From assembly GCA_903845125.1 (NCBI GenBank), contig CAIMWS010000405.1:1-64000 (forward strand): DNA of 64,000 nt, in the 5' to 3' direction. Within the stretch, counting starts at the first letter, position 1; every line of letters starts with the position of its first letter. The position numbers and the translations under genes were made by a program. The notes beneath the pieces are model-generated. The model was not told where the DNA came from. It saw only the letters and a program-made list of their open reading frames with translations, and made no database searches. The stretch is from an uncultured Verrucomicrobiota bacterium (GTDB lineage: Bacteria; Verrucomicrobiota; Verrucomicrobiia; Limisphaerales; UBA1319). This document shows positions 1 through 64,000 of the stretch, piece after piece.

Positions 1-903
1 AGGAGTGGCGACTACCTCCGCGCCGAATCCTTCGATGGCCACGGATTAGAAGGCAGCCTGAGCCTTTATCACCGCTTCAATCCCGATTCTCAAATGCCCC
101 TGAATGGCATCCTGCGGGTCGGGCTGCAAAGCAGTTTTTATGACCGCGATAGCCACACTTCCACCGCTTTTATCCTGCCCGAAGACCAATCCACTTTTCA
201 CCTGCGCACCGGCCTCCGCTGGGGCGGCAAGGAACCCACCATCCTGCCGGACTTGGCTGGCGAATTGTCGGCCTGGTATGAAGGTCAATTCCGCGCTGAA
301 CCCGGCTATTATGGCCTGCTCAGAGACCGTTATCTGGAATCCGATTCCCATCTGTTCTGGGCCCGCGGTCTCCTGGCTTACACCCTGCCCCGCTGCCAGC
401 ACAATTTCAGCCTCAGCCTGACTCTTGGCACCTCTGCCAGTGCGGATCGCTTGAGTGCCTATCGCCTGGGCGGTATGATGCCCATGGCTTCGGAATTCCC
501 TTTGAACCTGCCCGGTTATTACTTCCAGGAACTCAGCACCTCACGGTTCGGATTGGTTGAAGGCCAATACCTGCTGCCTTTGGACCACGGCAAGCATTGG
601 TATCTCATGGCCAATGCCAGTTCTGCGTTAGTGGATTACCTGCCCGGCTTCGAACAGCCCGGCCACTGGAATTCCGGCGTGGGCGGAGGCATCTGCTACC
701 GCTCGCCTTCCAGAGTTTGGAAGGTGATGCTGGGCTATGGCTATGGCATCAACGCCATCCGCGGCCAGGACCGGGGCGCCAGCGAGCTTGGCTTCCTGGC
801 CCAATATGATCTGGAAGCACGCCATCGGTCCCGCCAGGAAGCGGAAAAACCAACCCTCGACCCTCTCAAATTGCGCGGTTTTAATCGACTCTTCCGCCGC
901 TGA
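1..903 (+). CDS. Outer-membrane-type beta-barrel protein, C-terminal part (5' cut by window edge)
   Basis: The frame is open from base 1, so the ATG at 94 is internal and the gene begins before the window. The visible 300 residues have alternating hydrophobic/aromatic strands and a stretch (LGGMMPMASEFPLNLPGYYF) followed by a GLVEGQYLLPL strand. That layout recalls the C-terminal barrel of Omp85/surface-antigen or patatin-associated proteins, where a GY motif precedes the last strands. The protein ends in a charged tail (RHRSRQEAEK). I infer an outer-membrane location, but the family is not certain because the N-terminal domain is missing. The next gene starts 11 bases downstream on the same strand, so they may be cotranscribed. 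Confidence 0.55.
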   Translation, partial: RSGDYLRAESFDGHGLEGSLSLYHRFNPDSQMPLNGILRVGLQSSFYDRDSHTSTAFILPEDQSTFHLRTGLRWGGKEPTILPDLAGELSAWYEGQFRAEPGYYGLLRDRYLESDSHLFWARGLLAYTLPRCQHNFSLSLTLGTSASADRLSAYRLGGMMPMASEFPLNLPGYYFQELSTSRFGLVEGQYLLPLDHGKHWYLMANASSALVDYLPGFEQPGHWNSGVGGGICYRSPSRVWKVMLGYGYGINAIRGQDRGASELGFLAQYDLEARHRSRQEAEKPTLDPLKLRGFNRLFRR

Positions 904-914
904 CCACCCCTTTT

Positions 915-1958
915 ATGAACGCACCCAACCACCGTCGGCAATTTGCCAGTGACAATTACTCCGGGGTTTGCCCCGAAGCCTGGAGCGCCCTCGAAGAAGC
1001 CAACCTCGGCCACGCCCCCAGCTATGGCGATGATCCCTGGACCAGCCAGGCCGCCGACCTGATCCGCGAAACTTTTGAAACCCAGTGCGAGGTCTTCTTT
1101 GTGTTCAATGGCACCGCCGCCAACTCCCTGGCCCTCGCCTCTCTCTGCCAGTCTTACCACAGCATTCTTTGCCACGAAACCGCCCACGCTGAAACGGATG
1201 AATGCGGCGCGCCGGAATTTTTCAGCAATGGCACCAAGGTTTTGCTGCTTCCCGGCCCGGATGGCAAACTCGATCCCCTCGCCATCGACCGGATGGTCAA
1301 GCGCCGGAGCGATATCCATTATCCCAAGCCCAAGGTCCTGAGCCTCACCCAGGCTACCGAACTGGGCACGGTTTATTCCCGGGAAGAGTTGCAGACCATC
1401 CGCCATCAGGCGCAGCAATCAAACCTGCGCATCCATATGGATGGCGCCCGCTTCGCCAATGGCGTGGCCGCCTTGGGCGCGAAACCCCGCGAAACCAGCT
1501 GGGAGGCGGGAGTGGACGTCCTTTGCCTGGGCGGCACCAAGAATGGCTCGCTGGTGGGTGAAGCGGTGATTTTCTTCAACCTGGCGCTGGCGGACGAGTT
1601 CGATTACCGCTGCAAGCAAGCGGGCCAACTGGCGTCCAAAATGCGGTTTCTCGCCGCGCCTTGGGTTGGCCTGTTGAAAAATGGCGCCTGGCTCAAGTAT
1701 GCCGCTCATGCCAATCGCCTGGCCGCCAGCCTGGCGGAATCCATCCGGCAAATGCCCGAGTTAAAAATCCTGTTCCCCACCCAGGCCAATTCGGTCTTTG
1801 TGCAAATCCCCGAACGCGCCATCGCCCGCCTGCGCGGGAAAGGCTGGCTTTTCTACACCTTCATCGGCCAGGGCGGCTGCCGGTTCATGTGCTCCTGGGA
1901 TACCACTGAAGAGGATGTTCGCCAATTGGTGGCCGACCTCAAACAATGCCTCACTTGA
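915..1958 (+). CDS. Low-specificity L-threonine aldolase / beta-eliminating lyase family
   Basis: Cytosolic PLP enzyme of fold type I, 347 residues, the usual length for threonine aldolases. The family cleaves threonine or allo-threonine to glycine and acetaldehyde. Visible marks are the N-terminal SDNYSGVCPE segment, the substrate-side HxxxAHAETDECGAPE block, HMDGARFANG with the PLP-contacting Asp/Arg, and CLGGTKNG, which holds the Schiff-base lysine. The C-terminal small domain ends in a conserved RFMCSWDTTEEDV segment. The start at 915 is chosen because it follows the previous stop closely and gives the conserved N-terminus. Family assignment is firm; exact substrate (threonine or another beta-hydroxy amino acid) is inferred. 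Confidence 0.88.
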   Translation: MNAPNHRRQFASDNYSGVCPEAWSALEEANLGHAPSYGDDPWTSQAADLIRETFETQCEVFFVFNGTAANSLALASLCQSYHSILCHETAHAETDECGAPEFFSNGTKVLLLPGPDGKLDPLAIDRMVKRRSDIHYPKPKVLSLTQATELGTVYSREELQTIRHQAQQSNLRIHMDGARFANGVAALGAKPRETSWEAGVDVLCLGGTKNGSLVGEAVIFFNLALADEFDYRCKQAGQLASKMRFLAAPWVGLLKNGAWLKYAAHANRLAASLAESIRQMPELKILFPTQANSVFVQIPERAIARLRGKGWLFYTFIGQGGCRFMCSWDTTEEDVRQLVADLKQCLT

Positions 1959-2028
1959 TTTTATTTGACGCCTGCCTTTAATGACGTTTAGTTCTACCCC
2001 TGTAATAAAAATCACAACTACGAACCTG

Positions 2029-2649
2029 ATGAAGACCATGAAAAATTTTTTTGCCGGCTTGATCGTCTATGCCGCTTTAAGCGTGCTGGGCATGGCTCAA
2101 TCTCAAACCACGAACACTGCCTCAGCCAAGCCACTGACTGGCAATCCCGCCGCCGATCCGAAAACCAAACTGACCGGTACCGCTGCGGCTAAAACCAACG
2201 CCGCCTCCAGCTTTACCGACTCGAAGGGCAAGTATTCCGGTTCCAGCACCCCGAAGGCCGGCGGTGGCGCCAATTTCACCGATTCCAAAGGCAAGTATTC
2301 CGGTTCGGCCACCCCCAAAGCCGGTGGCGGCTATAATTACACAGACTCCAAGGGGAAATACTCCGGCTCCAGCACTCCGAAAACTGGCGGTGGCGCCAAC
2401 TTCACCGATTCCAAAGGCAAGTATTCCGGTTCGGCCACCCCCAAAGCCGGTGGCGGCTTTAATTACACAGACTCCAAAGGGAAATACTCCGGCTCCAGTA
2501 CTCCGAAAACTGGCGGCGGCAACACCTACACGGATTCCAAAGGCAAGAATTCCGGCTCCTCCTCACTCAAAGGCGGTGTCGGGAATGCGGCTCCTGCCTC
2601 GAGCTTGAAAAACACCAACTCGACGGCAGTCAAGGCCACCAAGGAGTAG
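2029..2649 (+). CDS. Small exported protein made of 21-residue tandem repeats
   Basis: The ORF track begins at 1981, but the ATG at 2029 gives a clean signal peptide (MKTMKNFFAGLIVYAALSVLGMAQS), so 2029 or 2038 is preferred. After a short Thr/Ala linker come six tandem copies of a 21-residue unit of the type TDSKGKYSGSSTPKAGGGxNF. These are rich in Gly, Ser, Lys and Thr and have no hydrophobic core, so the secreted part is probably disordered or surface-binding. The last unit has diverged (NSGSSSLKGGVG). The tail ends in Lys/Glu. No family is recognised. It lies between threonine aldolase and a convergent mrp-like gene, with no obvious partner. Confidence 0.7.
   Translation: MKTMKNFFAGLIVYAALSVLGMAQSQTTNTASAKPLTGNPAADPKTKLTGTAAAKTNAASSFTDSKGKYSGSSTPKAGGGANFTDSKGKYSGSATPKAGGGYNYTDSKGKYSGSSTPKTGGGANFTDSKGKYSGSATPKAGGGFNYTDSKGKYSGSSTPKTGGGNTYTDSKGKNSGSSSLKGGVGNAAPASSLKNTNSTAVKATKE
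2215..2592 (+). repeat. Six 63-bp tandem coding repeats with 126-bp higher-order period
   Basis: Six 63-base units encode TDSKGKYSGS(S/A)TPK(A/T)GGG repeats. Units 2 and 4 differ by about one base, and units 3 and 5 are also very similar to each other. The array has therefore grown by duplication of a two-unit (126-base) block after the single units had diverged. The reading frame is kept throughout. Confidence 0.9.
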
Positions 2650-2671
2650 TCCTTCCAGCCGATAATTTAGA

Positions 2672-3700
2672 TCAGGTTAAGCGCTCGGCGATTTGCATAA
2701 AACATTTCGCCGGCGCGCTTGGGGGATCGGCACACACCACCGGGACTCCCTGGTCGCCCCCAATCCGGATCGCGGTGAAAATGGGGATTTCGCCCAGGAA
2801 TGGGATTTGTTGACGGGCAGCCTCCTCCCGGCCACCGCCGTGCCCGAATATCTCCACCCGCTGCCCCCCGGGAGCCTCGAAATAGCTCATGTTTTCCACC
2901 AGGCCCAGGATGGGCACATTCAGCTTGGTGAACATGTTGATCCCTTTCCGCACCACTCCCAGCGAAGCTTCCTGCGGAGTAGTCACCACTACTCCACCAT
3001 CCAGCGGCACCGTCTGGCAGAGCGTCAATTGAGCGTCCCCGGTTCCGGGCGGCAGATCCACCAGCAGATAATCCAATTCCCCCCAGGCCACTGAACCCAG
3101 AAACTGCTGGATGGCGTTGACAATCATCGGCCCGCGCCAGATCACCGGAGTATCGCCGTCCAGCAGGAATCCGATGCTCATCAGCTTTACCCCGTAATTG
3201 ACCAGGGGCACCATCTTCTCCTCCTCCGAAATCACGGGCCGCTGGTTCACTCCCATCATCAGCGGAATGCTGGGGCCGTAGATATCGCAATCCAGCAAGC
3301 CGGTTGCCTTGCCCAACCGGGCCAGGGCGCAGGCCAGATTCACCGATACGGTCGATTTCCCCACGCCCCCTTTGCCGCTGGCCACCGCGATGATTCGTTT
3401 CACCCCCGCCACCCGGTTTTGATTCGCCCAGGGATTGGGTCCCCGTGCGGTCTGCCCGGCGGCCGCCGGCGTTTCGATCCTCACCTCCGCCACCCCCGGC
3501 AGGGCCTTCAGCGCCGCCGTCGCTTCCTCCTGGATTTGCCGGATTGCTTCCGGTTTGGCGTTGGACAAATCCAAGGTAATCTCTGCTGTCCCCTCGCGAT
3601 ACTCCGCCTTCTTCAACAATCCAAAGGAAATAATGTCCCGGGAAAAACCGGGATACTTTACGGCCTTGAGCGCCTGCTTGATCGATTCTTCGGTAACCAT
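2672..3700 (-). CDS. Mrp/NBP35-family P-loop ATPase (Fe-S cluster carrier)
   Basis: A 342-residue cytosolic protein with an N-terminal MIP18/DUF59 domain (about 1-85) and a ParA/MinD-like ATPase domain. The deviant Walker A motif ASGKGGVGKST is at about 108-117, followed by LLDCDIYGPSIPLMMG and the Walker B region LLVDLPPGTGDAQLTL. These are the hallmarks of Mrp/ApbC proteins, which bind and transfer Fe-S clusters. The start at 3700 gives the normal DUF59 beginning (MVTEESIKQALKAV). The longer 404-residue ORF in another frame over the same region is a shadow. The gene is convergent with the repeat-protein gene. Family assignment is strong; the client proteins are unknown. Confidence 0.9.
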   Translation of the reverse strand: MVTEESIKQALKAVKYPGFSRDIISFGLLKKAEYREGTAEITLDLSNAKPEAIRQIQEEATAALKALPGVAEVRIETPAAAGQTARGPNPWANQNRVAGVKRIIAVASGKGGVGKSTVSVNLACALARLGKATGLLDCDIYGPSIPLMMGVNQRPVISEEEKMVPLVNYGVKLMSIGFLLDGDTPVIWRGPMIVNAIQQFLGSVAWGELDYLLVDLPPGTGDAQLTLCQTVPLDGGVVVTTPQEASLGVVRKGINMFTKLNVPILGLVENMSYFEAPGGQRVEIFGHGGGREEAARQQIPFLGEIPIFTAIRIGGDQGVPVVCADPPSAPAKCFMQIAERLT

Positions 3701-4003
3701 GTCTTTTTGTTTCTTTGCTGCATAAACCCATTCCAGGCAGCGGTCCTAATCTTGGTCTAAAATATCCGTTCGTCAAATCAGGAGCACTCCCCAGCCCCGG
3801 TTTGCCATTCTGCTCCTCCATCCCCCTGGCAGGCCCAGCGAGTCGAGGGCCAGCCCGATCAGGATAAATGGCAAACAGCAAAGGCTATACGCCAAAAACG
3901 CAGAACAAAAGGGCCGTCCCCATTTTGCCCCATTTTGCCAGCGCCCGGCTCAGGCACGGCCCAGACTTGAATTTGCCGTCCATTTAAACTATGTTGCCGG
4001 CAC
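3701..4003. other. Divergent intergenic region between mrp-like gene and metalloprotease gene
   Basis: About 300 bases with the starts of two divergent genes at its ends, so it should hold promoters for both. I see no ORF with coding character (the minus ORF running into 4281 overlaps the protease and is a shadow), no convincing hairpin terminator and no clear sigma-70 box. Confidence 0.4.
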
Positions 4004-6934
4004 ATGATTAAAATCACTTCTCTTTTCAAGCCCAGGTTGCTCAAACTTGGGATGGAACAGCCTGAAGGAACCCAGGCTGCACTACCATCAAAATCCGGAT
4101 CCCGCCTGCGCCTCGCCTCGCTGGGCCTGGCCTTATACTTTGGATGGGAGGGCATGCAGGCCCGGGTCTTGGGTGCCGATGCACCGCCCGCCCCCCAGGT
4201 GGCGCCCACACCCGCAGCCCCGACGGTGCCACCCCGTCCGCCGTCCAAATTCCGCGACTTCGCCGAGGTCACGAAGGACACCGAAAAGTACGGAGGCTAT
4301 TTCACCTTGTTCAGGACGAATGACGTCCTGTTTGGGCTGATCCGCGGCGGCCAGTTGAACCAGCCTTTCCTGATGCCGATCACCATTGCCCGGGGTGTTG
4401 AATCAGCCGGCAATCCCTTGAACTTTGGCGACGAATGGGTGATGATGTTCCAACGGGATGGCGATAAGATCTTATTGGTCCGCCGCAACATCCATTACCT
4501 GGTTCCGGAAGGCACCCCGCTGGGTAAGGCGGTGAAACAGAATTACACCGATTCCGTCCTCATGGCGTTGCCGATCGTCAGCCTGATGGGCAGCGACGCG
4601 CTGGTGGATTTCTCCATGATCTTCCTGAATGACTTCGCCGGTTTGCGCGTTGGCCAATTCGACCGCAACCGTTCCTCCTACTTCAAGATCAAAGCCTTTC
4701 CGAACAACGTGGAAATCCAGGTGCAGGCCACCTACATGCGCGCCCCCATGGGGATGAACATGTTTTCGACGGGTGACAGTGGGGTGGCGGATAGCCGGGC
4801 GGTGACCTTGGTGATCCACTACAGCCTCGCCAAGCTCCCCGAACCGGGCTACCGGCCGCGCTTCGCGGACAACCGGGTGGGCCACTTCCTGAGCGCCAAC
4901 AAGGATTTTGCCTCCACGAATCCGGATACCCAGTATGTGCGCCAGATCAACCGCTGGCGCCTCGAAAAAGCGGATCCCAAGGCCAAGTTGTCCCCGCCGA
5001 AAAAACAGCTGATCTGGTGGGTGGAGGACACCGTGCCCCACGAATTCCGACCCTATGTCCAGGAGGGCATCCTGGAGTGGAATAAAGCTTTTGAAAAAAT
5101 CGGTTTCCGCGACGCGATTGGCGTGCGCTGGCAAACCGACCGGGACGATTTCGATCCCGAGGACATCAATTACTGCACCTTCCGGTGGATCACCACCAGC
5201 AGCACTTTCGCCATGTCCGGCCTACGGGCCAATCCCCTCACCGGGGAAATGATCGATGGCGACGTCATTTTTGACGCCAGCTGGATCCGGGCCTTCAAGC
5301 AGGAATATGCCTTGCTGGTGGGTAAACCCATCAACGCGGATGGGCACATGGTGCCCGTGGGCATAGCCGAAATCATCAGCCCCATCCTGGCCGCCAAACA
5401 AGGGTATGGTTCCCCCATCCCCTTGCCCATCAAACCCTATAATGATTGGGTGTTGAACCAGCCAGACCTCAAAATGATCCCCGACTTGGTGCCCGCCTCC
5501 TGGAGCCCGCTCCAGATGGAATTGAGCCGCCGGATGAACAACCACTCCCATTGTGCCACTTGCCAGTATGTGACCGGCAAACAGCACGAATACAGCTTCG
5601 CCGCGATGGCGCTGGCGGCTGAAGGCAAGCTGGATCCGGAGGCCAGGCTGCCGGAGGAATTCCTCGCCCAAGCCATCAAGGAAGTGGTCATGCACGAAGT
5701 GGGCCATTCCCTCGGTTTGCGGCATAATTTCAAATCCAGCACCATGCTGGACTTGGACGAGATCAACGACACCTCCATCACCCACAGCCGGGGCATGGTG
5801 GGCAGCATCATGGATTACACCCCCATCAATATCGCTCCCAAAGGCAAAAAGCAGGGTGATTACGCGCCCACCACCATCGGGCCTTACGATTACTGGGCCA
5901 TTGAGTATGCCTACAAGCAGGTGGAGGGCGATGAAGCCGCCGAGCTTAAGAAAATTGCCGCCCGTTCGCCGGAGCATGATCTGGCCTATTCCACGGACGA
6001 AGATATGGTGATGAACGAAGATCCCTATGTGAACACCTACGATCTCGGCGCGGATCCGCTCAAATATGGGCAGCAGCGGGTGGCCATGGCCGAAAGCCTC
6101 CTGAAAAACCTGGATGAAACCATCATTAAAGACGGCGAATCCTGGGCCCGGTTGCGCTCCGCCTTTTCCGTCATGCTTTACCAGTATGGCAACGCGGCAG
6201 GCCTGGCCTCAGGTTACATTGGCGGCCAGGTGGTACTGCGCGACTTCAAAGGCAAGGAAGGCCGGGATCCCGTCACTCCCATAGCGGGCGATAAACAGCG
6301 CGAAGCCCTCAAATTCATGGTCAACAAAATCCTCAAGGGCGATGCCTATGAATTCCCACCCCGCCTGCTGCGCCGCCTGACCGCCGAGCATTGGTATCAC
6401 TGGGGCGAGGAAGGCATGTACGGCACCGTCGACTTCCCGCTCTTTGAGCGCATTTTGCGAATGCAGCAGATTGTCCTGGAACGCTGCCTGGACGGCGGTG
6501 TCCTGGGCCGCATCCAAAACCAGCAACTGCAAAGCGAGCCCGGCTCCAATCCGATCAAGATTTCGGAAATCTTCCAGAGCCTGACGGATGGCATCTGGCC
6601 GGAAACCGCTGCCAGCGACGAAAAAGCCGTGCCCGCCACGATCCACCGCAACTTGCAGCGGGATTACCTGCAACGGTTGTGTGGCATGGTTCTCGGCGGA
6701 CGCCGGGCCTCAGGCATTTCGTTCTCCTACGCGATGGTTGTGTCCAGTTCCGGCTCCGCGCCGGCGGACGCTAAAAACCTGGCCCGCGTCCAACTCGGCG
6801 ACATCGCCACCCGCATTCAGCATCAGCTGGATAATGACCAGGCTGGTTTGGACAAGGTGGTCGTGGCCCATTTGAAGGATTGCCTGCTGCAAATCGACAA
6901 GGTTCTTAAAGCCTCCTATACGATCAGCAACTGA
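4004..6934 (+). CDS. Exported zinc metalloprotease, DUF5117/DUF4953-type metzincin
   Basis: A 976-residue protein with an Arg/Leu-rich N-terminus ending in a probable export signal (RLRLASLGLALYFGWEGMQARVLGA), then a Pro/Ala linker. The catalytic motif HEVGHSLGLRHNF at about 564-576 is a full HExxHxxGxxH zinc site. It is followed about 30 residues later by SIMDYTP, a Met-turn, which makes this a metzincin-type protease. The order of an N-terminal domain with GVESAGNPLNFGDEW, a central Pro-rich core and a long C-terminal helical part matches the bacterial DUF5117/DUF4953 zinc-dependent metalloproteases of 800-1000 residues. It probably degrades proteins in the periplasm or outside the cell. 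An alternative start is the Met at 4052. A strong terminator follows, so the gene is probably monocistronic. Confidence 0.85.
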   Translation: MIKITSLFKPRLLKLGMEQPEGTQAALPSKSGSRLRLASLGLALYFGWEGMQARVLGADAPPAPQVAPTPAAPTVPPRPPSKFRDFAEVTKDTEKYGGYFTLFRTNDVLFGLIRGGQLNQPFLMPITIARGVESAGNPLNFGDEWVMMFQRDGDKILLVRRNIHYLVPEGTPLGKAVKQNYTDSVLMALPIVSLMGSDALVDFSMIFLNDFAGLRVGQFDRNRSSYFKIKAFPNNVEIQVQATYMRAPMGMNMFSTGDSGVADSRAVTLVIHYSLAKLPEPGYRPRFADNRVGHFLSANKDFASTNPDTQYVRQINRWRLEKADPKAKLSPPKKQLIWWVEDTVPHEFRPYVQEGILEWNKAFEKIGFRDAIGVRWQTDRDDFDPEDINYCTFRWITTSSTFAMSGLRANPLTGEMIDGDVIFDASWIRAFKQEYALLVGKPINADGHMVPVGIAEIISPILAAKQGYGSPIPLPIKPYNDWVLNQPDLKMIPDLVPASWSPLQMELSRRMNNHSHCATCQYVTGKQHEYSFAAMALAAEGKLDPEARLPEEFLAQAIKEVVMHEVGHSLGLRHNFKSSTMLDLDEINDTSITHSRGMVGSIMDYTPINIAPKGKKQGDYAPTTIGPYDYWAIEYAYKQVEGDEAAELKKIAARSPEHDLAYSTDEDMVMNEDPYVNTYDLGADPLKYGQQRVAMAESLLKNLDETIIKDGESWARLRSAFSVMLYQYGNAAGLASGYIGGQVVLRDFKGKEGRDPVTPIAGDKQREALKFMVNKILKGDAYEFPPRLLRRLTAEHWYHWGEEGMYGTVDFPLFERILRMQQIVLERCLDGGVLGRIQNQQLQSEPGSNPIKISEIFQSLTDGIWPETAASDEKAVPATIHRNLQRDYLQRLCGMVLGGRRASGISFSYAMVVSSSGSAPADAKNLARVQLGDIATRIQHQLDNDQAGLDKVVVAHLKDCLLQIDKVLKASYTISN

Positions 6935-6968
6935 TCGAAACCGGTTTTCCTGCCCTCCAGGCCCGAAT

Positions 6969-6997
6969 GGCGGACTTCACGGTCCGCCGTTTTTTTT
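6969..6997 (+). terminator. Rho-independent terminator after the metalloprotease gene
   Basis: A perfect 7-bp stem GGCGGAC/GTCCGCC with loop TTCACG is followed by G and eight T. It sits 34 bases after the stop codon of the metalloprotease. Confidence 0.88.
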
Positions 6998-7053
6998 AAA
7001 TTGACACCCTGGCTTTTTCAGAGAAGCTAACGCCTGCTAAATTACAAACCGGC

Positions 7054-7773
7054 ATGGTTATGCTCAAAGATAAAAAAGTCGTCATCATCGGTGGAACCTC
7101 CGGCATGGGCTTGGAACTGGCCCGCCTCGTGCTTGATCTTCAAGGCTGCCCCACCGTCGTCGGCCGCAATGCGGAAAAGGTAAAAGACGCCCTGGCGCTC
7201 CTGAATCATCCGGCCAAGGGGTTCGCTGCCGATATCGCCGACCGCCAGGCCTTAAAGGCAATCTTCGAGCAAACGGGCGGCTTGGATCATCTCGTGATCA
7301 CCGCCGCCGATCTGGTTTTCAAGCCGTTCGGGGCGGTGACCCCCGAAGAAATCCAGCGGGCCATCAACAGTAAAATCCTGGGGCCCTACTTCGCCGCCCA
7401 ATTCGCCGCCCCCCGGTTGTCCCGGGAGGGCAGCATCACCTTCTTTTCCGGTCTGGCCGCCTACAAGCCATCGGCGGGGACTTCCGTCGTGGCCACCGTC
7501 AATGCCGCCTTGGAAGGTCTGGCCAAGTCCCTGGCGGTCGAATTATCCCCGGTGCGGGTGAACGCCATCTCCCCCGGAGTGGTGGATACCCCCATCTGGG
7601 AGCATTTGCCCGTGGCGGAACGCCAAGCCTTCTATGACGGTGTGGCCCGCAACCTGCCTGCCCGGCGCATCGGCACCTCCGCCGACCTTGCCCAAGCCAC
7701 CCTGTTCGTCATGACCAATCCCTTCGTCACCGGCACCGTCCTCCACGTGGATGGCGGCGGCCGCCTGAGTTGA
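7054..7773 (+). CDS. SDR-family protein with altered catalytic motif
   Basis: A 239-residue Rossmann-fold protein of the short-chain dehydrogenase/reductase family. The nucleotide-binding motif GGTSGMGLELA is at the N-terminus, and the C-terminal part has RVNAISPGVVDTPIW and the late TGTVLHVDGGG. The usual active-site YxxxK is not present where it should be: the segment that aligns to YSASKAAL reads VATVNAAL, so Tyr and Lys are both replaced. The Ser in FFSGLAA is kept. Some SDR subgroups carry this variation, so the protein may use other residues or act as a non-classical reductase. It starts after the terminator, with a TTGACA hexamer at 7001 but no clear -10. The GH78-like gene follows by 11 bases and may be cotranscribed. 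Confidence 0.82.
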   Translation: MVMLKDKKVVIIGGTSGMGLELARLVLDLQGCPTVVGRNAEKVKDALALLNHPAKGFAADIADRQALKAIFEQTGGLDHLVITAADLVFKPFGAVTPEEIQRAINSKILGPYFAAQFAAPRLSREGSITFFSGLAAYKPSAGTSVVATVNAALEGLAKSLAVELSPVRVNAISPGVVDTPIWEHLPVAERQAFYDGVARNLPARRIGTSADLAQATLFVMTNPFVTGTVLHVDGGGRLS

Positions 7774-7784
7774 AAGCACCACTC

Positions 7785-9581
7785 ATGCAAAATATCCGCA
7801 GCTTGATATTTTTTGCGGCTGGCGGCCTGGCCTTGGTGGCCCAGGCCGCTGGCCCGGACACCCCTTCCCCGGCAATCCTGCTGCCCAAGCCGGCCCGGGA
7901 GGAGGGGGTGGTTCGCCGGTCTGAAGTGGATCCGCGGGTCCACCAATACCTTTTGCCCGCGCGGGTTCTATGGGTTTCCCCGGCGGATCAGGCCCGGGTT
8001 GAGAAGCCCGAAATCTTGCTGCAAGCCAGCAGCGGCCAGATCACGCTGGATAATCCCAAAGCCTGCATCCTGCGGCACCAGGGCAAAGCCCCGGGCGTTC
8101 TGCTGGATTTCGGGCGCGAGCTGCACGGGGGAATCCAGATCCTGGTCTCCGGCTCGCAAAACAACCAGCCCGTGCGCCTGCGGATACGTTTCGGCGAATC
8201 GGCCAGCGAAGCCATGAGCGAGCTGGGCGGCGGGGAAAACGCCACCAATGACCATGCCATCCGCGACCAAACCTGCCTCGTGCCCTGGCTGGGCACCCAC
8301 GAAATCGGCAATACCGGCTTCCGCTTCGTCCGGATCGACCTGGTCAGCTCCAATAGTTTTGTGCAGCTCAAGGGCGCCCGGGCGATTTTCGTTTACCGGG
8401 ATCTGGAGTATCAAGGGGCCTTCCGGTGCAGCGATGAGCGTCTCAACCAGATCTGGAACACCGGGGCCTACACGGTGCATCTCAACCTCCAGAACTATGT
8501 GTGGGACGGCATCAAGCGGGATCGCCTGGTCTGGATCGGTGATATGCACCCGGAAACCATGACCATCAACTCGGTCTTTGGCGCCCCAGCCGTGGTCCCG
8601 GCCAGCCTGGATTTGATCCGCGATGAAACCCCCCTGCCCAAATGGATGAATGGCATCAGTTCCTATTCCATGTGGTGGGTGTTGATCCACCATAGCTGGT
8701 TCCAATTCACCGGCGACTTGGGATACCTCCAACAGCAGCGTGATTACTTGAAAACATTATTGCCGGCCCTGGTGGCGCGCATCGGGCCCGACAGCCAGGA
8801 ACAGCTGCCTGAAGGCCGTTTCCTGGACTGGCCCTCCAGCGGAAACAAAAAGGCCATCCACGCCGGGCTGCATTCCCTGCTGATCCTTTGCCTGAACTCG
8901 GGTGCGGAACTCTGCCAGGCCTTGGCGGAAGACGATTTGCGGGCCCAGTGTTTGACCGCGGCCAACCGCCTGCGAAAGCATGTCCCCGACCACGGAAACA
9001 GCAAGCAGGCGGCGGCCTTGATGGCCCTGGCCGGCCTGGCCGACCCAGCCCTGCTTAACCGTGAAGTGATGGCTGTGGACGGAGCCCAGCGGATGTCCAC
9101 CTTTTACGGTTACTATGTACTGCAGGCCCGCGCGAAAGCGGGCGATTACCAGGGCTGCCTCGATGTCATCCGGACCTATTGGGGCGCCATGTTGGACTTG
9201 GGTGCCACCACTTTTTGGGAGGATTTTGATGTGAAGTGGACCGAAAACGCGGGCCGTATCGATGAGCTGGTTCCCCCCGGGAAAATCGATGTGCACGGCA
9301 AATATGGCAATTATTGCTACAAAGGTTTCCGGCATAGCCTCTGCCATGGCTGGGCTTCCGGCCCCACGGCCTGGTTGAGCGAGCACGTTTTAGGCGTGCA
9401 GGTGTTGGAGCCGGGATGCAAAACGATCCGCGTCCAGCCTCACCTGGGAGATCTGCAATGGGTGGAAGGCACCTTCCCCACCCCCCTGGGCGTGGTGCAA
9501 GTGCGCCATGAAAAGCAGGCCGATGGCACCATCCGCAGCCAGGTCAAAGCCCCGCCGGGCATCAAAATTGCCGGCCAGTAA
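7785..9581 (+). CDS. Exported GH78-like (alpha-L-rhamnosidase-type) six-hairpin glycosidase
   Basis: The ATG at 7785 gives a signal peptide (MQNIRSLIFFAAGGLALVAQAAG); the upstream TTG at 7770 is less likely. The mature part begins with a beta-sandwich region (VLLDFGRELHGGIQI, typical of bacterial rhamnosidase N-terminal domains). It is followed by a six-hairpin catalytic region starting at QNYVWDGIKRDRLVWIGDMHPE, the block in which GH78 enzymes carry acidic catalytic residues. The C-terminal beta domain has GWASGPTAWLSEHVLGVQ and VEGTFPTPLGVV. At about 600 residues it is shorter than typical 900-residue GH78 enzymes. Removal of terminal rhamnose or a related sugar in the periplasm is inferred, and the substrate is unknown. 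Confidence 0.8.
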   Translation: MQNIRSLIFFAAGGLALVAQAAGPDTPSPAILLPKPAREEGVVRRSEVDPRVHQYLLPARVLWVSPADQARVEKPEILLQASSGQITLDNPKACILRHQGKAPGVLLDFGRELHGGIQILVSGSQNNQPVRLRIRFGESASEAMSELGGGENATNDHAIRDQTCLVPWLGTHEIGNTGFRFVRIDLVSSNSFVQLKGARAIFVYRDLEYQGAFRCSDERLNQIWNTGAYTVHLNLQNYVWDGIKRDRLVWIGDMHPETMTINSVFGAPAVVPASLDLIRDETPLPKWMNGISSYSMWWVLIHHSWFQFTGDLGYLQQQRDYLKTLLPALVARIGPDSQEQLPEGRFLDWPSSGNKKAIHAGLHSLLILCLNSGAELCQALAEDDLRAQCLTAANRLRKHVPDHGNSKQAAALMALAGLADPALLNREVMAVDGAQRMSTFYGYYVLQARAKAGDYQGCLDVIRTYWGAMLDLGATTFWEDFDVKWTENAGRIDELVPPGKIDVHGKYGNYCYKGFRHSLCHGWASGPTAWLSEHVLGVQVLEPGCKTIRVQPHLGDLQWVEGTFPTPLGVVQVRHEKQADGTIRSQVKAPPGIKIAGQ

Positions 9582-9595
9582 AACCCCGAAATCCG

Positions 9596-10441
9596 TCACG
9601 ACGCGAAAACAGGCCAGAATTCCTGCCAGGCCCGGCCTTGGATGAACTCCGGAAACCACCGCTCCGGCGGCGCTTGAAAAACGGCGTTTCCCTCCCCGGT
9701 TTGATACTGGATTCTTTGGGCGTGAAGCGCGTGGTTGGGCAGCAGCAAATCCCGCGCGATCGCGGAGGTGATCCGATCCTGGACCAACGCCAGGTAATGA
9801 TCTTCATCCGGTCCGTATAATTTATCCCCCACAATGGGGTGCCCCAAATGTGCCAGATGAATTCGTATCTGGTGCTTGCGCCCGGTGATCAGGCGTATCT
9901 TCAGCAGCGAAAACTGCCCCTCCGGCCGGCTGAAAACCTGCTCCACCCAGAACTCGGTTTGGGCCGCTGCCCCATCCAGCCGCACCCGGTCTTTGATGGC
10001 GACCGGGCTACGGTCGTCCCGGCCCAGAGGCGCATCCACCAGGCCATGCTCCTCGCGCATGGCTCCCTGGACAATGGCCTGGTATTCCTTGGTGACGCAG
10101 CGGCTTTCCCACAAGCGCCGCAACTCACGCGCTTTTTCCAGGTTTTTGGCAGCCAGGATGATCCCGCTGGTTTCGCGGTCCAGGCGGTTGACCAGGTGGG
10201 GCGCGGGAACACTGGCAGAGACGGTTGCCAGATAGAGCCGCAAGCGGCTGATGAGGCTGGAAAAAACATCCCCTTTGGTGGGGTGGCAGACCAATCCGGC
10301 CGGCTTGTTCACCACTAGTAAATCAGCATCCTCATGCACCACTTCGAACAACGGTTCCAAACCGCCCGGCCCGCGCCCAGCAGTGGGCCTCTCGAAATGC
10401 TGCGAATCGTTGCTTGTCATGACGGGGCGGGAGTGTATCAT
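9596..10441 (-). CDS. RluA-family pseudouridine synthase
   Basis: Cytosolic RNA-modifying enzyme that isomerises uridine in rRNA or tRNA. The catalytic motif is LVNRLDRETSGIILAAKN, with the Asp of HRLDxxTSG, followed by KEYQAIVQG and LITGRKHQIRIHLAHLGHPIVGDKLYG, all typical of RluA/RsuA catalytic domains. No S4 domain is visible. The ORF track starts at 10678, but the first 79 residues are low-complexity and lie over the divergent gene. The ATG at 10441 has GGAGG three bases upstream and the ATG at 10420 is also possible. The divergent DUF6580-like gene starts 10 bases away. The target position in RNA cannot be told. Confidence 0.86.
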   Translation of the reverse strand: MIHSRPVMTSNDSQHFERPTAGRGPGGLEPLFEVVHEDADLLVVNKPAGLVCHPTKGDVFSSLISRLRLYLATVSASVPAPHLVNRLDRETSGIILAAKNLEKARELRRLWESRCVTKEYQAIVQGAMREEHGLVDAPLGRDDRSPVAIKDRVRLDGAAAQTEFWVEQVFSRPEGQFSLLKIRLITGRKHQIRIHLAHLGHPIVGDKLYGPDEDHYLALVQDRITSAIARDLLLPNHALHAQRIQYQTGEGNAVFQAPPERWFPEFIQGRAWQEFWPVFAS

Positions 10442-10450
10442 TAACCTCCG

Positions 10451-11074
10451 ATGAAAGCAAAAGGCAAGGGGTTGCCCTTGATTTTGATGCTGGTGTTCGC
10501 GCTGTCGCGCTGGCCGGGAGTGATGCCGGAAAATTTCAGCGCCGCTTACGCCTTGGCATTTTGCGCCGGGGTATTTTTCCCCGGCCATATGGCTTGGTGG
10601 CTGCCGTTGGCCGCTTTGCTTGGCACCGATTGCCTCATCACCCTCTATTACGCATCCAATGGCAGCGCCACGACGCAACTGACCCAGGCTTTGTTGTTGA
10701 TTCTGCCGAATTATCTGGCCTATGCCGCCCTGATTTTCCTGGGCCGGCGTTTCTCGGCCAAATCTTCATGGCTCCGTCTTTTGAGCGGGGGGTTGCTCGG
10801 GGCCTTGCTCTTTTATGTGGTCACCAACACCATCTCCTGGTTGGTTAATCCCCGATATGACAAAAGCGTTGCCGGGTGGATTCAAGCTTTGACGGTCGGG
10901 CTCCCCGAGTATCCCCCCACTTGGGAGTTTTTCCGGAATACCCTGTTTAGCGGCGGGTTGTTCACCGGGCTGTTTGCGGGGGCCATGAAAGTGGCTACCG
11001 CCATGGAACCTGAAGAAGAAGAGAAAGAAGCACCAGAGGCTGAAGAGGCCGAACCGGAAGAAGCTCCGGCTTGA
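10451..11074 (+). CDS. DUF6580-like integral membrane protein with acidic tail
   Basis: A 207-residue protein with about five hydrophobic segments: LPLILMLVFALS, FSAAYALAFCAGVFF, WWLPLAALLGTDCLIT, ALLLILPNYLAYAALIFL and GGLLGALLFYVVTN. Its WLVNPRY and FFRNTLFSGGLFTGLFAG blocks match what I know of the DUF6580 family of unknown function, and the short SRW and NFSAAYALA start is typical. The last 25 residues are strongly acidic (EPEEEEKEAPEAEEAEPEE), probably a cytosolic or periplasmic extension peculiar to this lineage. It is divergent from the pseudouridine synthase gene. In other bacteria some relatives occur near cobalt/cobalamin genes; nothing here supports that role. Confidence 0.72.
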   Translation: MKAKGKGLPLILMLVFALSRWPGVMPENFSAAYALAFCAGVFFPGHMAWWLPLAALLGTDCLITLYYASNGSATTQLTQALLLILPNYLAYAALIFLGRRFSAKSSWLRLLSGGLLGALLFYVVTNTISWLVNPRYDKSVAGWIQALTVGLPEYPPTWEFFRNTLFSGGLFTGLFAGAMKVATAMEPEEEEKEAPEAEEAEPEEAPA

Positions 11075-11611
11075 CTAAATTTTCAATCGGCGGCCAGTCC
11101 GCTGGATCATCCGTTCATATTGAGGCGAAAGAAATGGTCGTGGTGCGTGCCACGCCATTTGGCGGTGCTGGCTTGCGCGGTGTTGTTGGCATGCAACAAC
11201 TTGCCGGTGCGGATTTGCGTATGCCCAAATCCCCATGCGGGAGTGGTCATCCGCGTGCCATCTTCCAATTTCCTGTTACAGGACTGTTTGGCCGACATAA
11301 ACTTCAATTTCTGATATTGCTTCAATGTTCCGGCTTTTATCAGGTTGACCTCAATTGGACTTTGGAATCCCACCCGAGTCAAACTTTAAATCATCAAGAC
11401 CATTAAAAATTTCACAACCAACGACTGGGATCATTAAGCGCGGAGCGATCATCGGCTTTGCCGGTGGGGGGGGCAAATCCCGAATTCTGTGAGCACAGCG
11501 TTGCCAACCCGGCCCAGTGATTTCCCCATGGCCGGGCATGGTAGGGTGGCGTCCAAGTAACTGTTGCGGAATGATCAAGGTCGGCTAGGATTTTAATGGT
11601 TGGTTTTGCGA
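11075..11611. other. Intergenic region without a recognised gene
   Basis: About 540 bases. Several overlapping ORFs exist: plus 11071-11406, a TTG-started plus 11120-11314 that reads like a short lipoprotein with LLAC, and minus 11107-11382 and 11351-11578. None shows a known domain and the strongest candidates contradict each other on opposite strands. No terminator with a T tract was seen. The region may be a decayed gene or a spacer. Confidence 0.35.
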
Positions 11612-12385
11612 ATGATGAATATGAAGAAATACTTGATGATCGCGGCTTATTGCGGATTGGCATTAGCGAGCGGGTTGGCCGCCAAGGCCGCCGGCACCCC
11701 TGATGCCCTGACCCGCCTGAGCCAGGCCGCCAAGGCCCTGGCGGAACTGCCAAATTATAGCTGGTCATTAAACATCATCATCGAGGGCATGCCTTTCAGC
11801 CCGGGAATAATCCACGGCAAGACACAAAAAGGCGGCTATGCCCATCTGAAAACCGAGGTCAACGGCCAAATCCTGGAAACAGCGATCAAGGATTATCGGA
11901 AAGCCATTACCACCCCCTCCGGTTGGGTGGCCGCCCGGGAATTCAAAACCCCGATGCCAAAGGATAACTCCAAGTCGGATCCGGCGGCCATGGTGGCTCA
12001 ACTGCTCCTGGACCTGCAAACCCCGGATTTGGAAACTGAAAAAATACTGGGCAAAATCAAAACCGTGAAACCAGGCAAGGATGGCTGCCTGGTGGCGGAA
12101 GTGGCAGAAGACGTGGCCAGGGAAGTCATGGCACCCAATCGCCAAATGCCCGGCATCAGCACCAAGCCGCCGCCGCCCAAAAGCGCCAAAAGCGTGATCC
12201 GGTTTTGGATCAAAGACGGTCTGCTGGTGAAAAGCGAGATCGAAGTCCAATTGATCGTGATCGGGCTACCCGGCAAAAAAGACCGCATCGAACGTAAAAT
12301 CACCAAGCATATTACCACCGAGCTCAAAGACATTGGCAAAACCATCGTCCTGGTGCCGGAGGATGCCAAGCGTCTGTTAAAATAA
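11612..12385 (+). CDS. Exported protein of unknown function
   Basis: The ATG at 11612 (or 11621) gives a signal peptide MMNMKKYLMIAAYCGLALASGLAAKAAG; the track start at 11600 is TTG and adds nothing. The mature part of about 230 residues begins with a helix (PDALTRLSQAAKALAEL). A beta-rich region follows (YSWSLNIIIEG, IHGKTQKGGYAHLKTEV) and the protein ends with paired strands (SVIRFWIKDGLLVKSEIEVQL, TTELKDIGKTIVL). This layout resembles LolA-like or MucB-like lipid-carrier folds found in Verrucomicrobia/Planctomycetes exported proteins, but I see no diagnostic motif. It stands alone, with gaps on both sides. Confidence 0.6.
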   Translation: MMNMKKYLMIAAYCGLALASGLAAKAAGTPDALTRLSQAAKALAELPNYSWSLNIIIEGMPFSPGIIHGKTQKGGYAHLKTEVNGQILETAIKDYRKAITTPSGWVAAREFKTPMPKDNSKSDPAAMVAQLLLDLQTPDLETEKILGKIKTVKPGKDGCLVAEVAEDVAREVMAPNRQMPGISTKPPPPKSAKSVIRFWIKDGLLVKSEIEVQLIVIGLPGKKDRIERKITKHITTELKDIGKTIVLVPEDAKRLLK

Positions 12386-12513
12386 GGACTCCCGGGCTGG
12401 TTTGTCACACCTTAATCCGGTTCCTTTTTCCGCGAATTAAAGAAGGGGAAATTGAGGAATTGAACCGATGAATTGTTTGCATAAATAGCGCGGGCCTGTC
12501 AGGATTTGCCCTG

Positions 12514-13944
12514 ATGCCCATGAAAACTAATGCAAACCTGAATCGACGGTCCTTTTTAAAAACCTCCCTGGCCATCGGCGCCACTTACGGCCTCTCCCCG
12601 GTTTCCTGGTCGCGGGTAATTGGCGCCAACGACACCATCCAAGCCGCCGTGGTGGGCGTCAACGGGCGCGGTGGAGCTCATATCAGTGAGCTAAAGAGCC
12701 TTCCCGGCGTGCGCGTGGCGGCCTTGTGCGATGTGGATCGCCGGGTGTTGGCCGCCAAAACCAAAGGCCTGGACCCGGTGCGAACTTACCAGGACGTTCG
12801 GGAGTTGTTGGAAAACAAGGACATCGATGTGGTTACGATCGCCACCACCAATCATTGGCATTCGCTCATCACCATCTGGGCCTGTCAGGCGGGCAAGGAC
12901 GTTTACGTGGAAAAGCCCTGCAGCCACAATGTGTTTGAAGGACGCCAATGTGTGGCCGCCGCCCGCCAATACCAGCGCATCGTGCAACACGGCACCCAAA
13001 GCCGCTCCGGGAATTCCGGACAGTACGCCGCGCTGGTCCAAAGCGGCAAATACGGCAAACTGCTCGTAGCCAAAGGATATTGCTGCAAACCGCGCTGGAG
13101 CATCGGTTACAAGCCGATCTCCCAACCGCCCACGGATCTGGATTTCGACTTGTGGCTGGGTCCCGCACCCAAGCAACCCTACCATGCCAACCTGGTGCAT
13201 TATAATTGGCACTGGTTCTGGGATTTCGGTAATGGCGATGTCGGCAACCAGGGGGTTCATGAAATGGATATAGCTCGTTGGGGTTTGGGTGGCACCCTGC
13301 CCAAAAGCGTCGTCAGTCTGGGTTGCCGTTACGTGGACGAACCGGATTTCCGGGACCAGGGAGAAACCCCCAACCAACTGGTGACCGTCATGGATTTTGG
13401 CGGAACCTTATTGTTGTTCGAAACCCGGGGCCTGGTGGATAAGGTTGCCAGTTACCCACGCATTGTGGCCAACGAGTTTTACTTTGAAGGGGGCGTCATC
13501 AAACAGGATAAATTCTATCCCAAGGGCCAGGAAAAAAGCGAACCGCTGGCCAAAGTGGATTACCAAGTCCATCCCGGCGGGCATTTCGGCAACTTCATCA
13601 ATTGTGTGCGCAGCCGAAAACGGGAGGAATTGAACGCCGAGATCCTCGAAGGCCACCTTTCCAGCGCACTGTGCCACTTGGGCAATGCCTCCTACCGGCT
13701 GTCCTCCCGGCGGCCGTTTGAAAAGCCAAAGGATTTCAGCGACAACCAGGTGGTGGGCGACAGCGTCATGACTTTGTTGGCCAACACCAAGGCCATTGGG
13801 GTGGATCCGGAGAAAGCCGCCTTATGGGTTGGGCCAAAACTGGAATTTGACGCCCAAACGGAGAAATTTACCAGCCATCCCGAGGCCAACCAATTCATCA
13901 CGCGGGTTTACCGTCCGCCGTTTGTGGTGCCAGACAAGGTTTGA
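12514..13944 (+). CDS. Tat-exported Gfo/Idh/MocA-family oxidoreductase
   Basis: A 476-residue protein starting with a twin-arginine signal (NRRSFLKTSLAIGATYGLS), so a folded NAD(P)-containing enzyme is probably exported. The N-terminal Rossmann domain has AAVVGVNGRGGAHI, LCDVDRRV and a TIATTNHWH segment. The conserved DVYVEKPCSHN motif holds the EKP lysine typical of the family. A C-terminal domain with GNGDVGNQGVHEMDIARWGL carries the conserved His/Asp pair. Family members act on sugars, inositols or sugar acids, and Tat-exported versions are abundant in Verrucomicrobia and Planctomycetes. The second possible start is at 12520. The M28 peptidase gene follows after 78 bases. Confidence 0.88.
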   Translation: MPMKTNANLNRRSFLKTSLAIGATYGLSPVSWSRVIGANDTIQAAVVGVNGRGGAHISELKSLPGVRVAALCDVDRRVLAAKTKGLDPVRTYQDVRELLENKDIDVVTIATTNHWHSLITIWACQAGKDVYVEKPCSHNVFEGRQCVAAARQYQRIVQHGTQSRSGNSGQYAALVQSGKYGKLLVAKGYCCKPRWSIGYKPISQPPTDLDFDLWLGPAPKQPYHANLVHYNWHWFWDFGNGDVGNQGVHEMDIARWGLGGTLPKSVVSLGCRYVDEPDFRDQGETPNQLVTVMDFGGTLLLFETRGLVDKVASYPRIVANEFYFEGGVIKQDKFYPKGQEKSEPLAKVDYQVHPGGHFGNFINCVRSRKREELNAEILEGHLSSALCHLGNASYRLSSRRPFEKPKDFSDNQVVGDSVMTLLANTKAIGVDPEKAALWVGPKLEFDAQTEKFTSHPEANQFITRVYRPPFVVPDKV

Positions 13945-14022
13945 GGCCGGCTGATTAACCGACAGTTCATTTACAGAATATCAACCAAACGCAGTTTAAA
14001 AAAACATCTCTTATAATAACCC

Positions 14023-15864
14023 ATGAAATCAATGTTATGGTATGGCTTGGCTTTATCGTTGATGATCCAGCCCTCCCTGAGCCTCAAAGCTCAAACCACC
14101 AATGCACCAGTGGCAGCACGCCCGGCACCCTCCAGTCCGGAGGCGCAAAAAAATCAAACGCCTGAGAATCCTTTGGACCGCATCCGCGATGAGGGCCTGA
14201 ACCACTCCCAAGTCATGGATATCCTTTCGCACTTGACCGAAGTGATCGGCCCGCGCCTGACGGGCTCGCCCGCCCACAAACGGGCCAATGAATGGACGCG
14301 CGACCAGTTGGCTGGCTGGGGAATCACCAATGCCCACCTGGAATCCGCCGGGCTTTTTGGCCGCGGTTGGACGCTTAAAAAATTCTCGGCGCAACTGGTG
14401 GAGCCACAGGGCATCCCGCTGGTGGCCTGGCCCAAAGCCTGGTCCACCGGCCTGGAATGGCCGGTGGTGGGCGAGGTGGTTTACCTGGATGCCCGCAGCA
14501 CAGCGGATTTGGAAAAGTACAAAGGCAAACTGAAAGGAGCCATTGTGCTGATGGGCACTCCGCGTGAGGTCAAAGCCAGGTTTGAGCCTTACGCCACCCG
14601 TTTGACCGATGCGGATTTATTGAAGCTCGCCAATGCGGATCCCACCCGCCGGGGCGTCAGTGCCAGGCGATCCCCCGATGCGGCGCCCGCCAGGGCCACC
14701 AATGCGCCAACCTCCCGGAGAAGAGGCCAGGCCCAGGCAGCCCAAGACTCGCCATCCGCCGCCGCTCCGGGCCGCACCAACGAGGTTCAGAATCCCCGCC
14801 CCAGCCAGGGTTCCCCCTGGGGTTTCACCACTGAACTGGCCCGTTTCGCCGTCCGCGAAGGGGCAGCGGTCTTGGCCAGCCCCAGCTACAGCGGGGACGG
14901 GGGCACTGTTTTCAGCGGCGCCGCCTCGGTCATCCCCCTGGAATCCCCGGCCACGAACGCCCCGGCTTTCAGCCGCTTTTCGCCTTGGGCCACCAACGCG
15001 CCTGCGGGCCTGCCACAAATCTCGCTGGCCATTGAGGATTACAACCGCCTCGTCCGCATGGTGCAACGCGGGCAAAAATTGAAAATGGCGGTAGAGTTGC
15101 AAGTTCAATTCCAGGAGAATGATCCGTTCATTCACAACACCATCGCAGAAATACCCGGCTCAAGCCGCCAGCGGGAACTGGTCATGCTGGGGGCCCATTT
15201 GGATTCCTGGCACGTGGGCACCGGCGCCACGGATGATGCCGCCGGAGTCGCCGTCTGCATGGAAGCCATGCGTATCTTGAAAGGTATGAATTTCCAGCCC
15301 AAACGCTCCATCCGGGTTGGCCTTTGGACAGGGGAAGAACAAGGTTTCCTGGGTTCGCGTGCTTACGTGAACCAGCATTTCGGATACCTTACCAACCTGT
15401 CCAATTCTTCTTCCAGCAACACCCCCGAACGGCAGACCCCGGCAACCTCCTCCCGGGATTCCCGCCGCAAATTGGTGCGCAAATCCGAATATGACCAGCT
15501 GGCGGCTTATTTCAACCTCGACAATGGGGGCGGCAAAATCCGCGGCATCCATCTCCAGAGCAACGAGGCTGTCGGTCCCATTTTCCGCCGCTGGTTGGGC
15601 CCCTTCCAGGATTTGGGCGCCGAAACCATTTCGCTGAGCAATACTGGCGGCACCGATCACATCCCCTTTGATGCTGTGGGCCTGCCCGGCTTCCAATTCA
15701 TCCAGGATCCGCTGGATTACATGTCCCGAACTCACCATTCCACTGCCGATGTGCTGGACCGCATCCAGGCGGACGATCTAAAACAAGCGGCGGTGATCAT
15801 GGCAACATTTGTATATCAGGCCGCCATGGCGGAACAAAAACTGCCTCGCAAGCCGCTGAACTAA
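14023..15864 (+). CDS. Exported M28-family metallopeptidase with PA-like insert
   Basis: A 613-residue protein with a signal peptide (MLWYGLALSLMIQPSLSLKAQ). The catalytic core has the M28 zinc ligands in order: GAHLDSW (His/Asp), TDDAAGVAV (bridging Asp), LWTGEEQGFLGS (catalytic Glu and ligand Glu) and a late MSRTHHSTADVL His. Between signal and core is a PA-like region (GAIVLMGTPREVKARFEPYA) interrupted by a Pro/Ala/Arg/Thr-rich linker of about 70 residues (from NADPTRRGVSARRS to RTNEVQNPRPS). A second low-complexity insert (SNSSSSNTPERQTPATSSRDSRR) lies inside the catalytic domain. Aminopeptidase or carboxypeptidase action outside the cytoplasm is inferred. Confidence 0.87.
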   Translation: MKSMLWYGLALSLMIQPSLSLKAQTTNAPVAARPAPSSPEAQKNQTPENPLDRIRDEGLNHSQVMDILSHLTEVIGPRLTGSPAHKRANEWTRDQLAGWGITNAHLESAGLFGRGWTLKKFSAQLVEPQGIPLVAWPKAWSTGLEWPVVGEVVYLDARSTADLEKYKGKLKGAIVLMGTPREVKARFEPYATRLTDADLLKLANADPTRRGVSARRSPDAAPARATNAPTSRRRGQAQAAQDSPSAAAPGRTNEVQNPRPSQGSPWGFTTELARFAVREGAAVLASPSYSGDGGTVFSGAASVIPLESPATNAPAFSRFSPWATNAPAGLPQISLAIEDYNRLVRMVQRGQKLKMAVELQVQFQENDPFIHNTIAEIPGSSRQRELVMLGAHLDSWHVGTGATDDAAGVAVCMEAMRILKGMNFQPKRSIRVGLWTGEEQGFLGSRAYVNQHFGYLTNLSNSSSSNTPERQTPATSSRDSRRKLVRKSEYDQLAAYFNLDNGGGKIRGIHLQSNEAVGPIFRRWLGPFQDLGAETISLSNTGGTDHIPFDAVGLPGFQFIQDPLDYMSRTHHSTADVLDRIQADDLKQAAVIMATFVYQAAMAEQKLPRKPLN

Positions 15865-15887
15865 TTGGCGGGCTGGTATCGTCGCGG

Positions 15888-17588
15888 CTACAGTTTCAAA
15901 TCCCGGTTGATGGATTGGGAAATGAGGCTTTCGGATCCTTTGAACCGGTTGCGACGAGCCAGCCAGCCCAGCAGGAGGAAACCCAGGCAGATCATCGCCA
16001 TGCCAATCCTAAAGTAGCGGTTAAACCCGCCTCCACCGATTGCCGTTCCCAACTCGGTCTTGGCTTCTGGCTGGCTGCTCACCCCCTCCGCTGGTTGAGC
16101 AGGCTGGGGTGTTGGGTTGGTGCCCAATCCACCGCCCATGATCCCGCCCCCGGCAGGGCCGGACTCGGCAGAAATTATCGGAGTATGGTTGGATGCCATT
16201 GTGGAAACGGATCGCGCTGCCACATTGGAGGAATTCGTCAGCGATGCTGCACGTGAACCAATGTTTTCCGGTGTCGGGATTACTGCGGCGGGACTTACGG
16301 CGGATTTGTTGGATATACTCTCTACTGCCACAGTGGAGGTGGCAGCCAATGACCCTGCGGGCGGAGGATTGGCTAATCGGGCTGCAGCATTAGAGGGAGA
16401 CGGGGGCGCCGGATTGGTGACTGCAACCTCGATCCTGGCGGGGGGAGGGCTGGTTGCTGCCAACACTTGGTTTGTGGGCGAAGCGGCTGGGGCAACCACC
16501 ATTTCATTGGTTTTCACCTGTATCTCATTGGTAGCAGCCAGTATCGGCGGATTGGCTGCTATATTGGTGGATTGCAGGATTGGCACAGTGTTTGATCGAT
16601 TATCGGCGGATTGGACAGCAGTTTGGGCAACGAGGTTGGTGGCCACGGTGGAGGGGGGCGTTGCGGTTGCTACCTGCTCGGGTGCGGGGTTTTGAACTTC
16701 CACGGGAGCCATCATTTGATTCGTGGCGGCCTGAACATTGGTCTGTGGCGTGGATTTGGGTGCAGTCGCGTTGTTGGTCTGACGCGCCTGGGTGGTGGCC
16801 GTCACCGCCTTGGTGTTTTCAATCGAGACCGCTGGCTGGTTGGTTTCACGCGCCTGGAGATAAAGGGCGGCGCGTGCCTGCAAACCCGCATAATCGACCA
16901 ATTCGGGCACGCTACGGCGCAAATCCTCAAAGGCGATGGCAAGGTCTCCCGAACTCATGGAAAGCCCGGCAAATTGCCCACACAAAGAAGTCATCACAAC
17001 CACGAAGGGAGTTTTGGTGCGGCTGAGTTCTTTGCGATACCGGTTGAAGGCCGTATTGAGGCGTTCGTCAAAAGCGCTGCCTTTGATGGTTTCATTGCCA
17101 TCTGTGATCAGGATAAACGTCACCAGTGGCCAGGCTGCCACCAAGCGGTCGACTTCCGGCCAGAGATTCTCGAACCGGGCCCGTTTTTCGAGCTTTTGTG
17201 ATTGGTAAAACTTCAAGGCCGCCCGGCACAAAGCAGAATTCAGCGGCGCATCCCAGGTGATCAGCGGGGCCCGATTGGTGGTTAACTGGCCACCCACGGT
17301 CCAGAACGTGTAAACATCATTGGAACGTAGCTGGCCATGCAAGCCGGATATTATTGCGTTGGAAATTACCAACCGGGAGGCCTCGCCTATCTTGGCCATG
17401 CTGGCCGCGGTGTCCAACACCAGCACATAACGATGGGGAACGGGAACCGCCGCCGATTCCGCCCTTAACCGGCCAGCGGGGAGACACCAAAGCAGCAGCA
17501 ACCATAACCAGCAAGGCATCCAGTGCATAAATCTTGGAAGGTTGTTTTTCCGGGCAATCATGAAGCACCTAATTGAGTTGGAACCCAT
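15888..17588 (-). CDS. Exported vWA-like protein with Thr/Asn/Ala-rich region and C-terminal membrane anchor
   Basis: A 566-residue protein. A signal anchor (WLWLLLLWCLPAGRLRAES) precedes a von Willebrand A-like domain from YVLVLDTAASM at about 55-63 to VVVMTSLCGQFAGL. The metal-site motif is degenerate: DTAAS instead of DxSxS, though ILITDGNET keeps the second motif. Then come about 230 residues of low-complexity sequence rich in Thr, Asn, Ala and Pro (ATTQARQTNNATAPK, AATNEIQVKTNEM). The protein ends with a hydrophobic segment (MAMICLGFLLLGWLARRN) and a basic tail. It is translationally close to the upstream small membrane gene (stop and start adjacent, TGAATG); the ATG at 17561 is an alternative start. 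The role is unknown, perhaps cell-surface adhesion or assembly. Confidence 0.75.
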   Translation of the reverse strand: MGSNSIRCFMIARKNNLPRFMHWMPCWLWLLLLWCLPAGRLRAESAAVPVPHRYVLVLDTAASMAKIGEASRLVISNAIISGLHGQLRSNDVYTFWTVGGQLTTNRAPLITWDAPLNSALCRAALKFYQSQKLEKRARFENLWPEVDRLVAAWPLVTFILITDGNETIKGSAFDERLNTAFNRYRKELSRTKTPFVVVMTSLCGQFAGLSMSSGDLAIAFEDLRRSVPELVDYAGLQARAALYLQARETNQPAVSIENTKAVTATTQARQTNNATAPKSTPQTNVQAATNQMMAPVEVQNPAPEQVATATPPSTVATNLVAQTAVQSADNRSNTVPILQSTNIAANPPILAATNEIQVKTNEMVVAPAASPTNQVLAATSPPPARIEVAVTNPAPPSPSNAAARLANPPPAGSLAATSTVAVESISNKSAVSPAAVIPTPENIGSRAASLTNSSNVAARSVSTMASNHTPIISAESGPAGGGIMGGGLGTNPTPQPAQPAEGVSSQPEAKTELGTAIGGGGFNRYFRIGMAMICLGFLLLGWLARRNRFKGSESLISQSINRDLKL

Positions 17589-17927
17589 TCATTTTCGCGG
17601 CTTGGAAGATTGAGAACCTTCCGGTTTGGATTTGGTGGGTATCGGGCTGGCTTTGGATTTCCCAGCCAATTCGCGGGACCCATCAAAAGCCTGGTTGAAC
17701 AGGTGATGTTGCTCTTCCCGCACCCGCTTTCGCACGGCCCGGATATCGAGCAAAGCCACCACCATGGCCAGGCTGGTGAACCCAAAACACACCAGCCAAT
17801 AAATGAGGAAACCACCCCCGCGCAAAGAACTTTTTAGCACGGTTTGGCCCCAGATCAACATCCCCCCAGCCAGGACTATGAATAAAGCCCCGAACCAGCG
17901 GCGACGAGCATCTGCTGATGTCAACAT
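17589..17927 (-). CDS. Small membrane protein of unknown function
   Basis: A 112-residue protein with two hydrophobic segments (WFGALFIVLAGGMLIWGQTVL and FLIYWLVCFGFTSLAMVVALLDI). A basic, polar C-terminal tail follows (KSKASPIPTKSKPEGSQSSKPRK). No family is recognised. It is the first gene of a two-gene minus-strand unit: its stop directly touches the start of the vWA-like gene, so the two are probably translated together. Confidence 0.65.
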   Translation of the reverse strand: MLTSADARRRWFGALFIVLAGGMLIWGQTVLKSSLRGGGFLIYWLVCFGFTSLAMVVALLDIRAVRKRVREEQHHLFNQAFDGSRELAGKSKASPIPTKSKPEGSQSSKPRK

Positions 17928-18043
17928 GGCCTCAAGACTACCCGCTTATCCGCCAAAACCCAAGCTTAATTCAGAGAGTCCAGCCCGTTTGAAAAACACC
18001 TGATGTTTAACAGGAGCGAGACCGATCTATCAACCCTGGGCAT

Positions 18044-18084
18044 AAAAACACCCGGTAAATCGCCATCGGGCGGCTCACCGGGTG
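18044..18084 (-). terminator. Rho-independent terminator downstream of hcp
   Basis: Read on the minus strand, CACCCGGT pairs with ACCGGGTG (8 bp). The loop contains a smaller GCC/GGC stem, and TTTTT follows. It lies about 30 bases after the hcp stop codon. Confidence 0.85.
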
Positions 18085-18114
18085 CCCACTACCAACTCAG
18101 CTAAACTGGAATTT

Positions 18115-19758
18115 TTAACCCAGGATCGCCTGCAAATCTTTGTCGGGCGTGGAAATCGGCATGAGGTTGAATTTATCAACCAGCACCTTCAGGACGGCGG
18201 GCGTCACAAACGCGGGCAAAGTGGGCCCCAACCGGATGTTCCGGATCCCCAGCGCCAGCAGGGTCAGCAGGATGCAAACCGCCTTTTGCTCATACCAGGA
18301 GAGCACCATCGAGAGCGGCAGATCATTCACCCCGCAATTAAAGGCCTTGGACAACGCCACCGCGATCTGGATGGCTGAGTAGGCATCGTTGCACTGGCCG
18401 ATATCCAGCAATCGCGGTATCCCGCCGATATTGCCGAACTCACGCTTATTGAACCGGAACTTGCCGCAGGCCAGGGTCAGGATCACACAATCCTGCGGAA
18501 CTTTTTCGGTGAAGTCGGTGTAATAATTCCGGCCGGGCCGGGCGCCGTCGCAACCACCGACCAGGAAGAAGCGCTTGATCGCCCCTTTCTTCACCGCCTC
18601 AACAACCTGTCCGGCTACCCCCATGACGGCATCGTGACCGAATCCCACCGTGATCTGTTGGTCTGGGCCATCCGAAACAAACCCGGGTGCAGCCAGGGCG
18701 GCTTCGATCACCGGGCTGAAATCGCGGTTGCGGATGTGTTGAACGCCCGGCCAGGCCACCAAGCCGGAGGTAAAAATGCGCCCTACGTAACCTTCCTGGG
18801 GTTCCTGTATGCAGTTGGTCGTCATCAGAATCGACCCCGGGAACGCGGCGAATTCATCTTTTTGATCCTGCCACGCACCACCGTAATTGCCCACCAGGTG
18901 CGGATAGGCCTTCAGCTTGGGATACCCATGCGCGGGCAGCATTTCGCCGTGGGTGTAGATATTGATGCCCTTGCCCTGGGTCTGTTTCAGCAACTCCTCC
19001 AAATCCTTCAAATCGTGGCCGGAAACCAGGATCGCCTTGCCTTTCACCGGTTCCACCCGGACTTGGGTGGGCCGTGGATGCCCATAAGTGGTGGTGTGGG
19101 CCTGGTCGAGCAGTGCCATCACCTTCAGGTTCACTTCGCCGCAGCGCAGATTCATCGCCAGCAAATCGTTCACAGCGGGCTGGGGATTCACAAGGAAGTT
19201 CAAGGCTTCGTGGAAATAACCGTAAACTTCGTCCGCCTCAAATCCCAGCACCAGCGCATGCTCCGCGTAGGCGGCCGTGCCTTTGACACCGTAGGTCAGC
19301 AGTTCCTGCAAACCGGCCACATCATCCCCGGACTGCGCTCGGCGGGATAAAATGCCAACTTCCTCGCCCTGCCGCGTCAATCCGTCGAGGGTGGAGGCGG
19401 GCTGCCAGGTTCCGGGCCCGGAAACGGTTTCCGGAGTCTGGCCCGCCTTGGTGCAGGCATCCACATACATTTGCCGCGCTTTATCGCGCATCCGCCCCGC
19501 CCGCACCAACATTTCCTCGATCCGCTGGGGGTCGAAATTCACGTTAGTCACTGTCGTAAACAAGGCTTCCACCACAAAAACATCGATCACCCGATCCTTG
19601 GCGCCCAGCAGGCGCGCCCGGTGGGCATATTGGGATATGCCCTTGGCGGCATAAACCAGCAGATCCTGCAGCGCCGCGGATTGCTCATCCTTGCCGCACA
19701 CCGAAAAATCGACACAACCACTGCCCTTCGAGGTTTGTTCGCATTGATAACAAAACAT
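18115..19758 (-). CDS. hcp: Hybrid cluster protein (class I), hydroxylamine/NO reductase
   Basis: A 547-residue protein with the N-terminal cysteine set CYQCEQTSKGSGCVDFSVC. The spacing C-x2-C-x8-C-x5-C is that of class I hybrid cluster proteins of anaerobes, not the E. coli-type class II spacing. Further cluster-ligand regions are visible: SGHDLKDLEELL, TTNCIQEPQEGYVGR, FLVGGCDGARPGRNYY, LACGKFRFN and DIGQCNDAYSA. The family holds a [4Fe-4S] cubane plus a hybrid [4Fe-2O-2S] cluster, reduces hydroxylamine in vitro and acts as a nitric oxide reductase and S-nitrosylase in E. coli. A good ribosome-binding site (AAGGAAATT before ATG) supports the start. A terminator follows and an FNR-like box lies upstream. 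Confidence 0.94.
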   Translation of the reverse strand: MFCYQCEQTSKGSGCVDFSVCGKDEQSAALQDLLVYAAKGISQYAHRARLLGAKDRVIDVFVVEALFTTVTNVNFDPQRIEEMLVRAGRMRDKARQMYVDACTKAGQTPETVSGPGTWQPASTLDGLTRQGEEVGILSRRAQSGDDVAGLQELLTYGVKGTAAYAEHALVLGFEADEVYGYFHEALNFLVNPQPAVNDLLAMNLRCGEVNLKVMALLDQAHTTTYGHPRPTQVRVEPVKGKAILVSGHDLKDLEELLKQTQGKGINIYTHGEMLPAHGYPKLKAYPHLVGNYGGAWQDQKDEFAAFPGSILMTTNCIQEPQEGYVGRIFTSGLVAWPGVQHIRNRDFSPVIEAALAAPGFVSDGPDQQITVGFGHDAVMGVAGQVVEAVKKGAIKRFFLVGGCDGARPGRNYYTDFTEKVPQDCVILTLACGKFRFNKREFGNIGGIPRLLDIGQCNDAYSAIQIAVALSKAFNCGVNDLPLSMVLSWYEQKAVCILLTLLALGIRNIRLGPTLPAFVTPAVLKVLVDKFNLMPISTPDKDLQAILG

Positions 19759-19842
19759 AATTTCCTTTTTTCACTGTTTATTCATTCTACATTCACCGGG
19801 TCGCCGGATTTTCCCCGGCCGGCCTCCCGTTCAATGACAACA

Positions 19843-19884
19843 CTTATCGCATACCCGCGGTGCCAGCGCCTTGATGTGAGTCAA
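19843..19884 (-). promoter_or_regulatory. CRP/FNR-type box and -10 upstream of hcp
   Basis: TTGATGTGAGTCAA at 19871-19884 is TTGAT-N4-GTCAA, one base off the FNR consensus TTGAT-N4-ATCAA. On the minus strand a GATAAG hexamer at 19843-19848 lies with its centre 32 bases from the box centre, the spacing of a class II activator site near -41.5. The hcp start codon is about 85 bases further. Hcp genes are widely controlled by CRP/FNR-family regulators (FNR, HcpR, DNR). The same box could also influence the divergent 20033 gene. Promoter assignment is inference from sequence only. Confidence 0.6.
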
Positions 19885-20032
19885 GTTCCCGTGGGAAAAT
19901 AAATCGGGGTGCACGGATCATCTACCCAATCACCTTACCATGAATCCGCCATTCTGCCATCGCAACCCGTTGAATTGTTACCAAAGGAAGATTTGCTGGA
20001 GCGCATGGAAACCGTTACCGTCAAACCATCGT

Positions 20033-20647
20033 ATGCAACGAATCTTTAACGGGGCCAAGAAAAGCCTGCTTCAAGGTCAAACCCTGAACTGGGTGGTGGG
20101 GATCGCCTCGGTAGCTTGGCTGGCCCTTTCAGGCGTGCCGGTGGTTGCGGCCACCGCTGAACCTCAACCCATTAAAACCGCCAACTCCTACCGCACCCTC
20201 GGTGCGGGCGATTACCAAAGCTTCATCAAAAACTGGGATCAGCAAAAATCCCCGGCGCTCCTCGCGGTCATCCAAACCCCGGCCCAGTGGGAGACCATCT
20301 TTCATCCCGCCCCAGTCATGGGCAACCGCCGTCCTTTCAGCCCGGATCCCAAGCTGTTTTCGCGGGATCTGCTGTTGGTGGTGGCACGCGTGGTTCCTTC
20401 CCCTGACCCAGGTGGCCATCCGGTATTCAAGGTGGAAAAAGTCGGCGCCAGCCAGGGTGAATTGACGTTTTCCTTCCGCTTCGCTGAACCCCCGAATGCG
20501 AAATCCTATACGGTCAAAGAGTTCCTGGGGGTATGGTTCCCCAAAGCGGATTTCAAAAAGGCGGTCTTCATCGAGAACGGCAAAGAGCTCGGTTTATTGG
20601 ACCTCGCCCAAGGCCAATGGTCAGTTCCCCCTGCCAGCAGTAATTGA
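20033..20647 (+). CDS. Exported or membrane-anchored protein, PrcB-like C-terminal region
   Basis: The ATG at 20033 (residue 32 of the track ORF) is preferred, since the earlier part is Cys/Pro/Trp-rich and lies in the promoter region. It starts MQRIFNGAKKSLLQGQT, followed by a hydrophobic segment (WVVGIASVAWLALSGVPVVAATA) that acts as a signal or anchor. The mature region has a WETIF segment, a DLLLVVARVVPSPDPGGHPVFKVEKV pair of strands, and YTVKEFLGVWFPKADFKKAVFIENG. This loosely resembles the PrcB C-terminal fold (WexlW, vDF, G-rich pair of strands), but I cannot verify it. The role is unknown. It is divergent from hcp and could share its regulatory region. Confidence 0.55.
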   Translation: MQRIFNGAKKSLLQGQTLNWVVGIASVAWLALSGVPVVAATAEPQPIKTANSYRTLGAGDYQSFIKNWDQQKSPALLAVIQTPAQWETIFHPAPVMGNRRPFSPDPKLFSRDLLLVVARVVPSPDPGGHPVFKVEKVGASQGELTFSFRFAEPPNAKSYTVKEFLGVWFPKADFKKAVFIENGKELGLLDLAQGQWSVPPASSN

Positions 20648-21136
20648 AAGCCGGATACCCCACTTGAATCCCCCTCTTTATTTTGCCTGACCAAACCCGG
20701 TCTATCACCGCGAATTTCGCTCAATCGATGGATGAAAATTGAGAGTGCCCCTGGAAAAGCTGCCTGGCCAATCCCCAGCCAATAACCCTTGAGGGCGTGG
20801 CTGATGCCGCCGCCAGCTTGGGTGAAGGAGGCCCCGGGATGGGCCGTCTGGAGGATGCCGTCCTGCTTTTGCTTAAAATGACCAGGCGCGGAATTTGGAA
20901 GCCTTTATTTGCATCGCGCTGATGCACCTTGCAGACGGGGCTCAACTCAGCCAATGCGCTGGCCTGGCGGTATTGCAGGGAGGACAGCACCCTACAGGCC
21001 AGATAACGAATAAAAACGTGGGGACGCACCCGCCCGGCCAGCCAATGCCGGACTGGTGGACCATGCAATTTGACGGATCTCAGCCTGCCCTTTGGCCCTC
21101 AACCTCCTGAGGTAGTCTATAAATTCAGGGACGAAT
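20648..21136. other. Intergenic region without a recognised gene
   Basis: About 490 bases between a plus-strand gene and the end of the 4Fe-4S gene. The minus ORF 20721-21068 (115 residues, start MHGPPVRHWLAGRV) has no recognisable domain, and the plus ORF 20895-21110 is equally doubtful. No terminator hairpin with a T tract and no tRNA fold is seen. It could be a decayed gene or an interspersed element. Confidence 0.35.
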
Positions 21137-21913
21137 TCAGGTAACGAGCGGGCCGGCAGACCATCGAACGGGCTGGCGGTTTAGAATTTCTCCCCGGATG
21201 CCGACTTGGATGAGTGTGACGGGGAGGTCAATGCCCGAGGCTTCCAGGGTTTCCTGAACCAAACGCACCAATCCGCCGCAGCACGGCACTTCCATATAGG
21301 CGATCTCAACGGATTGCAGGGCGTTTTGGGTGAAAATCTGCTCCAGTTTGGGGCGGTAAGCCGCCACGTTGTCCAGCTTGGGGCAGGCGATCAGCAGCAC
21401 ACGGTCCCGCAGCATTTGGCGGTGGAAATCCGGGAAAGCGAACGGCACGCAATCCGCCGCCAGGAGAAGCCGGGCCTGATTGAAATAAGGCGCGCGAACC
21501 GGCACGAGGTGCAGCTGCACCGGCCAATTCCGGAGCTGCGCAGTCGGGGCTGTGGCCGCAGCCGGAGCTTCCGGGGCCGTGCCCGGGGCGGTCTGGAACC
21601 GCGGCATGCGCGAACTGGGGCAGCCCTGGAACAGCGGTTCCAGGATGGGTATGGGCGGCCGGGCAGCCGACGCTTTGGCCAGATGCCGCTGGACGGCGGC
21701 CTCATCAAATTCCGCCGCCTCCCGCTCCACCATCGAGATGGCCCCCTGGGGGCATTCCCCCAGGCAGGCTCCCAAGCCATCGCAATAGGCCTCGCTCACC
21801 AACCGGGCCTTGCCCGCCACCACTTTGAGCGCACCCTCGGCGCAACCCGGCACACACTGGCCGCAGCCATCGCACTTCTCTTCGTCGATCTGGATTATTT
21901 TCCTTTTGGCCAT
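21137..21913 (-). CDS. 4Fe-4S ferredoxin-type protein, partner of hcp by regulation
   Basis: A 258-residue protein with two N-terminal ferredoxin-type motifs: CDGCGQCVPGCAEG (complete C-x2-C-x2-C-x3-C) and CDGLGACLGECPQG, where the second Cys is Leu. A long C-terminal part follows with YFNQARLLLAADCVPFAF, LLIACPKLDN and VPCCGGLVRLVQETLE, whose extra cysteines may bind another cofactor. This architecture is known as an uncharacterised ferredoxin/4Fe-4S protein that occurs in the same genomes as hcp. I infer electron delivery or redox sensing, possibly to Hcp. It is preceded by a TTGAT-N4-GTCAA box of the same kind as the one in front of hcp, at the same relation to a possible -10. Confidence 0.82.
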   Translation of the reverse strand: MAKRKIIQIDEEKCDGCGQCVPGCAEGALKVVAGKARLVSEAYCDGLGACLGECPQGAISMVEREAAEFDEAAVQRHLAKASAARPPIPILEPLFQGCPSSRMPRFQTAPGTAPEAPAAATAPTAQLRNWPVQLHLVPVRAPYFNQARLLLAADCVPFAFPDFHRQMLRDRVLLIACPKLDNVAAYRPKLEQIFTQNALQSVEIAYMEVPCCGGLVRLVQETLEASGIDLPVTLIQVGIRGEILNRQPVRWSAGPLVT

Positions 21914-21930
21914 AATTCAATCTTCAACTC

Positions 21931-21972
21931 ACCCTACCCCGCTCAACCTGGCCCCGCATTGATCCAGGTCAA
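21931..21972 (-). promoter_or_regulatory. CRP/FNR-type box and -10-like hexamer upstream of the 4Fe-4S protein gene
   Basis: TTGATCCAGGTCAA at 21959-21972 has the same half-sites as the hcp box (TTGAT-N4-GTCAA). On the minus strand TAGGGT at 21931-21936 has its centre 32 bases from the box centre, the same distance as in the hcp promoter. The hexamer itself is weak, but the spacing agrees with a class II FNR-type promoter. The 4Fe-4S gene starts 18 bases beyond. Confidence 0.55.
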
Positions 21973-22009
21973 ATTTCCACGGGGTGGCTGGGGCAGGAAA
22001 CGCTCCCCG

Positions 22010-22177
22010 CTAAACACGGTCCAATTCCAAAACATCGCCCAAGGCTTCCTGCCGGCTAAACAACGGCTCAATTTTGTTTTTTCCTGGGTGCGAGCCAGGC
22101 ACCTCTTTCACCCAACCGATCCACCAATCACCATCCTGCTTGATTAGGGCCGTATATCCGTTTTTCGCTTGCCAACT
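22010..22177 (-). pseudogene. HicB-like antitoxin remnant
   Basis: Not in the ORF track because it has no start codon. The minus strand reads 55 codons bounded by TAG stops. They include GYTALIKQDGDWWIGWVKEVPG and end EALGDVLELDRV, which match the HicB-type antitoxin fold (strands with DGDWWIGWxxEVPG, then a helix ending in LELNR). A stop just before the first Trp and the absence of ATG/GTG/TTG in frame argue that the N-terminal part is lost. About one residue is missing in the middle compared with the family pattern. No HicA toxin gene was found near it. The ORF could still be translated from a non-standard start. Confidence 0.55.
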
Positions 22178-22277
22178 CTACGCTGGCGGCAAAGCTCCCG
22201 CCAGGAGCCTCCATTTCATGGGCGGTTCAGATCCCTCCTGCCAAACCGCACGGACTAGGTAGGGCCAGGAAGATCAT

Positions 22278-22296
22278 ACCATTGGTTACCAATGGT
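22278..22296. repeat. 19-bp perfect palindrome ACCATTGG-TTA-CCAATGGT
   Basis: Two 8-base arms with a 3-base centre, between the SGNH hydrolase stop and the HicB-like remnant. It could be an operator (for example for a lost toxin-antitoxin unit), a weak bidirectional terminator or a nick site. On the minus strand no T tract follows, so termination is the weaker explanation. Confidence 0.5.
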
Positions 22297-22322
22297 TTAA
22301 AATGTTAAATGCGGGAGCTGGA

Positions 22323-23264
22323 TTAATCTTCGCCGGCCGGTTTGGCCGCCGTCCAAAAAGCCATCATAATCCTGGCCAGGATCTGCTCGCCCGCCTCGTT
22401 GGCGTGGACCGCATCGCGATAGAACAGATGGGGATGCAGCTGTGTGGACCGGATATATTCGGCCCAAGGGGAAGTCATGTCGAGATAGGCGCAGCGCTCC
22501 TCGGCGGCGAGCACCTGCAAAGCCTGGCCATAAGCGCCGGTTCCGGAATGGGGGGCTTTGGCGAGCGCCTCGGCGTCGCGCGGATCGGTGGTACCAAAGG
22601 TGCCGGTGGCCAGCAGGATCTCCACCTCGGGCAATCTGGCGCGCAACTGCCGGATGACGTCGCGGATGCTGGCGGTATCCCGCTGGCTGATGCCACCGAT
22701 GTAAACCAGATTCGGCCGCCAGGGGAGGATGTATTTGGCCACCCGGTCGCCTTCTTTGTAATGCTGGCAGCCGCCGCCGCCACGCACATAAACCTTCGCT
22801 TCGATCCTGGCCTTTGGATAAGCCTCCCGCCACTGCGCCACCCAGCCGGAGCGCATCGTGTCGTTGACAATGCTGTCGCCCAGAGCGAGCAGCCGCAGTT
22901 CGCCGCCACCGGCCAGAATCCGGCGTGTGCGCGGGAACTGCCGCCAATCATTCACGGGCGGGGTGAATTTGCCAGGCGGCAGGGAGGCTTGGATTTCGGC
23001 GATCTGGGCCAGCGAGCGGCAGGGCGTGCTGAAAAGATAATAATCCTTCTCCACCGGTTCGTTGCTCACCGGCACATCGGGCGGGTATTTGGCGGGCAGC
23101 GCCCCTTGCCTGGGGAACTTCACCGGGGAATCCGCCAGCATGCCACCCGGCCGGACGGTGGTATTGACCGCGTTACGATCCGCCGGGGCGGCATTTTGAG
23201 CGTGCGACAGAGCCGCCGCCAGCAGGCTTACAACCAGGGCCAGAATGGATGCGTGGATATTCAT
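22323..23264 (-). CDS. Exported SGNH/GDSL-type hydrolase
   Basis: The start is set at 23264 (MNIHASILALVVSLLAAALSHAQ), a signal peptide. The 89 residues before it in the track ORF are Pro/Gly/Arg-rich, lie in the upstream spacer and are rejected. At about 124-133 is LLALGDSIVNDTM with the nucleophile Ser of block I. Then come YIGGISQRD (the Gly/Asn-block region) and DAVHANEAGEQIL, which supplies the Asp and His of block V. Predicted action is esterase, deacetylase or lipase outside the cytoplasm, perhaps on acetylated polysaccharide. It is separated by a strong terminator from the haem protein gene upstream. Confidence 0.84.
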   Translation of the reverse strand: MNIHASILALVVSLLAAALSHAQNAAPADRNAVNTTVRPGGMLADSPVKFPRQGALPAKYPPDVPVSNEPVEKDYYLFSTPCRSLAQIAEIQASLPPGKFTPPVNDWRQFPRTRRILAGGGELRLLALGDSIVNDTMRSGWVAQWREAYPKARIEAKVYVRGGGGCQHYKEGDRVAKYILPWRPNLVYIGGISQRDTASIRDVIRQLRARLPEVEILLATGTFGTTDPRDAEALAKAPHSGTGAYGQALQVLAAEERCAYLDMTSPWAEYIRSTQLHPHLFYRDAVHANEAGEQILARIMMAFWTAAKPAGED

Positions 23265-23476
23265 GGCGGCATTATCGGGGCGGCCTGCCTGGATATCCAG
23301 CAACTTTACAGGGGGATAGGGAGGAAGTGAAGATCGGCCAGCGCTGCTGATCCGCCGCGCACGGCCCGGCGGCCATCCCCGGCAGGCCTGGCTGTGTTCC
23401 TGCCCCCCGCCAGACTGAGGCGGGCCAATTAAAAAAGGCCTTGGCGGGCAGACGGGTGGCGCGGATGGATCCAGGG

Positions 23477-23519
23477 AAAAAAACGGGGGAGGAAAAGCGC
23501 TTCCGCACCTCCTCCCCCG
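23477..23519 (-). terminator. Rho-independent terminator after the beta-propeller/di-haem gene
   Basis: On the minus strand a 9-bp stem (CGGGGGAGG and CCTCCCCCG in plus notation) encloses a loop with a minor GCG/CGC stem, and seven T follow. It lies about 24 bases after the stop codon at 23543. Confidence 0.85.
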
Positions 23520-23542
23520 CGGGGAAAACATCTGCTCCAGTC

Positions 23543-25384
23543 CTACTGGGATAGAACGTACTCGGCCAGATCGTTCAATTCCTGGGCGGTCAGATTGGAA
23601 GTGGTGCCGTGCTGGTCACCGATATTGTATTTCTGGAAAATCTCCTGGATCGTGGCCGCGCGTCCATCGTGCAGATAAGGGGCGGTGCGCCACACTTCCA
23701 CCAAGGTCGGCGTGTCCATGGCCATGTAGGCTTCACGGTCGCGGCCGGTGCCCACGTCGTATTGGTTCAAGTTGGTGAACAGCGGCGAAGGATGACAGGT
23801 GGTGCAGCCCGCCCCCCCCTCGAAGATCTTTTTGCCGCGTTCGGCGGCCTTGCTGAGCTGTCCGTTGACCAACCGGGGGCTGGGCACCGGCTGGAGCGAC
23901 TTCAGGAATTCATCAATGGCGACCGCATCGGCGTCCGGCCGCACGGCAAACTGAATGCTGCGGATGCCGGCGCGGACCGCGGTTTCGGCGGTGTCGCGCA
24001 CACCGAGGGACATCGCCGGAGGGGTCCGGTGCGCCAGGAGCATGTTCTTGGTATTCTTGGGATTGCCCAAACCATCGTTCAACAGATCCCAATTCAGGGC
24101 ATCCACGCGCACATCCGGATGGCAGGTGGCGCAGCTTTGCCAATGCTGGAAGCACAGGTCGGCATCGTGGAAGAACATCTCACCCTTGCGCACCAGGCTC
24201 AAGGGTAACTCCGGCCCCAGCGCGATCTTGCGGACCTGCTTGTAGCCTTCAGTATCCAAGTCCACAACGCTCATGGAGTCCGAAAAATATTCGACCGCGT
24301 AAACCTGCCGGCCAATGGCCGCCAAACCGCGGGGACCGTTGCCTGTCAGCTTGATGCGCTTACGCAGCGAATACATGAAGCTCAGGTCATTGGGCACATC
24401 GTCCGGCGTGGCGGAAACCTCGGTGACTTTTTCGCCCTTGGCCACCCGGTTCAGCTTGTCCAGCAGCGCGGCCTGGTCAATGACGCTCAATTCATGGGTG
24501 CCGGAGTGGATCACCAGCACATTGCGGCCATCGGCGGTGCAAGCCACGCCGGAGGGATTGGCAGCGCCGAGATCCACATCATCCAGCAGCGGGGTATTCA
24601 GCCGTTTTTTGGCGGCCACGTCGATGACCGTGAGGGCGGAGGTGTTCATCCATCCGCGCTCGAGCTGGGTGGTGGGCAACTGGTAACGGGAGAGGGTATG
24701 CACCACATAGGCGTAGCGGCCATCGCGCGACATGCAGACGCTCTGCAGGCTGGTGCTGCCGTTGGGCAACTGGATATTCGCGACCACCTTGGCGGTGGCC
24801 GTGTCGATCACGCTCACCACCGCCGCCACGTAATCCTGGTCAGCCGGCTGGGTGGGCAGGAGGTTGGCCACAAACAGGTATTTGCCATCCAGGGTCAATG
24901 CGGCGGCCACTGGCTCGCGAGCCACCGGCACCCGGGCCACTTCCTTCCGGGCAGTGAGATCGAAAATGGCGACCTGGTTGAGGAACCGATTGCAGACATA
25001 CAGCCGCTGGCCATCGGGGCTGGCCACCGGCGCCGTCGGCGAATGGCCGGTCTTCAGGGATCCCACCGATGTGCCATCGGATAACTGGAGGATCTCCACG
25101 CGGCCATCGGCCACACCGCAGGTCACAAAGAGGCGGCCGCCATCCGGGGCCAGCGCCAGGCCGGTGGGCTTGGCCGGGAGCTTCCAGGTTTGGGCCACCT
25201 TGCCCGCGGCTACATCAAACACAGCCACCTGCCCGGCCGTGGCTTCGGCAATGAATAATTGTTTGCCATCAGAGCTGGCCACGACGGCGGAGGGCGATAG
25301 ATAATTCTCCGCGGCCGCCGCGCTGGAAACCAGGCAGGCCAACAACAGACTCCAGTGTAGGTTGATATTTGTTTTCATATTCAT
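23543..25384 (-). CDS. Exported YVTN-type beta-propeller fused to di-haem cytochrome c (MauG/CCP-like)
   Basis: A 613-residue protein with a signal peptide (MNMKTNINLHWSLLLACLVSSAAAA; start 25384 or 25378). Residues about 27-410 form a propeller of YVTN-type repeats: AVFDVAAGKVAQTWKLPAKP, VSVIDTATAKVVANIQLP and SVVDLDTEGYKQVRKIAL. The C-terminal part has two haem c sites, CATCH at about 418 and CTTCH at about 527. Between them is a MauG/cytochrome c peroxidase-like segment with RTPPAMSLGVRDTAETAVRAG, and later RTAPYLHDGRAATIQE. It probably works in periplasmic peroxide or oxidative chemistry. It ends a unit of three haem-protein genes (12-base gap from the next). Confidence 0.84.
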   Translation of the reverse strand: MNMKTNINLHWSLLLACLVSSAAAAENYLSPSAVVASSDGKQLFIAEATAGQVAVFDVAAGKVAQTWKLPAKPTGLALAPDGGRLFVTCGVADGRVEILQLSDGTSVGSLKTGHSPTAPVASPDGQRLYVCNRFLNQVAIFDLTARKEVARVPVAREPVAAALTLDGKYLFVANLLPTQPADQDYVAAVVSVIDTATAKVVANIQLPNGSTSLQSVCMSRDGRYAYVVHTLSRYQLPTTQLERGWMNTSALTVIDVAAKKRLNTPLLDDVDLGAANPSGVACTADGRNVLVIHSGTHELSVIDQAALLDKLNRVAKGEKVTEVSATPDDVPNDLSFMYSLRKRIKLTGNGPRGLAAIGRQVYAVEYFSDSMSVVDLDTEGYKQVRKIALGPELPLSLVRKGEMFFHDADLCFQHWQSCATCHPDVRVDALNWDLLNDGLGNPKNTKNMLLAHRTPPAMSLGVRDTAETAVRAGIRSIQFAVRPDADAVAIDEFLKSLQPVPSPRLVNGQLSKAAERGKKIFEGGAGCTTCHPSPLFTNLNQYDVGTGRDREAYMAMDTPTLVEVWRTAPYLHDGRAATIQEIFQKYNIGDQHGTTSNLTAQELNDLAEYVLSQ

Positions 25385-25396
25385 TTCGGTGTCCCA

Positions 25397-28003
25397 TCAT
25401 TCTGCATTATTCATTCGGTTCAGCAACGCCTGAATACCGCGTTGCTCTGCGCGCTCCAACTGCCGCCGTTTCTCCAGGAAATGCGCATATTTCCCGGCTT
25501 CCGCCGCCGACCAACCATTGGCCTCGGCGTAATCGCCGCAAAACGGCACCAGCAAATCAATCCAACAGGCCATTTTTTCGAGTTCTTCGCGGGAGAGTGT
25601 CACACCCTCATGGCCGTTGGCGAGCAAATTCATCAAGCGGCTGCGCGCCGCTCCCTGGAAATAAGGCGGGAGCATTTCCGGAACCGATTGCGCGCCGATC
25701 CAGTTGACCAATTCGCCCGCCTCCCCCGCCAGGTGGGGATTGTTGAAACGATCCGACAACCGCGCCTGTGACAAAGCCAGGTAGGAGGCACTCCACAAGC
25801 GGCGGGACAATTCCTCCCGCACCGGGACGTCCCGGAGGCTGAAAACCGAATTGGTCTGGATGGCCGGACGCACCGCAGGGGGCGATTGCAGGCCGGCACG
25901 CTGGAGCAGCAGTTCGTGGTTGTTGTGGCACTGGACGCAGTGGCGGTCCAGCACGGGCTGGATTTCCCGTGCGAAACTGAAGCCGCGGGGCGGACCGTAA
26001 AAGGGCTCGAGAGCCTGGGGGCCGGCTTTGAACGCCAGTGTTAACCCATCCAGGTTGGGCGGAGTAGCGTTCTTGGATTCGTGACAGCCCACGCAGGAGG
26101 ATTTCTCGCCGGGCTGCAAGGTGCTCCAACTGCGCATGGTCTGCACCACATAGCCGCGCTCGTCCAGCGCCTGGAAATAAACCGGGGTGCGGGCAGGCAC
26201 CTTAAAACAAGCCGAGCCATCGGGATAAATCCGGGCGCTGCCGAGCACCACCTTGACGTCCCAAGCGCCGTTGCCGATGGAGATGGGGGTGCTGGAGAGG
26301 GCCCCGCCAGCCGGACCGGAGCTGTAGTTGCACCCGATGCCCGCGGCGCGAAAATCCAGCGCCACCACGCGCAAGCGGGGAATGCTCCCCCGGGGAATAC
26401 CCCGCAATCCCGGCCCGCTGTAAATATCCTGCAGATAGTAAACCCCGGTGTCCTGCCGGTAATCGACCAGGCTCGGCCGCACGGGCGGCTCCACGCGGGG
26501 TGCCAGGGGAACCGGCTGGCTGCAGGAGGTGGCAGGATCCCAGGCCAGCAATTCGCGGCGGCCATCGGCCAGCACCAGGTAAATCCCAAAATGAGCGGGC
26601 GAACGCGCCCATCCATGGGGCGAGTAAGCGGCCAGGAAGGTTTGTTCGTCGAGCGGATAAGGGTATTGGAAAAGTTCCCCCTGCTGCCCGTAGGCGTCGA
26701 TTTTGTCGGCCGGGGTGGACCGTACCGGAGCGATCAACTGGGCACCCGCATTCTCCTGGCGGCCGCGGGCCGGGTCCAGGATGCCCAGCTTGCCGGTTTG
26801 CCGGGTGTGATGGCCGGCGAAGATGGCCACCACCTTTTGCGTGCCGGGAATGCCCCGGGCGTGCAACACCGACGTGGGGAACCAGGAATTGTTACCGTAG
26901 AATTCGGCCTGGGCGGTCCCGTCCGGATTCATTTGGAACAAGCCCTGCACATAGATCTGGCCGCGGTCATTGTATTCCCAGCGGGTGTAAATGATCCGCC
27001 CATCCGGCAGCACCGCCGGGTAGTTGTCGTGCACCTGGTCAAAGGTAAGCCGCCGCATAAACTGGCCGTTGGGATCACAGCGGTAAAGGTTGCTCACCTC
27101 GGTCCACCAGCAATCCACCGTCTGCACGCAACGCGTGGAGTTGAAAAGGATGTCACCCCCGGGCAGATAAGCGCCCTCATAATCGGCGCAGCCCAGGCCC
27201 GAGGTCAACTGCCTGGCCTGGCCGGTTTCGACCTGCCATTCATACAGATGGTAATCATCTTGTTGGTTCGATTTTTTCCAGGCGAAGAGGATGCGCCGGC
27301 CATCCCAGGAAACATCCGGGTCGCGCACCACCCCCCTGGCGTCGGCCAACAAGGTTTGGACCTTCCCGGAGGTCTCGGCAAGATCCAGAATGCAGAGGGC
27401 TGCCCCCGGATCAAATTGCCGCTCATTCTGGGCATCGGACTGGCCTTCAGTATAAGCGTAATGCGATCCGCCGAGAACCTGGTGTTTGGTGAATACTATC
27501 TTCGGCCACCGCGCCACCAAGGGCTGCAGCCTAGTCTTCCGGCGCAAACCGGCTGCCCGTTCGTAGAACGCCAGCCAGCGGGCATCCCCGGGCGCCACGG
27601 CAGCCAATTCCGCCAATTCGCTCCGCAGCGGTTCGCCCGCCGCCCCGGTCTCGGCCAGCACCCGCTCCAGAACGTGCAGGCTCAGCGGGGCGCTGCTTTC
27701 CAGCCAGGCGGGCAGGTTCTTGCCGAAATCCTGCATCACCCAATCCATCTGCCGGGGGAATTCAATTTCCAAGGAACGGGCCAGGGCCGTGCCAGCCTTT
27801 TGGCGGGCGGCCTGGTCGTTGCCGATCTGGACCAGGCTCTGGCGGCCACGAATTACAGCTCCTGGCCAGCCATCCGATTGAGCACCAAACGGCGAAGGCT
27901 CAGCACGGACCATCAACAACCCGAGACAAATCCAGGAGGCAAGGCCCGTCAGGCACCGGCTCCACGGGATTACGCCAGCGGCTGGTTTCACAATACGCGT
28001 CAT
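25397..28003 (-). CDS. Exported di-haem PD40 / hydrazine-synthase-alpha-like protein (copy A)
   Basis: The start is set at 28003 (MTRIVKPAAGVIPWSRCLTGLASWICLGLLMVRA), a signal peptide; the 50 residues before it overlap the neighbouring gene in another frame. The 868-residue protein has a TolB/PD40-type propeller (DPDVSWDGRRILFAW, DILFNSTRCVQT, NYPAVLPDGRIIYTRWEY) and a central GTQKVVAIFAGHHTR block. Haem c sites are CVGCHES at about 637 and CVQCHNN at about 689. This combination is what I know from proteins annotated with the HZS-alpha middle domain, first described in hydrazine synthase but widespread in Planctomycetes and Verrucomicrobia. A hydrazine role is not implied. The neighbour at 28011 is a paralog. 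Confidence 0.75.
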   Translation of the reverse strand: MTRIVKPAAGVIPWSRCLTGLASWICLGLLMVRAEPSPFGAQSDGWPGAVIRGRQSLVQIGNDQAARQKAGTALARSLEIEFPRQMDWVMQDFGKNLPAWLESSAPLSLHVLERVLAETGAAGEPLRSELAELAAVAPGDARWLAFYERAAGLRRKTRLQPLVARWPKIVFTKHQVLGGSHYAYTEGQSDAQNERQFDPGAALCILDLAETSGKVQTLLADARGVVRDPDVSWDGRRILFAWKKSNQQDDYHLYEWQVETGQARQLTSGLGCADYEGAYLPGGDILFNSTRCVQTVDCWWTEVSNLYRCDPNGQFMRRLTFDQVHDNYPAVLPDGRIIYTRWEYNDRGQIYVQGLFQMNPDGTAQAEFYGNNSWFPTSVLHARGIPGTQKVVAIFAGHHTRQTGKLGILDPARGRQENAGAQLIAPVRSTPADKIDAYGQQGELFQYPYPLDEQTFLAAYSPHGWARSPAHFGIYLVLADGRRELLAWDPATSCSQPVPLAPRVEPPVRPSLVDYRQDTGVYYLQDIYSGPGLRGIPRGSIPRLRVVALDFRAAGIGCNYSSGPAGGALSSTPISIGNGAWDVKVVLGSARIYPDGSACFKVPARTPVYFQALDERGYVVQTMRSWSTLQPGEKSSCVGCHESKNATPPNLDGLTLAFKAGPQALEPFYGPPRGFSFAREIQPVLDRHCVQCHNNHELLLQRAGLQSPPAVRPAIQTNSVFSLRDVPVREELSRRLWSASYLALSQARLSDRFNNPHLAGEAGELVNWIGAQSVPEMLPPYFQGAARSRLMNLLANGHEGVTLSREELEKMACWIDLLVPFCGDYAEANGWSAAEAGKYAHFLEKRRQLERAEQRGIQALLNRMNNAE

Positions 28004-28010
28004 AAAGCGG

Positions 28011-30560
28011 CTACCGGATGGGACCCATCTCCATGCCCTGGTCATAGATTTTTTCGCCGGTGCGGATGGCCAGCCGGTTGCGCTGCTCGATTTCCTGGCG
28101 GGCCACATACTTGGCATCGCGCCAGCGGTCCATCTCGCAGGGCTGGAATTCATCGCGGTCAGCCTCCGGGTTCGCGGCCAACCGCTCGCGTCCGGCCCGG
28201 ATGATGGCCAGCGCCCCGGCGTAAGCGTCGGGGTTCTTTTCCTTCAAACCGGAAAGGCAGGAGCTTAGTTCCGGGCGGTCAAAACTGATTTGCGGTCCCC
28301 GATTCTGGTCGTGGCTCGCCAGGTTGGCCAAGGGTACCCCGGTCCATTTTTTCAGCTGTTCCAGTTCCGCGCCGGTCAACGGCGCCCGCCCGGCCAGGTG
28401 CCCCGGGAACGCGCTGGCATATGAAGGGTAATACGGGGCGTTGATGTCGATCCAGGTGACCACCCGGGCAAAATCCTCCGGGCTGAGCTTCACCCCGTGG
28501 TGCTCCCGGCGCAGCGTGGCCGCCAGCGGACTCCGGTGGGATCCCCAGCCAAAGGCTGGCAGGTTCTGGGCCGGGCCGGCCCCGACCGCCCGGATGTATT
28601 TCTTCTGCCACAGGTCTATATAGGAAGCATTGAAGACCAGGTCGCGATCGCCACTCAGGACCGGCTTGGCACCGTCCGGTTTGCCGTAATCATGGCAGCT
28701 CACGCAGTGGCGGTCGAACACCGGCTGAACCTCTTTGGCGTAATTGAAAAACCGCACCGGCCCATACCAGCCATCCAGGCTGGTGGGCGCCCGCTTGAGG
28801 GCCAGGGGCATGGCGGTGGCGGCGGGAGTTGGCGCGCGGCGGCGATCCTCGTGGCAGCCCACACAGCCCTGACGCTCGCCCGGTTGCACCTGGGCCCCGC
28901 TGCGCATGGACTGCACCATCATGCCATTTTCGTCCAGCAGCTGGAAATAGACAAATCGCTCGGCCGGCACCGTGAAATAAGCCGAGCCATCGGCCTCCAC
29001 GGGCACCGTGCCCAGGATCCGCTTGTTGTTGAAATCGTGCCAGTTCATCGCGGGAGCTTCCTGGCCCTGCCCGCCCCAGGCGGGATCGGTCCAGAACCGT
29101 TTCTCCGGGGATTCCACCACCCGCAGGAATTTCACTGAACCGCGCGCCACCCCGGCCATATGGGTACCTTCGTAAACATCCTGCACATAGAACGTACCCG
29201 CCGGTTCCTCGTAGTTGCGGCGGGCGGGGATCACCGGGGGCCGGGGCCGGGCCACCAGCGGCAGGGGGTCGAAACAACCGCGCTCGTCGTTGTGCACCAG
29301 AATTTCATTACCGAAAGTGTCCAGCAGATACATCCCCATCTGTTCGCCCTGGCCAGTCATGCGGGAGCATAGAAAGTATTTGCCGGCCGTCTGTGGCCGG
29401 GCCGGATCATACAGCGGGTACGGATCCTCGTAACGCAGGCGCACCCGCGTGAAGGTGTCGAAATCCCCCACCCCAATCAGGCTGCGGGCGCTGGCGGGCC
29501 AGATATGGATCACTGGATTGCCACCGTCCAAGCCCAGGCGTCGGTCCACAATGGCCAGCGCGCCCCAGGGCCGGTCGTGGCACGATCCGAAAACGCACAC
29601 GGCACGCTGCGTGCCGGGAATCATGCGGGCATCAATCACCGCCCCCGGGGAGGCGGTATTGTTGCCCCAGAAGACCGTGTGGGCCGTGCCGTCGGGGTTC
29701 ACCGTCCACAAAGCCTGGCCATCGCCGAAGTTGCGATCCACATACTCCCACCGGTCATACAGGATGCGGCCGTCGTCCATCACGCTGCCGTGGCCCTCGA
29801 AGAGCGTGCTCTTGCCGATCTGGTGGATGTTGGCCCCGTCCGGCTCCATGCGGTAAAGGTTGGCCATGATGTGCCGGTTGCACATGCAATATTTGGGTTC
29901 GCGGGTCGAGGTGAAGGCGATGTGATCGTCCGGCAGGAAAAACGGGTCAAAATCATCCACATCCGCCGCGGTGGTCAACTGTTTGAGCGCGGAGCCATCG
30001 CACTGTGCGGTGTAAATGTGATAGCTGTCCGCCGGAGTGCGCCGCAGGGCGAACACCATCCGGCGGCCGTCGAAATTCACCTCGGGATCGCGCACCATCC
30101 CCTGCGGGACATCCAGGATCGTGGCCACCCGCCGGGTGGCTCCCAGGTGCAGCACCTTCAACGCCCCGCCCGCCGTGAACGAACCGCTGTTATACTCCCC
30201 GCGGGCGTTGGGAAAAAACGTGGCGGTGTTGTGGTGGTCCGGTTTGTATTGGGGGCGGGACACATACAGGATCGGCTGGCCGGAAACGAGCGGATTGGCC
30301 AGCAGTGCCTCCTGGCGCAACTCCGACCACGCCTGGCGCAGGCGTTGGGTGTCCACCCCGCTGGTGGCTTCACTCTCCAGCGCCGCCAGGCGCTGCAGGT
30401 ATTGCGGGGCGCCGGGATAAGCCGGGCCATAGGTTGCGGCCAGATCCCGGATGGCGGCCCGGAACGCCGTAACCTCCTCCGGGGCGAGGGGTGTTTCAAC
30501 CGCCCTGCCTGCCGGACTGGCCAGCAGGAGCAGGCAAATGATCGTGTGCGTGGTTTTCAT
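28011..30560 (-). CDS. Exported di-haem PD40 / hydrazine-synthase-alpha-like protein (copy B)
   Basis: The start is set at 30560 (MKTTHTIICLLLLASPAGRAVE), a signal peptide; the Met at 30659 is possible but gives an odd N-terminus. The 849 residues follow the same plan as copy A: propeller with DPEVNFDGRRMVFALRRT and DDGRILYDRWEYVD, GTQRAVCVFGSCHDRPWG, then CVGCHED at about 566 and CVSCHDYGK at about 619. It differs by an N-terminal helical part (AFRAAIRDLAATYGPAYPGAPQYLQR). Its stop lies 7 bases before the start of copy A, so the two are very probably one operon with the di-haem beta-propeller gene. Electron transfer or oxidation of an unknown substrate is inferred. Confidence 0.76.
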   Translation of the reverse strand: MKTTHTIICLLLLASPAGRAVETPLAPEEVTAFRAAIRDLAATYGPAYPGAPQYLQRLAALESEATSGVDTQRLRQAWSELRQEALLANPLVSGQPILYVSRPQYKPDHHNTATFFPNARGEYNSGSFTAGGALKVLHLGATRRVATILDVPQGMVRDPEVNFDGRRMVFALRRTPADSYHIYTAQCDGSALKQLTTAADVDDFDPFFLPDDHIAFTSTREPKYCMCNRHIMANLYRMEPDGANIHQIGKSTLFEGHGSVMDDGRILYDRWEYVDRNFGDGQALWTVNPDGTAHTVFWGNNTASPGAVIDARMIPGTQRAVCVFGSCHDRPWGALAIVDRRLGLDGGNPVIHIWPASARSLIGVGDFDTFTRVRLRYEDPYPLYDPARPQTAGKYFLCSRMTGQGEQMGMYLLDTFGNEILVHNDERGCFDPLPLVARPRPPVIPARRNYEEPAGTFYVQDVYEGTHMAGVARGSVKFLRVVESPEKRFWTDPAWGGQGQEAPAMNWHDFNNKRILGTVPVEADGSAYFTVPAERFVYFQLLDENGMMVQSMRSGAQVQPGERQGCVGCHEDRRRAPTPAATAMPLALKRAPTSLDGWYGPVRFFNYAKEVQPVFDRHCVSCHDYGKPDGAKPVLSGDRDLVFNASYIDLWQKKYIRAVGAGPAQNLPAFGWGSHRSPLAATLRREHHGVKLSPEDFARVVTWIDINAPYYPSYASAFPGHLAGRAPLTGAELEQLKKWTGVPLANLASHDQNRGPQISFDRPELSSCLSGLKEKNPDAYAGALAIIRAGRERLAANPEADRDEFQPCEMDRWRDAKYVARQEIEQRNRLAIRTGEKIYDQGMEMGPIR

Positions 30561-30763
30561 CCAAACATTTCCTATTCGCAATCCAAGTCCGCCAAACCAC
30601 TGACCGGGACTGCGCCCGGTGGTCCGGGGAGCGGTTTGGTTGATCCTTTCTTCATGCATGAAACCGACGCTAACACGCGGCCCGGCTCCTGCCAAGCGGT
30701 ATTGCGCGGCTTGACTTATCGGGCCGAATGCCTATGCTGTTCCCCAAAAAAGGAATCCATTAT

Positions 30764-31609
30764 ATGAAGTTTGGCATTAACACATTTTTGTTCACCTCGC
30801 CTTTCACCAATGAAAGCACCCGCTTGTTCAAGGATTTCAAGGCTTGGGGCTTTGACGCGGTGGAACTGGCCATCGAGGACGCCTCCCACATCGATCCCGC
30901 CTTCGTCAAGGCCGAGTTGGATAAATACGGCCTGGTGTGCAGCACGATGTGCGGCGCCTTCGGCCCGGATCGCGACCTGCGCGGCGATGCCCAGCAGCAG
31001 AAAGGCAGCTTCGATTACATTTTCAAGATGATTGATTACTGCCAGGTGCTGAACTGCCCCACCTTCGCCGGGCCTTTGTATTCCTCGGTGGGCCGCGCCG
31101 ACGCCGTGCCGGACAAGGAACGCAAGACCCAGTGGGCCACCGTGGTCCGCAACCTGAAGAAAGTCTGCGCCTACGCCGCCAAACGCAACGTCAAGATCGC
31201 CCTCGAACCGCTGAACCGGTTTGAGACCGATTTCATCAACACCGCCGACCAGGCCCTCCAGATGGTCAAAGATGTCGGCCATCCCGCCCTGCTGATCCAT
31301 CTGGACACCTTCCACATGAACATCGAGGAGAAATCCTCGCCCAAGGCCATCCGCAAGGTCGGCAAGCTGCTGGGCCATTTCCACGCCTGCGGCAGCGACC
31401 GCGGCACGCCGGGCGGCGACCATATCGACTGGCCCGGCATCGCGACAGCCTTGAAGCAGGTCGGCTACAAGCAATTCGCCGTGATTGAATCCTTCACGCC
31501 GGACGTGAAAGTGATCGCCAAGGCGGCCTCCATCTGGCGCATGATCGAAAAGAGCCAGAAAGAGATCGCCGTCAAGGGGCTGAAGTTCCTGCAAAAGGCC
31601 CTCGCCTGA
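30764..31609 (+). CDS. Sugar 3-epimerase of the tagatose/psicose family (TIM barrel)
   Basis: The ATG at 30764 starts MKFGINTFLFTSPFTNEST, the usual beginning of this family; the upstream start at 30728 adds a doubtful leader. The 281-residue TIM barrel has the four expected metal/catalytic positions: Glu in ALEPLNRFETDF, Asp/His in HLDTFHMN, His in GHFHACGSDRGTPGGDHIDW and Glu in AVIESF. These match D-tagatose/D-psicose 3-epimerase and related sugar-phosphate isomerase/epimerases. Ketohexose or ketopentose epimerisation in the cytoplasm is inferred. The next gene (NrdG-like) begins about 25 bases later, possibly overlapping in translation start. Confidence 0.87.
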   Translation: MKFGINTFLFTSPFTNESTRLFKDFKAWGFDAVELAIEDASHIDPAFVKAELDKYGLVCSTMCGAFGPDRDLRGDAQQQKGSFDYIFKMIDYCQVLNCPTFAGPLYSSVGRADAVPDKERKTQWATVVRNLKKVCAYAAKRNVKIALEPLNRFETDFINTADQALQMVKDVGHPALLIHLDTFHMNIEEKSSPKAIRKVGKLLGHFHACGSDRGTPGGDHIDWPGIATALKQVGYKQFAVIESFTPDVKVIAKAASIWRMIEKSQKEIAVKGLKFLQKALA

Positions 31610-31634
31610 TCGCATCAAGATCCTGATCCACGAA

Positions 31635-32189
31635 GTGGTGACGCGCAGCCGGGCCAACGGTCCCGGCTGTCGCTGGGTGCTTTGGGTCCAGGGCTGCTCA
31701 CTGCGGTGCCCTGGCTGTTTCAATCCCCAAACCCATCCTGTCAGCGGTGGCCGCCGCGTCGGCGTGGATGGTCTTTTCGGCCAAATCGCTGCTCTTGGCG
31801 GCGATATCGAAGGAGTAACCATCACCGGCGGCGAACCGCTGGAGCAATGCGCCGGCCTGCTGCCCCTGCTCCAGCGCATCCGGCGGGAAACTCCCTTAAG
31901 CGTCCTCGTTTTCACCGGTTTCACCTGGGAGGAACTCCAGGGCCGCCCGGCTTCGCTGCCGGGATTACGCCCGGAGATCCTTTCTTATGTCGATCTCCTG
32001 CTGGCTGGCCGGTTCACGGCTCGGCCTGCCTCCTCACCCGGCCCGCCCGGCTTGGAGCATAAATCCTGCCATTTCCTGTCCAGCCGTTACAGCGCCAAAG
32101 ATCTCACCGCGCTGGCACCCGCGGAGGCCTTCATCCGGCTGGACGGCACCATTCTGTATTCCGGTTTGCAGCCGCCCCGGACGGCCTAA
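31635..32189 (+). CDS. Radical SAM 4Fe-4S single-cluster protein, NrdG-like
   Basis: A protein of at least 184 residues with GCSLRCPGCFNP, the CxxxCxxC cluster motif of radical SAM enzymes, then TITGGEPLEQC. This pattern is typical of NrdG/ribonucleotide-reductase-activating relatives. The ORF starts GTG GTG at 31635, but upstream codons in the same frame (ILIHE, after TGA at 31607-31609 in another frame) continue the family's usual N-terminal IHxFLPRSRANGPG block. The real start may therefore be a CTG or similar near 31623. No anaerobic ribonucleotide reductase gene lies in the window, so its partner is unknown. A glycyl-radical activase or peptide-modifying role is possible. Confidence 0.72.
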   Translation: MVTRSRANGPGCRWVLWVQGCSLRCPGCFNPQTHPVSGGRRVGVDGLFGQIAALGGDIEGVTITGGEPLEQCAGLLPLLQRIRRETPLSVLVFTGFTWEELQGRPASLPGLRPEILSYVDLLLAGRFTARPASSPGPPGLEHKSCHFLSSRYSAKDLTALAPAEAFIRLDGTILYSGLQPPRTA

Positions 32190-32266
32190 GGTGTTGGGCT
32201 GGCACCCCACCGGGATGGATAAGCCATTGCATTGTCCACGCTGTTGGGGCATGTAATCAGCCAGGC

Positions 32267-34516
32267 ATGGCGCGAAAATTACACAGCCAAGGCATGCGGC
32301 CGGCGGCCTGGTGGGGGCTGGGGCTGCTGGTCGTCCTGCCCGTGACCGTTTTGACCGGCTTGGGCATCGTGGCCTTGCGTCAGGACCGCCTGGCGGTCCA
32401 GCGCGAAGCCCGCGAGCGGGCCGATTACCTCGCCAGTGGCTTGGCGGACCAAGCCTGGCGCGCCCTGCAATCGGCGAGCCAGGAAGCCATCGCCTGGAGC
32501 CAGTCCCAGATCTCCAACCGGCTCGTGGCGGACGCCCTCCGCGGCGGACATCGCGGCCAGTGCTACGCTTTCCAATTGGACAGCCAGGGCCAGTTGGCGC
32601 ATCCCCAGCCCTTCCCCGCGGCCCCTCCGCCCCAGGATCCCGGCCGCACGGCACTGACACCCCGGCAGCTTCAGCTATGGGAAAATGCCCAAACCGCCGA
32701 ATATGTGGAACAGGACACCCCCAAAGCCATCGCCAGCCTCGAAGCTTTGCTGACCGCTGAAGAGCCGGCCCCATTCACCGTGCGAGCCCGCTATTTCCTG
32801 GGTGTCCTGCGGCTGAAACAAGCGGAATGGCCGGCCGGCCGGACTTTGTTGGAAGAAGTGTCCCATCGGCATCCCGACGTTTTGGCGGAAAGCGGTCTGC
32901 CCCTCAAAACCCTGGCCGATACCCACCTGGTGCGCCTGCTGCTCAAGCCAGGCGCCATGGCCGCCGGTAAATTGGCCGCCGGCCCGCCCGCGGATCAGCC
33001 CGCAGTAACACCGGCCACGACGTCTCCCAGCCTCCGGGCCTGGCTGCTGGAGGCCTGCGCCTACGCCCTGGAAAATCCCTCCCCAGCCTCCCGTCCACTG
33101 CTGGCCCTGGCCGAGGAAGCCTGGCCACTGGTTGCACCACCACCATCCACCCGCCCACTGGCCGCCCTGGCGCTTTGGGAAAGGGATGAAACCGTGCGGC
33201 TGCTCCACCGGGCTTGCGCAAAAACTCCGGCCGGGCGGGCCGTCATCGGCGCCAGCCTGGGCGCGGGTGGAGAAGGAGCCGTTGACCCGGCTCTACCCGA
33301 GTCGGGACGCCTGGCACTGGAAACTGGCGCCACCCAAATGGCCTGGGTGGAGGACCAAGGTTCCTGGCTGGCCAGCCGCACTCCAGGCTCCCGCTGGGTG
33401 GCCGCCCTGCCCGTGCTGGAGGTGCAAAACCTGCTGGCCCAATTGGTGGCGGCCAATTCCAATGCCATCCCGGGCTATTGCAGCGTCCGGTTTGAGGCCG
33501 CCGGACGCGCCTTGGCCAGCCCCCGCGCCGCCGGGCCATCGCCCGGCCAGGTGCTGGCCTCAGCCACCCGGTTGGGCGGGCAAATTAAAGTGGCCATCGC
33601 CCTGAGCCAGCCAGCGATCCTGTTCGCCCGGCAGCAGCAGCGCACCACCTGGTTTGGGATCCTGGTGGCCGCCTCCTCCCTCGGCACTCTGGCCGGCCTC
33701 GGCGCCACCGGGCTGGCCTACTGGCGGCAGCGCCACTTGAACCAGCTGAAAAGCAATTTCGTCTCCAGCGTTTCCCATGAGCTTCGCGCCCCCATCGCCT
33801 CCCTGCGGCTGATGGCTGAAAGCCTCGCGCAGGGGCGCGTTCCGGGGGAAGCCCGCCGCCAGGAATATTTCCAATGCATGATCCAGGAATGCCGGCGGCT
33901 GGGAGCGTTGATCGAGAACGCCCTGGATTTCGCCCGCATCGAGCAGGGCCGCTGCCAGTATGAATTCGAGCCCACCGACCTCGGCGAAGTGATCCACCAG
34001 ACCCTCGAGATCATGGAGCCTGCCGCCGCCGCCCGAAAAATCACCTTGCGGCGGGATCCCGGACCCGGCGGCGCAGTTCCCCCCGATCCAGCGGCCAATG
34101 CACCAGCGCAAGCCGGACTGGCCATGGTGGATGGCCGGGCCATCCAGCAGGCCCTGCTGAACCTCGTCGATAACGCCTTGAAGTATTCCCCAGCCGGCTC
34201 CGAAGTCAGGATCGGCCTGGCCATTCCCAGCCAGGGTCGATCCCCTTCCACCGGCCCGGGCTGGCTCGAGCTGTGGGTGCAAGACCAAGGTCCGGGGGTG
34301 CCCCCGGCCGAGCGGCGGCGCATTTTCGAGTGGTTTTACCGGGTGGGCAACGAACTGCGCCGCGAAACCCCGGGCGCCGGCATCGGCCTGGCGATCGTCC
34401 ACCACATCGTCCAGGCCCACCGCGGCCAGGTGTTTGTGGCCGACACGCCCAGCCCGGGCAGCCGGTTTGTCATGCGCCTGCCCGCAGCAGAAACTTTGCC
34501 ATGGAACGAATCCTGA
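32267..34516 (+). CDS. Membrane sensor histidine kinase
   Basis: A 749-residue protein. Transmembrane helix 1 is at about 14-38 (WWGLGLLVVLPVTVLTGLGIVAL) and helix 2 at about 462-482 (FGILVAASSLGTLAGLGATGLA). The large extracellular part between them contains a tetratricopeptide-like, Ala/Leu-rich helical section (TAEYVEQDTPKAIASLEALL) and ends near the membrane. The dimerisation domain has SSVSHELRAPIASL with the phospho-His at about 504. The ATP-binding domain has NLVDNALKYSP at about 632, DQGPGVP and GAGIGLAIV. There is no HAMP domain. It overlaps the response regulator by 16 bases, so it is the sensor of that pair. The signal is unknown. Confidence 0.86.
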   Translation: MARKLHSQGMRPAAWWGLGLLVVLPVTVLTGLGIVALRQDRLAVQREARERADYLASGLADQAWRALQSASQEAIAWSQSQISNRLVADALRGGHRGQCYAFQLDSQGQLAHPQPFPAAPPPQDPGRTALTPRQLQLWENAQTAEYVEQDTPKAIASLEALLTAEEPAPFTVRARYFLGVLRLKQAEWPAGRTLLEEVSHRHPDVLAESGLPLKTLADTHLVRLLLKPGAMAAGKLAAGPPADQPAVTPATTSPSLRAWLLEACAYALENPSPASRPLLALAEEAWPLVAPPPSTRPLAALALWERDETVRLLHRACAKTPAGRAVIGASLGAGGEGAVDPALPESGRLALETGATQMAWVEDQGSWLASRTPGSRWVAALPVLEVQNLLAQLVAANSNAIPGYCSVRFEAAGRALASPRAAGPSPGQVLASATRLGGQIKVAIALSQPAILFARQQQRTTWFGILVAASSLGTLAGLGATGLAYWRQRHLNQLKSNFVSSVSHELRAPIASLRLMAESLAQGRVPGEARRQEYFQCMIQECRRLGALIENALDFARIEQGRCQYEFEPTDLGEVIHQTLEIMEPAAAARKITLRRDPGPGGAVPPDPAANAPAQAGLAMVDGRAIQQALLNLVDNALKYSPAGSEVRIGLAIPSQGRSPSTGPGWLELWVQDQGPGVPPAERRRIFEWFYRVGNELRRETPGAGIGLAIVHHIVQAHRGQVFVADTPSPGSRFVMRLPAAETLPWNES

Positions 34517-35250
34517 TCATCGAAGACGAAGTCCCCATGCGGATGGCCCTCCAGGATTACCTGGCAGCCGAAGGCTACCGCGTTTTCGCCGAGGCCGATG
34601 GCGCCGCCGGCCTGGCCCGCGCACTGGAGGAAAAGCCGGACCTGCTCCTGCTCGATGTCATGCTGCCCAAGCTCGACGGCTTCGCCCTGTGCGCGGAACT
34701 GCGCCGGTGCGGCCGGGAACTGCCGGTGCTGATGCTCACCGCCAAAGGCCAGGTGGAGGACCGGGTAACCGGCCTGGATGCCGGGGCCGACGATTACCTG
34801 GTGAAGCCGTTCAGCACCCGCGAACTGCTGGCCCGGGTGCGCGCCTTGCTGCGCCGTTCCCACCGGGACCGCCCGGCGGCGGCCCCCCTGCGGCTGGGCG
34901 AGGTGTGCATCGATTTCCAACAACAGCGCGCCTGGCGCGGCCGGCAGGAGCTGCATTTGACGGCCAAGGAGATGGCCATGCTCAAGCTGATGGCCGAGTG
35001 CCCCGGCGAGCCCGTGTCGCGCGACCGGTTCCTGGATGTGGTATGGGGCTACGGCGCCTTCCCCACCACCCGCACGGTGGACAACCACCTGGCCGCCCTG
35101 CGCGCCAAAATCGAGCCCGATCCCAACCACCCGCGCTGGCTGAAAACGGTGCACGGCATCGGCTACCGCCTGGAGCGCGATCCCGAAAACACGAAAAACG
35201 GCGTGATTTTACAAAACCGTGACAACCACCCGCCCCCCTCCGGCCCATAA
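34501..35250 (+). CDS. OmpR/PhoB-type response regulator
   Basis: The start at 34501 (MERILIIEDEVPM) is chosen; the track ORF begins at 34273, inside the kinase gene, in a frame that is not coding there. The 249-residue protein has a receiver domain (LLLLDVMLPKLDGF with phospho-Asp, ADDYLVKPF lysine) and a winged-helix DNA-binding domain (VWGYGAFPTTRTVDNHLAALRAKIEPDP). A short tail (DNHPPPSGP) follows. It is cotranscribed and overlaps the kinase gene by 16 bases. Its stop TAA overlaps the ATG of the ankyrin gene (TAATG), so the regulator and the exported ankyrin protein are coupled in translation. Confidence 0.88.
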   Translation: MERILIIEDEVPMRMALQDYLAAEGYRVFAEADGAAGLARALEEKPDLLLLDVMLPKLDGFALCAELRRCGRELPVLMLTAKGQVEDRVTGLDAGADDYLVKPFSTRELLARVRALLRRSHRDRPAAAPLRLGEVCIDFQQQRAWRGRQELHLTAKEMAMLKLMAECPGEPVSRDRFLDVVWGYGAFPTTRTVDNHLAALRAKIEPDPNHPRWLKTVHGIGYRLERDPENTKNGVILQNRDNHPPPSGP

Positions 35251-37826
35251 TGACCGCTATGAAAATGCTTAAGATCTTCTGCGCGTTGGCCCTGGCCTGC
35301 GGGACGCTGGCGGTCCCTGCCGCCACCGCCGATCACCTCACCGAAGCCCTTCAAAAAGGCCTGCTCGAGGAGGAGGCCAACCAGAACCTGGAGGCCGCCA
35401 TCGAGGCTTACCAATCCGTGATCCAGCAAAGCGCCGAGCAGCGCCGGATCATCGCCACCGCCCTCTACCGCCTGGGCGAATGCTACCGCAAACAAAGCAA
35501 AACCGCCCTCGCCACCGCCCAATATGAGCGGCTCCTGGCCGAATACACGGACCAAACCATTCTGGCTAATTTGTGCCGCCAAAACCTGGTGGCTCTGAAC
35601 GCCAGCACCAACCGGACTGAGCCGGGAAAGGATTTTAAGGAACGCATCGTGCTCGACACCGAAGCCGGGGAGGTCAAACGCATCCAGTTGCTGATCAAGG
35701 ACAGCCCCGACCTCATCAATGTCCCGGGTGCGGACGGCCTGACTCCCCTGGGCAAAGCGGCCCGGGACGGCCAGCAGATGGTGGCGAAATTCCTGCTCGA
35801 AAGCCACGCCGACCTCGAACTGAAAGGCAGCGGCAAGACGCCCTTGCATTGGGCGGCCCAATCCGGCCATAAGGCCATGGTTGATTTGCTCCTCCAGCAT
35901 GGCGCCAGCGTGAATGCCCGTGCGGATCAGACTGGCGCCACCGCCCTCCTGCTGGCCGCCAACAAAGGTTTCAAAACCATCGTCCAGGTCCTCCTGGACC
36001 AAAAGGCCGATATCCATATCCCCGCCTGCCTCTCCGGCCCGGCGGAGGCCAACGGCAACAGCACCGCCCTCCACTATGCGGCCGGCCAGGGCCTCAAGAC
36101 CGTGGCCGAGCTCCTACTGGACCATGGCGCCGACGTCAACGCCCTCAACCAGGGTAAGGTCACCCCGCTCTACAAGGCGGTGGCCGGGGGCCATCTCGCA
36201 TTGGCCGAACTCCTGGTGCAGCGCGACGCCGATGTCAACCGGGGGGATCATTCACCACTGTTCCTGGCGGTAGTCAATGGCTCGGAGGAAATGATCCGCT
36301 TCCTCCTGGAGAACCACGCCTCACCCCAGGTGAAGGAAACCTACAATAGTCAACATAACGGTACCACGCCGCTGCACGTGGCGGTAATCCAAAACAACCT
36401 GCCCCTGGCCGCCCTCCTCCTGAAGTTCAAGGCGGATCCCAACGCCACGGAACTGGGCCAGGCGACCCCGCTGCACCTGGCGGTGGCGCTGGGTGGAATC
36501 CCCCTCGCGGAACTCCTTTTAAAACAAGGCGCCGATCCCAACCGCTTGGCCCAAAACGTGAATGGAGGGGGTTGGAACGGCCTCGCTCCCTTGATGCTGG
36601 TGTTACCACCCGGGAATTTCAACCGGACCATGGCCGAACTTCTGGTGCGCCACGGCGCTAATGTCAATTTTACGATAATAAACGATGCGAACCGGACCTT
36701 GTTGCATCAAGCGGCATTGAAAGGACAGCGGGACGCCGTGGATTTCCTGGTCAACGCCGGTGCGGAGGTCAATGTGTTGGACGAATACGGATCAACCCCC
36801 TTGGATTATGCCAAGGGATCAACCGCGGGCACTCTGCCAAGACCGGGCGTACCAGGGTTTCTTCCTGGAGCTATGCCTCCGCCTCCTGGAATACCAGGAG
36901 CACCCATTCCTGCCCGGATCAATCGTCCCAGTCCAGGTGGCGAAGCCAATCCCGAGGATCCCACAAAAAACCAATCCAATATCCAGGCATTGCTCCGGGC
37001 TAAAGGGGCTATGGATGACCTGCAACGCCGCAACTTCATTTCGGCCAACCGCGGCAACGATGTGCAGCGGATGTTCAAGAAAACCCCGGAAGATTGGAAT
37101 CGCTACACCCTCTTCCAGTTGATGGCTCAAATCTACCAACCTGCCCAGATTCCATCCCATCAGCATCGGTATCGTTTTCCAGAGCTGTCCCAGATCACGA
37201 TCAAGCGCATCCGCAACCAGGCGGCCGATGCTCCAAACCTTCCGGAAAAACCAAGGCCGGCTCTATCTGAAACCAACCTACTGCTGAATCTTGAGGCCGC
37301 CTTGAAGATGAAGGACCAGACCAAGGATGTGCTGCTGGAGTGGGGTGACATCGTGGAAATCCCCGAGTCCGATCACCCGATCAACCAGCAATGGTCCGGC
37401 TTGGACCACAATCTGGCGGAAACACTAGCCGAATGCCTGAAGCGTGAAGTGCAGATCGTCGTCAAGGGGAAAACCAATCTAGTTTCGCTGTCACCATCCA
37501 TCATGATCGGCTCTGCGCCGTCAATAGCCTTCAACACCATGCCAACCATAGTTCCATATGCGGTAGGCGACTCCTCGGTGCCGCAACCCAAAAAAAATCT
37601 ATCCACCTTTGCGCTGTATGAGGTGGTCTTTGGCGCGGATGTGCTGCGCGCGTCTTCGGACATCACCCGCATTTCAGTCAAACGAGCCAGCCCCGGCCAG
37701 CCGAACAGCCGGGAGTGGACCTTCAACCTTGAAAAACGCGATCCGGCCAACACCTTTCTACTGCAGGATGGCGACCGCATCGAAATCCCGGAAAAAACCG
37801 CCGCCGCGGAGGCCGCCAAAGGCTGA
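35250..37826 (+). CDS. Exported ankyrin-repeat protein with TPR-like N-terminus and polysaccharide-export-like C-terminal motifs
   Basis: An 858-residue protein with a signal peptide (MKMLKIFCALALACGTLAVPAATA; start 35250 or 35259). Residues about 35-120 look TPR-like (LEAAIEAYQSVIQQSA, ATALYRLGECYRKQSKTALA). From about 140 to 545 there are roughly ten ankyrin repeats (GKTPLHWAAQSGHKAMVDLLLQ type). A Pro/Gly-rich linker follows. The C-terminus has two copies of a beta-rich section ending in DIVEIPE and DGDRIEIPE, like the last strands of polysaccharide-export (SLBB-type) domains. It is the third gene of the kinase-regulator unit and is probably a target or auxiliary of that system. Confidence 0.76.
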   Translation: MTAMKMLKIFCALALACGTLAVPAATADHLTEALQKGLLEEEANQNLEAAIEAYQSVIQQSAEQRRIIATALYRLGECYRKQSKTALATAQYERLLAEYTDQTILANLCRQNLVALNASTNRTEPGKDFKERIVLDTEAGEVKRIQLLIKDSPDLINVPGADGLTPLGKAARDGQQMVAKFLLESHADLELKGSGKTPLHWAAQSGHKAMVDLLLQHGASVNARADQTGATALLLAANKGFKTIVQVLLDQKADIHIPACLSGPAEANGNSTALHYAAGQGLKTVAELLLDHGADVNALNQGKVTPLYKAVAGGHLALAELLVQRDADVNRGDHSPLFLAVVNGSEEMIRFLLENHASPQVKETYNSQHNGTTPLHVAVIQNNLPLAALLLKFKADPNATELGQATPLHLAVALGGIPLAELLLKQGADPNRLAQNVNGGGWNGLAPLMLVLPPGNFNRTMAELLVRHGANVNFTIINDANRTLLHQAALKGQRDAVDFLVNAGAEVNVLDEYGSTPLDYAKGSTAGTLPRPGVPGFLPGAMPPPPGIPGAPIPARINRPSPGGEANPEDPTKNQSNIQALLRAKGAMDDLQRRNFISANRGNDVQRMFKKTPEDWNRYTLFQLMAQIYQPAQIPSHQHRYRFPELSQITIKRIRNQAADAPNLPEKPRPALSETNLLLNLEAALKMKDQTKDVLLEWGDIVEIPESDHPINQQWSGLDHNLAETLAECLKREVQIVVKGKTNLVSLSPSIMIGSAPSIAFNTMPTIVPYAVGDSSVPQPKKNLSTFALYEVVFGADVLRASSDITRISVKRASPGQPNSREWTFNLEKRDPANTFLLQDGDRIEIPEKTAAAEAAKG

Positions 37827-37874
37827 AATCGGCCGCCCGATCCACCTTTCCCGGCGGCCAAGCGCCGGGGCAAC

Positions 37875-37922
37875 GCCACCCGGAATTGGGGATCCCACCC
37901 CTTCCAGGTGGCCATTTTTATT
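37875..37922 (+). terminator. Probable terminator after the ankyrin-repeat gene
   Basis: GCCACC at 37875 pairs with GGTGGC at 37907, with an inner GGGG/CCCC stem, and CATTTTTATTA follows. The loop is long, so strength is uncertain. The rest of the 334-base gap before the nicotinamidase gene (37923-38160) shows no ORF or RNA that I can support. Confidence 0.5.
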
Positions 37923-38160
37923 AGTTTCTTAAGGCTTGCCAAGCATTTCCCGGATGTATATTCTCCAAAGCTGTCCGAATGCGAAGGGATTCCGCGGCGT
38001 CAAAAGTGTGCGGGACCATGCGGTTATGAACCCAGCAAATTGCATCAAGCTGTGCCAAAGTGGCAAAGGTTACACCTTAACCACTGATCATCAGTTATTT
38101 AGAACACCCATCACACCGGGCATGGCAGCCGTGAAACGCCCGCAGTGAAGCCTTTATCGT

Positions 38161-38808
38161 ATGCCAAAACCAGCCCACGATCACCCGCATCCGAGAACTT
38201 TGATCCTGGTGGATATCCAAAACGATTTTCTGCCGGAGGGCGCCTTGGCCGTGCCGGGGGGCAACGAAATCATCCAGGTCGCCAACCGGCTGCAAAACCG
38301 GTTCGACCTCCTGGTGGCAACCCAGGATTGGCACCCCGCCAACCATTCCAGCTTTGCCCGCAATCCCCCCCACCGCAAGCCGGGCGACATCGTCCAACTG
38401 GGCAAGGTGGAGCAGACGCTCTGGCCTGCCCATTGTGTCCAAGGCACTTTGGGGGCCGCGTTCCCACCCCGGCTGATCCAAAACCGGCTCGACCGGATCG
38501 TCAAAAAGGGCACCTCCACCGAGGTGGACAGCTATAGCGCCTTTTTCGACAATGCCCGCCTCAAGGCAACCGGTTTATTGGAATACCTCAAGGAAAAGCG
38601 GGTGGTGGAGGTCTATATCTGCGGCCTGGCCACGGATTACTGCGTGAAGCATACCGCCTTGGACGCCCTCTCCCTGGGCTTCAAAACCTGGGTGGTGGAG
38701 GATGCCTGCCGCGGCGTGAACCTTCAGCCCTACGATGCCCCCCATGCCCTCCAGGCGATGAACAAGGCAGGCATCAAAATTGTGAGCAGCCGTCACCTGC
38801 CGTTCTGA
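38161..38808 (+). CDS. pncA: Nicotinamidase (isochorismatase-like hydrolase)
   Basis: A 215-residue cytosolic enzyme that hydrolyses nicotinamide to nicotinate for NAD salvage. The catalytic Asp is in LILVDIQNDFLPEGALAV. Metal/active-site Lys/His residues are in ATQDWHPANHSSF and WPAHCVQGTLGA, and the nucleophilic Cys is in CGLATDYCVKHTALDA. Length and order match bacterial PncA. The start at 38161 gives a short polar leader before the first strand. It converges with the TPR gene and has no obvious operon partner. Confidence 0.92.
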   Translation: MPKPAHDHPHPRTLILVDIQNDFLPEGALAVPGGNEIIQVANRLQNRFDLLVATQDWHPANHSSFARNPPHRKPGDIVQLGKVEQTLWPAHCVQGTLGAAFPPRLIQNRLDRIVKKGTSTEVDSYSAFFDNARLKATGLLEYLKEKRVVEVYICGLATDYCVKHTALDALSLGFKTWVVEDACRGVNLQPYDAPHALQAMNKAGIKIVSSRHLPF

Positions 38809-38823
38809 CCCCATGACGGGTCT

Positions 38824-39702
38824 TCACGGTTTGGATGCGGCGGCAAGCTTTTTCTCCAACTCGCTGATCCGCTGCTGGATCACGACGGGGTTGGTGGAAA
38901 CGGCCAGCAACTTGCGTAAATAGCCAATGGCAGCGCCCAGGTTCCCCTCCGCCTCCTCCAAGTGGGCGAGGTGGATGAGGATCTGCATCTCCAGCAAACG
39001 ATCGGGTTCTTTCTGGCCTGCCGCGCGCCGTTCCCACTCGCGCAGCGCCGCCTCCCAGATGTTGCGTGCCCGCACGGAATCCTGGCGGCTTTCATAAAGC
39101 ACCCGCCCCAACTCGAACAGTATGTCCGGATTGCGGGGATTATACTTCAGGCCCTCGCGCAAAAACCGCTCGGCCTGGTCGGGTTTGTGCAACCGGGTAC
39201 GAAGCCAGAAAGCGGCAATGGTGTAGGTTTTAACCTGGTAAGGATCCAGCCGCGCGGAAGCCAGCAACCACGGCAGCATTTCCCGCTCGTCGGCGGCTTT
39301 TTCCGGGTGGATGTGTTCGGTGAGGATGAAATTCCGTCCGAACCGATCGATCCAGTTGGCCGGTTTTTTGAGAAAATCCGGCAGGTCGTCATGCTCATCA
39401 TGGCCGCCTTTGCCCTCCTGGTGACCGTCCTCGGCGGCCATGGTCCCCTCTTCCATGTGCAGCCGTTTGGAGGCCGCCTGCTGGTCGAAAATGCTGGGGT
39501 AATACCCGCTATGGAAATAAACATCGGCTTTGATGAAAAAATGGTTGGCGAACATGCGGCGGCTGTCGCCGATCAATACGCTCAAGACATCCGTCTCCTC
39601 CATCCGGTTGCCGGCCCAGGAGAGAAACCAGCACTGCAGGACGGTGGCCAGGGTCATGCTCAAGCCCAGCAGCAGCACCAGGATGGATTGAGGGGATAAC
39701 AT
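38824..39702 (-). CDS. Membrane-anchored TPR protein linked to an ABC exporter
   Basis: A 292-residue protein with an N-terminal membrane segment (SILVLLLGLSMTLATVLQCWFLSWAGNRM). A polar His/Asp/Gly-rich stretch follows (EDGHQEGKGGHDEHDD), then TPR-like helices from about 150 (RNPDILFELGRVLYESRQDSVRARNIWEAALREWE). It ends with a coiled helix (VIQQRISELEKKLAAAS). It follows the permease gene of the ABC unit by 6 bases, so the three genes very probably form one operon. It may scaffold or regulate the exporter; no precise role is known. Confidence 0.7.
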   Translation of the reverse strand: MLSPQSILVLLLGLSMTLATVLQCWFLSWAGNRMEETDVLSVLIGDSRRMFANHFFIKADVYFHSGYYPSIFDQQAASKRLHMEEGTMAAEDGHQEGKGGHDEHDDLPDFLKKPANWIDRFGRNFILTEHIHPEKAADEREMLPWLLASARLDPYQVKTYTIAAFWLRTRLHKPDQAERFLREGLKYNPRNPDILFELGRVLYESRQDSVRARNIWEAALREWERRAAGQKEPDRLLEMQILIHLAHLEEAEGNLGAAIGYLRKLLAVSTNPVVIQQRISELEKKLAAASKP

Positions 39703-39708
39703 CGGTGT

Positions 39709-40485
39709 TCAGCAGATCGTCTGGCGACGAAAAATGAGCCAGCCACCCAGCAGGAAAAACGCGCTATAAACCATGGCGTAAGCCGTGGCTCCAGCCACCG
39801 CCCACCAAGGCACCTGGGCCACGTTATGGATCACCAAATCGCGCAAATCGAAAAACTCCAGGTGCGGGATGGCATAATAGATCGCGTACAACAGCGCCCG
39901 CCCAGGCTCAGGCATTTGATCGGCCACTTTGAACAGATGCCGCCCCAGCATCAGGATGCCCGCGATCGCGCAGAACAGGATCGTGACCGTAGAAGAGGGT
40001 GCCGCGAACACCACCGACCCGCAAACCGCCATGGCGACCACGATGGCCAGCATCCACCAGTGCAGCCACAGCGCCTGGAAATAGTTCGTCCACATCACCG
40101 TGTGTTCGCGCGAGGCGCTCACCAGGCAGAAAAAAGTGTAAAAAACCACCAGCGAAATGCCGGCGGCCAGCCAACAGCCCAGAAACTTGCCCAGCACCAC
40201 GTGCCCGCGCGTGACGGGTTTGGCCAGCAGCGGGAATATCGTACGGCTTTCCCGCTCGGCGGGGATCTGCCGGGCGGTGGTCACCAGGGCGATCACCAGC
40301 GCGGAGATCCAAATCAGCAGCAGGCAGATTTCCTTGAGGTAACGTACCACCCGGCCGTCGTCGAATATGTTCAGGGCGCCCATCAACAGGGTTACCAGCG
40401 CGGTGAGGAAAAACAGGACATAAAAATCCTTCCGGCGGTAAAGCTCTTTGATGACCACCCCAGCCAGTGCAAAAACGATTTTCAT
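39709..40485 (-). CDS. ABC-2-type exporter permease
   Basis: The ATG at 40485 (MKIVFALAGVVIKELYRRKDFYVLFFLTAL) is chosen over the track start at 40560, whose leader lies over the ATPase stop. About 258 residues hold six hydrophobic segments (FYVLFFLTALVTLLMGAL, ICLLLIWISALVIALVTTA, and four more). The cytosolic loop RQIPAERESRTIFPLLAKPVTRGHVVLGKF is characteristic of ABC-2 permeases. The ATPase gene lies 20 bases upstream. The substrate is unknown. Confidence 0.84.
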   Translation of the reverse strand: MKIVFALAGVVIKELYRRKDFYVLFFLTALVTLLMGALNIFDDGRVVRYLKEICLLLIWISALVIALVTTARQIPAERESRTIFPLLAKPVTRGHVVLGKFLGCWLAAGISLVVFYTFFCLVSASREHTVMWTNYFQALWLHWWMLAIVVAMAVCGSVVFAAPSSTVTILFCAIAGILMLGRHLFKVADQMPEPGRALLYAIYYAIPHLEFFDLRDLVIHNVAQVPWWAVAGATAYAMVYSAFFLLGGWLIFRRQTIC

Positions 40486-40505
40486 AAGGTCAGGCCCGGC
40501 ATCGG

Positions 40506-41255
40506 TTAAGCGGCGCCGGCAAAGCCGGCCAGTTTGAGGAATATTTGTTCCAGGTTGCACTGGTACTGGCGTACCAGATCATCGATGCGCCCCTCCACTT
40601 TCAGTTCGCCCTGGTGCAGCATGGCCACCCGGTCGCACACCGTTTCCACCTCCCCCAACTCGTGGGAGGAGAAGAACACCGTCTTGCCCTCCTGCTTCAG
40701 GCGCTGGATGATTTCGCGGACTTTCATGCGTCCGATGGGATCCAGCCCACTGGTGGGCTCGTCCAGGATCAGCAAGTCGGGCTGGTTGATCAGGGCCTGG
40801 GCCAGCCCGATGCGCTGCTGCATGCCTTTTGAGTAAGTCTTGATCTGCCGTTTGCGCGCCGGCTCCAGTTCCACCAACTTGAGCACCGCGTCGATGCGCC
40901 GGTCCGCTTCCGCCGGTGGGATGCCGAAAATGCGTGCGTAGAACCGCAGCAGTTCCTCCGCGTTGAGGAATTTGTAGTAATAGGTCAGCTCAGGCAGATA
41001 CCCAATGCGCTGGCGGGCGATCGGCTTGCGCACATCCACGCCAAACAGCCAGGCTGCCCCTTGGGTGGGGGGCACAAAGCCCAGCAGCACCTGAATCGTG
41101 GAAGTCTTGCCGGCTCCGTTCGGCCCCAGAAACCCCACGACCTCCCCCTGGCATACCTGTAAGTTCAGCCCGTTGACGGCCACCTTCACCGCCTGACCAA
41201 ATTCCCGGCTGCGATACTCGACCCTTAGATTTTCAATCTTTAGAATCGCGTCCAT
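40506..41255 (-). CDS. ABC transporter ATP-binding protein
   Basis: A 249-residue ATPase with Walker A GPNGAGKTST, signature YSKGMQQRIGLAQAL, Walker B LLILDEPTSGLDPIGR and switch His in FSSHELGEVE. The DEPTSGLDP type is typical of ABC-2 exporters. It is first in a three-gene minus-strand unit with the permease and the TPR protein. Likely powers export of a lipid, polysaccharide or other envelope substrate. Confidence 0.91.
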   Translation of the reverse strand: MDAILKIENLRVEYRSREFGQAVKVAVNGLNLQVCQGEVVGFLGPNGAGKTSTIQVLLGFVPPTQGAAWLFGVDVRKPIARQRIGYLPELTYYYKFLNAEELLRFYARIFGIPPAEADRRIDAVLKLVELEPARKRQIKTYSKGMQQRIGLAQALINQPDLLILDEPTSGLDPIGRMKVREIIQRLKQEGKTVFFSSHELGEVETVCDRVAMLHQGELKVEGRIDDLVRQYQCNLEQIFLKLAGFAGAA

Positions 41256-41300
41256 TATGATCCTACTGTAGCGGAGCGGACGCGGATTTGCCAGTGATTT

Positions 41301-42254
41301 CTAAAACCACGGCCGCTCGCGCTGATGGATCTTGTCGAGCGCGTTCCGGCAAATCTGGGCATCCTCCACCACCTGGAAATCGAACATCCCCACACACAGG
41401 AAATCTGCGCCGTTTTCAAACGCATACGCAAAGCCCTCGCGGGGATGGATGGCCCCCGCTCCCAGCACTTTGTAGGCGATCCATGGCCGGTCCACTTCCG
41501 CCATGAACGCCTTCGTCGCCTGCGGATTTTCCTCCCATAGATTATCCCGGCGTTCCTTGGGGCCGGCGGACCAATAGCTCTTGCTGTTGAAGGTTTTCAT
41601 ATAGAAATCCGGCTTCAGCCCCGCCTTCTCGCAGGCCATGGGCACCTCGATCAGGTGCCCGGCCAAGCCAGCCGTTACCCCGCTCTTTTTAATCACTTCC
41701 AGGGCCTGCCCCAGAATTTCCACCTGCCCGGCTTTCACCAGTTCGTCCCCCACCCCGCCATGGATGTAAACGCCCTCCGCCCCCGCGTCGATGGCCCGCT
41801 TGATTTCGGACCACCGGTCTTGCTCGGGCAGTTTCACCTGGGCGATCCATTGCAGCTTACCCCCGCGCTCCAGGCGGAAAGCCCGGATTACCCGCAGGGT
41901 GTCGTCATCCAATCGCAGAATCATCGTATTGATCCCCGATTTCTCGCACAGCGCCAGCGTCTCCAGGATTTTGGCATCCGAGAAATAGTGCTTCAGCAGG
42001 GGCGACACATAGATCAAATCCCGGCTGTGGGCGAATCCACTGATCAGGTTCCCGCCGCAGATCAGGCGCGTGACTGACAATTTGCCCAATTTCCCTCGCG
42101 GCAGGCTGGCGGCCGCCTGCCCGGCGTTGCCCGGGGCAGCAGCCGGTGCCGCCTGCGCCAGCAGCGCCTGCTCCTCGAAACTGATCACTACCGCCGCCGC
42201 CGAGGCCAGGGCGGACTGTTTCAAAAAACTGCGTCGGTTGACTTGTTCTCGCAT
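41301..42254 (-). CDS. Tat-exported TIM-barrel protein (aldo/keto-reductase-like fold)
   Basis: The ATG at 42254 gives a Tat signal (NRRSFLKQSALASAAAVVISFEEQ); the 26 residues before it in the track ORF are rejected. The 317-residue protein keeps the barrel pattern KLSVTRLICGGNLISGF, IARINTMILRLDDDTL-type strands, YIHGGVGDELVKAGQVEIL, FYMKTFNSKSYWS and LCVGMFDFQVVED. Such proteins occur in Verrucomicrobia/Planctomycetes secretomes with unknown substrate and may lack the classical AKR catalytic tetrad, which I could not place. It begins a minus-strand stretch on its own. Confidence 0.65.
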   Translation of the reverse strand: MREQVNRRSFLKQSALASAAAVVISFEEQALLAQAAPAAAPGNAGQAAASLPRGKLGKLSVTRLICGGNLISGFAHSRDLIYVSPLLKHYFSDAKILETLALCEKSGINTMILRLDDDTLRVIRAFRLERGGKLQWIAQVKLPEQDRWSEIKRAIDAGAEGVYIHGGVGDELVKAGQVEILGQALEVIKKSGVTAGLAGHLIEVPMACEKAGLKPDFYMKTFNSKSYWSAGPKERRDNLWEENPQATKAFMAEVDRPWIAYKVLGAGAIHPREGFAYAFENGADFLCVGMFDFQVVEDAQICRNALDKIHQRERPWF

Positions 42255-42399
42255 AACGTGCCTTTGGTCCAATTTGGTGAATCGCGATCTGATGTTCCAT
42301 AAACCGCAAGGCCACCGCAAGTCAAATGACAAACCTCAGCCTTCCCGGATCCGGATCCGGGCCTGCCCGCTACTCCCGAGCAAACTTTCCCCTGGGGAG

Positions 42400-42433
42400 A
42401 AAAGCCAAAGGGCCTCGAAAGCTCAAGGCCCTT
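42400..42433 (-). terminator. Terminator after the LTxxQ-type gene
   Basis: A perfect 8-bp stem AAGGGCCT/AGGCCCTT with a 10-base loop. On the minus strand it is followed by a T-rich stretch (TTTGGCTTTTC). It lies about 60 bases after the stop codon at 42493. Confidence 0.65.
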
Positions 42434-42492
42434 GGACGTGCCTCCGGAAGGCTGTTAAAATTCAGGTAAAAACCGCCGCCATCAGGCGCGCA

Positions 42493-42951
42493 CTATTGTT
42501 GCCCGCCACCGCCACCACCGCCGCCCCGGTTGCCACGGCCGCCGAAGCCTCCACCCATGCCGAACATGGACATGAAGCCCATGGGCGAGCTTTCCAGTTG
42601 GGATTTCTGATCGGCGGTGAGGTTGACTTTTTTCAGCGCCTTGAAGCGAACCATGGCCATTTCCGCCTGGATTTTATATACGGCTTCCACTTTGGCCTTC
42701 ACCGTGGCTTCACTGGCATCCGCCGCCAGAGCGGCTTTAACCGCCTCTTTTTGGGCTTCGTTGAGTTTTTCCCGCAGGGGGGTCATGTCGGCCTGAATAG
42801 CCTCGCGCAGTTGGGTGCTTTGGTCCTGGGTCAGGATCATCCCGCGGCCACCCTGGCCGCCACCGCTTTGTTGCGCAGCGGCCTGAAAAGTTAGAGCGCA
42901 AAACAAGCCAGCAACCAGGGCGGTGCATTTGAGAAACATTCTTGAGTTCAT
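42493..42951 (-). CDS. Small periplasmic LTxxQ/Spy-CpxP-like protein with Gly-rich tail
   Basis: A 152-residue protein with a signal peptide (MFLKCTALVAGLFCALTFQAAAQQ). Mature helices contain ILTQDQSTQLREAIQADM and VNLTADQKSQLE, two LTxxQ-like motifs as in Spy, CpxP and related metal/stress proteins. The C-terminus is a low-complexity glycine run (GMGGGFGGRGNRGGGGGGGGQQ). A chaperone or metal-sensing role in the periplasm is inferred from the motif only. It is transcribed away from the receiver gene upstream on the same strand, with a 175-base gap. Confidence 0.72.
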   Translation of the reverse strand: MNSRMFLKCTALVAGLFCALTFQAAAQQSGGGQGGRGMILTQDQSTQLREAIQADMTPLREKLNEAQKEAVKAALAADASEATVKAKVEAVYKIQAEMAMVRFKALKKVNLTADQKSQLESSPMGFMSMFGMGGGFGGRGNRGGGGGGGGQQ

Positions 42952-43126
42952 AGGATCCTTAGAGTTTTGTTATCAGTTGTGAACAGGCCAAACCAGCACA
43001 TAAGAGAGTCGGCCCGGCAATAACTTGCCCCAGCCACCCCCCTCGAGATCAGGATCTGGTCACTGATCATAGAGACGTCAAAGGGCATGCCGAGGTTACG
43101 GATTATTTGTTCTGGCCTTCGCCAAA

Positions 43127-43627
43127 TCATTCCGTTCGTCCAAGGGGGGGGACCATAGCCAGGCCGGGCCGGGAAAAGAAAAGAAAATCTGTGCTAGTGC
43201 CGGCCATACGCGCCAACCGCTGCTCCGCGGTTTCCCGCAACAGGGCAGCGATGACACTGAGCAGCTTGGGAAAATCGAGTGGTTTTTCCATCAAGGCACC
43301 CACGCCGGCACCCATGGCGGTGAAATTTTGATCGGGCCGGCCAGTTATAATGACCACCGCCATGCATGGATTGGCGGAGGTCAGCCGCTCAAAAACTTCC
43401 CAACCATTGAGCTCGGGCAGGCAGAGGTCCAAAAGCACCAGATCGATGACTTCCCCGGCAGCTATGGCGAGAGCTTGCACGCCATTGGCCGCGCTGAGCA
43501 CGCGATAATGCTGGTCGGCCAATACGTGGCCCAGCATTTGGCGAACCGAATAGTCGTCATCGATAATCAGGATGGTTTGAGTGGTGGCAGCCACTACGGC
43601 ATCCCCAGTGCAATTCATTTCAGTCAT
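43127..43627 (-). CDS. Stand-alone receiver (response regulator) protein
   Basis: The ATG at 43627 (MTEMNCTGDAVVAATTQT) is preferred; 43648 is possible. A receiver domain covers about 20-140, with ILIIDDDYSVRQML, LVLLDLCLPELNGWE (phospho-Asp) and LMEKPLDFPKLL (switch Lys). A tail of about 35 residues follows, ending FFSRPGLAMVPPLGRTE, with no DNA-binding domain. It may act by protein contact or feed the divergent NtrB/NtrC-like pair that starts 460 bases away. Confidence 0.8.
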   Translation of the reverse strand: MTEMNCTGDAVVAATTQTILIIDDDYSVRQMLGHVLADQHYRVLSAANGVQALAIAAGEVIDLVLLDLCLPELNGWEVFERLTSANPCMAVVIITGRPDQNFTAMGAGVGALMEKPLDFPKLLSVIAALLRETAEQRLARMAGTSTDFLFFSRPGLAMVPPLGRTE

Positions 43628-44090
43628 GGTTGATCCGGGAGCCGACACTTCATGAATTTAGTGATGGCACCGATTCTCCTGGCCGCAGTCTGCGGGCAGA
43701 CACTCGCAGGCAGACGCTGGACACTCGAGCCAGACTTATGGCACTGATCATCCCCTGAGCGTCTTACCACACCCAAAAAAATTCCCGGCGCACATCAACT
43801 AAATCCACTCCATGACGGCCCCCTATTTAAACCGATTGATTGGTCTTTAGGCGAAGCGGCGCGGCTGATTCACCTCCTTTGAATGCTAATTAGCAATCAG
43901 CTTTGCCGCAGCACCGGTTTTACCTAAGCGAAAATCATGCCAGGAGTTGCACAATTCCTGCTGGGGTGGATGCAGGTGACCTGAAACTTGTTTTTCCGGG
44001 CAAAGGACGCAAAACTGCCCTCCGAAAAGGGCTGAAAAGACAGGTTGGGTGGATAACCATTAGGCTGCGCGTATAGGAATTGACCACATC
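43628..44090. other. Divergent intergenic region with palindromes upstream of the NtrB/C-like pair
   Basis: About 460 bases between the receiver gene and the kinase gene. It holds the palindrome TGCTAATTAGCA (43884-43895) inside a wider inverted repeat, GCTGATT (43864) to AATCAGC (43895). A loose cluster of CAGAC-type repeats lies at 43695-43735. A TTGCAC-N5-CTGCT at 43947 only partly fits a sigma-54 promoter. No gene is supported. Confidence 0.4.
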
Positions 44091-45452
44091 ATGATGAATT
44101 TGCGTGTCCAACTGCGAATCGTGGCGCTGGCAACCGCCATTGGGCTGCTGGGCCTGTCGATCGCCTTCCTGGCCTTCAAATCAGAGCGGCAGTTCGAGGA
44201 ACTACGAACCCGCTTAAAGCAGGTGGATTCGGAAAGCTACCGGATCGCGGACCAGTTCAAGGAATCGCTGAGCCAACTGAACAGCTCACTGGTTAGGTTC
44301 AGCAGCAACCATGACCCGACGGACCTGACCAACTTCCTCAAGGCCAGCCACGAGTTGGACGATTGGATTGACGACCAAAAACCCAAAATGACCAGTGACC
44401 TGGAAAAAGCCCTGGTGCAGCAATTGGATGTGGCTTACACCAATTATGTGCGGGAGTCCAAAACCGTAGTGGCCCGGCTGCAAACCTTGGGCAAACAAAA
44501 CGCAACCTTGGAGATGCTCACCCCGTTCCTGGCCCAAGCCCAAATCCTGTCTGACCTTGGCCAGGCCCTGGCGCGGGCCCATTTCGAATCCCGGACCACC
44601 TTGCTTTCCCACGTGAACCAAACCATCTCCGAATTCCGGGTCTGGCAGCTGATTTCCCTGGGCTGCCTGTTCCTTTTGGGTATCGCACTGGCCATTTTGG
44701 TTTACCGGGATTTGATTTCGCCTCTGCGCGCGCGACTGATTGAGGATCAAGCCCTGCTGGAGCGTCAGGAAAAACTCGCCGCGCTGGGATTACTCGCCGC
44801 CGGAGTCGCTCACGAAATCCGCAACCCACTCACCGCCATCAAGGCGGCGCTTTACGTCCAGATGAAAAAATTCCAGGCGGGCTCGCCCGAACTGGCCGAC
44901 GCCAGGGTCGTGGAACGTGAAATATCCCGCCTCGAAAAAATTGTGAGCGACTTCCTTCTTTTCGCACGTCCAGCCGAGCCGTGCCTGGCCGTCGCGGTCG
45001 CCGAAACGCCGCTGCAGGAGGTTCACAGCCTGTTGGGTCCACCATTGGCCAAGCGCGGCATCCGGCTGGATCTCGAGCCAGCGCCGGAGCTGAGGATTAA
45101 AGCGGACCTGGCCCAGCTAAAACAGGTATTGATCAACCTGGTGCAAAATGCCGCCGACGCAGCCGGCCGCGGCGGCTTGGTCACCTTGCGTCTCCGCAAG
45201 GACCGGAAGCGCATCGCCAGCCAGGACACCGCGGTTGCCATCTTCGAAGTCACCGACAGTGGCAAGGGTATTCCGCCGGATGCGCAAAAACGCCTGTTTG
45301 ATCCGTTCTTCACGACCAAAGAAAATGGGACCGGCCTGGGGTTGTCCATTGCGGCAGGCATCATTCAAAAGCACGGCGGCGCCCTCCAATACCAAACCCA
45401 GGTTGACTGCGGCACCACCTTTGGTATCATTCTGCCGTTAGTTACCGAATGA
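44091..45452 (+). CDS. NtrB-like sensor histidine kinase
   Basis: A 453-residue protein with helix 1 at about 8-28 (IVALATAIGLLGLSIAFLAF). A long helical extracytoplasmic sensor region (RTRLKQVDSESYRIADQFKESLSQL) follows, and helix 2 is at about 188-207 (LISLGCLFLLGIALAILVY). The dimerisation box GVAHEIRNPLTAIK carries phospho-His at about 241. The ATPase domain has NLVQNAADAAGR, DSGKGIPPDA and GTGLGLSIA. It overlaps the NtrC-type gene by 4 bases (ATGA), so they form a sensor-regulator pair. The signal is unknown. Confidence 0.87.
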   Translation: MMNLRVQLRIVALATAIGLLGLSIAFLAFKSERQFEELRTRLKQVDSESYRIADQFKESLSQLNSSLVRFSSNHDPTDLTNFLKASHELDDWIDDQKPKMTSDLEKALVQQLDVAYTNYVRESKTVVARLQTLGKQNATLEMLTPFLAQAQILSDLGQALARAHFESRTTLLSHVNQTISEFRVWQLISLGCLFLLGIALAILVYRDLISPLRARLIEDQALLERQEKLAALGLLAAGVAHEIRNPLTAIKAALYVQMKKFQAGSPELADARVVEREISRLEKIVSDFLLFARPAEPCLAVAVAETPLQEVHSLLGPPLAKRGIRLDLEPAPELRIKADLAQLKQVLINLVQNAADAAGRGGLVTLRLRKDRKRIASQDTAVAIFEVTDSGKGIPPDAQKRLFDPFFTTKENGTGLGLSIAAGIIQKHGGALQYQTQVDCGTTFGIILPLVTE

Positions 45453-46882
45453 TTCCTGGTGCCGCGATACTTTTAATTGAAGATGACCCTGGCATTGCCG
45501 ACACCTTGCAGCGGGTGTTGACCGAGGAGGGCCATCAGGTAGCCGTCGAATCCCGCGGCGATTCCGGCCTGGAGCGCGCCGCCCGGGAAGCTTTCCAAGT
45601 CGTGATCACCGATCTGAAAATGCCCGGCCTGGGCGGCTTGGACATCGTCCGCCGGCTACGCGCCACCCAACCGCGCCTGCCGGTCATCCTCATCACCGCT
45701 TTCGGCACCACCGAAACCGCCATCGAAGCGATGAAGATTGGCGCCTACGATTACCTTTTGAAACCTTTCGACATCGCCGTGATGATCGAGCTGGTGCGCC
45801 AGGCGGCCGACAGCAGCCGTTTCATGTCCGAACCGGTCAGCCTGGGCGAAACGGATCGGTCGCGCGATGCCCTGGTGGGCCGCAGCCTGGCCATGCAGCA
45901 CATCTACAAGGAGATCGGCCGCGTAGCGTCCAAGCCCGTGACAGTGCTGATCCGGGGCGAAACCGGGACCGGCAAAGAGCTGATCGCCCGTGCCATCTAC
46001 CAGCACAGCGACCGCGCCCAGGCCTCTTTTATCGCCATCAACTGCGCGGCGATTCCCGAGGCGTTGCTGGAGAGCGAGCTCTTCGGCCATGAGCGCGGCG
46101 CCTTCACGGGCGCGGACAACCGTCGGATCGGCCGCTTTGAACAGGCCGACCACGGCACTCTGTTCCTGGATGAAATCGGCGACCTGCCTCCCGGCACTCA
46201 AGTCAAGCTCCTGCGCGTGCTCCAGGAAAAAAACCTGGTGCGCCTGGGCGGCAAGGAAACCATCCCGGTCGATGTCCGCATCATCGCCGCCACCCACCGG
46301 GATCTGGAAACCGCCCTGCGGGAAAAGCAATTCCGGGAGGATCTTTACTACCGCCTCAACGTGGCTGTCATCACCCTGCCCCCCTTGCGCCAGCGCCGCG
46401 AAGACATCCCTGAACTCATCCGGTATTTCCTGGGCAAACATGGACCCGAGTTTGGCGCCGCCAGCCCTTCGATCCATCCCGAGGCGCTCAGCTTTCTGCA
46501 GGCGCAGCCATGGCCCGGCAACGTGCGCGAGCTGGAAAACGTGGTCCGCAAAGCCCTCCTGGCCGCCCAAGGCTACCCCATCACCCCGGATCATGTCCGC
46601 CCGGCCTTGAGCAAAGCCCGGCTCCCGGAGCATTCGGACCTGGAATCTTTTGGCGGGTTCATCGATGACCTGCTCGCCGCGGCCCGCCGCGAAGAGCTTA
46701 CGGATGTCCACGCCCGCGTCATCGAAACCGCCGAGCGCGAACTGCTCACACGCGCCATCAAGCAGGCCCAAGGCAACCAGGCCAAAGCCGCCCGCTGGCT
46801 GGGCATCACCCGCATGACGATGCGCGCCAAGCTCACCGAGTTTGGGCTTCATCCCGCGCAGGAACAGGACTCGCCCGTTTGA
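45449..46882 (+). CDS. Sigma-54-dependent NtrC-type response regulator
   Basis: A 477-residue protein. The receiver domain has [13 protein letters not shown] with phospho-Asp55. The AAA+ domain has Walker [12 protein letters not shown] near 170, GAFTGA near 217 (contacts sigma-54) and [11 protein letters not shown]. The C-terminal Fis-type helix-turn-helix is [19 protein letters not shown]. These show activation of RNA polymerase with sigma-54. It is coupled to the sensor gene in front by a 4-base overlap. No clear sigma-54 promoter target was identified in the window. Confidence 0.93.
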
Positions 46883-47060
46883 GCCCATTGGCCGCCGGGC
46901 GCAGAGCCTTGCCATGCGCCACCGGGCCTTCGGTTCCAAGATTCCATTGCCGCCGCACCTCCTGCACTCACCCTGGTTGGCGATCGCGATGGCCGCGGGA
47001 TTCCTGCCGCACCGGAACCCAGTCCGCGATCATGCCGGAAGCGGCCCGCTGGGAAGCCCT

Positions 47061-47414
47061 TTATTTGGGGCCCAAAGTGCGGTCTCCCCGCTCCCCGGTT
47101 TTGATCCGCAAGGCGTCCAGCACCGGCAACACAAACACCTTGCCGTCACCCACATTCCCGGTATGTGCGGAGCGGTATATCGCCGCCAGGATGTCCTCCG
47201 CCTCCTCATCCCGGCAGGCGATTTCCAGGCGTAACTTGCGGGTCATTTCCAAGCCGATGTACTCGCGGTGGTCGGGATGCCGGGGATCGTGTTCCTGGCC
47301 GAAGCCCCTGGCCTCGGACACCGTCATACCCGGCACATGGTATTCAATGAGCGCATCCACCAAGCGGTGCAAGTGTTCGGGCGGAATGAAAGCGATGATG
47401 AATTTCATGGTCAA
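47061..47414 (-). CDS. PII-type signalling protein of the efflux-linked group (PII-NG)
   Basis: A 117-residue protein with PII-fold landmarks: MKFIIAFIPPEHLHRLVDAL, VPGMTVSEARGFG, and the B-loop TGNVGDGKVFVLPV followed by IKTGERG. The T-loop (QEHDPRHPDHREYIGLEM) lacks the usual uridylylated Tyr environment of GlnB/GlnK and is rich in His, Asp and Arg. Published analyses describe a PII-NG group encoded beside CzcABC-type pumps, and this gene is the last in such an operon with a 4-base overlap (ATGA). It may bind metal or nucleotide to sense efflux need; this is inference. The alternative start is at 47408. Confidence 0.84.
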   Translation of the reverse strand: MTMKFIIAFIPPEHLHRLVDALIEYHVPGMTVSEARGFGQEHDPRHPDHREYIGLEMTRKLRLEIACRDEEAEDILAAIYRSAHTGNVGDGKVFVLPVLDALRIKTGERGDRTLGPK

Positions 47415-50400
47415 TAGTCGGCTTTGGCGTCCTCGAACAACGGATAGAGGATCGGCAGAACGAACAAGGTCAGCAAGGTGGCAGTGCCCAACCCGCCGAT
47501 GATGACGACTGCGAAAGGCCGGGCCGTTTCCGCCCCCACTGCGGTGGAAAGCCCGGCCGGGAGCAGGCCCAAGGCGGCCATAAGGGCGGTCATGACCACC
47601 GGCCGCACGCGGCTGACGGCTCCTTCCATGATGGCTTCCGCCATCGCCAGGCCGGCCTGGCGAAGCTCCCGAATACGCTCCACGAGGATGACCCCGTTTT
47701 GGATGGAGAGGCCGAACAGGGCGATGAAGCCCACCAGAGCCGAAACGGACAAAGCCAGGCCGGACAGCGGCAGGGCCATTATCCCCCCCACGGCGGTGAA
47801 GGGCACATTCAGGAGGATGAGAATGGCCAGCTTGCCGGAATCAAACGCCGTAAACAGCAGGAAGAATATGGCCAGCAGGGTGATCGGTACCACCACCGCC
47901 AAGCGTTTGACGGCGCGCTGCTGGTTTTCGAAGGCACCCGTCCATTCCAGGTGATACCCGGCCGGCAGCCGCACCTGGGCCTCCACCTTTTTCTGGGCCT
48001 CCGCCACCAGCGAACCCAGGTCGCGGCCGCGCACCGAGAGCTTGACGGCGGTGCGGCGCTCATTCTCCTCCCGGTAAATCCGCGCGAAGCCGGGTTTCAG
48101 CTCGATGCTGGCCACTGTGCCGAGGTTGAGACGTTCGCCGTTGGAACCGAAGACGGGAATGTTGCGGATGGATTCCAGGTTGGACACGGCGCCAGGGGTC
48201 AAGCGGACTGCCAGGTTGAAGGTCCGCTCGCCATCCAGAACCTGGGTGGCCACGGCACCGCCCATAGCGGTTTCCACCACCGATTCCACATCGGATACTG
48301 AAAGCCCGAACCGGGCGATCGCCGCGCGGTCGATCTCAATCTGGATTTGGGGCTGGCCCAGCAACTCTTCGGTGCCGACATCCGCGGCCCCCGGCACGGT
48401 TTTGAGGATATCAACGGTCTGATCGGCCAGCGCCTGCAGCTTGAGCGGATCCTCCCCGTAGATCTTGATGCTCAGCTCGGCCTTGATGCCGGAGATGGCC
48501 TCGTTGACGTTATCCTCGATCATCTGGCTGAACTGGAATTCCACCCCGGGGATTTCCGCCAGCTTGCGCCCCATGGCAGCGGCCAGGCCGTTGCGGTCCC
48601 GGGCGGTAACCCACCGTTCGCGCGGGCTCAATTCCACGGAGCATTCGACGATATCGAAGCCGTTGATGTCGGTGCCATCGTCGGGCCGCCCCAACTGGGT
48701 TACCACCGATTGTGTTTCCGGAAAGGAGGCCAGGATGCCGCGCACTTTTTTCACCAGGCGGGCGGCCTCGGTGGGGGAAATCGTCTCCGGCATGAATCCC
48801 CGGACCCAAAGGGAGCCCTCGTCCAACTTGGGCAGGAACTCCGAACCGCTGAAATAGAGGGTGACCCCGGCCAGGACGAGGCTGGCCAGCGCGGCGGAAA
48901 ACACCACCCAGCGGGCCGCCAGCGCCCGTTGGAGCCAGGGGCGGTACCAGGCCACCAGCCTCCGGACAATCCAGGATTCATGCCCGGCGCCATGCGGTTT
49001 CACCGCGACGCTCGCGATGGCGGGCACCACCGTGAGCGCCAGGAGGGTGCCCACCACCAACGCGAAGGTCAGCGTCAACGCCATGGGCTGGAAGATCTTC
49101 CCTTCCACCCGCTGCATGGTGTAGAGCGGGATGAACGCGGTGAGGAGGATCGCCTTGGAAAAAAGGATGGGACGGCCCATTTGTCCAAAAGCCTCCACGA
49201 TCGCCGCGGTCAGGGAGCGCACTTTCTGTTTCCTTTCCTCCAGCAGGCGCAGCAGGTTTTCCATCACGACGACGGCAGAATCCACAATAATGCCGAAGTC
49301 GATGGCGCCCATCGAAATCAGGTTGGCCGGAATGCCGCGCAAGTCGAGCAGCAGAAAGGCCCCCAGCAGGGACAGCGGCACGACCGCGGCCACCACCAGG
49401 GCGGAGCGATAGTTCCCCAGCCCCAGGAATAAAATCAGCACCAGCAGCACCAGCGAGACCCCCTCCACCATGTTTTTGCGCACCGTATGCAAGGTGCGCC
49501 CGATCAGTTCGGTGCGGTCGTAGTGCATCACCATCCGCACCCCCTGGGGCAGGAATTTGGCGTTGATTTCGCGGACCTTGGCGCGCACGAGCTTGAGCAC
49601 CTCCAAGGCGTTCTCCCCTTTGCGCATGATCACGATGCCCTCCACCACGTCATCCTGATCCGGCTCGCCAGGAAGGATTTTGCCCACCCGGCCCAGGCGC
49701 AATTGGGAGCCGATGGAAACGGCCCCCAAGTCACGGATGCGGATGGGAGTGCCGTTGCGGGTTTCCACCGCGATGGCGGCGATGTCCTCCACGTTACGCA
49801 CAAACCCCAGCCCGCGCACGATGTACATCTCCGAGCCGTGCTCGATGTACGAACCGCCCGCATTGCGGTTGCCATTGGCGAGGGCGGTGAATACCTGCTG
49901 CAAGGAGATGCCGTAGGATTTGAGCCGCGCGGGATCAATCGATACCTGGTATTGCTTGGTTGGTCCCCCAAACCCCACCACATCGACGATGCCCGGTACT
50001 GTGCGCAGCTTACGCTCCACCACCCAATCCTGCAAGGCCCGCACTTCCTCGGGGGGGTGGCCGGCCGGGGCTTTCAGAGTGTAGCGGTAGATTTCGCCCA
50101 CCGGGGTGGAGTCCGGCGAAAGGCCCGCCTGGGCTCCCGCGGGCAGCGCCACGGTGGAAAGCAGCTGGTAGGCCTGGTTGCGGACATAAGCCCGGTCGGT
50201 TTGGTCCTCAAACACGATGGTGATTTGTGAAAGGCCGAACAGGGAGATCGACCGGATGGAAGAACGGCGGGGAATGCCGTTCATCACGTTTTCCAGGGGA
50301 ATGGTCACCAGGCGCTCCACTTCCTCGGCGGCGTGCCCCGGGAACAGGGTGATGATCTGGAAGCTCACATTCGTGACATCGGGATAGGCCTCCACCGGCA

Positions 50401-50500
50401 GCCGTTGGAAGGCGAAAATGCCCGCCACGATATAAATCAACAACAGGGCGGCGACGATCGGCCGATGGCGCAGGATGTACGATACCAACGTTGCCATCAC
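47411..50500 (-). CDS. CzcA/CusA-type heavy-metal efflux RND pump
   Basis: A 1029-residue inner-membrane protein, the usual size for HME-RND pumps. It starts LVSYILRHRPIVAALLL and has the family motif DFGIIVDSAVVVMEN with two Asp residues of the proton path (usually DGA, here DSA). A large periplasmic porter domain (SYGISLQQVFTALANGN, GQPQIQIEIDR) and the second hydrophobic block near the C-terminus (VSALVGFIALFGLSIQNGVI) complete the plan. It exports divalent or monovalent metal ions with the adaptor and TolC-like protein; the metal cannot be deduced. Start 50500 or 50497. It overlaps both neighbours by 4 bases. Confidence 0.93.
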   Translation of the reverse strand: MMATLVSYILRHRPIVAALLLIYIVAGIFAFQRLPVEAYPDVTNVSFQIITLFPGHAAEEVERLVTIPLENVMNGIPRRSSIRSISLFGLSQITIVFEDQTDRAYVRNQAYQLLSTVALPAGAQAGLSPDSTPVGEIYRYTLKAPAGHPPEEVRALQDWVVERKLRTVPGIVDVVGFGGPTKQYQVSIDPARLKSYGISLQQVFTALANGNRNAGGSYIEHGSEMYIVRGLGFVRNVEDIAAIAVETRNGTPIRIRDLGAVSIGSQLRLGRVGKILPGEPDQDDVVEGIVIMRKGENALEVLKLVRAKVREINAKFLPQGVRMVMHYDRTELIGRTLHTVRKNMVEGVSLVLLVLILFLGLGNYRSALVVAAVVPLSLLGAFLLLDLRGIPANLISMGAIDFGIIVDSAVVVMENLLRLLEERKQKVRSLTAAIVEAFGQMGRPILFSKAILLTAFIPLYTMQRVEGKIFQPMALTLTFALVVGTLLALTVVPAIASVAVKPHGAGHESWIVRRLVAWYRPWLQRALAARWVVFSAALASLVLAGVTLYFSGSEFLPKLDEGSLWVRGFMPETISPTEAARLVKKVRGILASFPETQSVVTQLGRPDDGTDINGFDIVECSVELSPRERWVTARDRNGLAAAMGRKLAEIPGVEFQFSQMIEDNVNEAISGIKAELSIKIYGEDPLKLQALADQTVDILKTVPGAADVGTEELLGQPQIQIEIDRAAIARFGLSVSDVESVVETAMGGAVATQVLDGERTFNLAVRLTPGAVSNLESIRNIPVFGSNGERLNLGTVASIELKPGFARIYREENERRTAVKLSVRGRDLGSLVAEAQKKVEAQVRLPAGYHLEWTGAFENQQRAVKRLAVVVPITLLAIFFLLFTAFDSGKLAILILLNVPFTAVGGIMALPLSGLALSVSALVGFIALFGLSIQNGVILVERIRELRQAGLAMAEAIMEGAVSRVRPVVMTALMAALGLLPAGLSTAVGAETARPFAVVIIGGLGTATLLTLFVLPILYPLFEDAKADY

Positions 50501-51648
50501 AGCTTGCCTCCGGATTCCATCACCGTCTGCAGCAGCAGGCAGCCTTCCGTCACGATTCGCTGGGCTTCACGGAGCCCGTTCAGCACCCCGATTTTGCCGT
50601 CATTTTCCAGGCCGAGCACCACTGCTTTGCGTTCGTAGCTGCCGGGGGAATTCTCCACAAAGACAAACGCCTTGCTCTCCTTGTGGAAAACCGCCTTCGC
50701 GGGGATTTCGATGGTGGCCGAAGCATCACTGTAGATTTCCGCTGTCACATACATCTCCGCTTTGAGCAGTTTTTCAGGATTCGGCACCGAGGCCCGCACC
50801 TTGACCGCGCGGGTGGCCGGATCCAGCGCATCGCCGATCAATTCAATCCGGCCCTCGAACCGGCGGCCCGGATAGGCCTGGCTGCGCAGCTGAAGGGTCT
50901 GGCCGGGCTTCAGCTTGGGCAAATCCAACTCGGTGGCGTCCAGGAGGAGCCAGAGCCGGGTGGGATCGGAAATGACAAATTGCGGGGAAAAAACCTGCGG
51001 CACGTTGCCCAGCATCTGGTCCGGCCGGACTTCCTGCCCGGGATTGAGGTTTTTCTCCACCACCACCCCGCCGATGGGGGCTTTGAGGGAATAGATCTGG
51101 TCAACGATGTCCGCGCCCCCTCCGTAAAGGGCCAACCGGGCCGCAGCCCGCTCCCGCTCGGACAGCGCGGAAACGTAGGCGTCCTCGGCGGCTTCAACCT
51201 CCTTTTGAGCGGTGGCGCCATGCTCCAGCAAGGTCTTGAGCCGGGCCAAATTCCGCTGCGCCAGTTGAAGGTCCGCCGTGCTCTTGCGCACATCCGACTG
51301 AGCCTGTCCAAAATCCGGCGATACGATCCTGGCCAGCACGTCCCCCGCCGCCACCACCTGGCCTTGGTTGACCGCCAAGGTGTCAACCCGTCCGCCCACG
51401 GGCGAAAAAATCCGAACGGTGACTTCGTCGTTCCAAACGAGCCGGCCGGTCAACAGGATCGTGTTGGTGCGGCGCAAGGCCACTTCCTCCACTGCCAGCG
51501 AATTCATCTGCGCGGAGCCGGACGGCAGGACAATTCGGTCGCCATCCACTTGCGTGCCAGCCGCGCCGGGGGCGGCTTTTTTTTCGCCGTGGCATCCGGC
51601 CCCTAACAGGAAACCAAATAATATTGGAATGAATTGGGGGTATTTCAT
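50497..51648 (-). CDS. RND efflux periplasmic adaptor lipoprotein (CzcB-like)
   Basis: A 383-residue protein with a signal and lipobox (FLLGAGCHG). A biotinyl-lipoyl-like barrel follows (RIFSPVGGRVDTLAVNQGQVV), then a coiled-coil hairpin (ADLQLAQRNLARLKTLLEHGATAQKEVEAAED) and a beta-barrel with PDQMLGNVPQVFSPQFVIS. It bridges the CzcA-type pump and the outer-membrane channel. It shares 4-base overlaps (ATGA type) with both neighbouring genes, so the operon is translationally coupled. Confidence 0.9.
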   Translation of the reverse strand: MKYPQFIPILFGFLLGAGCHGEKKAAPGAAGTQVDGDRIVLPSGSAQMNSLAVEEVALRRTNTILLTGRLVWNDEVTVRIFSPVGGRVDTLAVNQGQVVAAGDVLARIVSPDFGQAQSDVRKSTADLQLAQRNLARLKTLLEHGATAQKEVEAAEDAYVSALSERERAAARLALYGGGADIVDQIYSLKAPIGGVVVEKNLNPGQEVRPDQMLGNVPQVFSPQFVISDPTRLWLLLDATELDLPKLKPGQTLQLRSQAYPGRRFEGRIELIGDALDPATRAVKVRASVPNPEKLLKAEMYVTAEIYSDASATIEIPAKAVFHKESKAFVFVENSPGSYERKAVVLGLENDGKIGVLNGLREAQRIVTEGCLLLQTVMESGGKL

Positions 51649-53018
51649 CGTGGGTCCATTTTGTTTTCCAATCCGCCGGCTTCAGATTGGGCAGCCTGTA
51701 GGGCGGCCAGGGCGGCGGCCGCGGCGGCCGCCGATTGCACCGCCGCCAGGCGCACCTCGTTGTCATTACGCTGGGCCGAAAGCAGGTCCAGCACCGAGGC
51801 TCCGCCTTTTTGATACGCGAACGAAATTGCTTCCAAAATGCTGGCGGACCTGGCTTTGATTTCCCGCTGGTAATGATCATACCGGGCGGCGGCATCCTGA
51901 TAGGCCGATCGGGCGGTGGCGATGTCCGCGGCAATCTGCGCCCGCACCTTGTCTTCCTGGACCGCCGCCTGGTCGCGGGCGGCTTCAGCGGCCTTGATCG
52001 CGCCCCGGTTATGGTTCCACAGCGGCAGCGGAAACGAAAGCCCCAGGCCAATGGTGTGATTGGCATCCGGCGGGTTGTGCTCATACATCATCAGGACCGT
52101 CGGATCGGGAATACGCAAGGCTTTTTGCAGCCGCAAATCCGCCTCGGCTTTTTTGCGCAAGGCTTCCGCCGCCACCAGATCTGAACGCCGCGGGATGGGA
52201 TTTTGTTCGTTGCGGGCGGGCGGCTCGCCCAGCAGGCTCTCCAGGTTGTCCGTGGCCTTCCAGGCACCGGTGGGCTGGCTGGAGCCAATCAGGTTTTCCA
52301 AGCCAAGGCGTTGTTGGAGCGCGCTGGCTTCCGCGGCCCGGGCATCCACTTCAAAGCGCATGGCCAGGATTTCAATCTGGCTCTTGTCCGCCGTCGAGAT
52401 GTCCCCGGCTTGGAAGCGGATCGAGGCGATATCGGCCTCCCGCCGCAAGGCGGCCGCCGAATTGCGCAGGGTTTGCACGGTCAACTCGGCTTGCACCACG
52501 GCGATGTAGGCCTGCGTCACCCCGAGGTCAAGCAGGCGCCGGGCATTCTCCATCCGGGCCTTGGAGGCCGCGAAACCATGGTCCGCCGACTGCTGGCGAC
52601 TGCGCCTTTTGCCCCCGATTTCCAGCAGCTGATTGACGGAGGAAACCGTGTCATAGCTGCGGTCCCAGATCGAATTCCCGTAACTCGTGGAAGCTGGCTG
52701 CCCATTGACTGGCACTTTGCTGGTCGTCCACGAAAAGGTGGGGTTGGGGAATTCCCGGGCCATGATTTTCTGGGCCATGGCGATATCCACATCGCTTTTG
52801 GCAGCCAGGAGATCCCAGTTACGCTCCAAAGCCAACCGCTTGGCCTCCCCCAGCGAAAGCAACTCCGGGGTGCCCATGGCTGGGGCCTGGCGGGCGGGCG
52901 GGCGGGCGCCCGTTTCTGCCCCCACCCCGCAAACCCCGCCCGACAGTGACGCGGCAAGAATCCATCGGAACCATGTTCCCCGCATCATCCTCAACCTTTT
53001 TGCCATAGGGAGATACAA
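51645..53018 (-). CDS. TolC-family outer-membrane efflux protein (CzcC-like)
   Basis: A 457-residue protein with a signal region (WILAASLSGGVCGVGAE), then two repeated halves of outer-membrane-efflux type. LSLGEAKRLALERNWDLLAAKSDVDIAMAQ and the helical RARVVAEALRKKAEADLRLQ-like section are visible, with barrel strands around FSWTTSKVPVNG. It forms the exit duct of the pump. It starts the tight overlapping part of the operon and sits 24 bases after the small exported protein. Confidence 0.9.
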   Translation of the reverse strand: MYLPMAKRLRMMRGTWFRWILAASLSGGVCGVGAETGARPPARQAPAMGTPELLSLGEAKRLALERNWDLLAAKSDVDIAMAQKIMAREFPNPTFSWTTSKVPVNGQPASTSYGNSIWDRSYDTVSSVNQLLEIGGKRRSRQQSADHGFAASKARMENARRLLDLGVTQAYIAVVQAELTVQTLRNSAAALRREADIASIRFQAGDISTADKSQIEILAMRFEVDARAAEASALQQRLGLENLIGSSQPTGAWKATDNLESLLGEPPARNEQNPIPRRSDLVAAEALRKKAEADLRLQKALRIPDPTVLMMYEHNPPDANHTIGLGLSFPLPLWNHNRGAIKAAEAARDQAAVQEDKVRAQIAADIATARSAYQDAAARYDHYQREIKARSASILEAISFAYQKGGASVLDLLSAQRNDNEVRLAAVQSAAAAAAALAALQAAQSEAGGLENKMDPR

Positions 53019-53042
53019 ACCCCTTTTCTGGAGGTCGTTTTG

Positions 53043-53399
53043 CTACTTTGAATCGACAATGATCCGCCGGGCAAGACCCTTGGAGGCGTCACACCATACC
53101 TTGACATGCATACCGGGCCTGATCCCCGATTGGGCCATGGGCATCCCTCGGGAGCGCAAATCGAACGCGCTCCAGACCCGCGTTTCCCCATTCCAAACCA
53201 GGGTGTCCACTTGGTTCCCCATTTCTTTCAAGCGAAACACCTTTTTTCCAGGTGCGATTTCAACCATCACCCCTTCTTTATAAGCAATCCAATGGCGTGT
53301 GTTACCAAAAGCGTTTTGACTGATTAAGAACACCGCCAAGGGCAGGAGTCCCTTGAGGCAGGTGGCCCATCTTGACCTGTTTTTACTTGTGTGATTCAT
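53043..53399 (-). CDS. Small exported protein at the head of the metal-efflux operon
   Basis: A 118-residue protein with a signal peptide (MNHTSKNRSRWATCLKGLLPLAVFLISQNAFG). The mature 85 residues are beta-rich (HWIAYKEGVMVEIAPGKKVF, WSAFDLRSRG, PGMHVKVWCDASKGLARRIIV) and contain one Cys. No family is recognised. The gene precedes the TolC-like gene by 24 bases on the same strand, so it is likely part of the czc-type operon and might bind metal in the periplasm. Confidence 0.65.
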   Translation of the reverse strand: MNHTSKNRSRWATCLKGLLPLAVFLISQNAFGNTRHWIAYKEGVMVEIAPGKKVFRLKEMGNQVDTLVWNGETRVWSAFDLRSRGMPMAQSGIRPGMHVKVWCDASKGLARRIIVDSK

Positions 53400-53786
53400 G
53401 TAAATTCCAAATCCTGCTACGGGGTGATGCAGCCTTCATGCCAACTATTTTATCATAACCCATCTAGTTCATATTCAACCACATATGAGAATTACCCCCA
53501 GACCGGAAACTTCCCCACTGGCCAGCCATTAACCAACCATGGCCAGCCACTGGCCACGGACCGCCGCTTCCCGGTGATGCGCCCAGCCAAACCCACCGGT
53601 GGGCGGAATGGCGCAGGATGCCATTGAATTTTGCGGCCTTCGGCCGCACACTCGATGCGGCCCTTATGGAAAAGCCCATTAGCAGACAAGCGCGGCGACG
53701 GTGGATCAGCGAGAGCGATGCGGCCAGGGGAAATGGCACCTCCACCAGAACCATGAACAATTCCAGGAACGACGCCTGACCACCCC
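53400..53786. other. Intergenic region with hairpin, possible interspersed element
   Basis: About 390 bases before endonuclease V. It holds the near-perfect hairpin TGCGGCC-TTC-GGCCGCA (53632-53648). A 37-codon plus-strand ORF (53666-53779, start MEKPISRQARRRW) lies within it, and minus ORFs 53464-53892 and 53492-53896 overlap it. It must also contain the promoter of the metal-efflux operon (minus). No gene is claimed. Confidence 0.35.
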
Positions 53787-54476
53787 ATGCAACTTCCCAA
53801 AGCCCGGCATCGTTGGAGTGTGAGCGCCCGGCAGGCGATCGCCATCCAGCGGCGGCTCGCGCAAGCGGTGGTGATTGAAAAACCGGCTTCACCCATCGCC
53901 CGGGTGGCCGGGGTGGATTGCGCCTTCAGCCGCGATGGCCGCCACTGCCTGGCGGCGGTGGTGGTTTGGGATCTCGCTGAAAACCGGGTGTGTGAGGAAC
54001 GGGTGGCCCGGTGCCAGCTCCGTTTCCCTTACGTCCCTGGATTATTGTCCTTCCGGGAAGCGCCAGCCATTCTGGCCGCCCTGCGTTTGCTGCGGCAGAC
54101 CCCGGATGCGCTCCTGTGTGATGGGCAGGGATTGGCCCATCCGCGCCGTTTCGGCCTCGCCTGCCACTTGGGAATCCTGACCGGTTTGCCCGCCTTGGGC
54201 TGCGCCAAGAGCCGGCTGATCGGCGAGGCACCGGAACCTGAACCGCGCCGCGGATCGCAAACGGAACTGCGCATTGGCGGGGAAACCGTTGGCCTGGTTC
54301 TCCGCACCCAGGACCGCGTGAAACCGGTCTATTTGAGCGTGGGCCACCGACTGGATCTGGGCACGGCGGTGGACCTGGTGCTGCGCTGCGCCCTCCGCTG
54401 CCGCTTGCCCGAACCAACCCGGCTGGCCGATCGGCTCGTGGCCGCGTATAAACGGGAATTGGAAACCGGGCACTGA
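53787..54476 (+). CDS. nfi: Endonuclease V (deoxyinosine 3' endonuclease)
   Basis: A 229-residue repair enzyme that cuts DNA (or RNA) next to deaminated adenine. Catalytic regions are visible: ARVAGVDCAFSRDG (first Asp), VPGLLSFREAPAILAALRLL (Glu), LLCDGQGLAHPRRFGLACHLG (Asp) and GCAKSRLIGE. The order fits the family. The start ATG at 53787 gives the usual N-terminal QxxQ-type helix (ARQAIAIQRRLAQ). It stands alone and converges with the next gene on the minus strand. Confidence 0.9.
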   Translation: MQLPKARHRWSVSARQAIAIQRRLAQAVVIEKPASPIARVAGVDCAFSRDGRHCLAAVVVWDLAENRVCEERVARCQLRFPYVPGLLSFREAPAILAALRLLRQTPDALLCDGQGLAHPRRFGLACHLGILTGLPALGCAKSRLIGEAPEPEPRRGSQTELRIGGETVGLVLRTQDRVKPVYLSVGHRLDLGTAVDLVLRCALRCRLPEPTRLADRLVAAYKRELETGH

Positions 54477-54505
54477 CCATCCGGGCCGACTAACCCCGGC
54501 CTTGT

Positions 54506-56599
54506 TTAATATTCAAAAACCACCGCCGTATGGCAGCTGAATTTGGGAACCTTGACGGCGGCGGTCCCCCGGCTCCGCCGGATGGCCAGCGATTGTTTGC
54601 CGGGCACCGAATAAGCCCTTTTGATCGCTTCCGGCACGCGGATTTCCACGGCCACGTTTTCCACCGCCGGGAGGTCTTCGATCACCAGGCAGCGGCCCCG
54701 CTGCAAGGGCGGACCGTAGAGCAAATGAGCCACATACCGTTTGGCCTGCGGCTGGTGCAGCAAGCTGACCCGGCCGGCACTCGGCAGGCGGTCCACCTGG
54801 AGCATGGGATGCCGGTAAACCAGGGCGAGGGCATTGGCAAAAAGCTGCCGGTGCAGGCGCGCCCCGTTTTTATAATAGATTTCCCCCAGCCGGTGCGGCA
54901 GGAAAACCACCGACCCAAAGCGGATGGCCCCCGGGTGCGCCGCCTGCCCGAGCTGATAAGGCGTGTTCTGATGGGAGCAGTAATGGGCATAGGTTCGGTC
55001 GAAATAAGGCTCCTGCAAACGGGCCAGGATTTCCGTGCCCGGGCGCAGCTCCACCCGCAGGGCAGCCTGGTAATTCAGGAAGGGGGTGGAAACCATTTCC
55101 CGCGCCAGGGCCGGCCCCACCACCAGGTAATCCTCCTGGTATTTGGCCGGGCCCAGGTAGGTGGCGCCCACGTCAAGCAGGAATCCCTTTTTGTCAGCAT
55201 CCAGGGCACTCTCGCCCAGGACCAGCAAACTGCCACCCTGCCGGACATAGCCCGCCAGTTTGTCCGCCAGATCCCGGGTCAATCCGGCGGCGCCAGTCAG
55301 GATAATGGTCTCGAGACCCGACCAATCGCGGGCAGGATCAGCCACCACATAATCCTGGTGGATCTCCATCAGCATGGTGGAAACCCCTTCGTCATCCGGA
55401 GCTGAGCCAGTGCGCAGCAGGCCCAGGCGCGAGACCGGCCGCCCCCCGATGCCATAGGCTTCGATCTGCTCCACATATTCGTAGGCGTAACCGAGGTTCC
55501 GGTAGGTCTCCAAGTCCATCTCGCCGGAGGGGTGCAACTGGTCGCCAAAATTGCAGGCGGCCCCGAAAGCGATCATGGCCGCGGCCTCATACCGGATGGC
55601 ATCCCGGTGCTTGAAACCGCCGAATTCCCCCCAGGACGTGTGGAATTTGCCGCTCATGGCCACGATCGGCTTGCCCGTGTTATGGAAGAACTTGGCCCGC
55701 AGGGGCAGCTTGTCATAACCGCCCCAGGTGGTGGGCAGATCCTCCAGTTGCTGCTCCGTGTTGCGGGCGGCCATATCCCATTGCAGATCCTCCGGGATCA
55801 GCTTGGTGGTGCCGTTGAAAAACACGGTGGCCAGCGGGCGATACTTGGTGATGACCCGTCGCGCCTCCTGGAAAAAACGTTTCCATTTGCGGGCGTTGTA
55901 TTCCGCCACCGCCCGGTCATCGTCGATGGCAATGCCCGCCGCCTGCATGCCCTGGCGGCAGGTGGCGCAGTAGCACGGAGGACTGACGTTGCAGATGTCG
56001 AAGAAAAAGCCGTCGACGAGGTAACGGATGCAAATCTCTTCCACCTGGCTCAGCATCAGGTGCAGGTATTGGCCGCTGGGGCAGAGGAATTTCCAGGAAT
56101 TGGCCGGCCGCGGATCCCCCGGCTGGGCTGCGCCATCCCAGTTGCGGGCGGCGATGGACCCATCCTGGTTGCGCACGCACCATTCCGGGTGTTGTTCCGC
56201 CTCCGCAGCCGACCAGCCCACTGTGTAATAGATGGGGCACTTGATCCCCAGCTCGTGGCAGGCGGCGATCTGCTGGCCGAGCAGATCGATCTGCAGGCTG
56301 GGATGCTTCTGCCCGATTTTGGTGGGATAATAGCTCCAGCTATGGTGGCATTTGGCGAAAATGTTGATCCAATTCACATGCCCCAGTCGGAGGGCCTCCT
56401 GCCACTGCCGCGGGTCAAACCGGGCCCCCACGCCGGGGATATCCGGCGAGGTGTGGAAATCCAGGTGCACCTGCCGGGCTGGCAGAACAACCTCCGGCAT
56501 CGGCCCGGAGGCGGACTGCAAATTGAGCGCCTGGCTGGCCAGCACCAGCAGCCAGCCGGTCCGCAGGACTGGCCATAATCGATTGGAACGGCATCGCAT
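54506..56599 (-). CDS. Exported glycoside-hydrolase-like protein with GHL/beta-galactosidase-trimerisation features
   Basis: A protein of about 697 residues with a signal region (WLLVLASQALNLQSAS). The N-terminal barrel starts with VHLDFHTSPDIPG and holds SQVEEICIRYLVDGFFFDICN, with acid residues on strands and a Cys-rich CYCATC after it. A middle part has FHNTGKPIVAMSGKFHTSWGEFGGFK, a glutamine amidotransferase-like fold typical of GHL6 and beta-galactosidase trimerisation domains (VRQGGSLLVLGESALDADKKG). This arrangement resembles family-10-like hypothetical glycosidases. It is divergent from the 2043-residue gene with about 95 bases between starts. The substrate is unknown; polysaccharide or glycan breakdown is inferred. 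Confidence 0.74.
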   Translation of the reverse strand: MRCRSNRLWPVLRTGWLLVLASQALNLQSASGPMPEVVLPARQVHLDFHTSPDIPGVGARFDPRQWQEALRLGHVNWINIFAKCHHSWSYYPTKIGQKHPSLQIDLLGQQIAACHELGIKCPIYYTVGWSAAEAEQHPEWCVRNQDGSIAARNWDGAAQPGDPRPANSWKFLCPSGQYLHLMLSQVEEICIRYLVDGFFFDICNVSPPCYCATCRQGMQAAGIAIDDDRAVAEYNARKWKRFFQEARRVITKYRPLATVFFNGTTKLIPEDLQWDMAARNTEQQLEDLPTTWGGYDKLPLRAKFFHNTGKPIVAMSGKFHTSWGEFGGFKHRDAIRYEAAAMIAFGAACNFGDQLHPSGEMDLETYRNLGYAYEYVEQIEAYGIGGRPVSRLGLLRTGSAPDDEGVSTMLMEIHQDYVVADPARDWSGLETIILTGAAGLTRDLADKLAGYVRQGGSLLVLGESALDADKKGFLLDVGATYLGPAKYQEDYLVVGPALAREMVSTPFLNYQAALRVELRPGTEILARLQEPYFDRTYAHYCSHQNTPYQLGQAAHPGAIRFGSVVFLPHRLGEIYYKNGARLHRQLFANALALVYRHPMLQVDRLPSAGRVSLLHQPQAKRYVAHLLYGPPLQRGRCLVIEDLPAVENVAVEIRVPEAIKRAYSVPGKQSLAIRRSRGTAAVKVPKFSCHTAVVFEY

Positions 56600-56694
56600 C
56601 ATAACCTCGGCAGCGTGCCACAAGCGCTAAAACCGCGCAAGCCGGTCATCCTTTCGTTCTTTCCAGTTCCTCCGGCGTAACCTAATCTTGATGC

Positions 56695-59600
56695 ATGACT
56701 ACTGCCGCCATCCCCCAGGGATCGAAGCGCAAGGGAACTTGCCTTCACAAATATCATTCCAGCCAGGAGGAAATCCATTCCGCAGCGGCCCGCCCGGCCC
56801 GTCGGCCGGCCTGGGCACACCTGCTGCTTTTGGGCTGGCTGGCCTTGAAAATGAGCGGACTGCCCAGCCAGGCCGCCGATTATTTTGTATCGCCCCAGGG
56901 CCGGGATGACCAACCCGGCACCCGGGACCAGCCTTTTGCCAGCCTGAAACGGGCCCAGCAGGCGGCCCGCCTGGCTGCGGGCCGCGAACCCGTCACCGTT
57001 TTTCTCCGGGCCGGCACATATTATCTAACCGAACCGGTGGTGTTCACCCCCGAGGATTCCGGTACCCGGGAAGCGCCGGTCAAATACCAGGCCTGGGGAG
57101 AGGAGCCCGTAGTGATCAGCGGCGGCACGCGTTTGAATGGTTTGAAGTGGGAGGCCTGGCGGGATGGGATCCTGCAGGCGGAGGTTCCCGCCGGTCTGGA
57201 AACGGACCAACTGTTTGTGAATGGCGAACGCCAGCACATGGCCCGCTATCCCAATTTCAACGCCAGCGAGCGTATTTACAATGGCTACGCCGCGGACGCC
57301 ATCAGCCCGGAACGGGTCCAGCGCTGGGCCGATCCGCGCGGCGGCTACCTCCACGCCATGCACGAAGCGATGTGGGGGGGATTCCACTACCGCATCACCG
57401 GCAAGGATGCCGGGGGCAAAGCAGTCTATGAAGGGGGCTGGCAGAACAACCGCCCCGCCCGCATGCACGCCCGCTACCGGTTCGTGGAGAAAATTTTGGA
57501 GGAACTGGACGCCCCGGGTGAATGGTTCCTCGACAGCCCGCGCCACAAGCTCTTGTTTTTCCCGCCCGTGGGCCTTGATCTGTCCGCCGCCACCATCGAA
57601 ACCGTCCGCTTGCGCCGTTTGTTCGAGCTGCGGGGCACGCCGCAAAAGCCGGTGCGATTCCTGGCCCTCAAAGGGCTGGTGCTCCGCCACACGGCCCGCA
57701 CCTTCATGGACAACCGGGAGCCGCTGGTCCGCAGCGACTGGACCACCTACCGGGGCGGCACGATCTTCATCACCGGCAGCGAAGATTGCGTGGTGGAGGA
57801 TTGTTTCCTGGACCAGGTGGGAGGCAATGCCATTTTCGTGAACGAATACAACCGCCGGCTGACGGTACGTGGCTGCCACATCGCCAAGGCGGGCGCCAAC
57901 GGCGTCGCTTTCGTGGGGGATCGCAACGCGGCCCGTGTTCCGCGCGATTGGCAGGATCGTTCCCAAAGTTTCGCCACGCTGGACCGCACCCCGGGACCCA
58001 AAACGGATAATTACCCGGCCGATTGCCTCGTGGAGGATTGCCTGATTTATCTCAGTGGGCGGGTGGAAAAACAAACCTCGCCCGTGCAGATCGAGCTGGC
58101 CGAAGGCATCACGGTCCGCCATTGCTCGCTCTACCAGGTGCCGCGGGCGGGCATCAACATCGGCGACGGCTGCTGGGGCGGCCACGTGATCGAGTTCTGC
58201 GATATCTTCGACACCGTGCTCGAAACCGGCGATCACGGCTCTTTCAACTCCTGGGGCCGGGACCGTTTTTGGAACCTCAGCGGGCTGGACCTCAATGACG
58301 ACCGCACCTGGGAGCGGGAAAAGGAAACACCGCTGCTGGATGCCAGAAAAACGGTGATCCTGCGCAACAACCGGTGGCGCTGCGACCATGGGTGGGATAT
58401 CGACCTGGATGATGGCTCCACCAATTACCGGATCTATAACAACCTGTGCCTGAATGGCGGCCTCAAAAACCGGGAGGGCTTTTACCGGGTGGTGGAGAAC
58501 AACATCATCGTGAACAACGGATTTCATCCGCATGTCTGGTATAAGCACAGCCAGGACATCGTCCGCCGCAACCTCATGCTGACCGACCATTATCTGCCGG
58601 CGGGCGGCATGCCCTCCACGCCCTGGGGCGGGGAAATGGATTACAACCTGGTGCACCGGCCGGGCGTCAATCCGCCGCAGCCGGCCGCCAGGCTGGCGCA
58701 ACAATCCCAACGGGATGCCCACTCCGTCATCGCTGATGCCGGATTTATCAATCCCGCCCAAGGGGACTTCCGGGTGCGGGAGGATTCGCCCGCGTTGAAG
58801 CTAGGGTTTGTGAATTTCCCGATGGACCAATTCGGCGTGCGCAAACCGGCGTTGAAAGCCATCGCCCGCACCCCGCAAATCCCCACTCTCGTGATCCCCG
58901 GCGCCGAAGCAGACCGGCCCGCCCGCCCGCGGCGCAATCACCTTTGGCAAGCGCAGGTGCGGAATATCACCGGCCTGGGGGATCGCTCAGCCTACGGATT
59001 GCCCGATGAAAGCGGCGTGCTGCTGGTGAATGTTCCCGCGGGCACCCCGGCCGCCAAAGCCGGTCTGCGGAAGGACGATGTGATCCTGGCGTGCCAGGGC
59101 AAGCCGGTGCGCACCGTGCAGGATGTGCTGGCGCGCCAGAGCGCAGCAGCCGGAAGCAAGCTGTCGCTCGAGGTCCGGCGTCAGCAGCAGAACGTTACCC
59201 TGGAGGTTGCGGATTACGCCTATTTCATCACTGAACTGCGGGACGATGCCGCTTTCACAACCATCCCGATGCTGCCTTCCGCCGCCGTTTTGCCGGTCAA
59301 AGCCAGCGCCAGTGAACCCGCCACCGTGAATGAGCCGCTGGCCACCCTGGCGGATGGCCAGTTGGCCCGCAATTACGGCCCGGTGTTCCCCAACGGGATC
59401 AGCGGCGGGCTTTATAAGCTCGACCTGGGCAGCGTGAAGAACATCGCCCGCGTGAACAGTTTCTCTTTCAACGAGGGTGGCGGGCGGGGACGGCAGCGCT
59501 TCAGCCTCTACGGCAGCCAGGCGGACTCGGATCCAGGCTGGAATGTGGAGGATTCGCGGAGCTTCACCCCGATTGGGGAGGTGGACATGGCGGACGCGCC

Positions 59601-62600
59601 CAAGACCGGCTTCGCGGCCACCAGCCTCCGCCGCAGCGGCGGCCAGGCGCTGGGCGCCTTCCGCTGGCTGGTCTGGCGGGTGCTGCCGGTCACCACCGCG
59701 GGCGGCGGGGAAAACACCTCGTTCCAGGAATTCCAGGTGATTCCCCAGCCGGCCGGGCCCCGGAGCTGGAACCGAACCGGGCCGCTGGGCGAAACACCGT
59801 CACGCGCCAATGATGCCTATCCCCTCTCGGACCAGTCAAACCGCGCGGGCTGGAGGAAGTTCGAGCCGATGTGGGATGAGTTCGAGGGTCCGGCGCTCAA
59901 CACGAACCGCTGGCAGCTCAACATGAGCTGGTGGAAAGGCCGCCAGCCGGCCTTGTTCAGCGAGCACAATGTCACCGTCAGCAACCGCCAGTTGCATTTG
60001 ACCATGCGCCAGGCAACGCTGCCGGAAAGCGCGGCGCGCCAGGGATACACCAACTACACTTCAGCCGCCCTGCATACCCGGGCCAGGACCGCCTACGGTT
60101 ATTTCGAAGTCCGGGCCAGGCCGATGAATTCGGCGGGCTCCAGCTCGTTCTGGTTCCAGCAGGATGAGGCCCCCGGCTGGGGCACGGAAATCGATGTGTT
60201 CGAGATCGGCGGCAAGGCCAAGGGCTTTGAGCGGAAATACAATATGAACGCCCACGTGTTCCGCACCCCCACTGAAACCCGCCATTGGAGCGCGGGGGGG
60301 GAATGGCTGGCCCCCTGGCCGCTAGCCGCCGATTACCACGTGTACGGCTTGGAATGGGATGCGAAGGAGCTAAAGTATTTTGTCGATGGCGTGCTGGTCC
60401 GCACCGTGGAAAACACCCACTGGCACCAGCCCTTGTATCTCATCTTCGACAGCGAAACCATGCCCGGCTGGTTCGGCATGCCGGAGGACGCGGATCTGCC
60501 TTCCACCTTCAGCATCGACTACGTGCACGCGTGGAAAAAGGAGGGCAACCTCGTGGCCAACGGCGGATTCGAAAACGGGCTGGCGGACTGGCGGCCGTTT
60601 TGGAGCCGGCAGGCCGGGGCCGGTTCCGCGGTGATCGACCAGGCCGAAACCCACAGCGGCACGGCCGCGGCACGCATCGACCACCGCGGCCATGATGATT
60701 GGGCCTTGGAGCCCAATCTGCGCCTGCCGGTGCAAAGCGGCCAGGAATTCGAGCTGGCCGCGTGGATCCGGCTCCAGGGCGCCGGATCCGCCACCTTATG
60801 TGTATCCACCTGGGGGCAGGATGGCCGAAACCTCGACTGGTCGTACGCCGAGCGCACAACCGCGGCGACACCGGATTGGGTCCGCCTGCAAACCCGCTTT
60901 TACATCCCCCCGGGCGTGAGCCAGATCCAGCCGCGGCTGATCGGCTACGAGGCCGCCAAAGTCTGGGTGGACGATGTTTCCCTCGTCCAGCAAGTCGGCC
61001 TCAAGCTCGAGCGCCCGCCGGATTTGCCGGCCCAGTTGGCCCAGACCAACGAGTTCCTGGAGCTGCGGGTCCAAACCGCGGAAGGCACTTGGTCCGTCCT
61101 GGACCGCCGCTCCGGCCGGCTCTGGGGGCAAGCCGCGGCCCAAAAGGAACTGGTGGTAGCCGGCGGCCGGACCCGGAACGGGGAAATTGAACTCGACCTG
61201 ATCCACCTGACCTCCGGCCTCAAGTTGCGGGCCGTTCTCCAGCTGGATCCTATGCGCCCGGAACTCACGGTGCGCCTGGCCGCCGAGGGGGAAATGCGAA
61301 CCCCGCTGAAATATCCCCATCCGTTTGCCAGCGAACCGGGCGACCGCCTGGTGGTACCGATGAACGAGGGAATATCTTATCCGGTGGAAGACCGCTCGGT
61401 GGAGCCTTTCCGGCTGATCGCTTACGGCGGCCATGGCATCTGCATGGCTTTCTGGGGCGTGACCGGCGACCGCCCGGGATACTCGGCGATCATCGAGACC
61501 CCGGATGACGCCGCCATTCGGATCCAACGGCTGGCGGATCGCCTGGCCATCGCGCCGGAGTGGGATCCGCAAAAGGGCCGGTTCGGTTATGCGCGGCGGT
61601 TGCGTTATGTCTTTCACGACGGCGGCGGCCACGTGGCCATCGCCAAGCGCTACCGGGAACATGCCCGGCAAAACGGCCTCCTGAAAACCCTGGCCGAAAA
61701 ACGGAAGGAGAATCCGGAGGTTGATCTCCTTATCGGCGCGGCCAACATCTGGAATTGGGACGCCGACCCGGCGGCCCTCGTGCGGGAGATGAAGGAAGCG
61801 GGCCTCGAACGGATCCTCTGGAGCCGGGGTGGCTCCCCGGAGGCGGTGCGCGCCTTGAACGATTTGCAGGTCCTGACCAGCCGCTACGACATCTACCAGG
61901 ACGTGATGGACCCCGCGAATTTCCCATTCCTCCATGGTATCCACGGCGATTGGACCACCGCTGCCTGGCCCCAGGACCTCATCCGCCGCCAGGATGGCAG
62001 CTGGCAGCACGGCTGGGGCGTGCAGGGCAAAAAAGGCGAGTGGTTTTATTGCGGGGTCACCTGCGACCGCCAAGCCCTGGCCTACGCCCGCCAGCGCATT
62101 CCCGCCGACCTGGCCAGCCGCCCCTACAAATGCCGGTTTATCGACACCACCACAGCCTCTCCCTGGAACGAGTGCTGGCACACGAATCATCCCCTCACGC
62201 GATCCGAAAGCCGGGAATGGAAAATGAAGCTCCTGGATTATGTTTCCAAGGATATGAAACTGGTGACCGGCTGCGAGACGGGCCACGACGCGGCCGTGCC
62301 GTTCCTCCATTATTTCGAGGGCATGCTCAGCCTCGGCCCCTACCGGGTGCCCGACGCGGGGCGCGACATGCAACGGATCTGGACCGAGGTGCCCGAACCG
62401 GTGGCCAAATTCCAGCTCGGCCAGGCCTATCGCCTGCCGCTTTGGGAGCTGGTTTACCACGACTGCGTGGTAGCCCAGTGGTATTGGGGCGACTATAATA
62501 ACAAGCTGCCCGCCTTGTGGGAAAAACGCGACCTTTTCAACCTCCTCTACGGCACGCCCCCCATGTACATGTTCAACCGCAAGCTTTGGCAAGCCGAGCG

Positions 62601-62826
62601 CGGGCATTTTGCGCGCAGCTATCAGAATATCTGCCCGGCCGTGCGCGCCACTGGCTATGCGGAGATGACCAACCACCTTTTTCTGACGCCGGACCGCAAT
62701 GTCCAGCAGAGCACCTTCGCCAATGGCGTCACCGTCACCGTGAATTTCGGTGCCTCCGCCTATCAGCTCGCGTCCGGCGAAAGCGTGCCGCCCATGGGCT
62801 TCCGCGTGGCAGGCATGCCCCGATAA
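56695..62826 (+). CDS. Giant exported multi-domain polysaccharide-active protein (beta-helix, PDZ, discoidin-like, GH16, CBM-like, DUF5696-like)
   Basis: A 2043-residue protein with an N-terminal hydrophobic signal (WAHLLLLGWLALKMSGLPSQAA). Approximate domains: 60-720 right-handed parallel beta-helix (DYFVSPQGRDDQPGT, FLRAGTYYLTEPVVF, later FINPAQGDFRVREDSP); 774-855 PDZ domain (GVLLVNVPAGTPAAKAGLRKDDVILACQG in pieces); 865-1020 discoidin-like region; 1059-1282 GH16 fold with catalytic EIDVFE at 1165-1170; 1283-1430 carbohydrate-binding-like sandwich (NGGFENGLADW); 1436-2043 glycosidase-like region similar to DUF5696/GH101-type proteins. The start at 56695 is uncertain. Secreted degradation of a galactan or other marine-type polysaccharide is inferred. 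It is divergent from the exported GH-like gene. Confidence 0.78.
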   Translation: MTTAAIPQGSKRKGTCLHKYHSSQEEIHSAAARPARRPAWAHLLLLGWLALKMSGLPSQAADYFVSPQGRDDQPGTRDQPFASLKRAQQAARLAAGREPVTVFLRAGTYYLTEPVVFTPEDSGTREAPVKYQAWGEEPVVISGGTRLNGLKWEAWRDGILQAEVPAGLETDQLFVNGERQHMARYPNFNASERIYNGYAADAISPERVQRWADPRGGYLHAMHEAMWGGFHYRITGKDAGGKAVYEGGWQNNRPARMHARYRFVEKILEELDAPGEWFLDSPRHKLLFFPPVGLDLSAATIETVRLRRLFELRGTPQKPVRFLALKGLVLRHTARTFMDNREPLVRSDWTTYRGGTIFITGSEDCVVEDCFLDQVGGNAIFVNEYNRRLTVRGCHIAKAGANGVAFVGDRNAARVPRDWQDRSQSFATLDRTPGPKTDNYPADCLVEDCLIYLSGRVEKQTSPVQIELAEGITVRHCSLYQVPRAGINIGDGCWGGHVIEFCDIFDTVLETGDHGSFNSWGRDRFWNLSGLDLNDDRTWEREKETPLLDARKTVILRNNRWRCDHGWDIDLDDGSTNYRIYNNLCLNGGLKNREGFYRVVENNIIVNNGFHPHVWYKHSQDIVRRNLMLTDHYLPAGGMPSTPWGGEMDYNLVHRPGVNPPQPAARLAQQSQRDAHSVIADAGFINPAQGDFRVREDSPALKLGFVNFPMDQFGVRKPALKAIARTPQIPTLVIPGAEADRPARPRRNHLWQAQVRNITGLGDRSAYGLPDESGVLLVNVPAGTPAAKAGLRKDDVILACQGKPVRTVQDVLARQSAAAGSKLSLEVRRQQQNVTLEVADYAYFITELRDDAAFTTIPMLPSAAVLPVKASASEPATVNEPLATLADGQLARNYGPVFPNGISGGLYKLDLGSVKNIARVNSFSFNEGGGRGRQRFSLYGSQADSDPGWNVEDSRSFTPIGEVDMADAPKTGFAATSLRRSGGQALGAFRWLVWRVLPVTTAGGGENTSFQEFQVIPQPAGPRSWNRTGPLGETPSRANDAYPLSDQSNRAGWRKFEPMWDEFEGPALNTNRWQLNMSWWKGRQPALFSEHNVTVSNRQLHLTMRQATLPESAARQGYTNYTSAALHTRARTAYGYFEVRARPMNSAGSSSFWFQQDEAPGWGTEIDVFEIGGKAKGFERKYNMNAHVFRTPTETRHWSAGGEWLAPWPLAADYHVYGLEWDAKELKYFVDGVLVRTVENTHWHQPLYLIFDSETMPGWFGMPEDADLPSTFSIDYVHAWKKEGNLVANGGFENGLADWRPFWSRQAGAGSAVIDQAETHSGTAAARIDHRGHDDWALEPNLRLPVQSGQEFELAAWIRLQGAGSATLCVSTWGQDGRNLDWSYAERTTAATPDWVRLQTRFYIPPGVSQIQPRLIGYEAAKVWVDDVSLVQQVGLKLERPPDLPAQLAQTNEFLELRVQTAEGTWSVLDRRSGRLWGQAAAQKELVVAGGRTRNGEIELDLIHLTSGLKLRAVLQLDPMRPELTVRLAAEGEMRTPLKYPHPFASEPGDRLVVPMNEGISYPVEDRSVEPFRLIAYGGHGICMAFWGVTGDRPGYSAIIETPDDAAIRIQRLADRLAIAPEWDPQKGRFGYARRLRYVFHDGGGHVAIAKRYREHARQNGLLKTLAEKRKENPEVDLLIGAANIWNWDADPAALVREMKEAGLERILWSRGGSPEAVRALNDLQVLTSRYDIYQDVMDPANFPFLHGIHGDWTTAAWPQDLIRRQDGSWQHGWGVQGKKGEWFYCGVTCDRQALAYARQRIPADLASRPYKCRFIDTTTASPWNECWHTNHPLTRSESREWKMKLLDYVSKDMKLVTGCETGHDAAVPFLHYFEGMLSLGPYRVPDAGRDMQRIWTEVPEPVAKFQLGQAYRLPLWELVYHDCVVAQWYWGDYNNKLPALWEKRDLFNLLYGTPPMYMFNRKLWQAERGHFARSYQNICPAVRATGYAEMTNHLFLTPDRNVQQSTFANGVTVTVNFGASAYQLASGESVPPMGFRVAGMPR

Positions 62827-62847
62827 AAACCGGTCGGGCCACTTTCC

Positions 62848-62863
62848 GGGTTTTCCAAAACCC
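62848..62863. terminator. Possible bidirectional terminator between convergent genes
   Basis: GGGTTTTCCAAAACCC is a palindrome in the 93-base gap between the giant protein gene and the PQQ-type gene. The GC-rich pairs CCGGG/CCCGG extend it. The T tract is weak. Confidence 0.3.
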
Positions 62864-62919
62864 CCGGATTTCCTTCAAATGACAAACCGCCCGGCTCCCT
62901 ACCGCCGGATCACTCAGAA

Positions 62920-64000
62920 TCAAGGCTTGGCGGCCAGCGACACGCAAACCATCTCGTGGTCGTTGCGGGCGTAAACACTGCGGTTGGCAAAGGCCGGATG
63001 CGACCAGATCACCTTGCGCCCGCCGCCGGAGGAAGCCATGTCCGGGTCCAGGATGTGGGCCCGGCTGATCTCCTCATATCCTTTGGCGGAAAGCCGGCAG
63101 AGGATCAGATCGCCCAGCTCGTTGAAAATGATTACGCGATCGCGATGCGTCACCATGAAAACGGTGCACCAGCGTTCCTTGGGTTTCGTTCCCCCGCTGG
63201 TGGGGGCCAGGGTGGTCCAGAGGCGCGCCCCGTTTTGGCCGTCCAGGCAGCAAAATTCACCATAAAGTGAAACCCCATACAGGCAATTATCCCGCAGCAG
63301 CACGGTGCTCAGGGTGGTGTTGAATCCGGCTTTCTTCCATTCCTTCTCCGGGGCGCCGCCGGTTGAAGCCTTCCACAGGATTTCAGGCTCCGCCACGCCG
63401 GGCTTGAATTGCAGCATCAGGGCCCCTTCATACTGGCTGCAGACTGCCAGGCGGTCGCCCTCGATAGTAGGCGTGGTGATGGCCAGGCCGACGTAGGTGG
63501 GATGCGCCACAGACCACCGGAGTTGGCCCGTCTCCGGAACCAATCCCGCCAGGCCGCCCCCGTGCCAGACGATCAGCTGGCGCTGCCCGGCCAGGGTATG
63601 GATCAGAGGTGCGCTGTAGCCCGGCTCGGCGGCATCCAGCGCCTTCCAAAGCTCCCGGCCAGTGTGGCGGTCAAACGCCACCACCGCCTGCCCGGCCCCG
63701 CCCACCAGCAGGATCAGCTGGTCCCCCTCCACCAGCGGCTGTATGGCAAACCCGTACTGCGGCACTTTTGCGCCATATTCCTGGACCAGGTTTTTCTGCC
63801 AAACCGGTTGGCCCGTGGCGGCGGCCAGACAGCGGAGGTCGCCCATGGTGCCCAGGGTGTAAACGCGATCGCCCCGCACGGTGGGTGTGGCCCGCGGCCC
63901 GGAGCCGTAAGCGGCGGAATATTTGCACGGGTAGGCGTGTATCCAGAGTATCTTCCCGGTGGCTTCGTCCACTCCCAAAACGCGCTCCAAGCCCGTGGTC
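62920..64000 (-). CDS. Exported-type PQQ/BamB-like beta-propeller protein (5' cut by window edge)
   Basis: The frame stays open through the right edge, and the codon at 63990 is TTG (Leu) in the middle of a domain, so the real start lies beyond the window. Visible propeller blades include VLGVDEATGKILWIHAYPC, GTMGDLRCLAAATGQPVWQ, VAFDRHTGRELWKAL and LVPETGQLRWSVA, with the Trp/Gly pattern of PQQ-type repeats. The C-terminus ends EMVCVSLAAKP. Such proteins are common in Verrucomicrobia secretomes and resemble BamB or quinoprotein propellers, but no quinone-binding residues are identified. It converges with the giant protein gene. Confidence 0.8.
   Translation of the reverse strand, partial: TTGLERVLGVDEATGKILWIHAYPCKYSAAYGSGPRATPTVRGDRVYTLGTMGDLRCLAAATGQPVWQKNLVQEYGAKVPQYGFAIQPLVEGDQLILLVGGAGQAVVAFDRHTGRELWKALDAAEPGYSAPLIHTLAGQRQLIVWHGGGLAGLVPETGQLRWSVAHPTYVGLAITTPTIEGDRLAVCSQYEGALMLQFKPGVAEPEILWKASTGGAPEKEWKKAGFNTTLSTVLLRDNCLYGVSLYGEFCCLDGQNGARLWTTLAPTSGGTKPKERWCTVFMVTHRDRVIIFNELGDLILCRLSAKGYEEISRAHILDPDMASSGGGRKVIWSHPAFANRSVYARNDHEMVCVSLAAKP

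Follow-up and report, generated by a model that had tools for sequence, protein, structure and literature searches.

Could a gene cluster in a verrucomicrobial genome encode an enzyme built like hydrazine synthase (HZS), the hydrazine-making enzyme of anammox bacteria, which to our knowledge was long believed to be without relatives, and would such an enzyme make hydrazine? The window (the whole stretch of 64,000 nucleotides that was analysed) belongs to a genome of 8.5 Mb, in which it is contig C405, and the three genes in question, A, B and C, all lie on its minus strand. Gene A (28011..30560) encodes an exported alpha-type protein of 849 aa with a TolB-like propeller, an HZS_alpha middle domain (PF18582, 3e-35; 5c2v_A was matched by phmmer) and a C-terminal haem domain. 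Gene B (25397..28003) encodes a second alpha-type protein of 868 aa (PF18582, 2e-30; AlphaFold match 5c2v_A), and gene C (23543..25384) a 613-aa homologue of the HZS beta-gamma fusion (NF052342, 1e-48) with a 7-bladed propeller and a MauG/CCP-like di-haem domain. The A stop (TAG) and the B start (ATG) are separated by 7 nt (28004..28010); a longer ORF offers an alternative start for B at 28153, with an overlap of 143 nt with A; and the gap between B and C is 12 nt. Clear signal peptides were seen at the start of A and C, and the N-terminus of B is hydrophobic as judged by eye. The initial annotation had described two exported proteins, both of them with a pair of CxxCH sites, and a 7-base gap between their genes, and was correct in both coordinates and gap. 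Its assignment of PD40 propellers to both proteins was supported in part: the PD40 match itself was weak (0.0012 for A, below the curated cut-off, and none for B), but both NCBIfam and the modelled fold of B backed a TolB-type propeller.

Each of the three proteins contains two CxxCH motifs, for a total of six. Those of A are equivalent to the haem alphaI (CVGCH; 28851..28865) and haem alphaII (CVSCH; 28692..28706) sites of HZS, those of B to the same alphaI and alphaII sites (26081..26095 and 25925..25939, respectively), and those of C to the haem gammaI (24119..24133) and gammaII (23792..23806) sites, all on the minus strand. The motif count by itself is weak evidence and not significant (8 in the window compared with 4.5 expected); the sites of A, B and C were nevertheless accepted as real, and chance motifs ruled out, because homologues show little or no variation at them and conserve the haem Cys and His. 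A GDSL/SGNH hydrolase with a signal peptide (22323..23264, minus strand; PF13472, 4e-9) is encoded 278 nt downstream of C and is perhaps co-transcribed with the A-B-C operon; the hydrolase gene was not conserved beside C at other loci.

The link of A and B to HZS-alpha, proposed initially, was confirmed by the PF18582 matches and by the fold of B, whose AlphaFold model, of moderate quality (pLDDT 77.5), matched 5c2v_A best (E 2.3e-28 over 829 columns, TM 0.60). Among curated models, C matched the HZS beta-gamma fusion NF052342 best and HZS beta thereafter (2e-32), and the HZS gamma model also matched (1e-23). A profile of the C family gave 1.3e-44 with 5c2v_B and 1.9e-44 with 5c2v_C (a cytochrome c peroxidase reached about 1e-11), and the AlphaFold model of C matched 5c2v_B best (E 2.5e-29, TM 0.85 on target length); HZS chains were the best matches of both the B and the C model by a wide margin. 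The motif FNDA...CASCH...GLxWDL...KNTK is common to C and HZS gamma, and the C propeller keeps the HZS-beta insertion loop, which in HZS faces the tunnel to alpha. C also carries CCP_MauG, and models for MauG, MbnH and His-Xaa-Ser-system MauG-like proteins match it. The third gene had been annotated as encoding a propeller/MauG-like di-haem protein; both domains were found, but the HZS beta/gamma identity had been missed. Because C is a homologue of the beta-gamma fusion, homologues of the alpha, beta and gamma subunits of HZS are all encoded at this one locus.

A and B are 33% identical to each other and 50-62% identical to members of their own subfamilies elsewhere. Both in the alpha tree and in a smaller, careful tree, A fell within an A-type clade and B within a B-type clade (SH-aLRT 100 for each); the B-type clade is the sister group of alphas that carry a fused FGE-sulfatase domain (PF03781), and a further clade of the alpha tree has three CxxCH motifs. 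Judged from these sequence trees, A and B come from different ancient alpha subfamilies. The pair had been regarded as a simple paralogous tandem, a description that the alpha tree contradicts; a recent tandem duplication was ruled out, because each protein lies in its own well-supported subfamily. All 15 triads of alpha, alpha' and betagamma, the window included, pair alphas of different subfamilies (P about 0.04 under random pairing), with the pairings FGE+A, FGE+B, FGE+3-haem, A+3-haem, A+B and others; alpha architecture is mix-and-match. A C-terminal FGE-sulfatase (SUMF1/EgtB/PvdO-like) domain, Pfam-confirmed in two alphas and assigned in the others from clade and length, is carried by L086:3220-7320, L140:4472-7399 and about 30 other alphas, most of which are the upstream alpha of a triad.

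The C-type betagamma family comprised at least 582 loci in the species genomes searched, with hosts in Planctomycetota, Hydrogenedentes, Kiritimatiellae, Lentisphaerae and Verrucomicrobia among others. An alpha gene was directly upstream of C (-1) on the same strand at 38 of 91 loci (Fisher 1e-26) and a second alpha was at -2 at 16 of 73 (Fisher 2e-10), compared with a background of 6/439 at distant positions. Where at least 7 kb of upstream sequence was available (42 loci), an alpha was within 500 nt in 19, and 9 of these had a second alpha within 1 kb; about half of the C-type genes with long flanks had no alpha within 500 nt upstream. Clusters of alpha-alpha'-betagamma recur in PVC bacteria and Hydrogenedentes (L086, L095, L098, L099, L103, L116, L126, L135, L140, L144 and L157; with larger gaps, L082, L145 and L149). 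The exact order of A-type, B-type and C was found only in the window among the loci read. The B-C pair is kept in a genome of the same family, Verrucomicrobia bacterium RA.bin74 (L060 = L127; 61% and 54%), and also in L145, L149, L157 and L097, and A-type and B-type genes occur alone or without C as well, often as solitary genes in the phylum. Double-length C-type betagamma ORFs (~1,210-1,230 aa) were seen directly before an A-type alpha at L241:2141-5821 and L242:1479-5105.

In HZS, haem alphaI has alphaTyr591 as a ligand, zinc is bound by alphaHis587 together with alphaCys303, and a third cysteine anchors the gammaI haem, whose pocket also contains a His and an Asp (PMC12607021, PMC12758564). 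In our alignment the alphaTyr591 column is a gap in every A-type and B-type row; alphaHis587 is kept, and alphaCys303 is replaced by Asn in every one of these rows. The loss of alphaCys303 is not decisive alone, because Scalinduaceae are likewise described as being without it (PMC12758564). Within the aligned gamma sites of C, His144 is replaced by Ser (Ser459), Cys165 by Ala/Gly and Asp168 by Ser/Arg; candidate axial haem ligands are a conserved His near the HZS His772 position and the near-invariant Met458 of C. Full-length scores were 51.6 bits for A, 58.5 bits for B and 165.9 bits for C; the curated equivalog cut-offs are 800 bits for HZS-alpha (NF052339) and 1250 bits for NF052342, and a scan of the genome gave no HZS-alpha above the curated cut-off, with the best protein at about 31 of 800 bits. 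AU tests went against grouping with HZS for A (p 0.010), B (p 0.026) and the C-type family (p 0.043, which is marginal); in these trees HZS sits on a long branch and is represented by fragments, taken from HMMER alignments to 5C2V. These trees and tests point to A, B and C being outside the HZS lineage. As to the earlier placement of A and B in the HZS-alpha family, the CxxCH histidines were indeed conserved, but a phylogeny against true HZS-alpha put both copies outside it, and the Tyr ligand and the zinc Cys are gone. The claim that the locus lies outside any anammox context held, given the replaced HZS residues and the genome scan, and anammox metabolism was ruled out on the same two grounds.

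The genome encodes 35 HZS_alpha (PF18582) proteins and three betagamma homologues, each of which adjoins an alpha. Also within this genome, locus L039 (G000:C521:22000-36000) pairs a 3-haem betagamma with a 1-haem alpha and resembles published clade III. An octahaem HAO-family-like protein (8 CxxCH, counted by eye) is encoded next to an NrfD-like membrane protein (G000:C485:37362-37811; L159:940-2385). In the window, genes for a hybrid-cluster (prismane/hydroxylamine reductase) protein (18115-19758) and a ferredoxin-type protein (21137-21913) are on the same strand as the operon, a few kb off and not contiguous with it. A link to hcp was rejected and its proximity taken as coincidence, because an opposite-strand gene separates the operon from hcp, which was not seen as a recurrent neighbour. 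Elsewhere the commonest conserved neighbour of C is a protein with two Rid-like / chorismatase-fold domains, encoded directly downstream of the C-type gene at 22 loci (L064:3768-4904, L140:11770-12873, L117:11758-12840 and 19 more); it is not beside C in the window, and a distant homologue is encoded in the same genome at C374. The double-Rid neighbour hints at imine/enamine chemistry. At some loci (L095) the genes after C are of the Radical-SAM SPASM type.

We think it fairly likely that A, B and C form an operon whose product is a multihaem oxidoreductase outside the cytoplasm, built on the HZS plan, with one betagamma, two unlike alphas and six haems c. The HZS residues are missing and the two alphas are different, and the operon therefore probably specifies a widespread haem redox complex with another job. 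Going by gene order, the products of A, B and C would assemble into an alpha-alpha'-betagamma complex. The reaction would take place at the gammaI-type haem of C, with the gammaII-type haem supplying it on the pattern of HZS and MauG/CCP, and electrons would enter or leave via the gammaII-type haem; the alpha haems might serve a second step or electron transfer, and alpha subunits swapped between species could alter specificity. The periplasmic redox complex with six haem sites of the initial annotation is compatible with all of these findings, including the six CxxCH motifs, with gene order as the only argument for a complex. The substrate may be organic, perhaps carbohydrate-linked, and oxidised or modified outside the cytoplasm, as faintly suggested by neighbours of A/B-type alphas, which include sulfatases, GH123, GH31, FGGY kinases, GFO/IDH/MocA and SGNH hydrolases. 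This argument is a weak one, because these genomes abound in carbohydrate genes (the host genome alone has 28 sulfatases); the neighbours are suggestive rather than an established enrichment, and a carbohydrate role was not accepted.

Alternatively, C could act by itself as a di-haem enzyme of the MauG/MbnH/CCP kind, either a peroxidase or a maturase that oxidises residues of a partner protein, and A and B would then be its electron partners or protein substrates and not catalytic subunits. The CCP_MauG domain, the matches to MauG-type models, the many C-type genes without an alpha neighbour and the Radical-SAM SPASM genes at loci such as L095 would fit this explanation, which we consider unlikely: every C-type protein checked has Ser, Ala or Ile in place of the conserved inter-haem Trp that is important for catalysis by CCP and MauG (only rows resembling clades I and III have Trp), and the closest solved relatives of C are HZS gamma and beta, well ahead of CCP or MauG. 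It is quite unlikely that the three are co-transcribed yet separately working members of large exported haem-protein families; the 35 PF18582 proteins of the genome and the frequent solitary A-type and B-type genes would be expected from this, whereas the adjoining of an alpha by every betagamma gene of the genome, the excess of alphas at -1 and -2 of C over background in the 91 loci, and the retention by C of the HZS-beta insertion loop, located at the alpha tunnel in HZS, all argue against it.

That the operon encodes a true hydrazine synthase or other N-N-forming enzyme, as part of an unrecognised anammox-like metabolism, is very improbable. Such an enzyme would agree with the presence of homologues of all HZS subunits, and with the Hcp (hydroxylamine reductase-like) gene and the one octahaem HAO-like protein of the genome, but alphaTyr591, alphaCys303, gammaHis144, gammaCys165 and gammaAsp168 are all replaced, no protein of the genome comes near the curated HZS-alpha cut-off, the AU tests reject grouping with HZS, and the published analysis of related loci likewise judged these not to be N-N-forming (PMC12758564). 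The best reading of the sequences is that A-B-C would not make hydrazine and would not be an N-N-forming enzyme. Against the preferred reading of a complex of A, B and C stand the restriction of the exact A-B-C order to the window, the A- and B-type genes without C, the roughly half of long-flanked C-type genes with no alpha close upstream, the moderate quality of the B model, and the other chemistry at which the double-Rid neighbour hints. We suggest, only tentatively, that PVC bacteria and Hydrogenedentes have a widespread class of HZS-shaped enzymes outside the cytoplasm, with a betagamma core and two exchangeable alphas (one often FGE-fused), a chemistry unlike that of HZS or MauG/CCP, and a gamma pocket without the Trp, His and third Cys. 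With A, B and C there are concrete proteins for testing what role the HZS scaffold played before hydrazine synthesis or alongside it.

Hagglund et al. (December 2025; PMC12758564) described loci outside anammox, sorted into clades I-IV, that combine an alpha homologue with a fused betagamma; these were the first such loci to be published, and no function was assigned to them. The mixed-alpha locus of the window is a variant of these loci, tied to the betagamma family of at least 582 loci, in which some alpha partners carry an FGE-type domain; neither a mixed alpha pair nor a Trp-less, Cys-less gamma was found in the main text of PMC12758564. Shared with the published loci, as there described, are an alpha beside a fused betagamma in non-anammox bacteria and the alphaTyr591 gap. 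The window locus is without the extra N-terminal haems of clade I (8) and clade III (1), and C has neither the Trp nor the third Cys that clade I- and III-type proteins carry. By description alone, the window locus resembles clade IV, having no FG-GAP gene and a taxon-specific order. Among our loci, L074-L076 (10-haem betagamma and 1-haem alpha, with one gene between) and L039, L077 and L078 (3-haem betagamma) look, by sequence, like clades I and III as outlined in that source, with Trp in the gamma144 column of these rows and, adjoining the gamma165 column, a Cys (QCG).

Compared with HZS of Kuenenia stuttgartiensis (PDB 5C2V), alpha corresponds to A and B, and beta and gamma to C; A-B-C differs in having beta and gamma fused, two unlike alphas and alpha before betagamma, in the missing Tyr591, the change of Cys303 to Asn and the replaced gamma residues, and in its place outside the HZS branch. 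The betagamma fusion of Ca. Scalindua (NF052342) has the same order as C, beta propeller and then gamma di-haem domain, whereas C scores 166 bits against its cut-off of 1250. With MauG, MbnH and bacterial cytochrome c peroxidase the C-terminal part of C shares the di-haem fold and two CxxCH motifs; C differs from them in lacking Trp where gammaHis144 aligns and in the full HZS-beta-like propeller fused in front.
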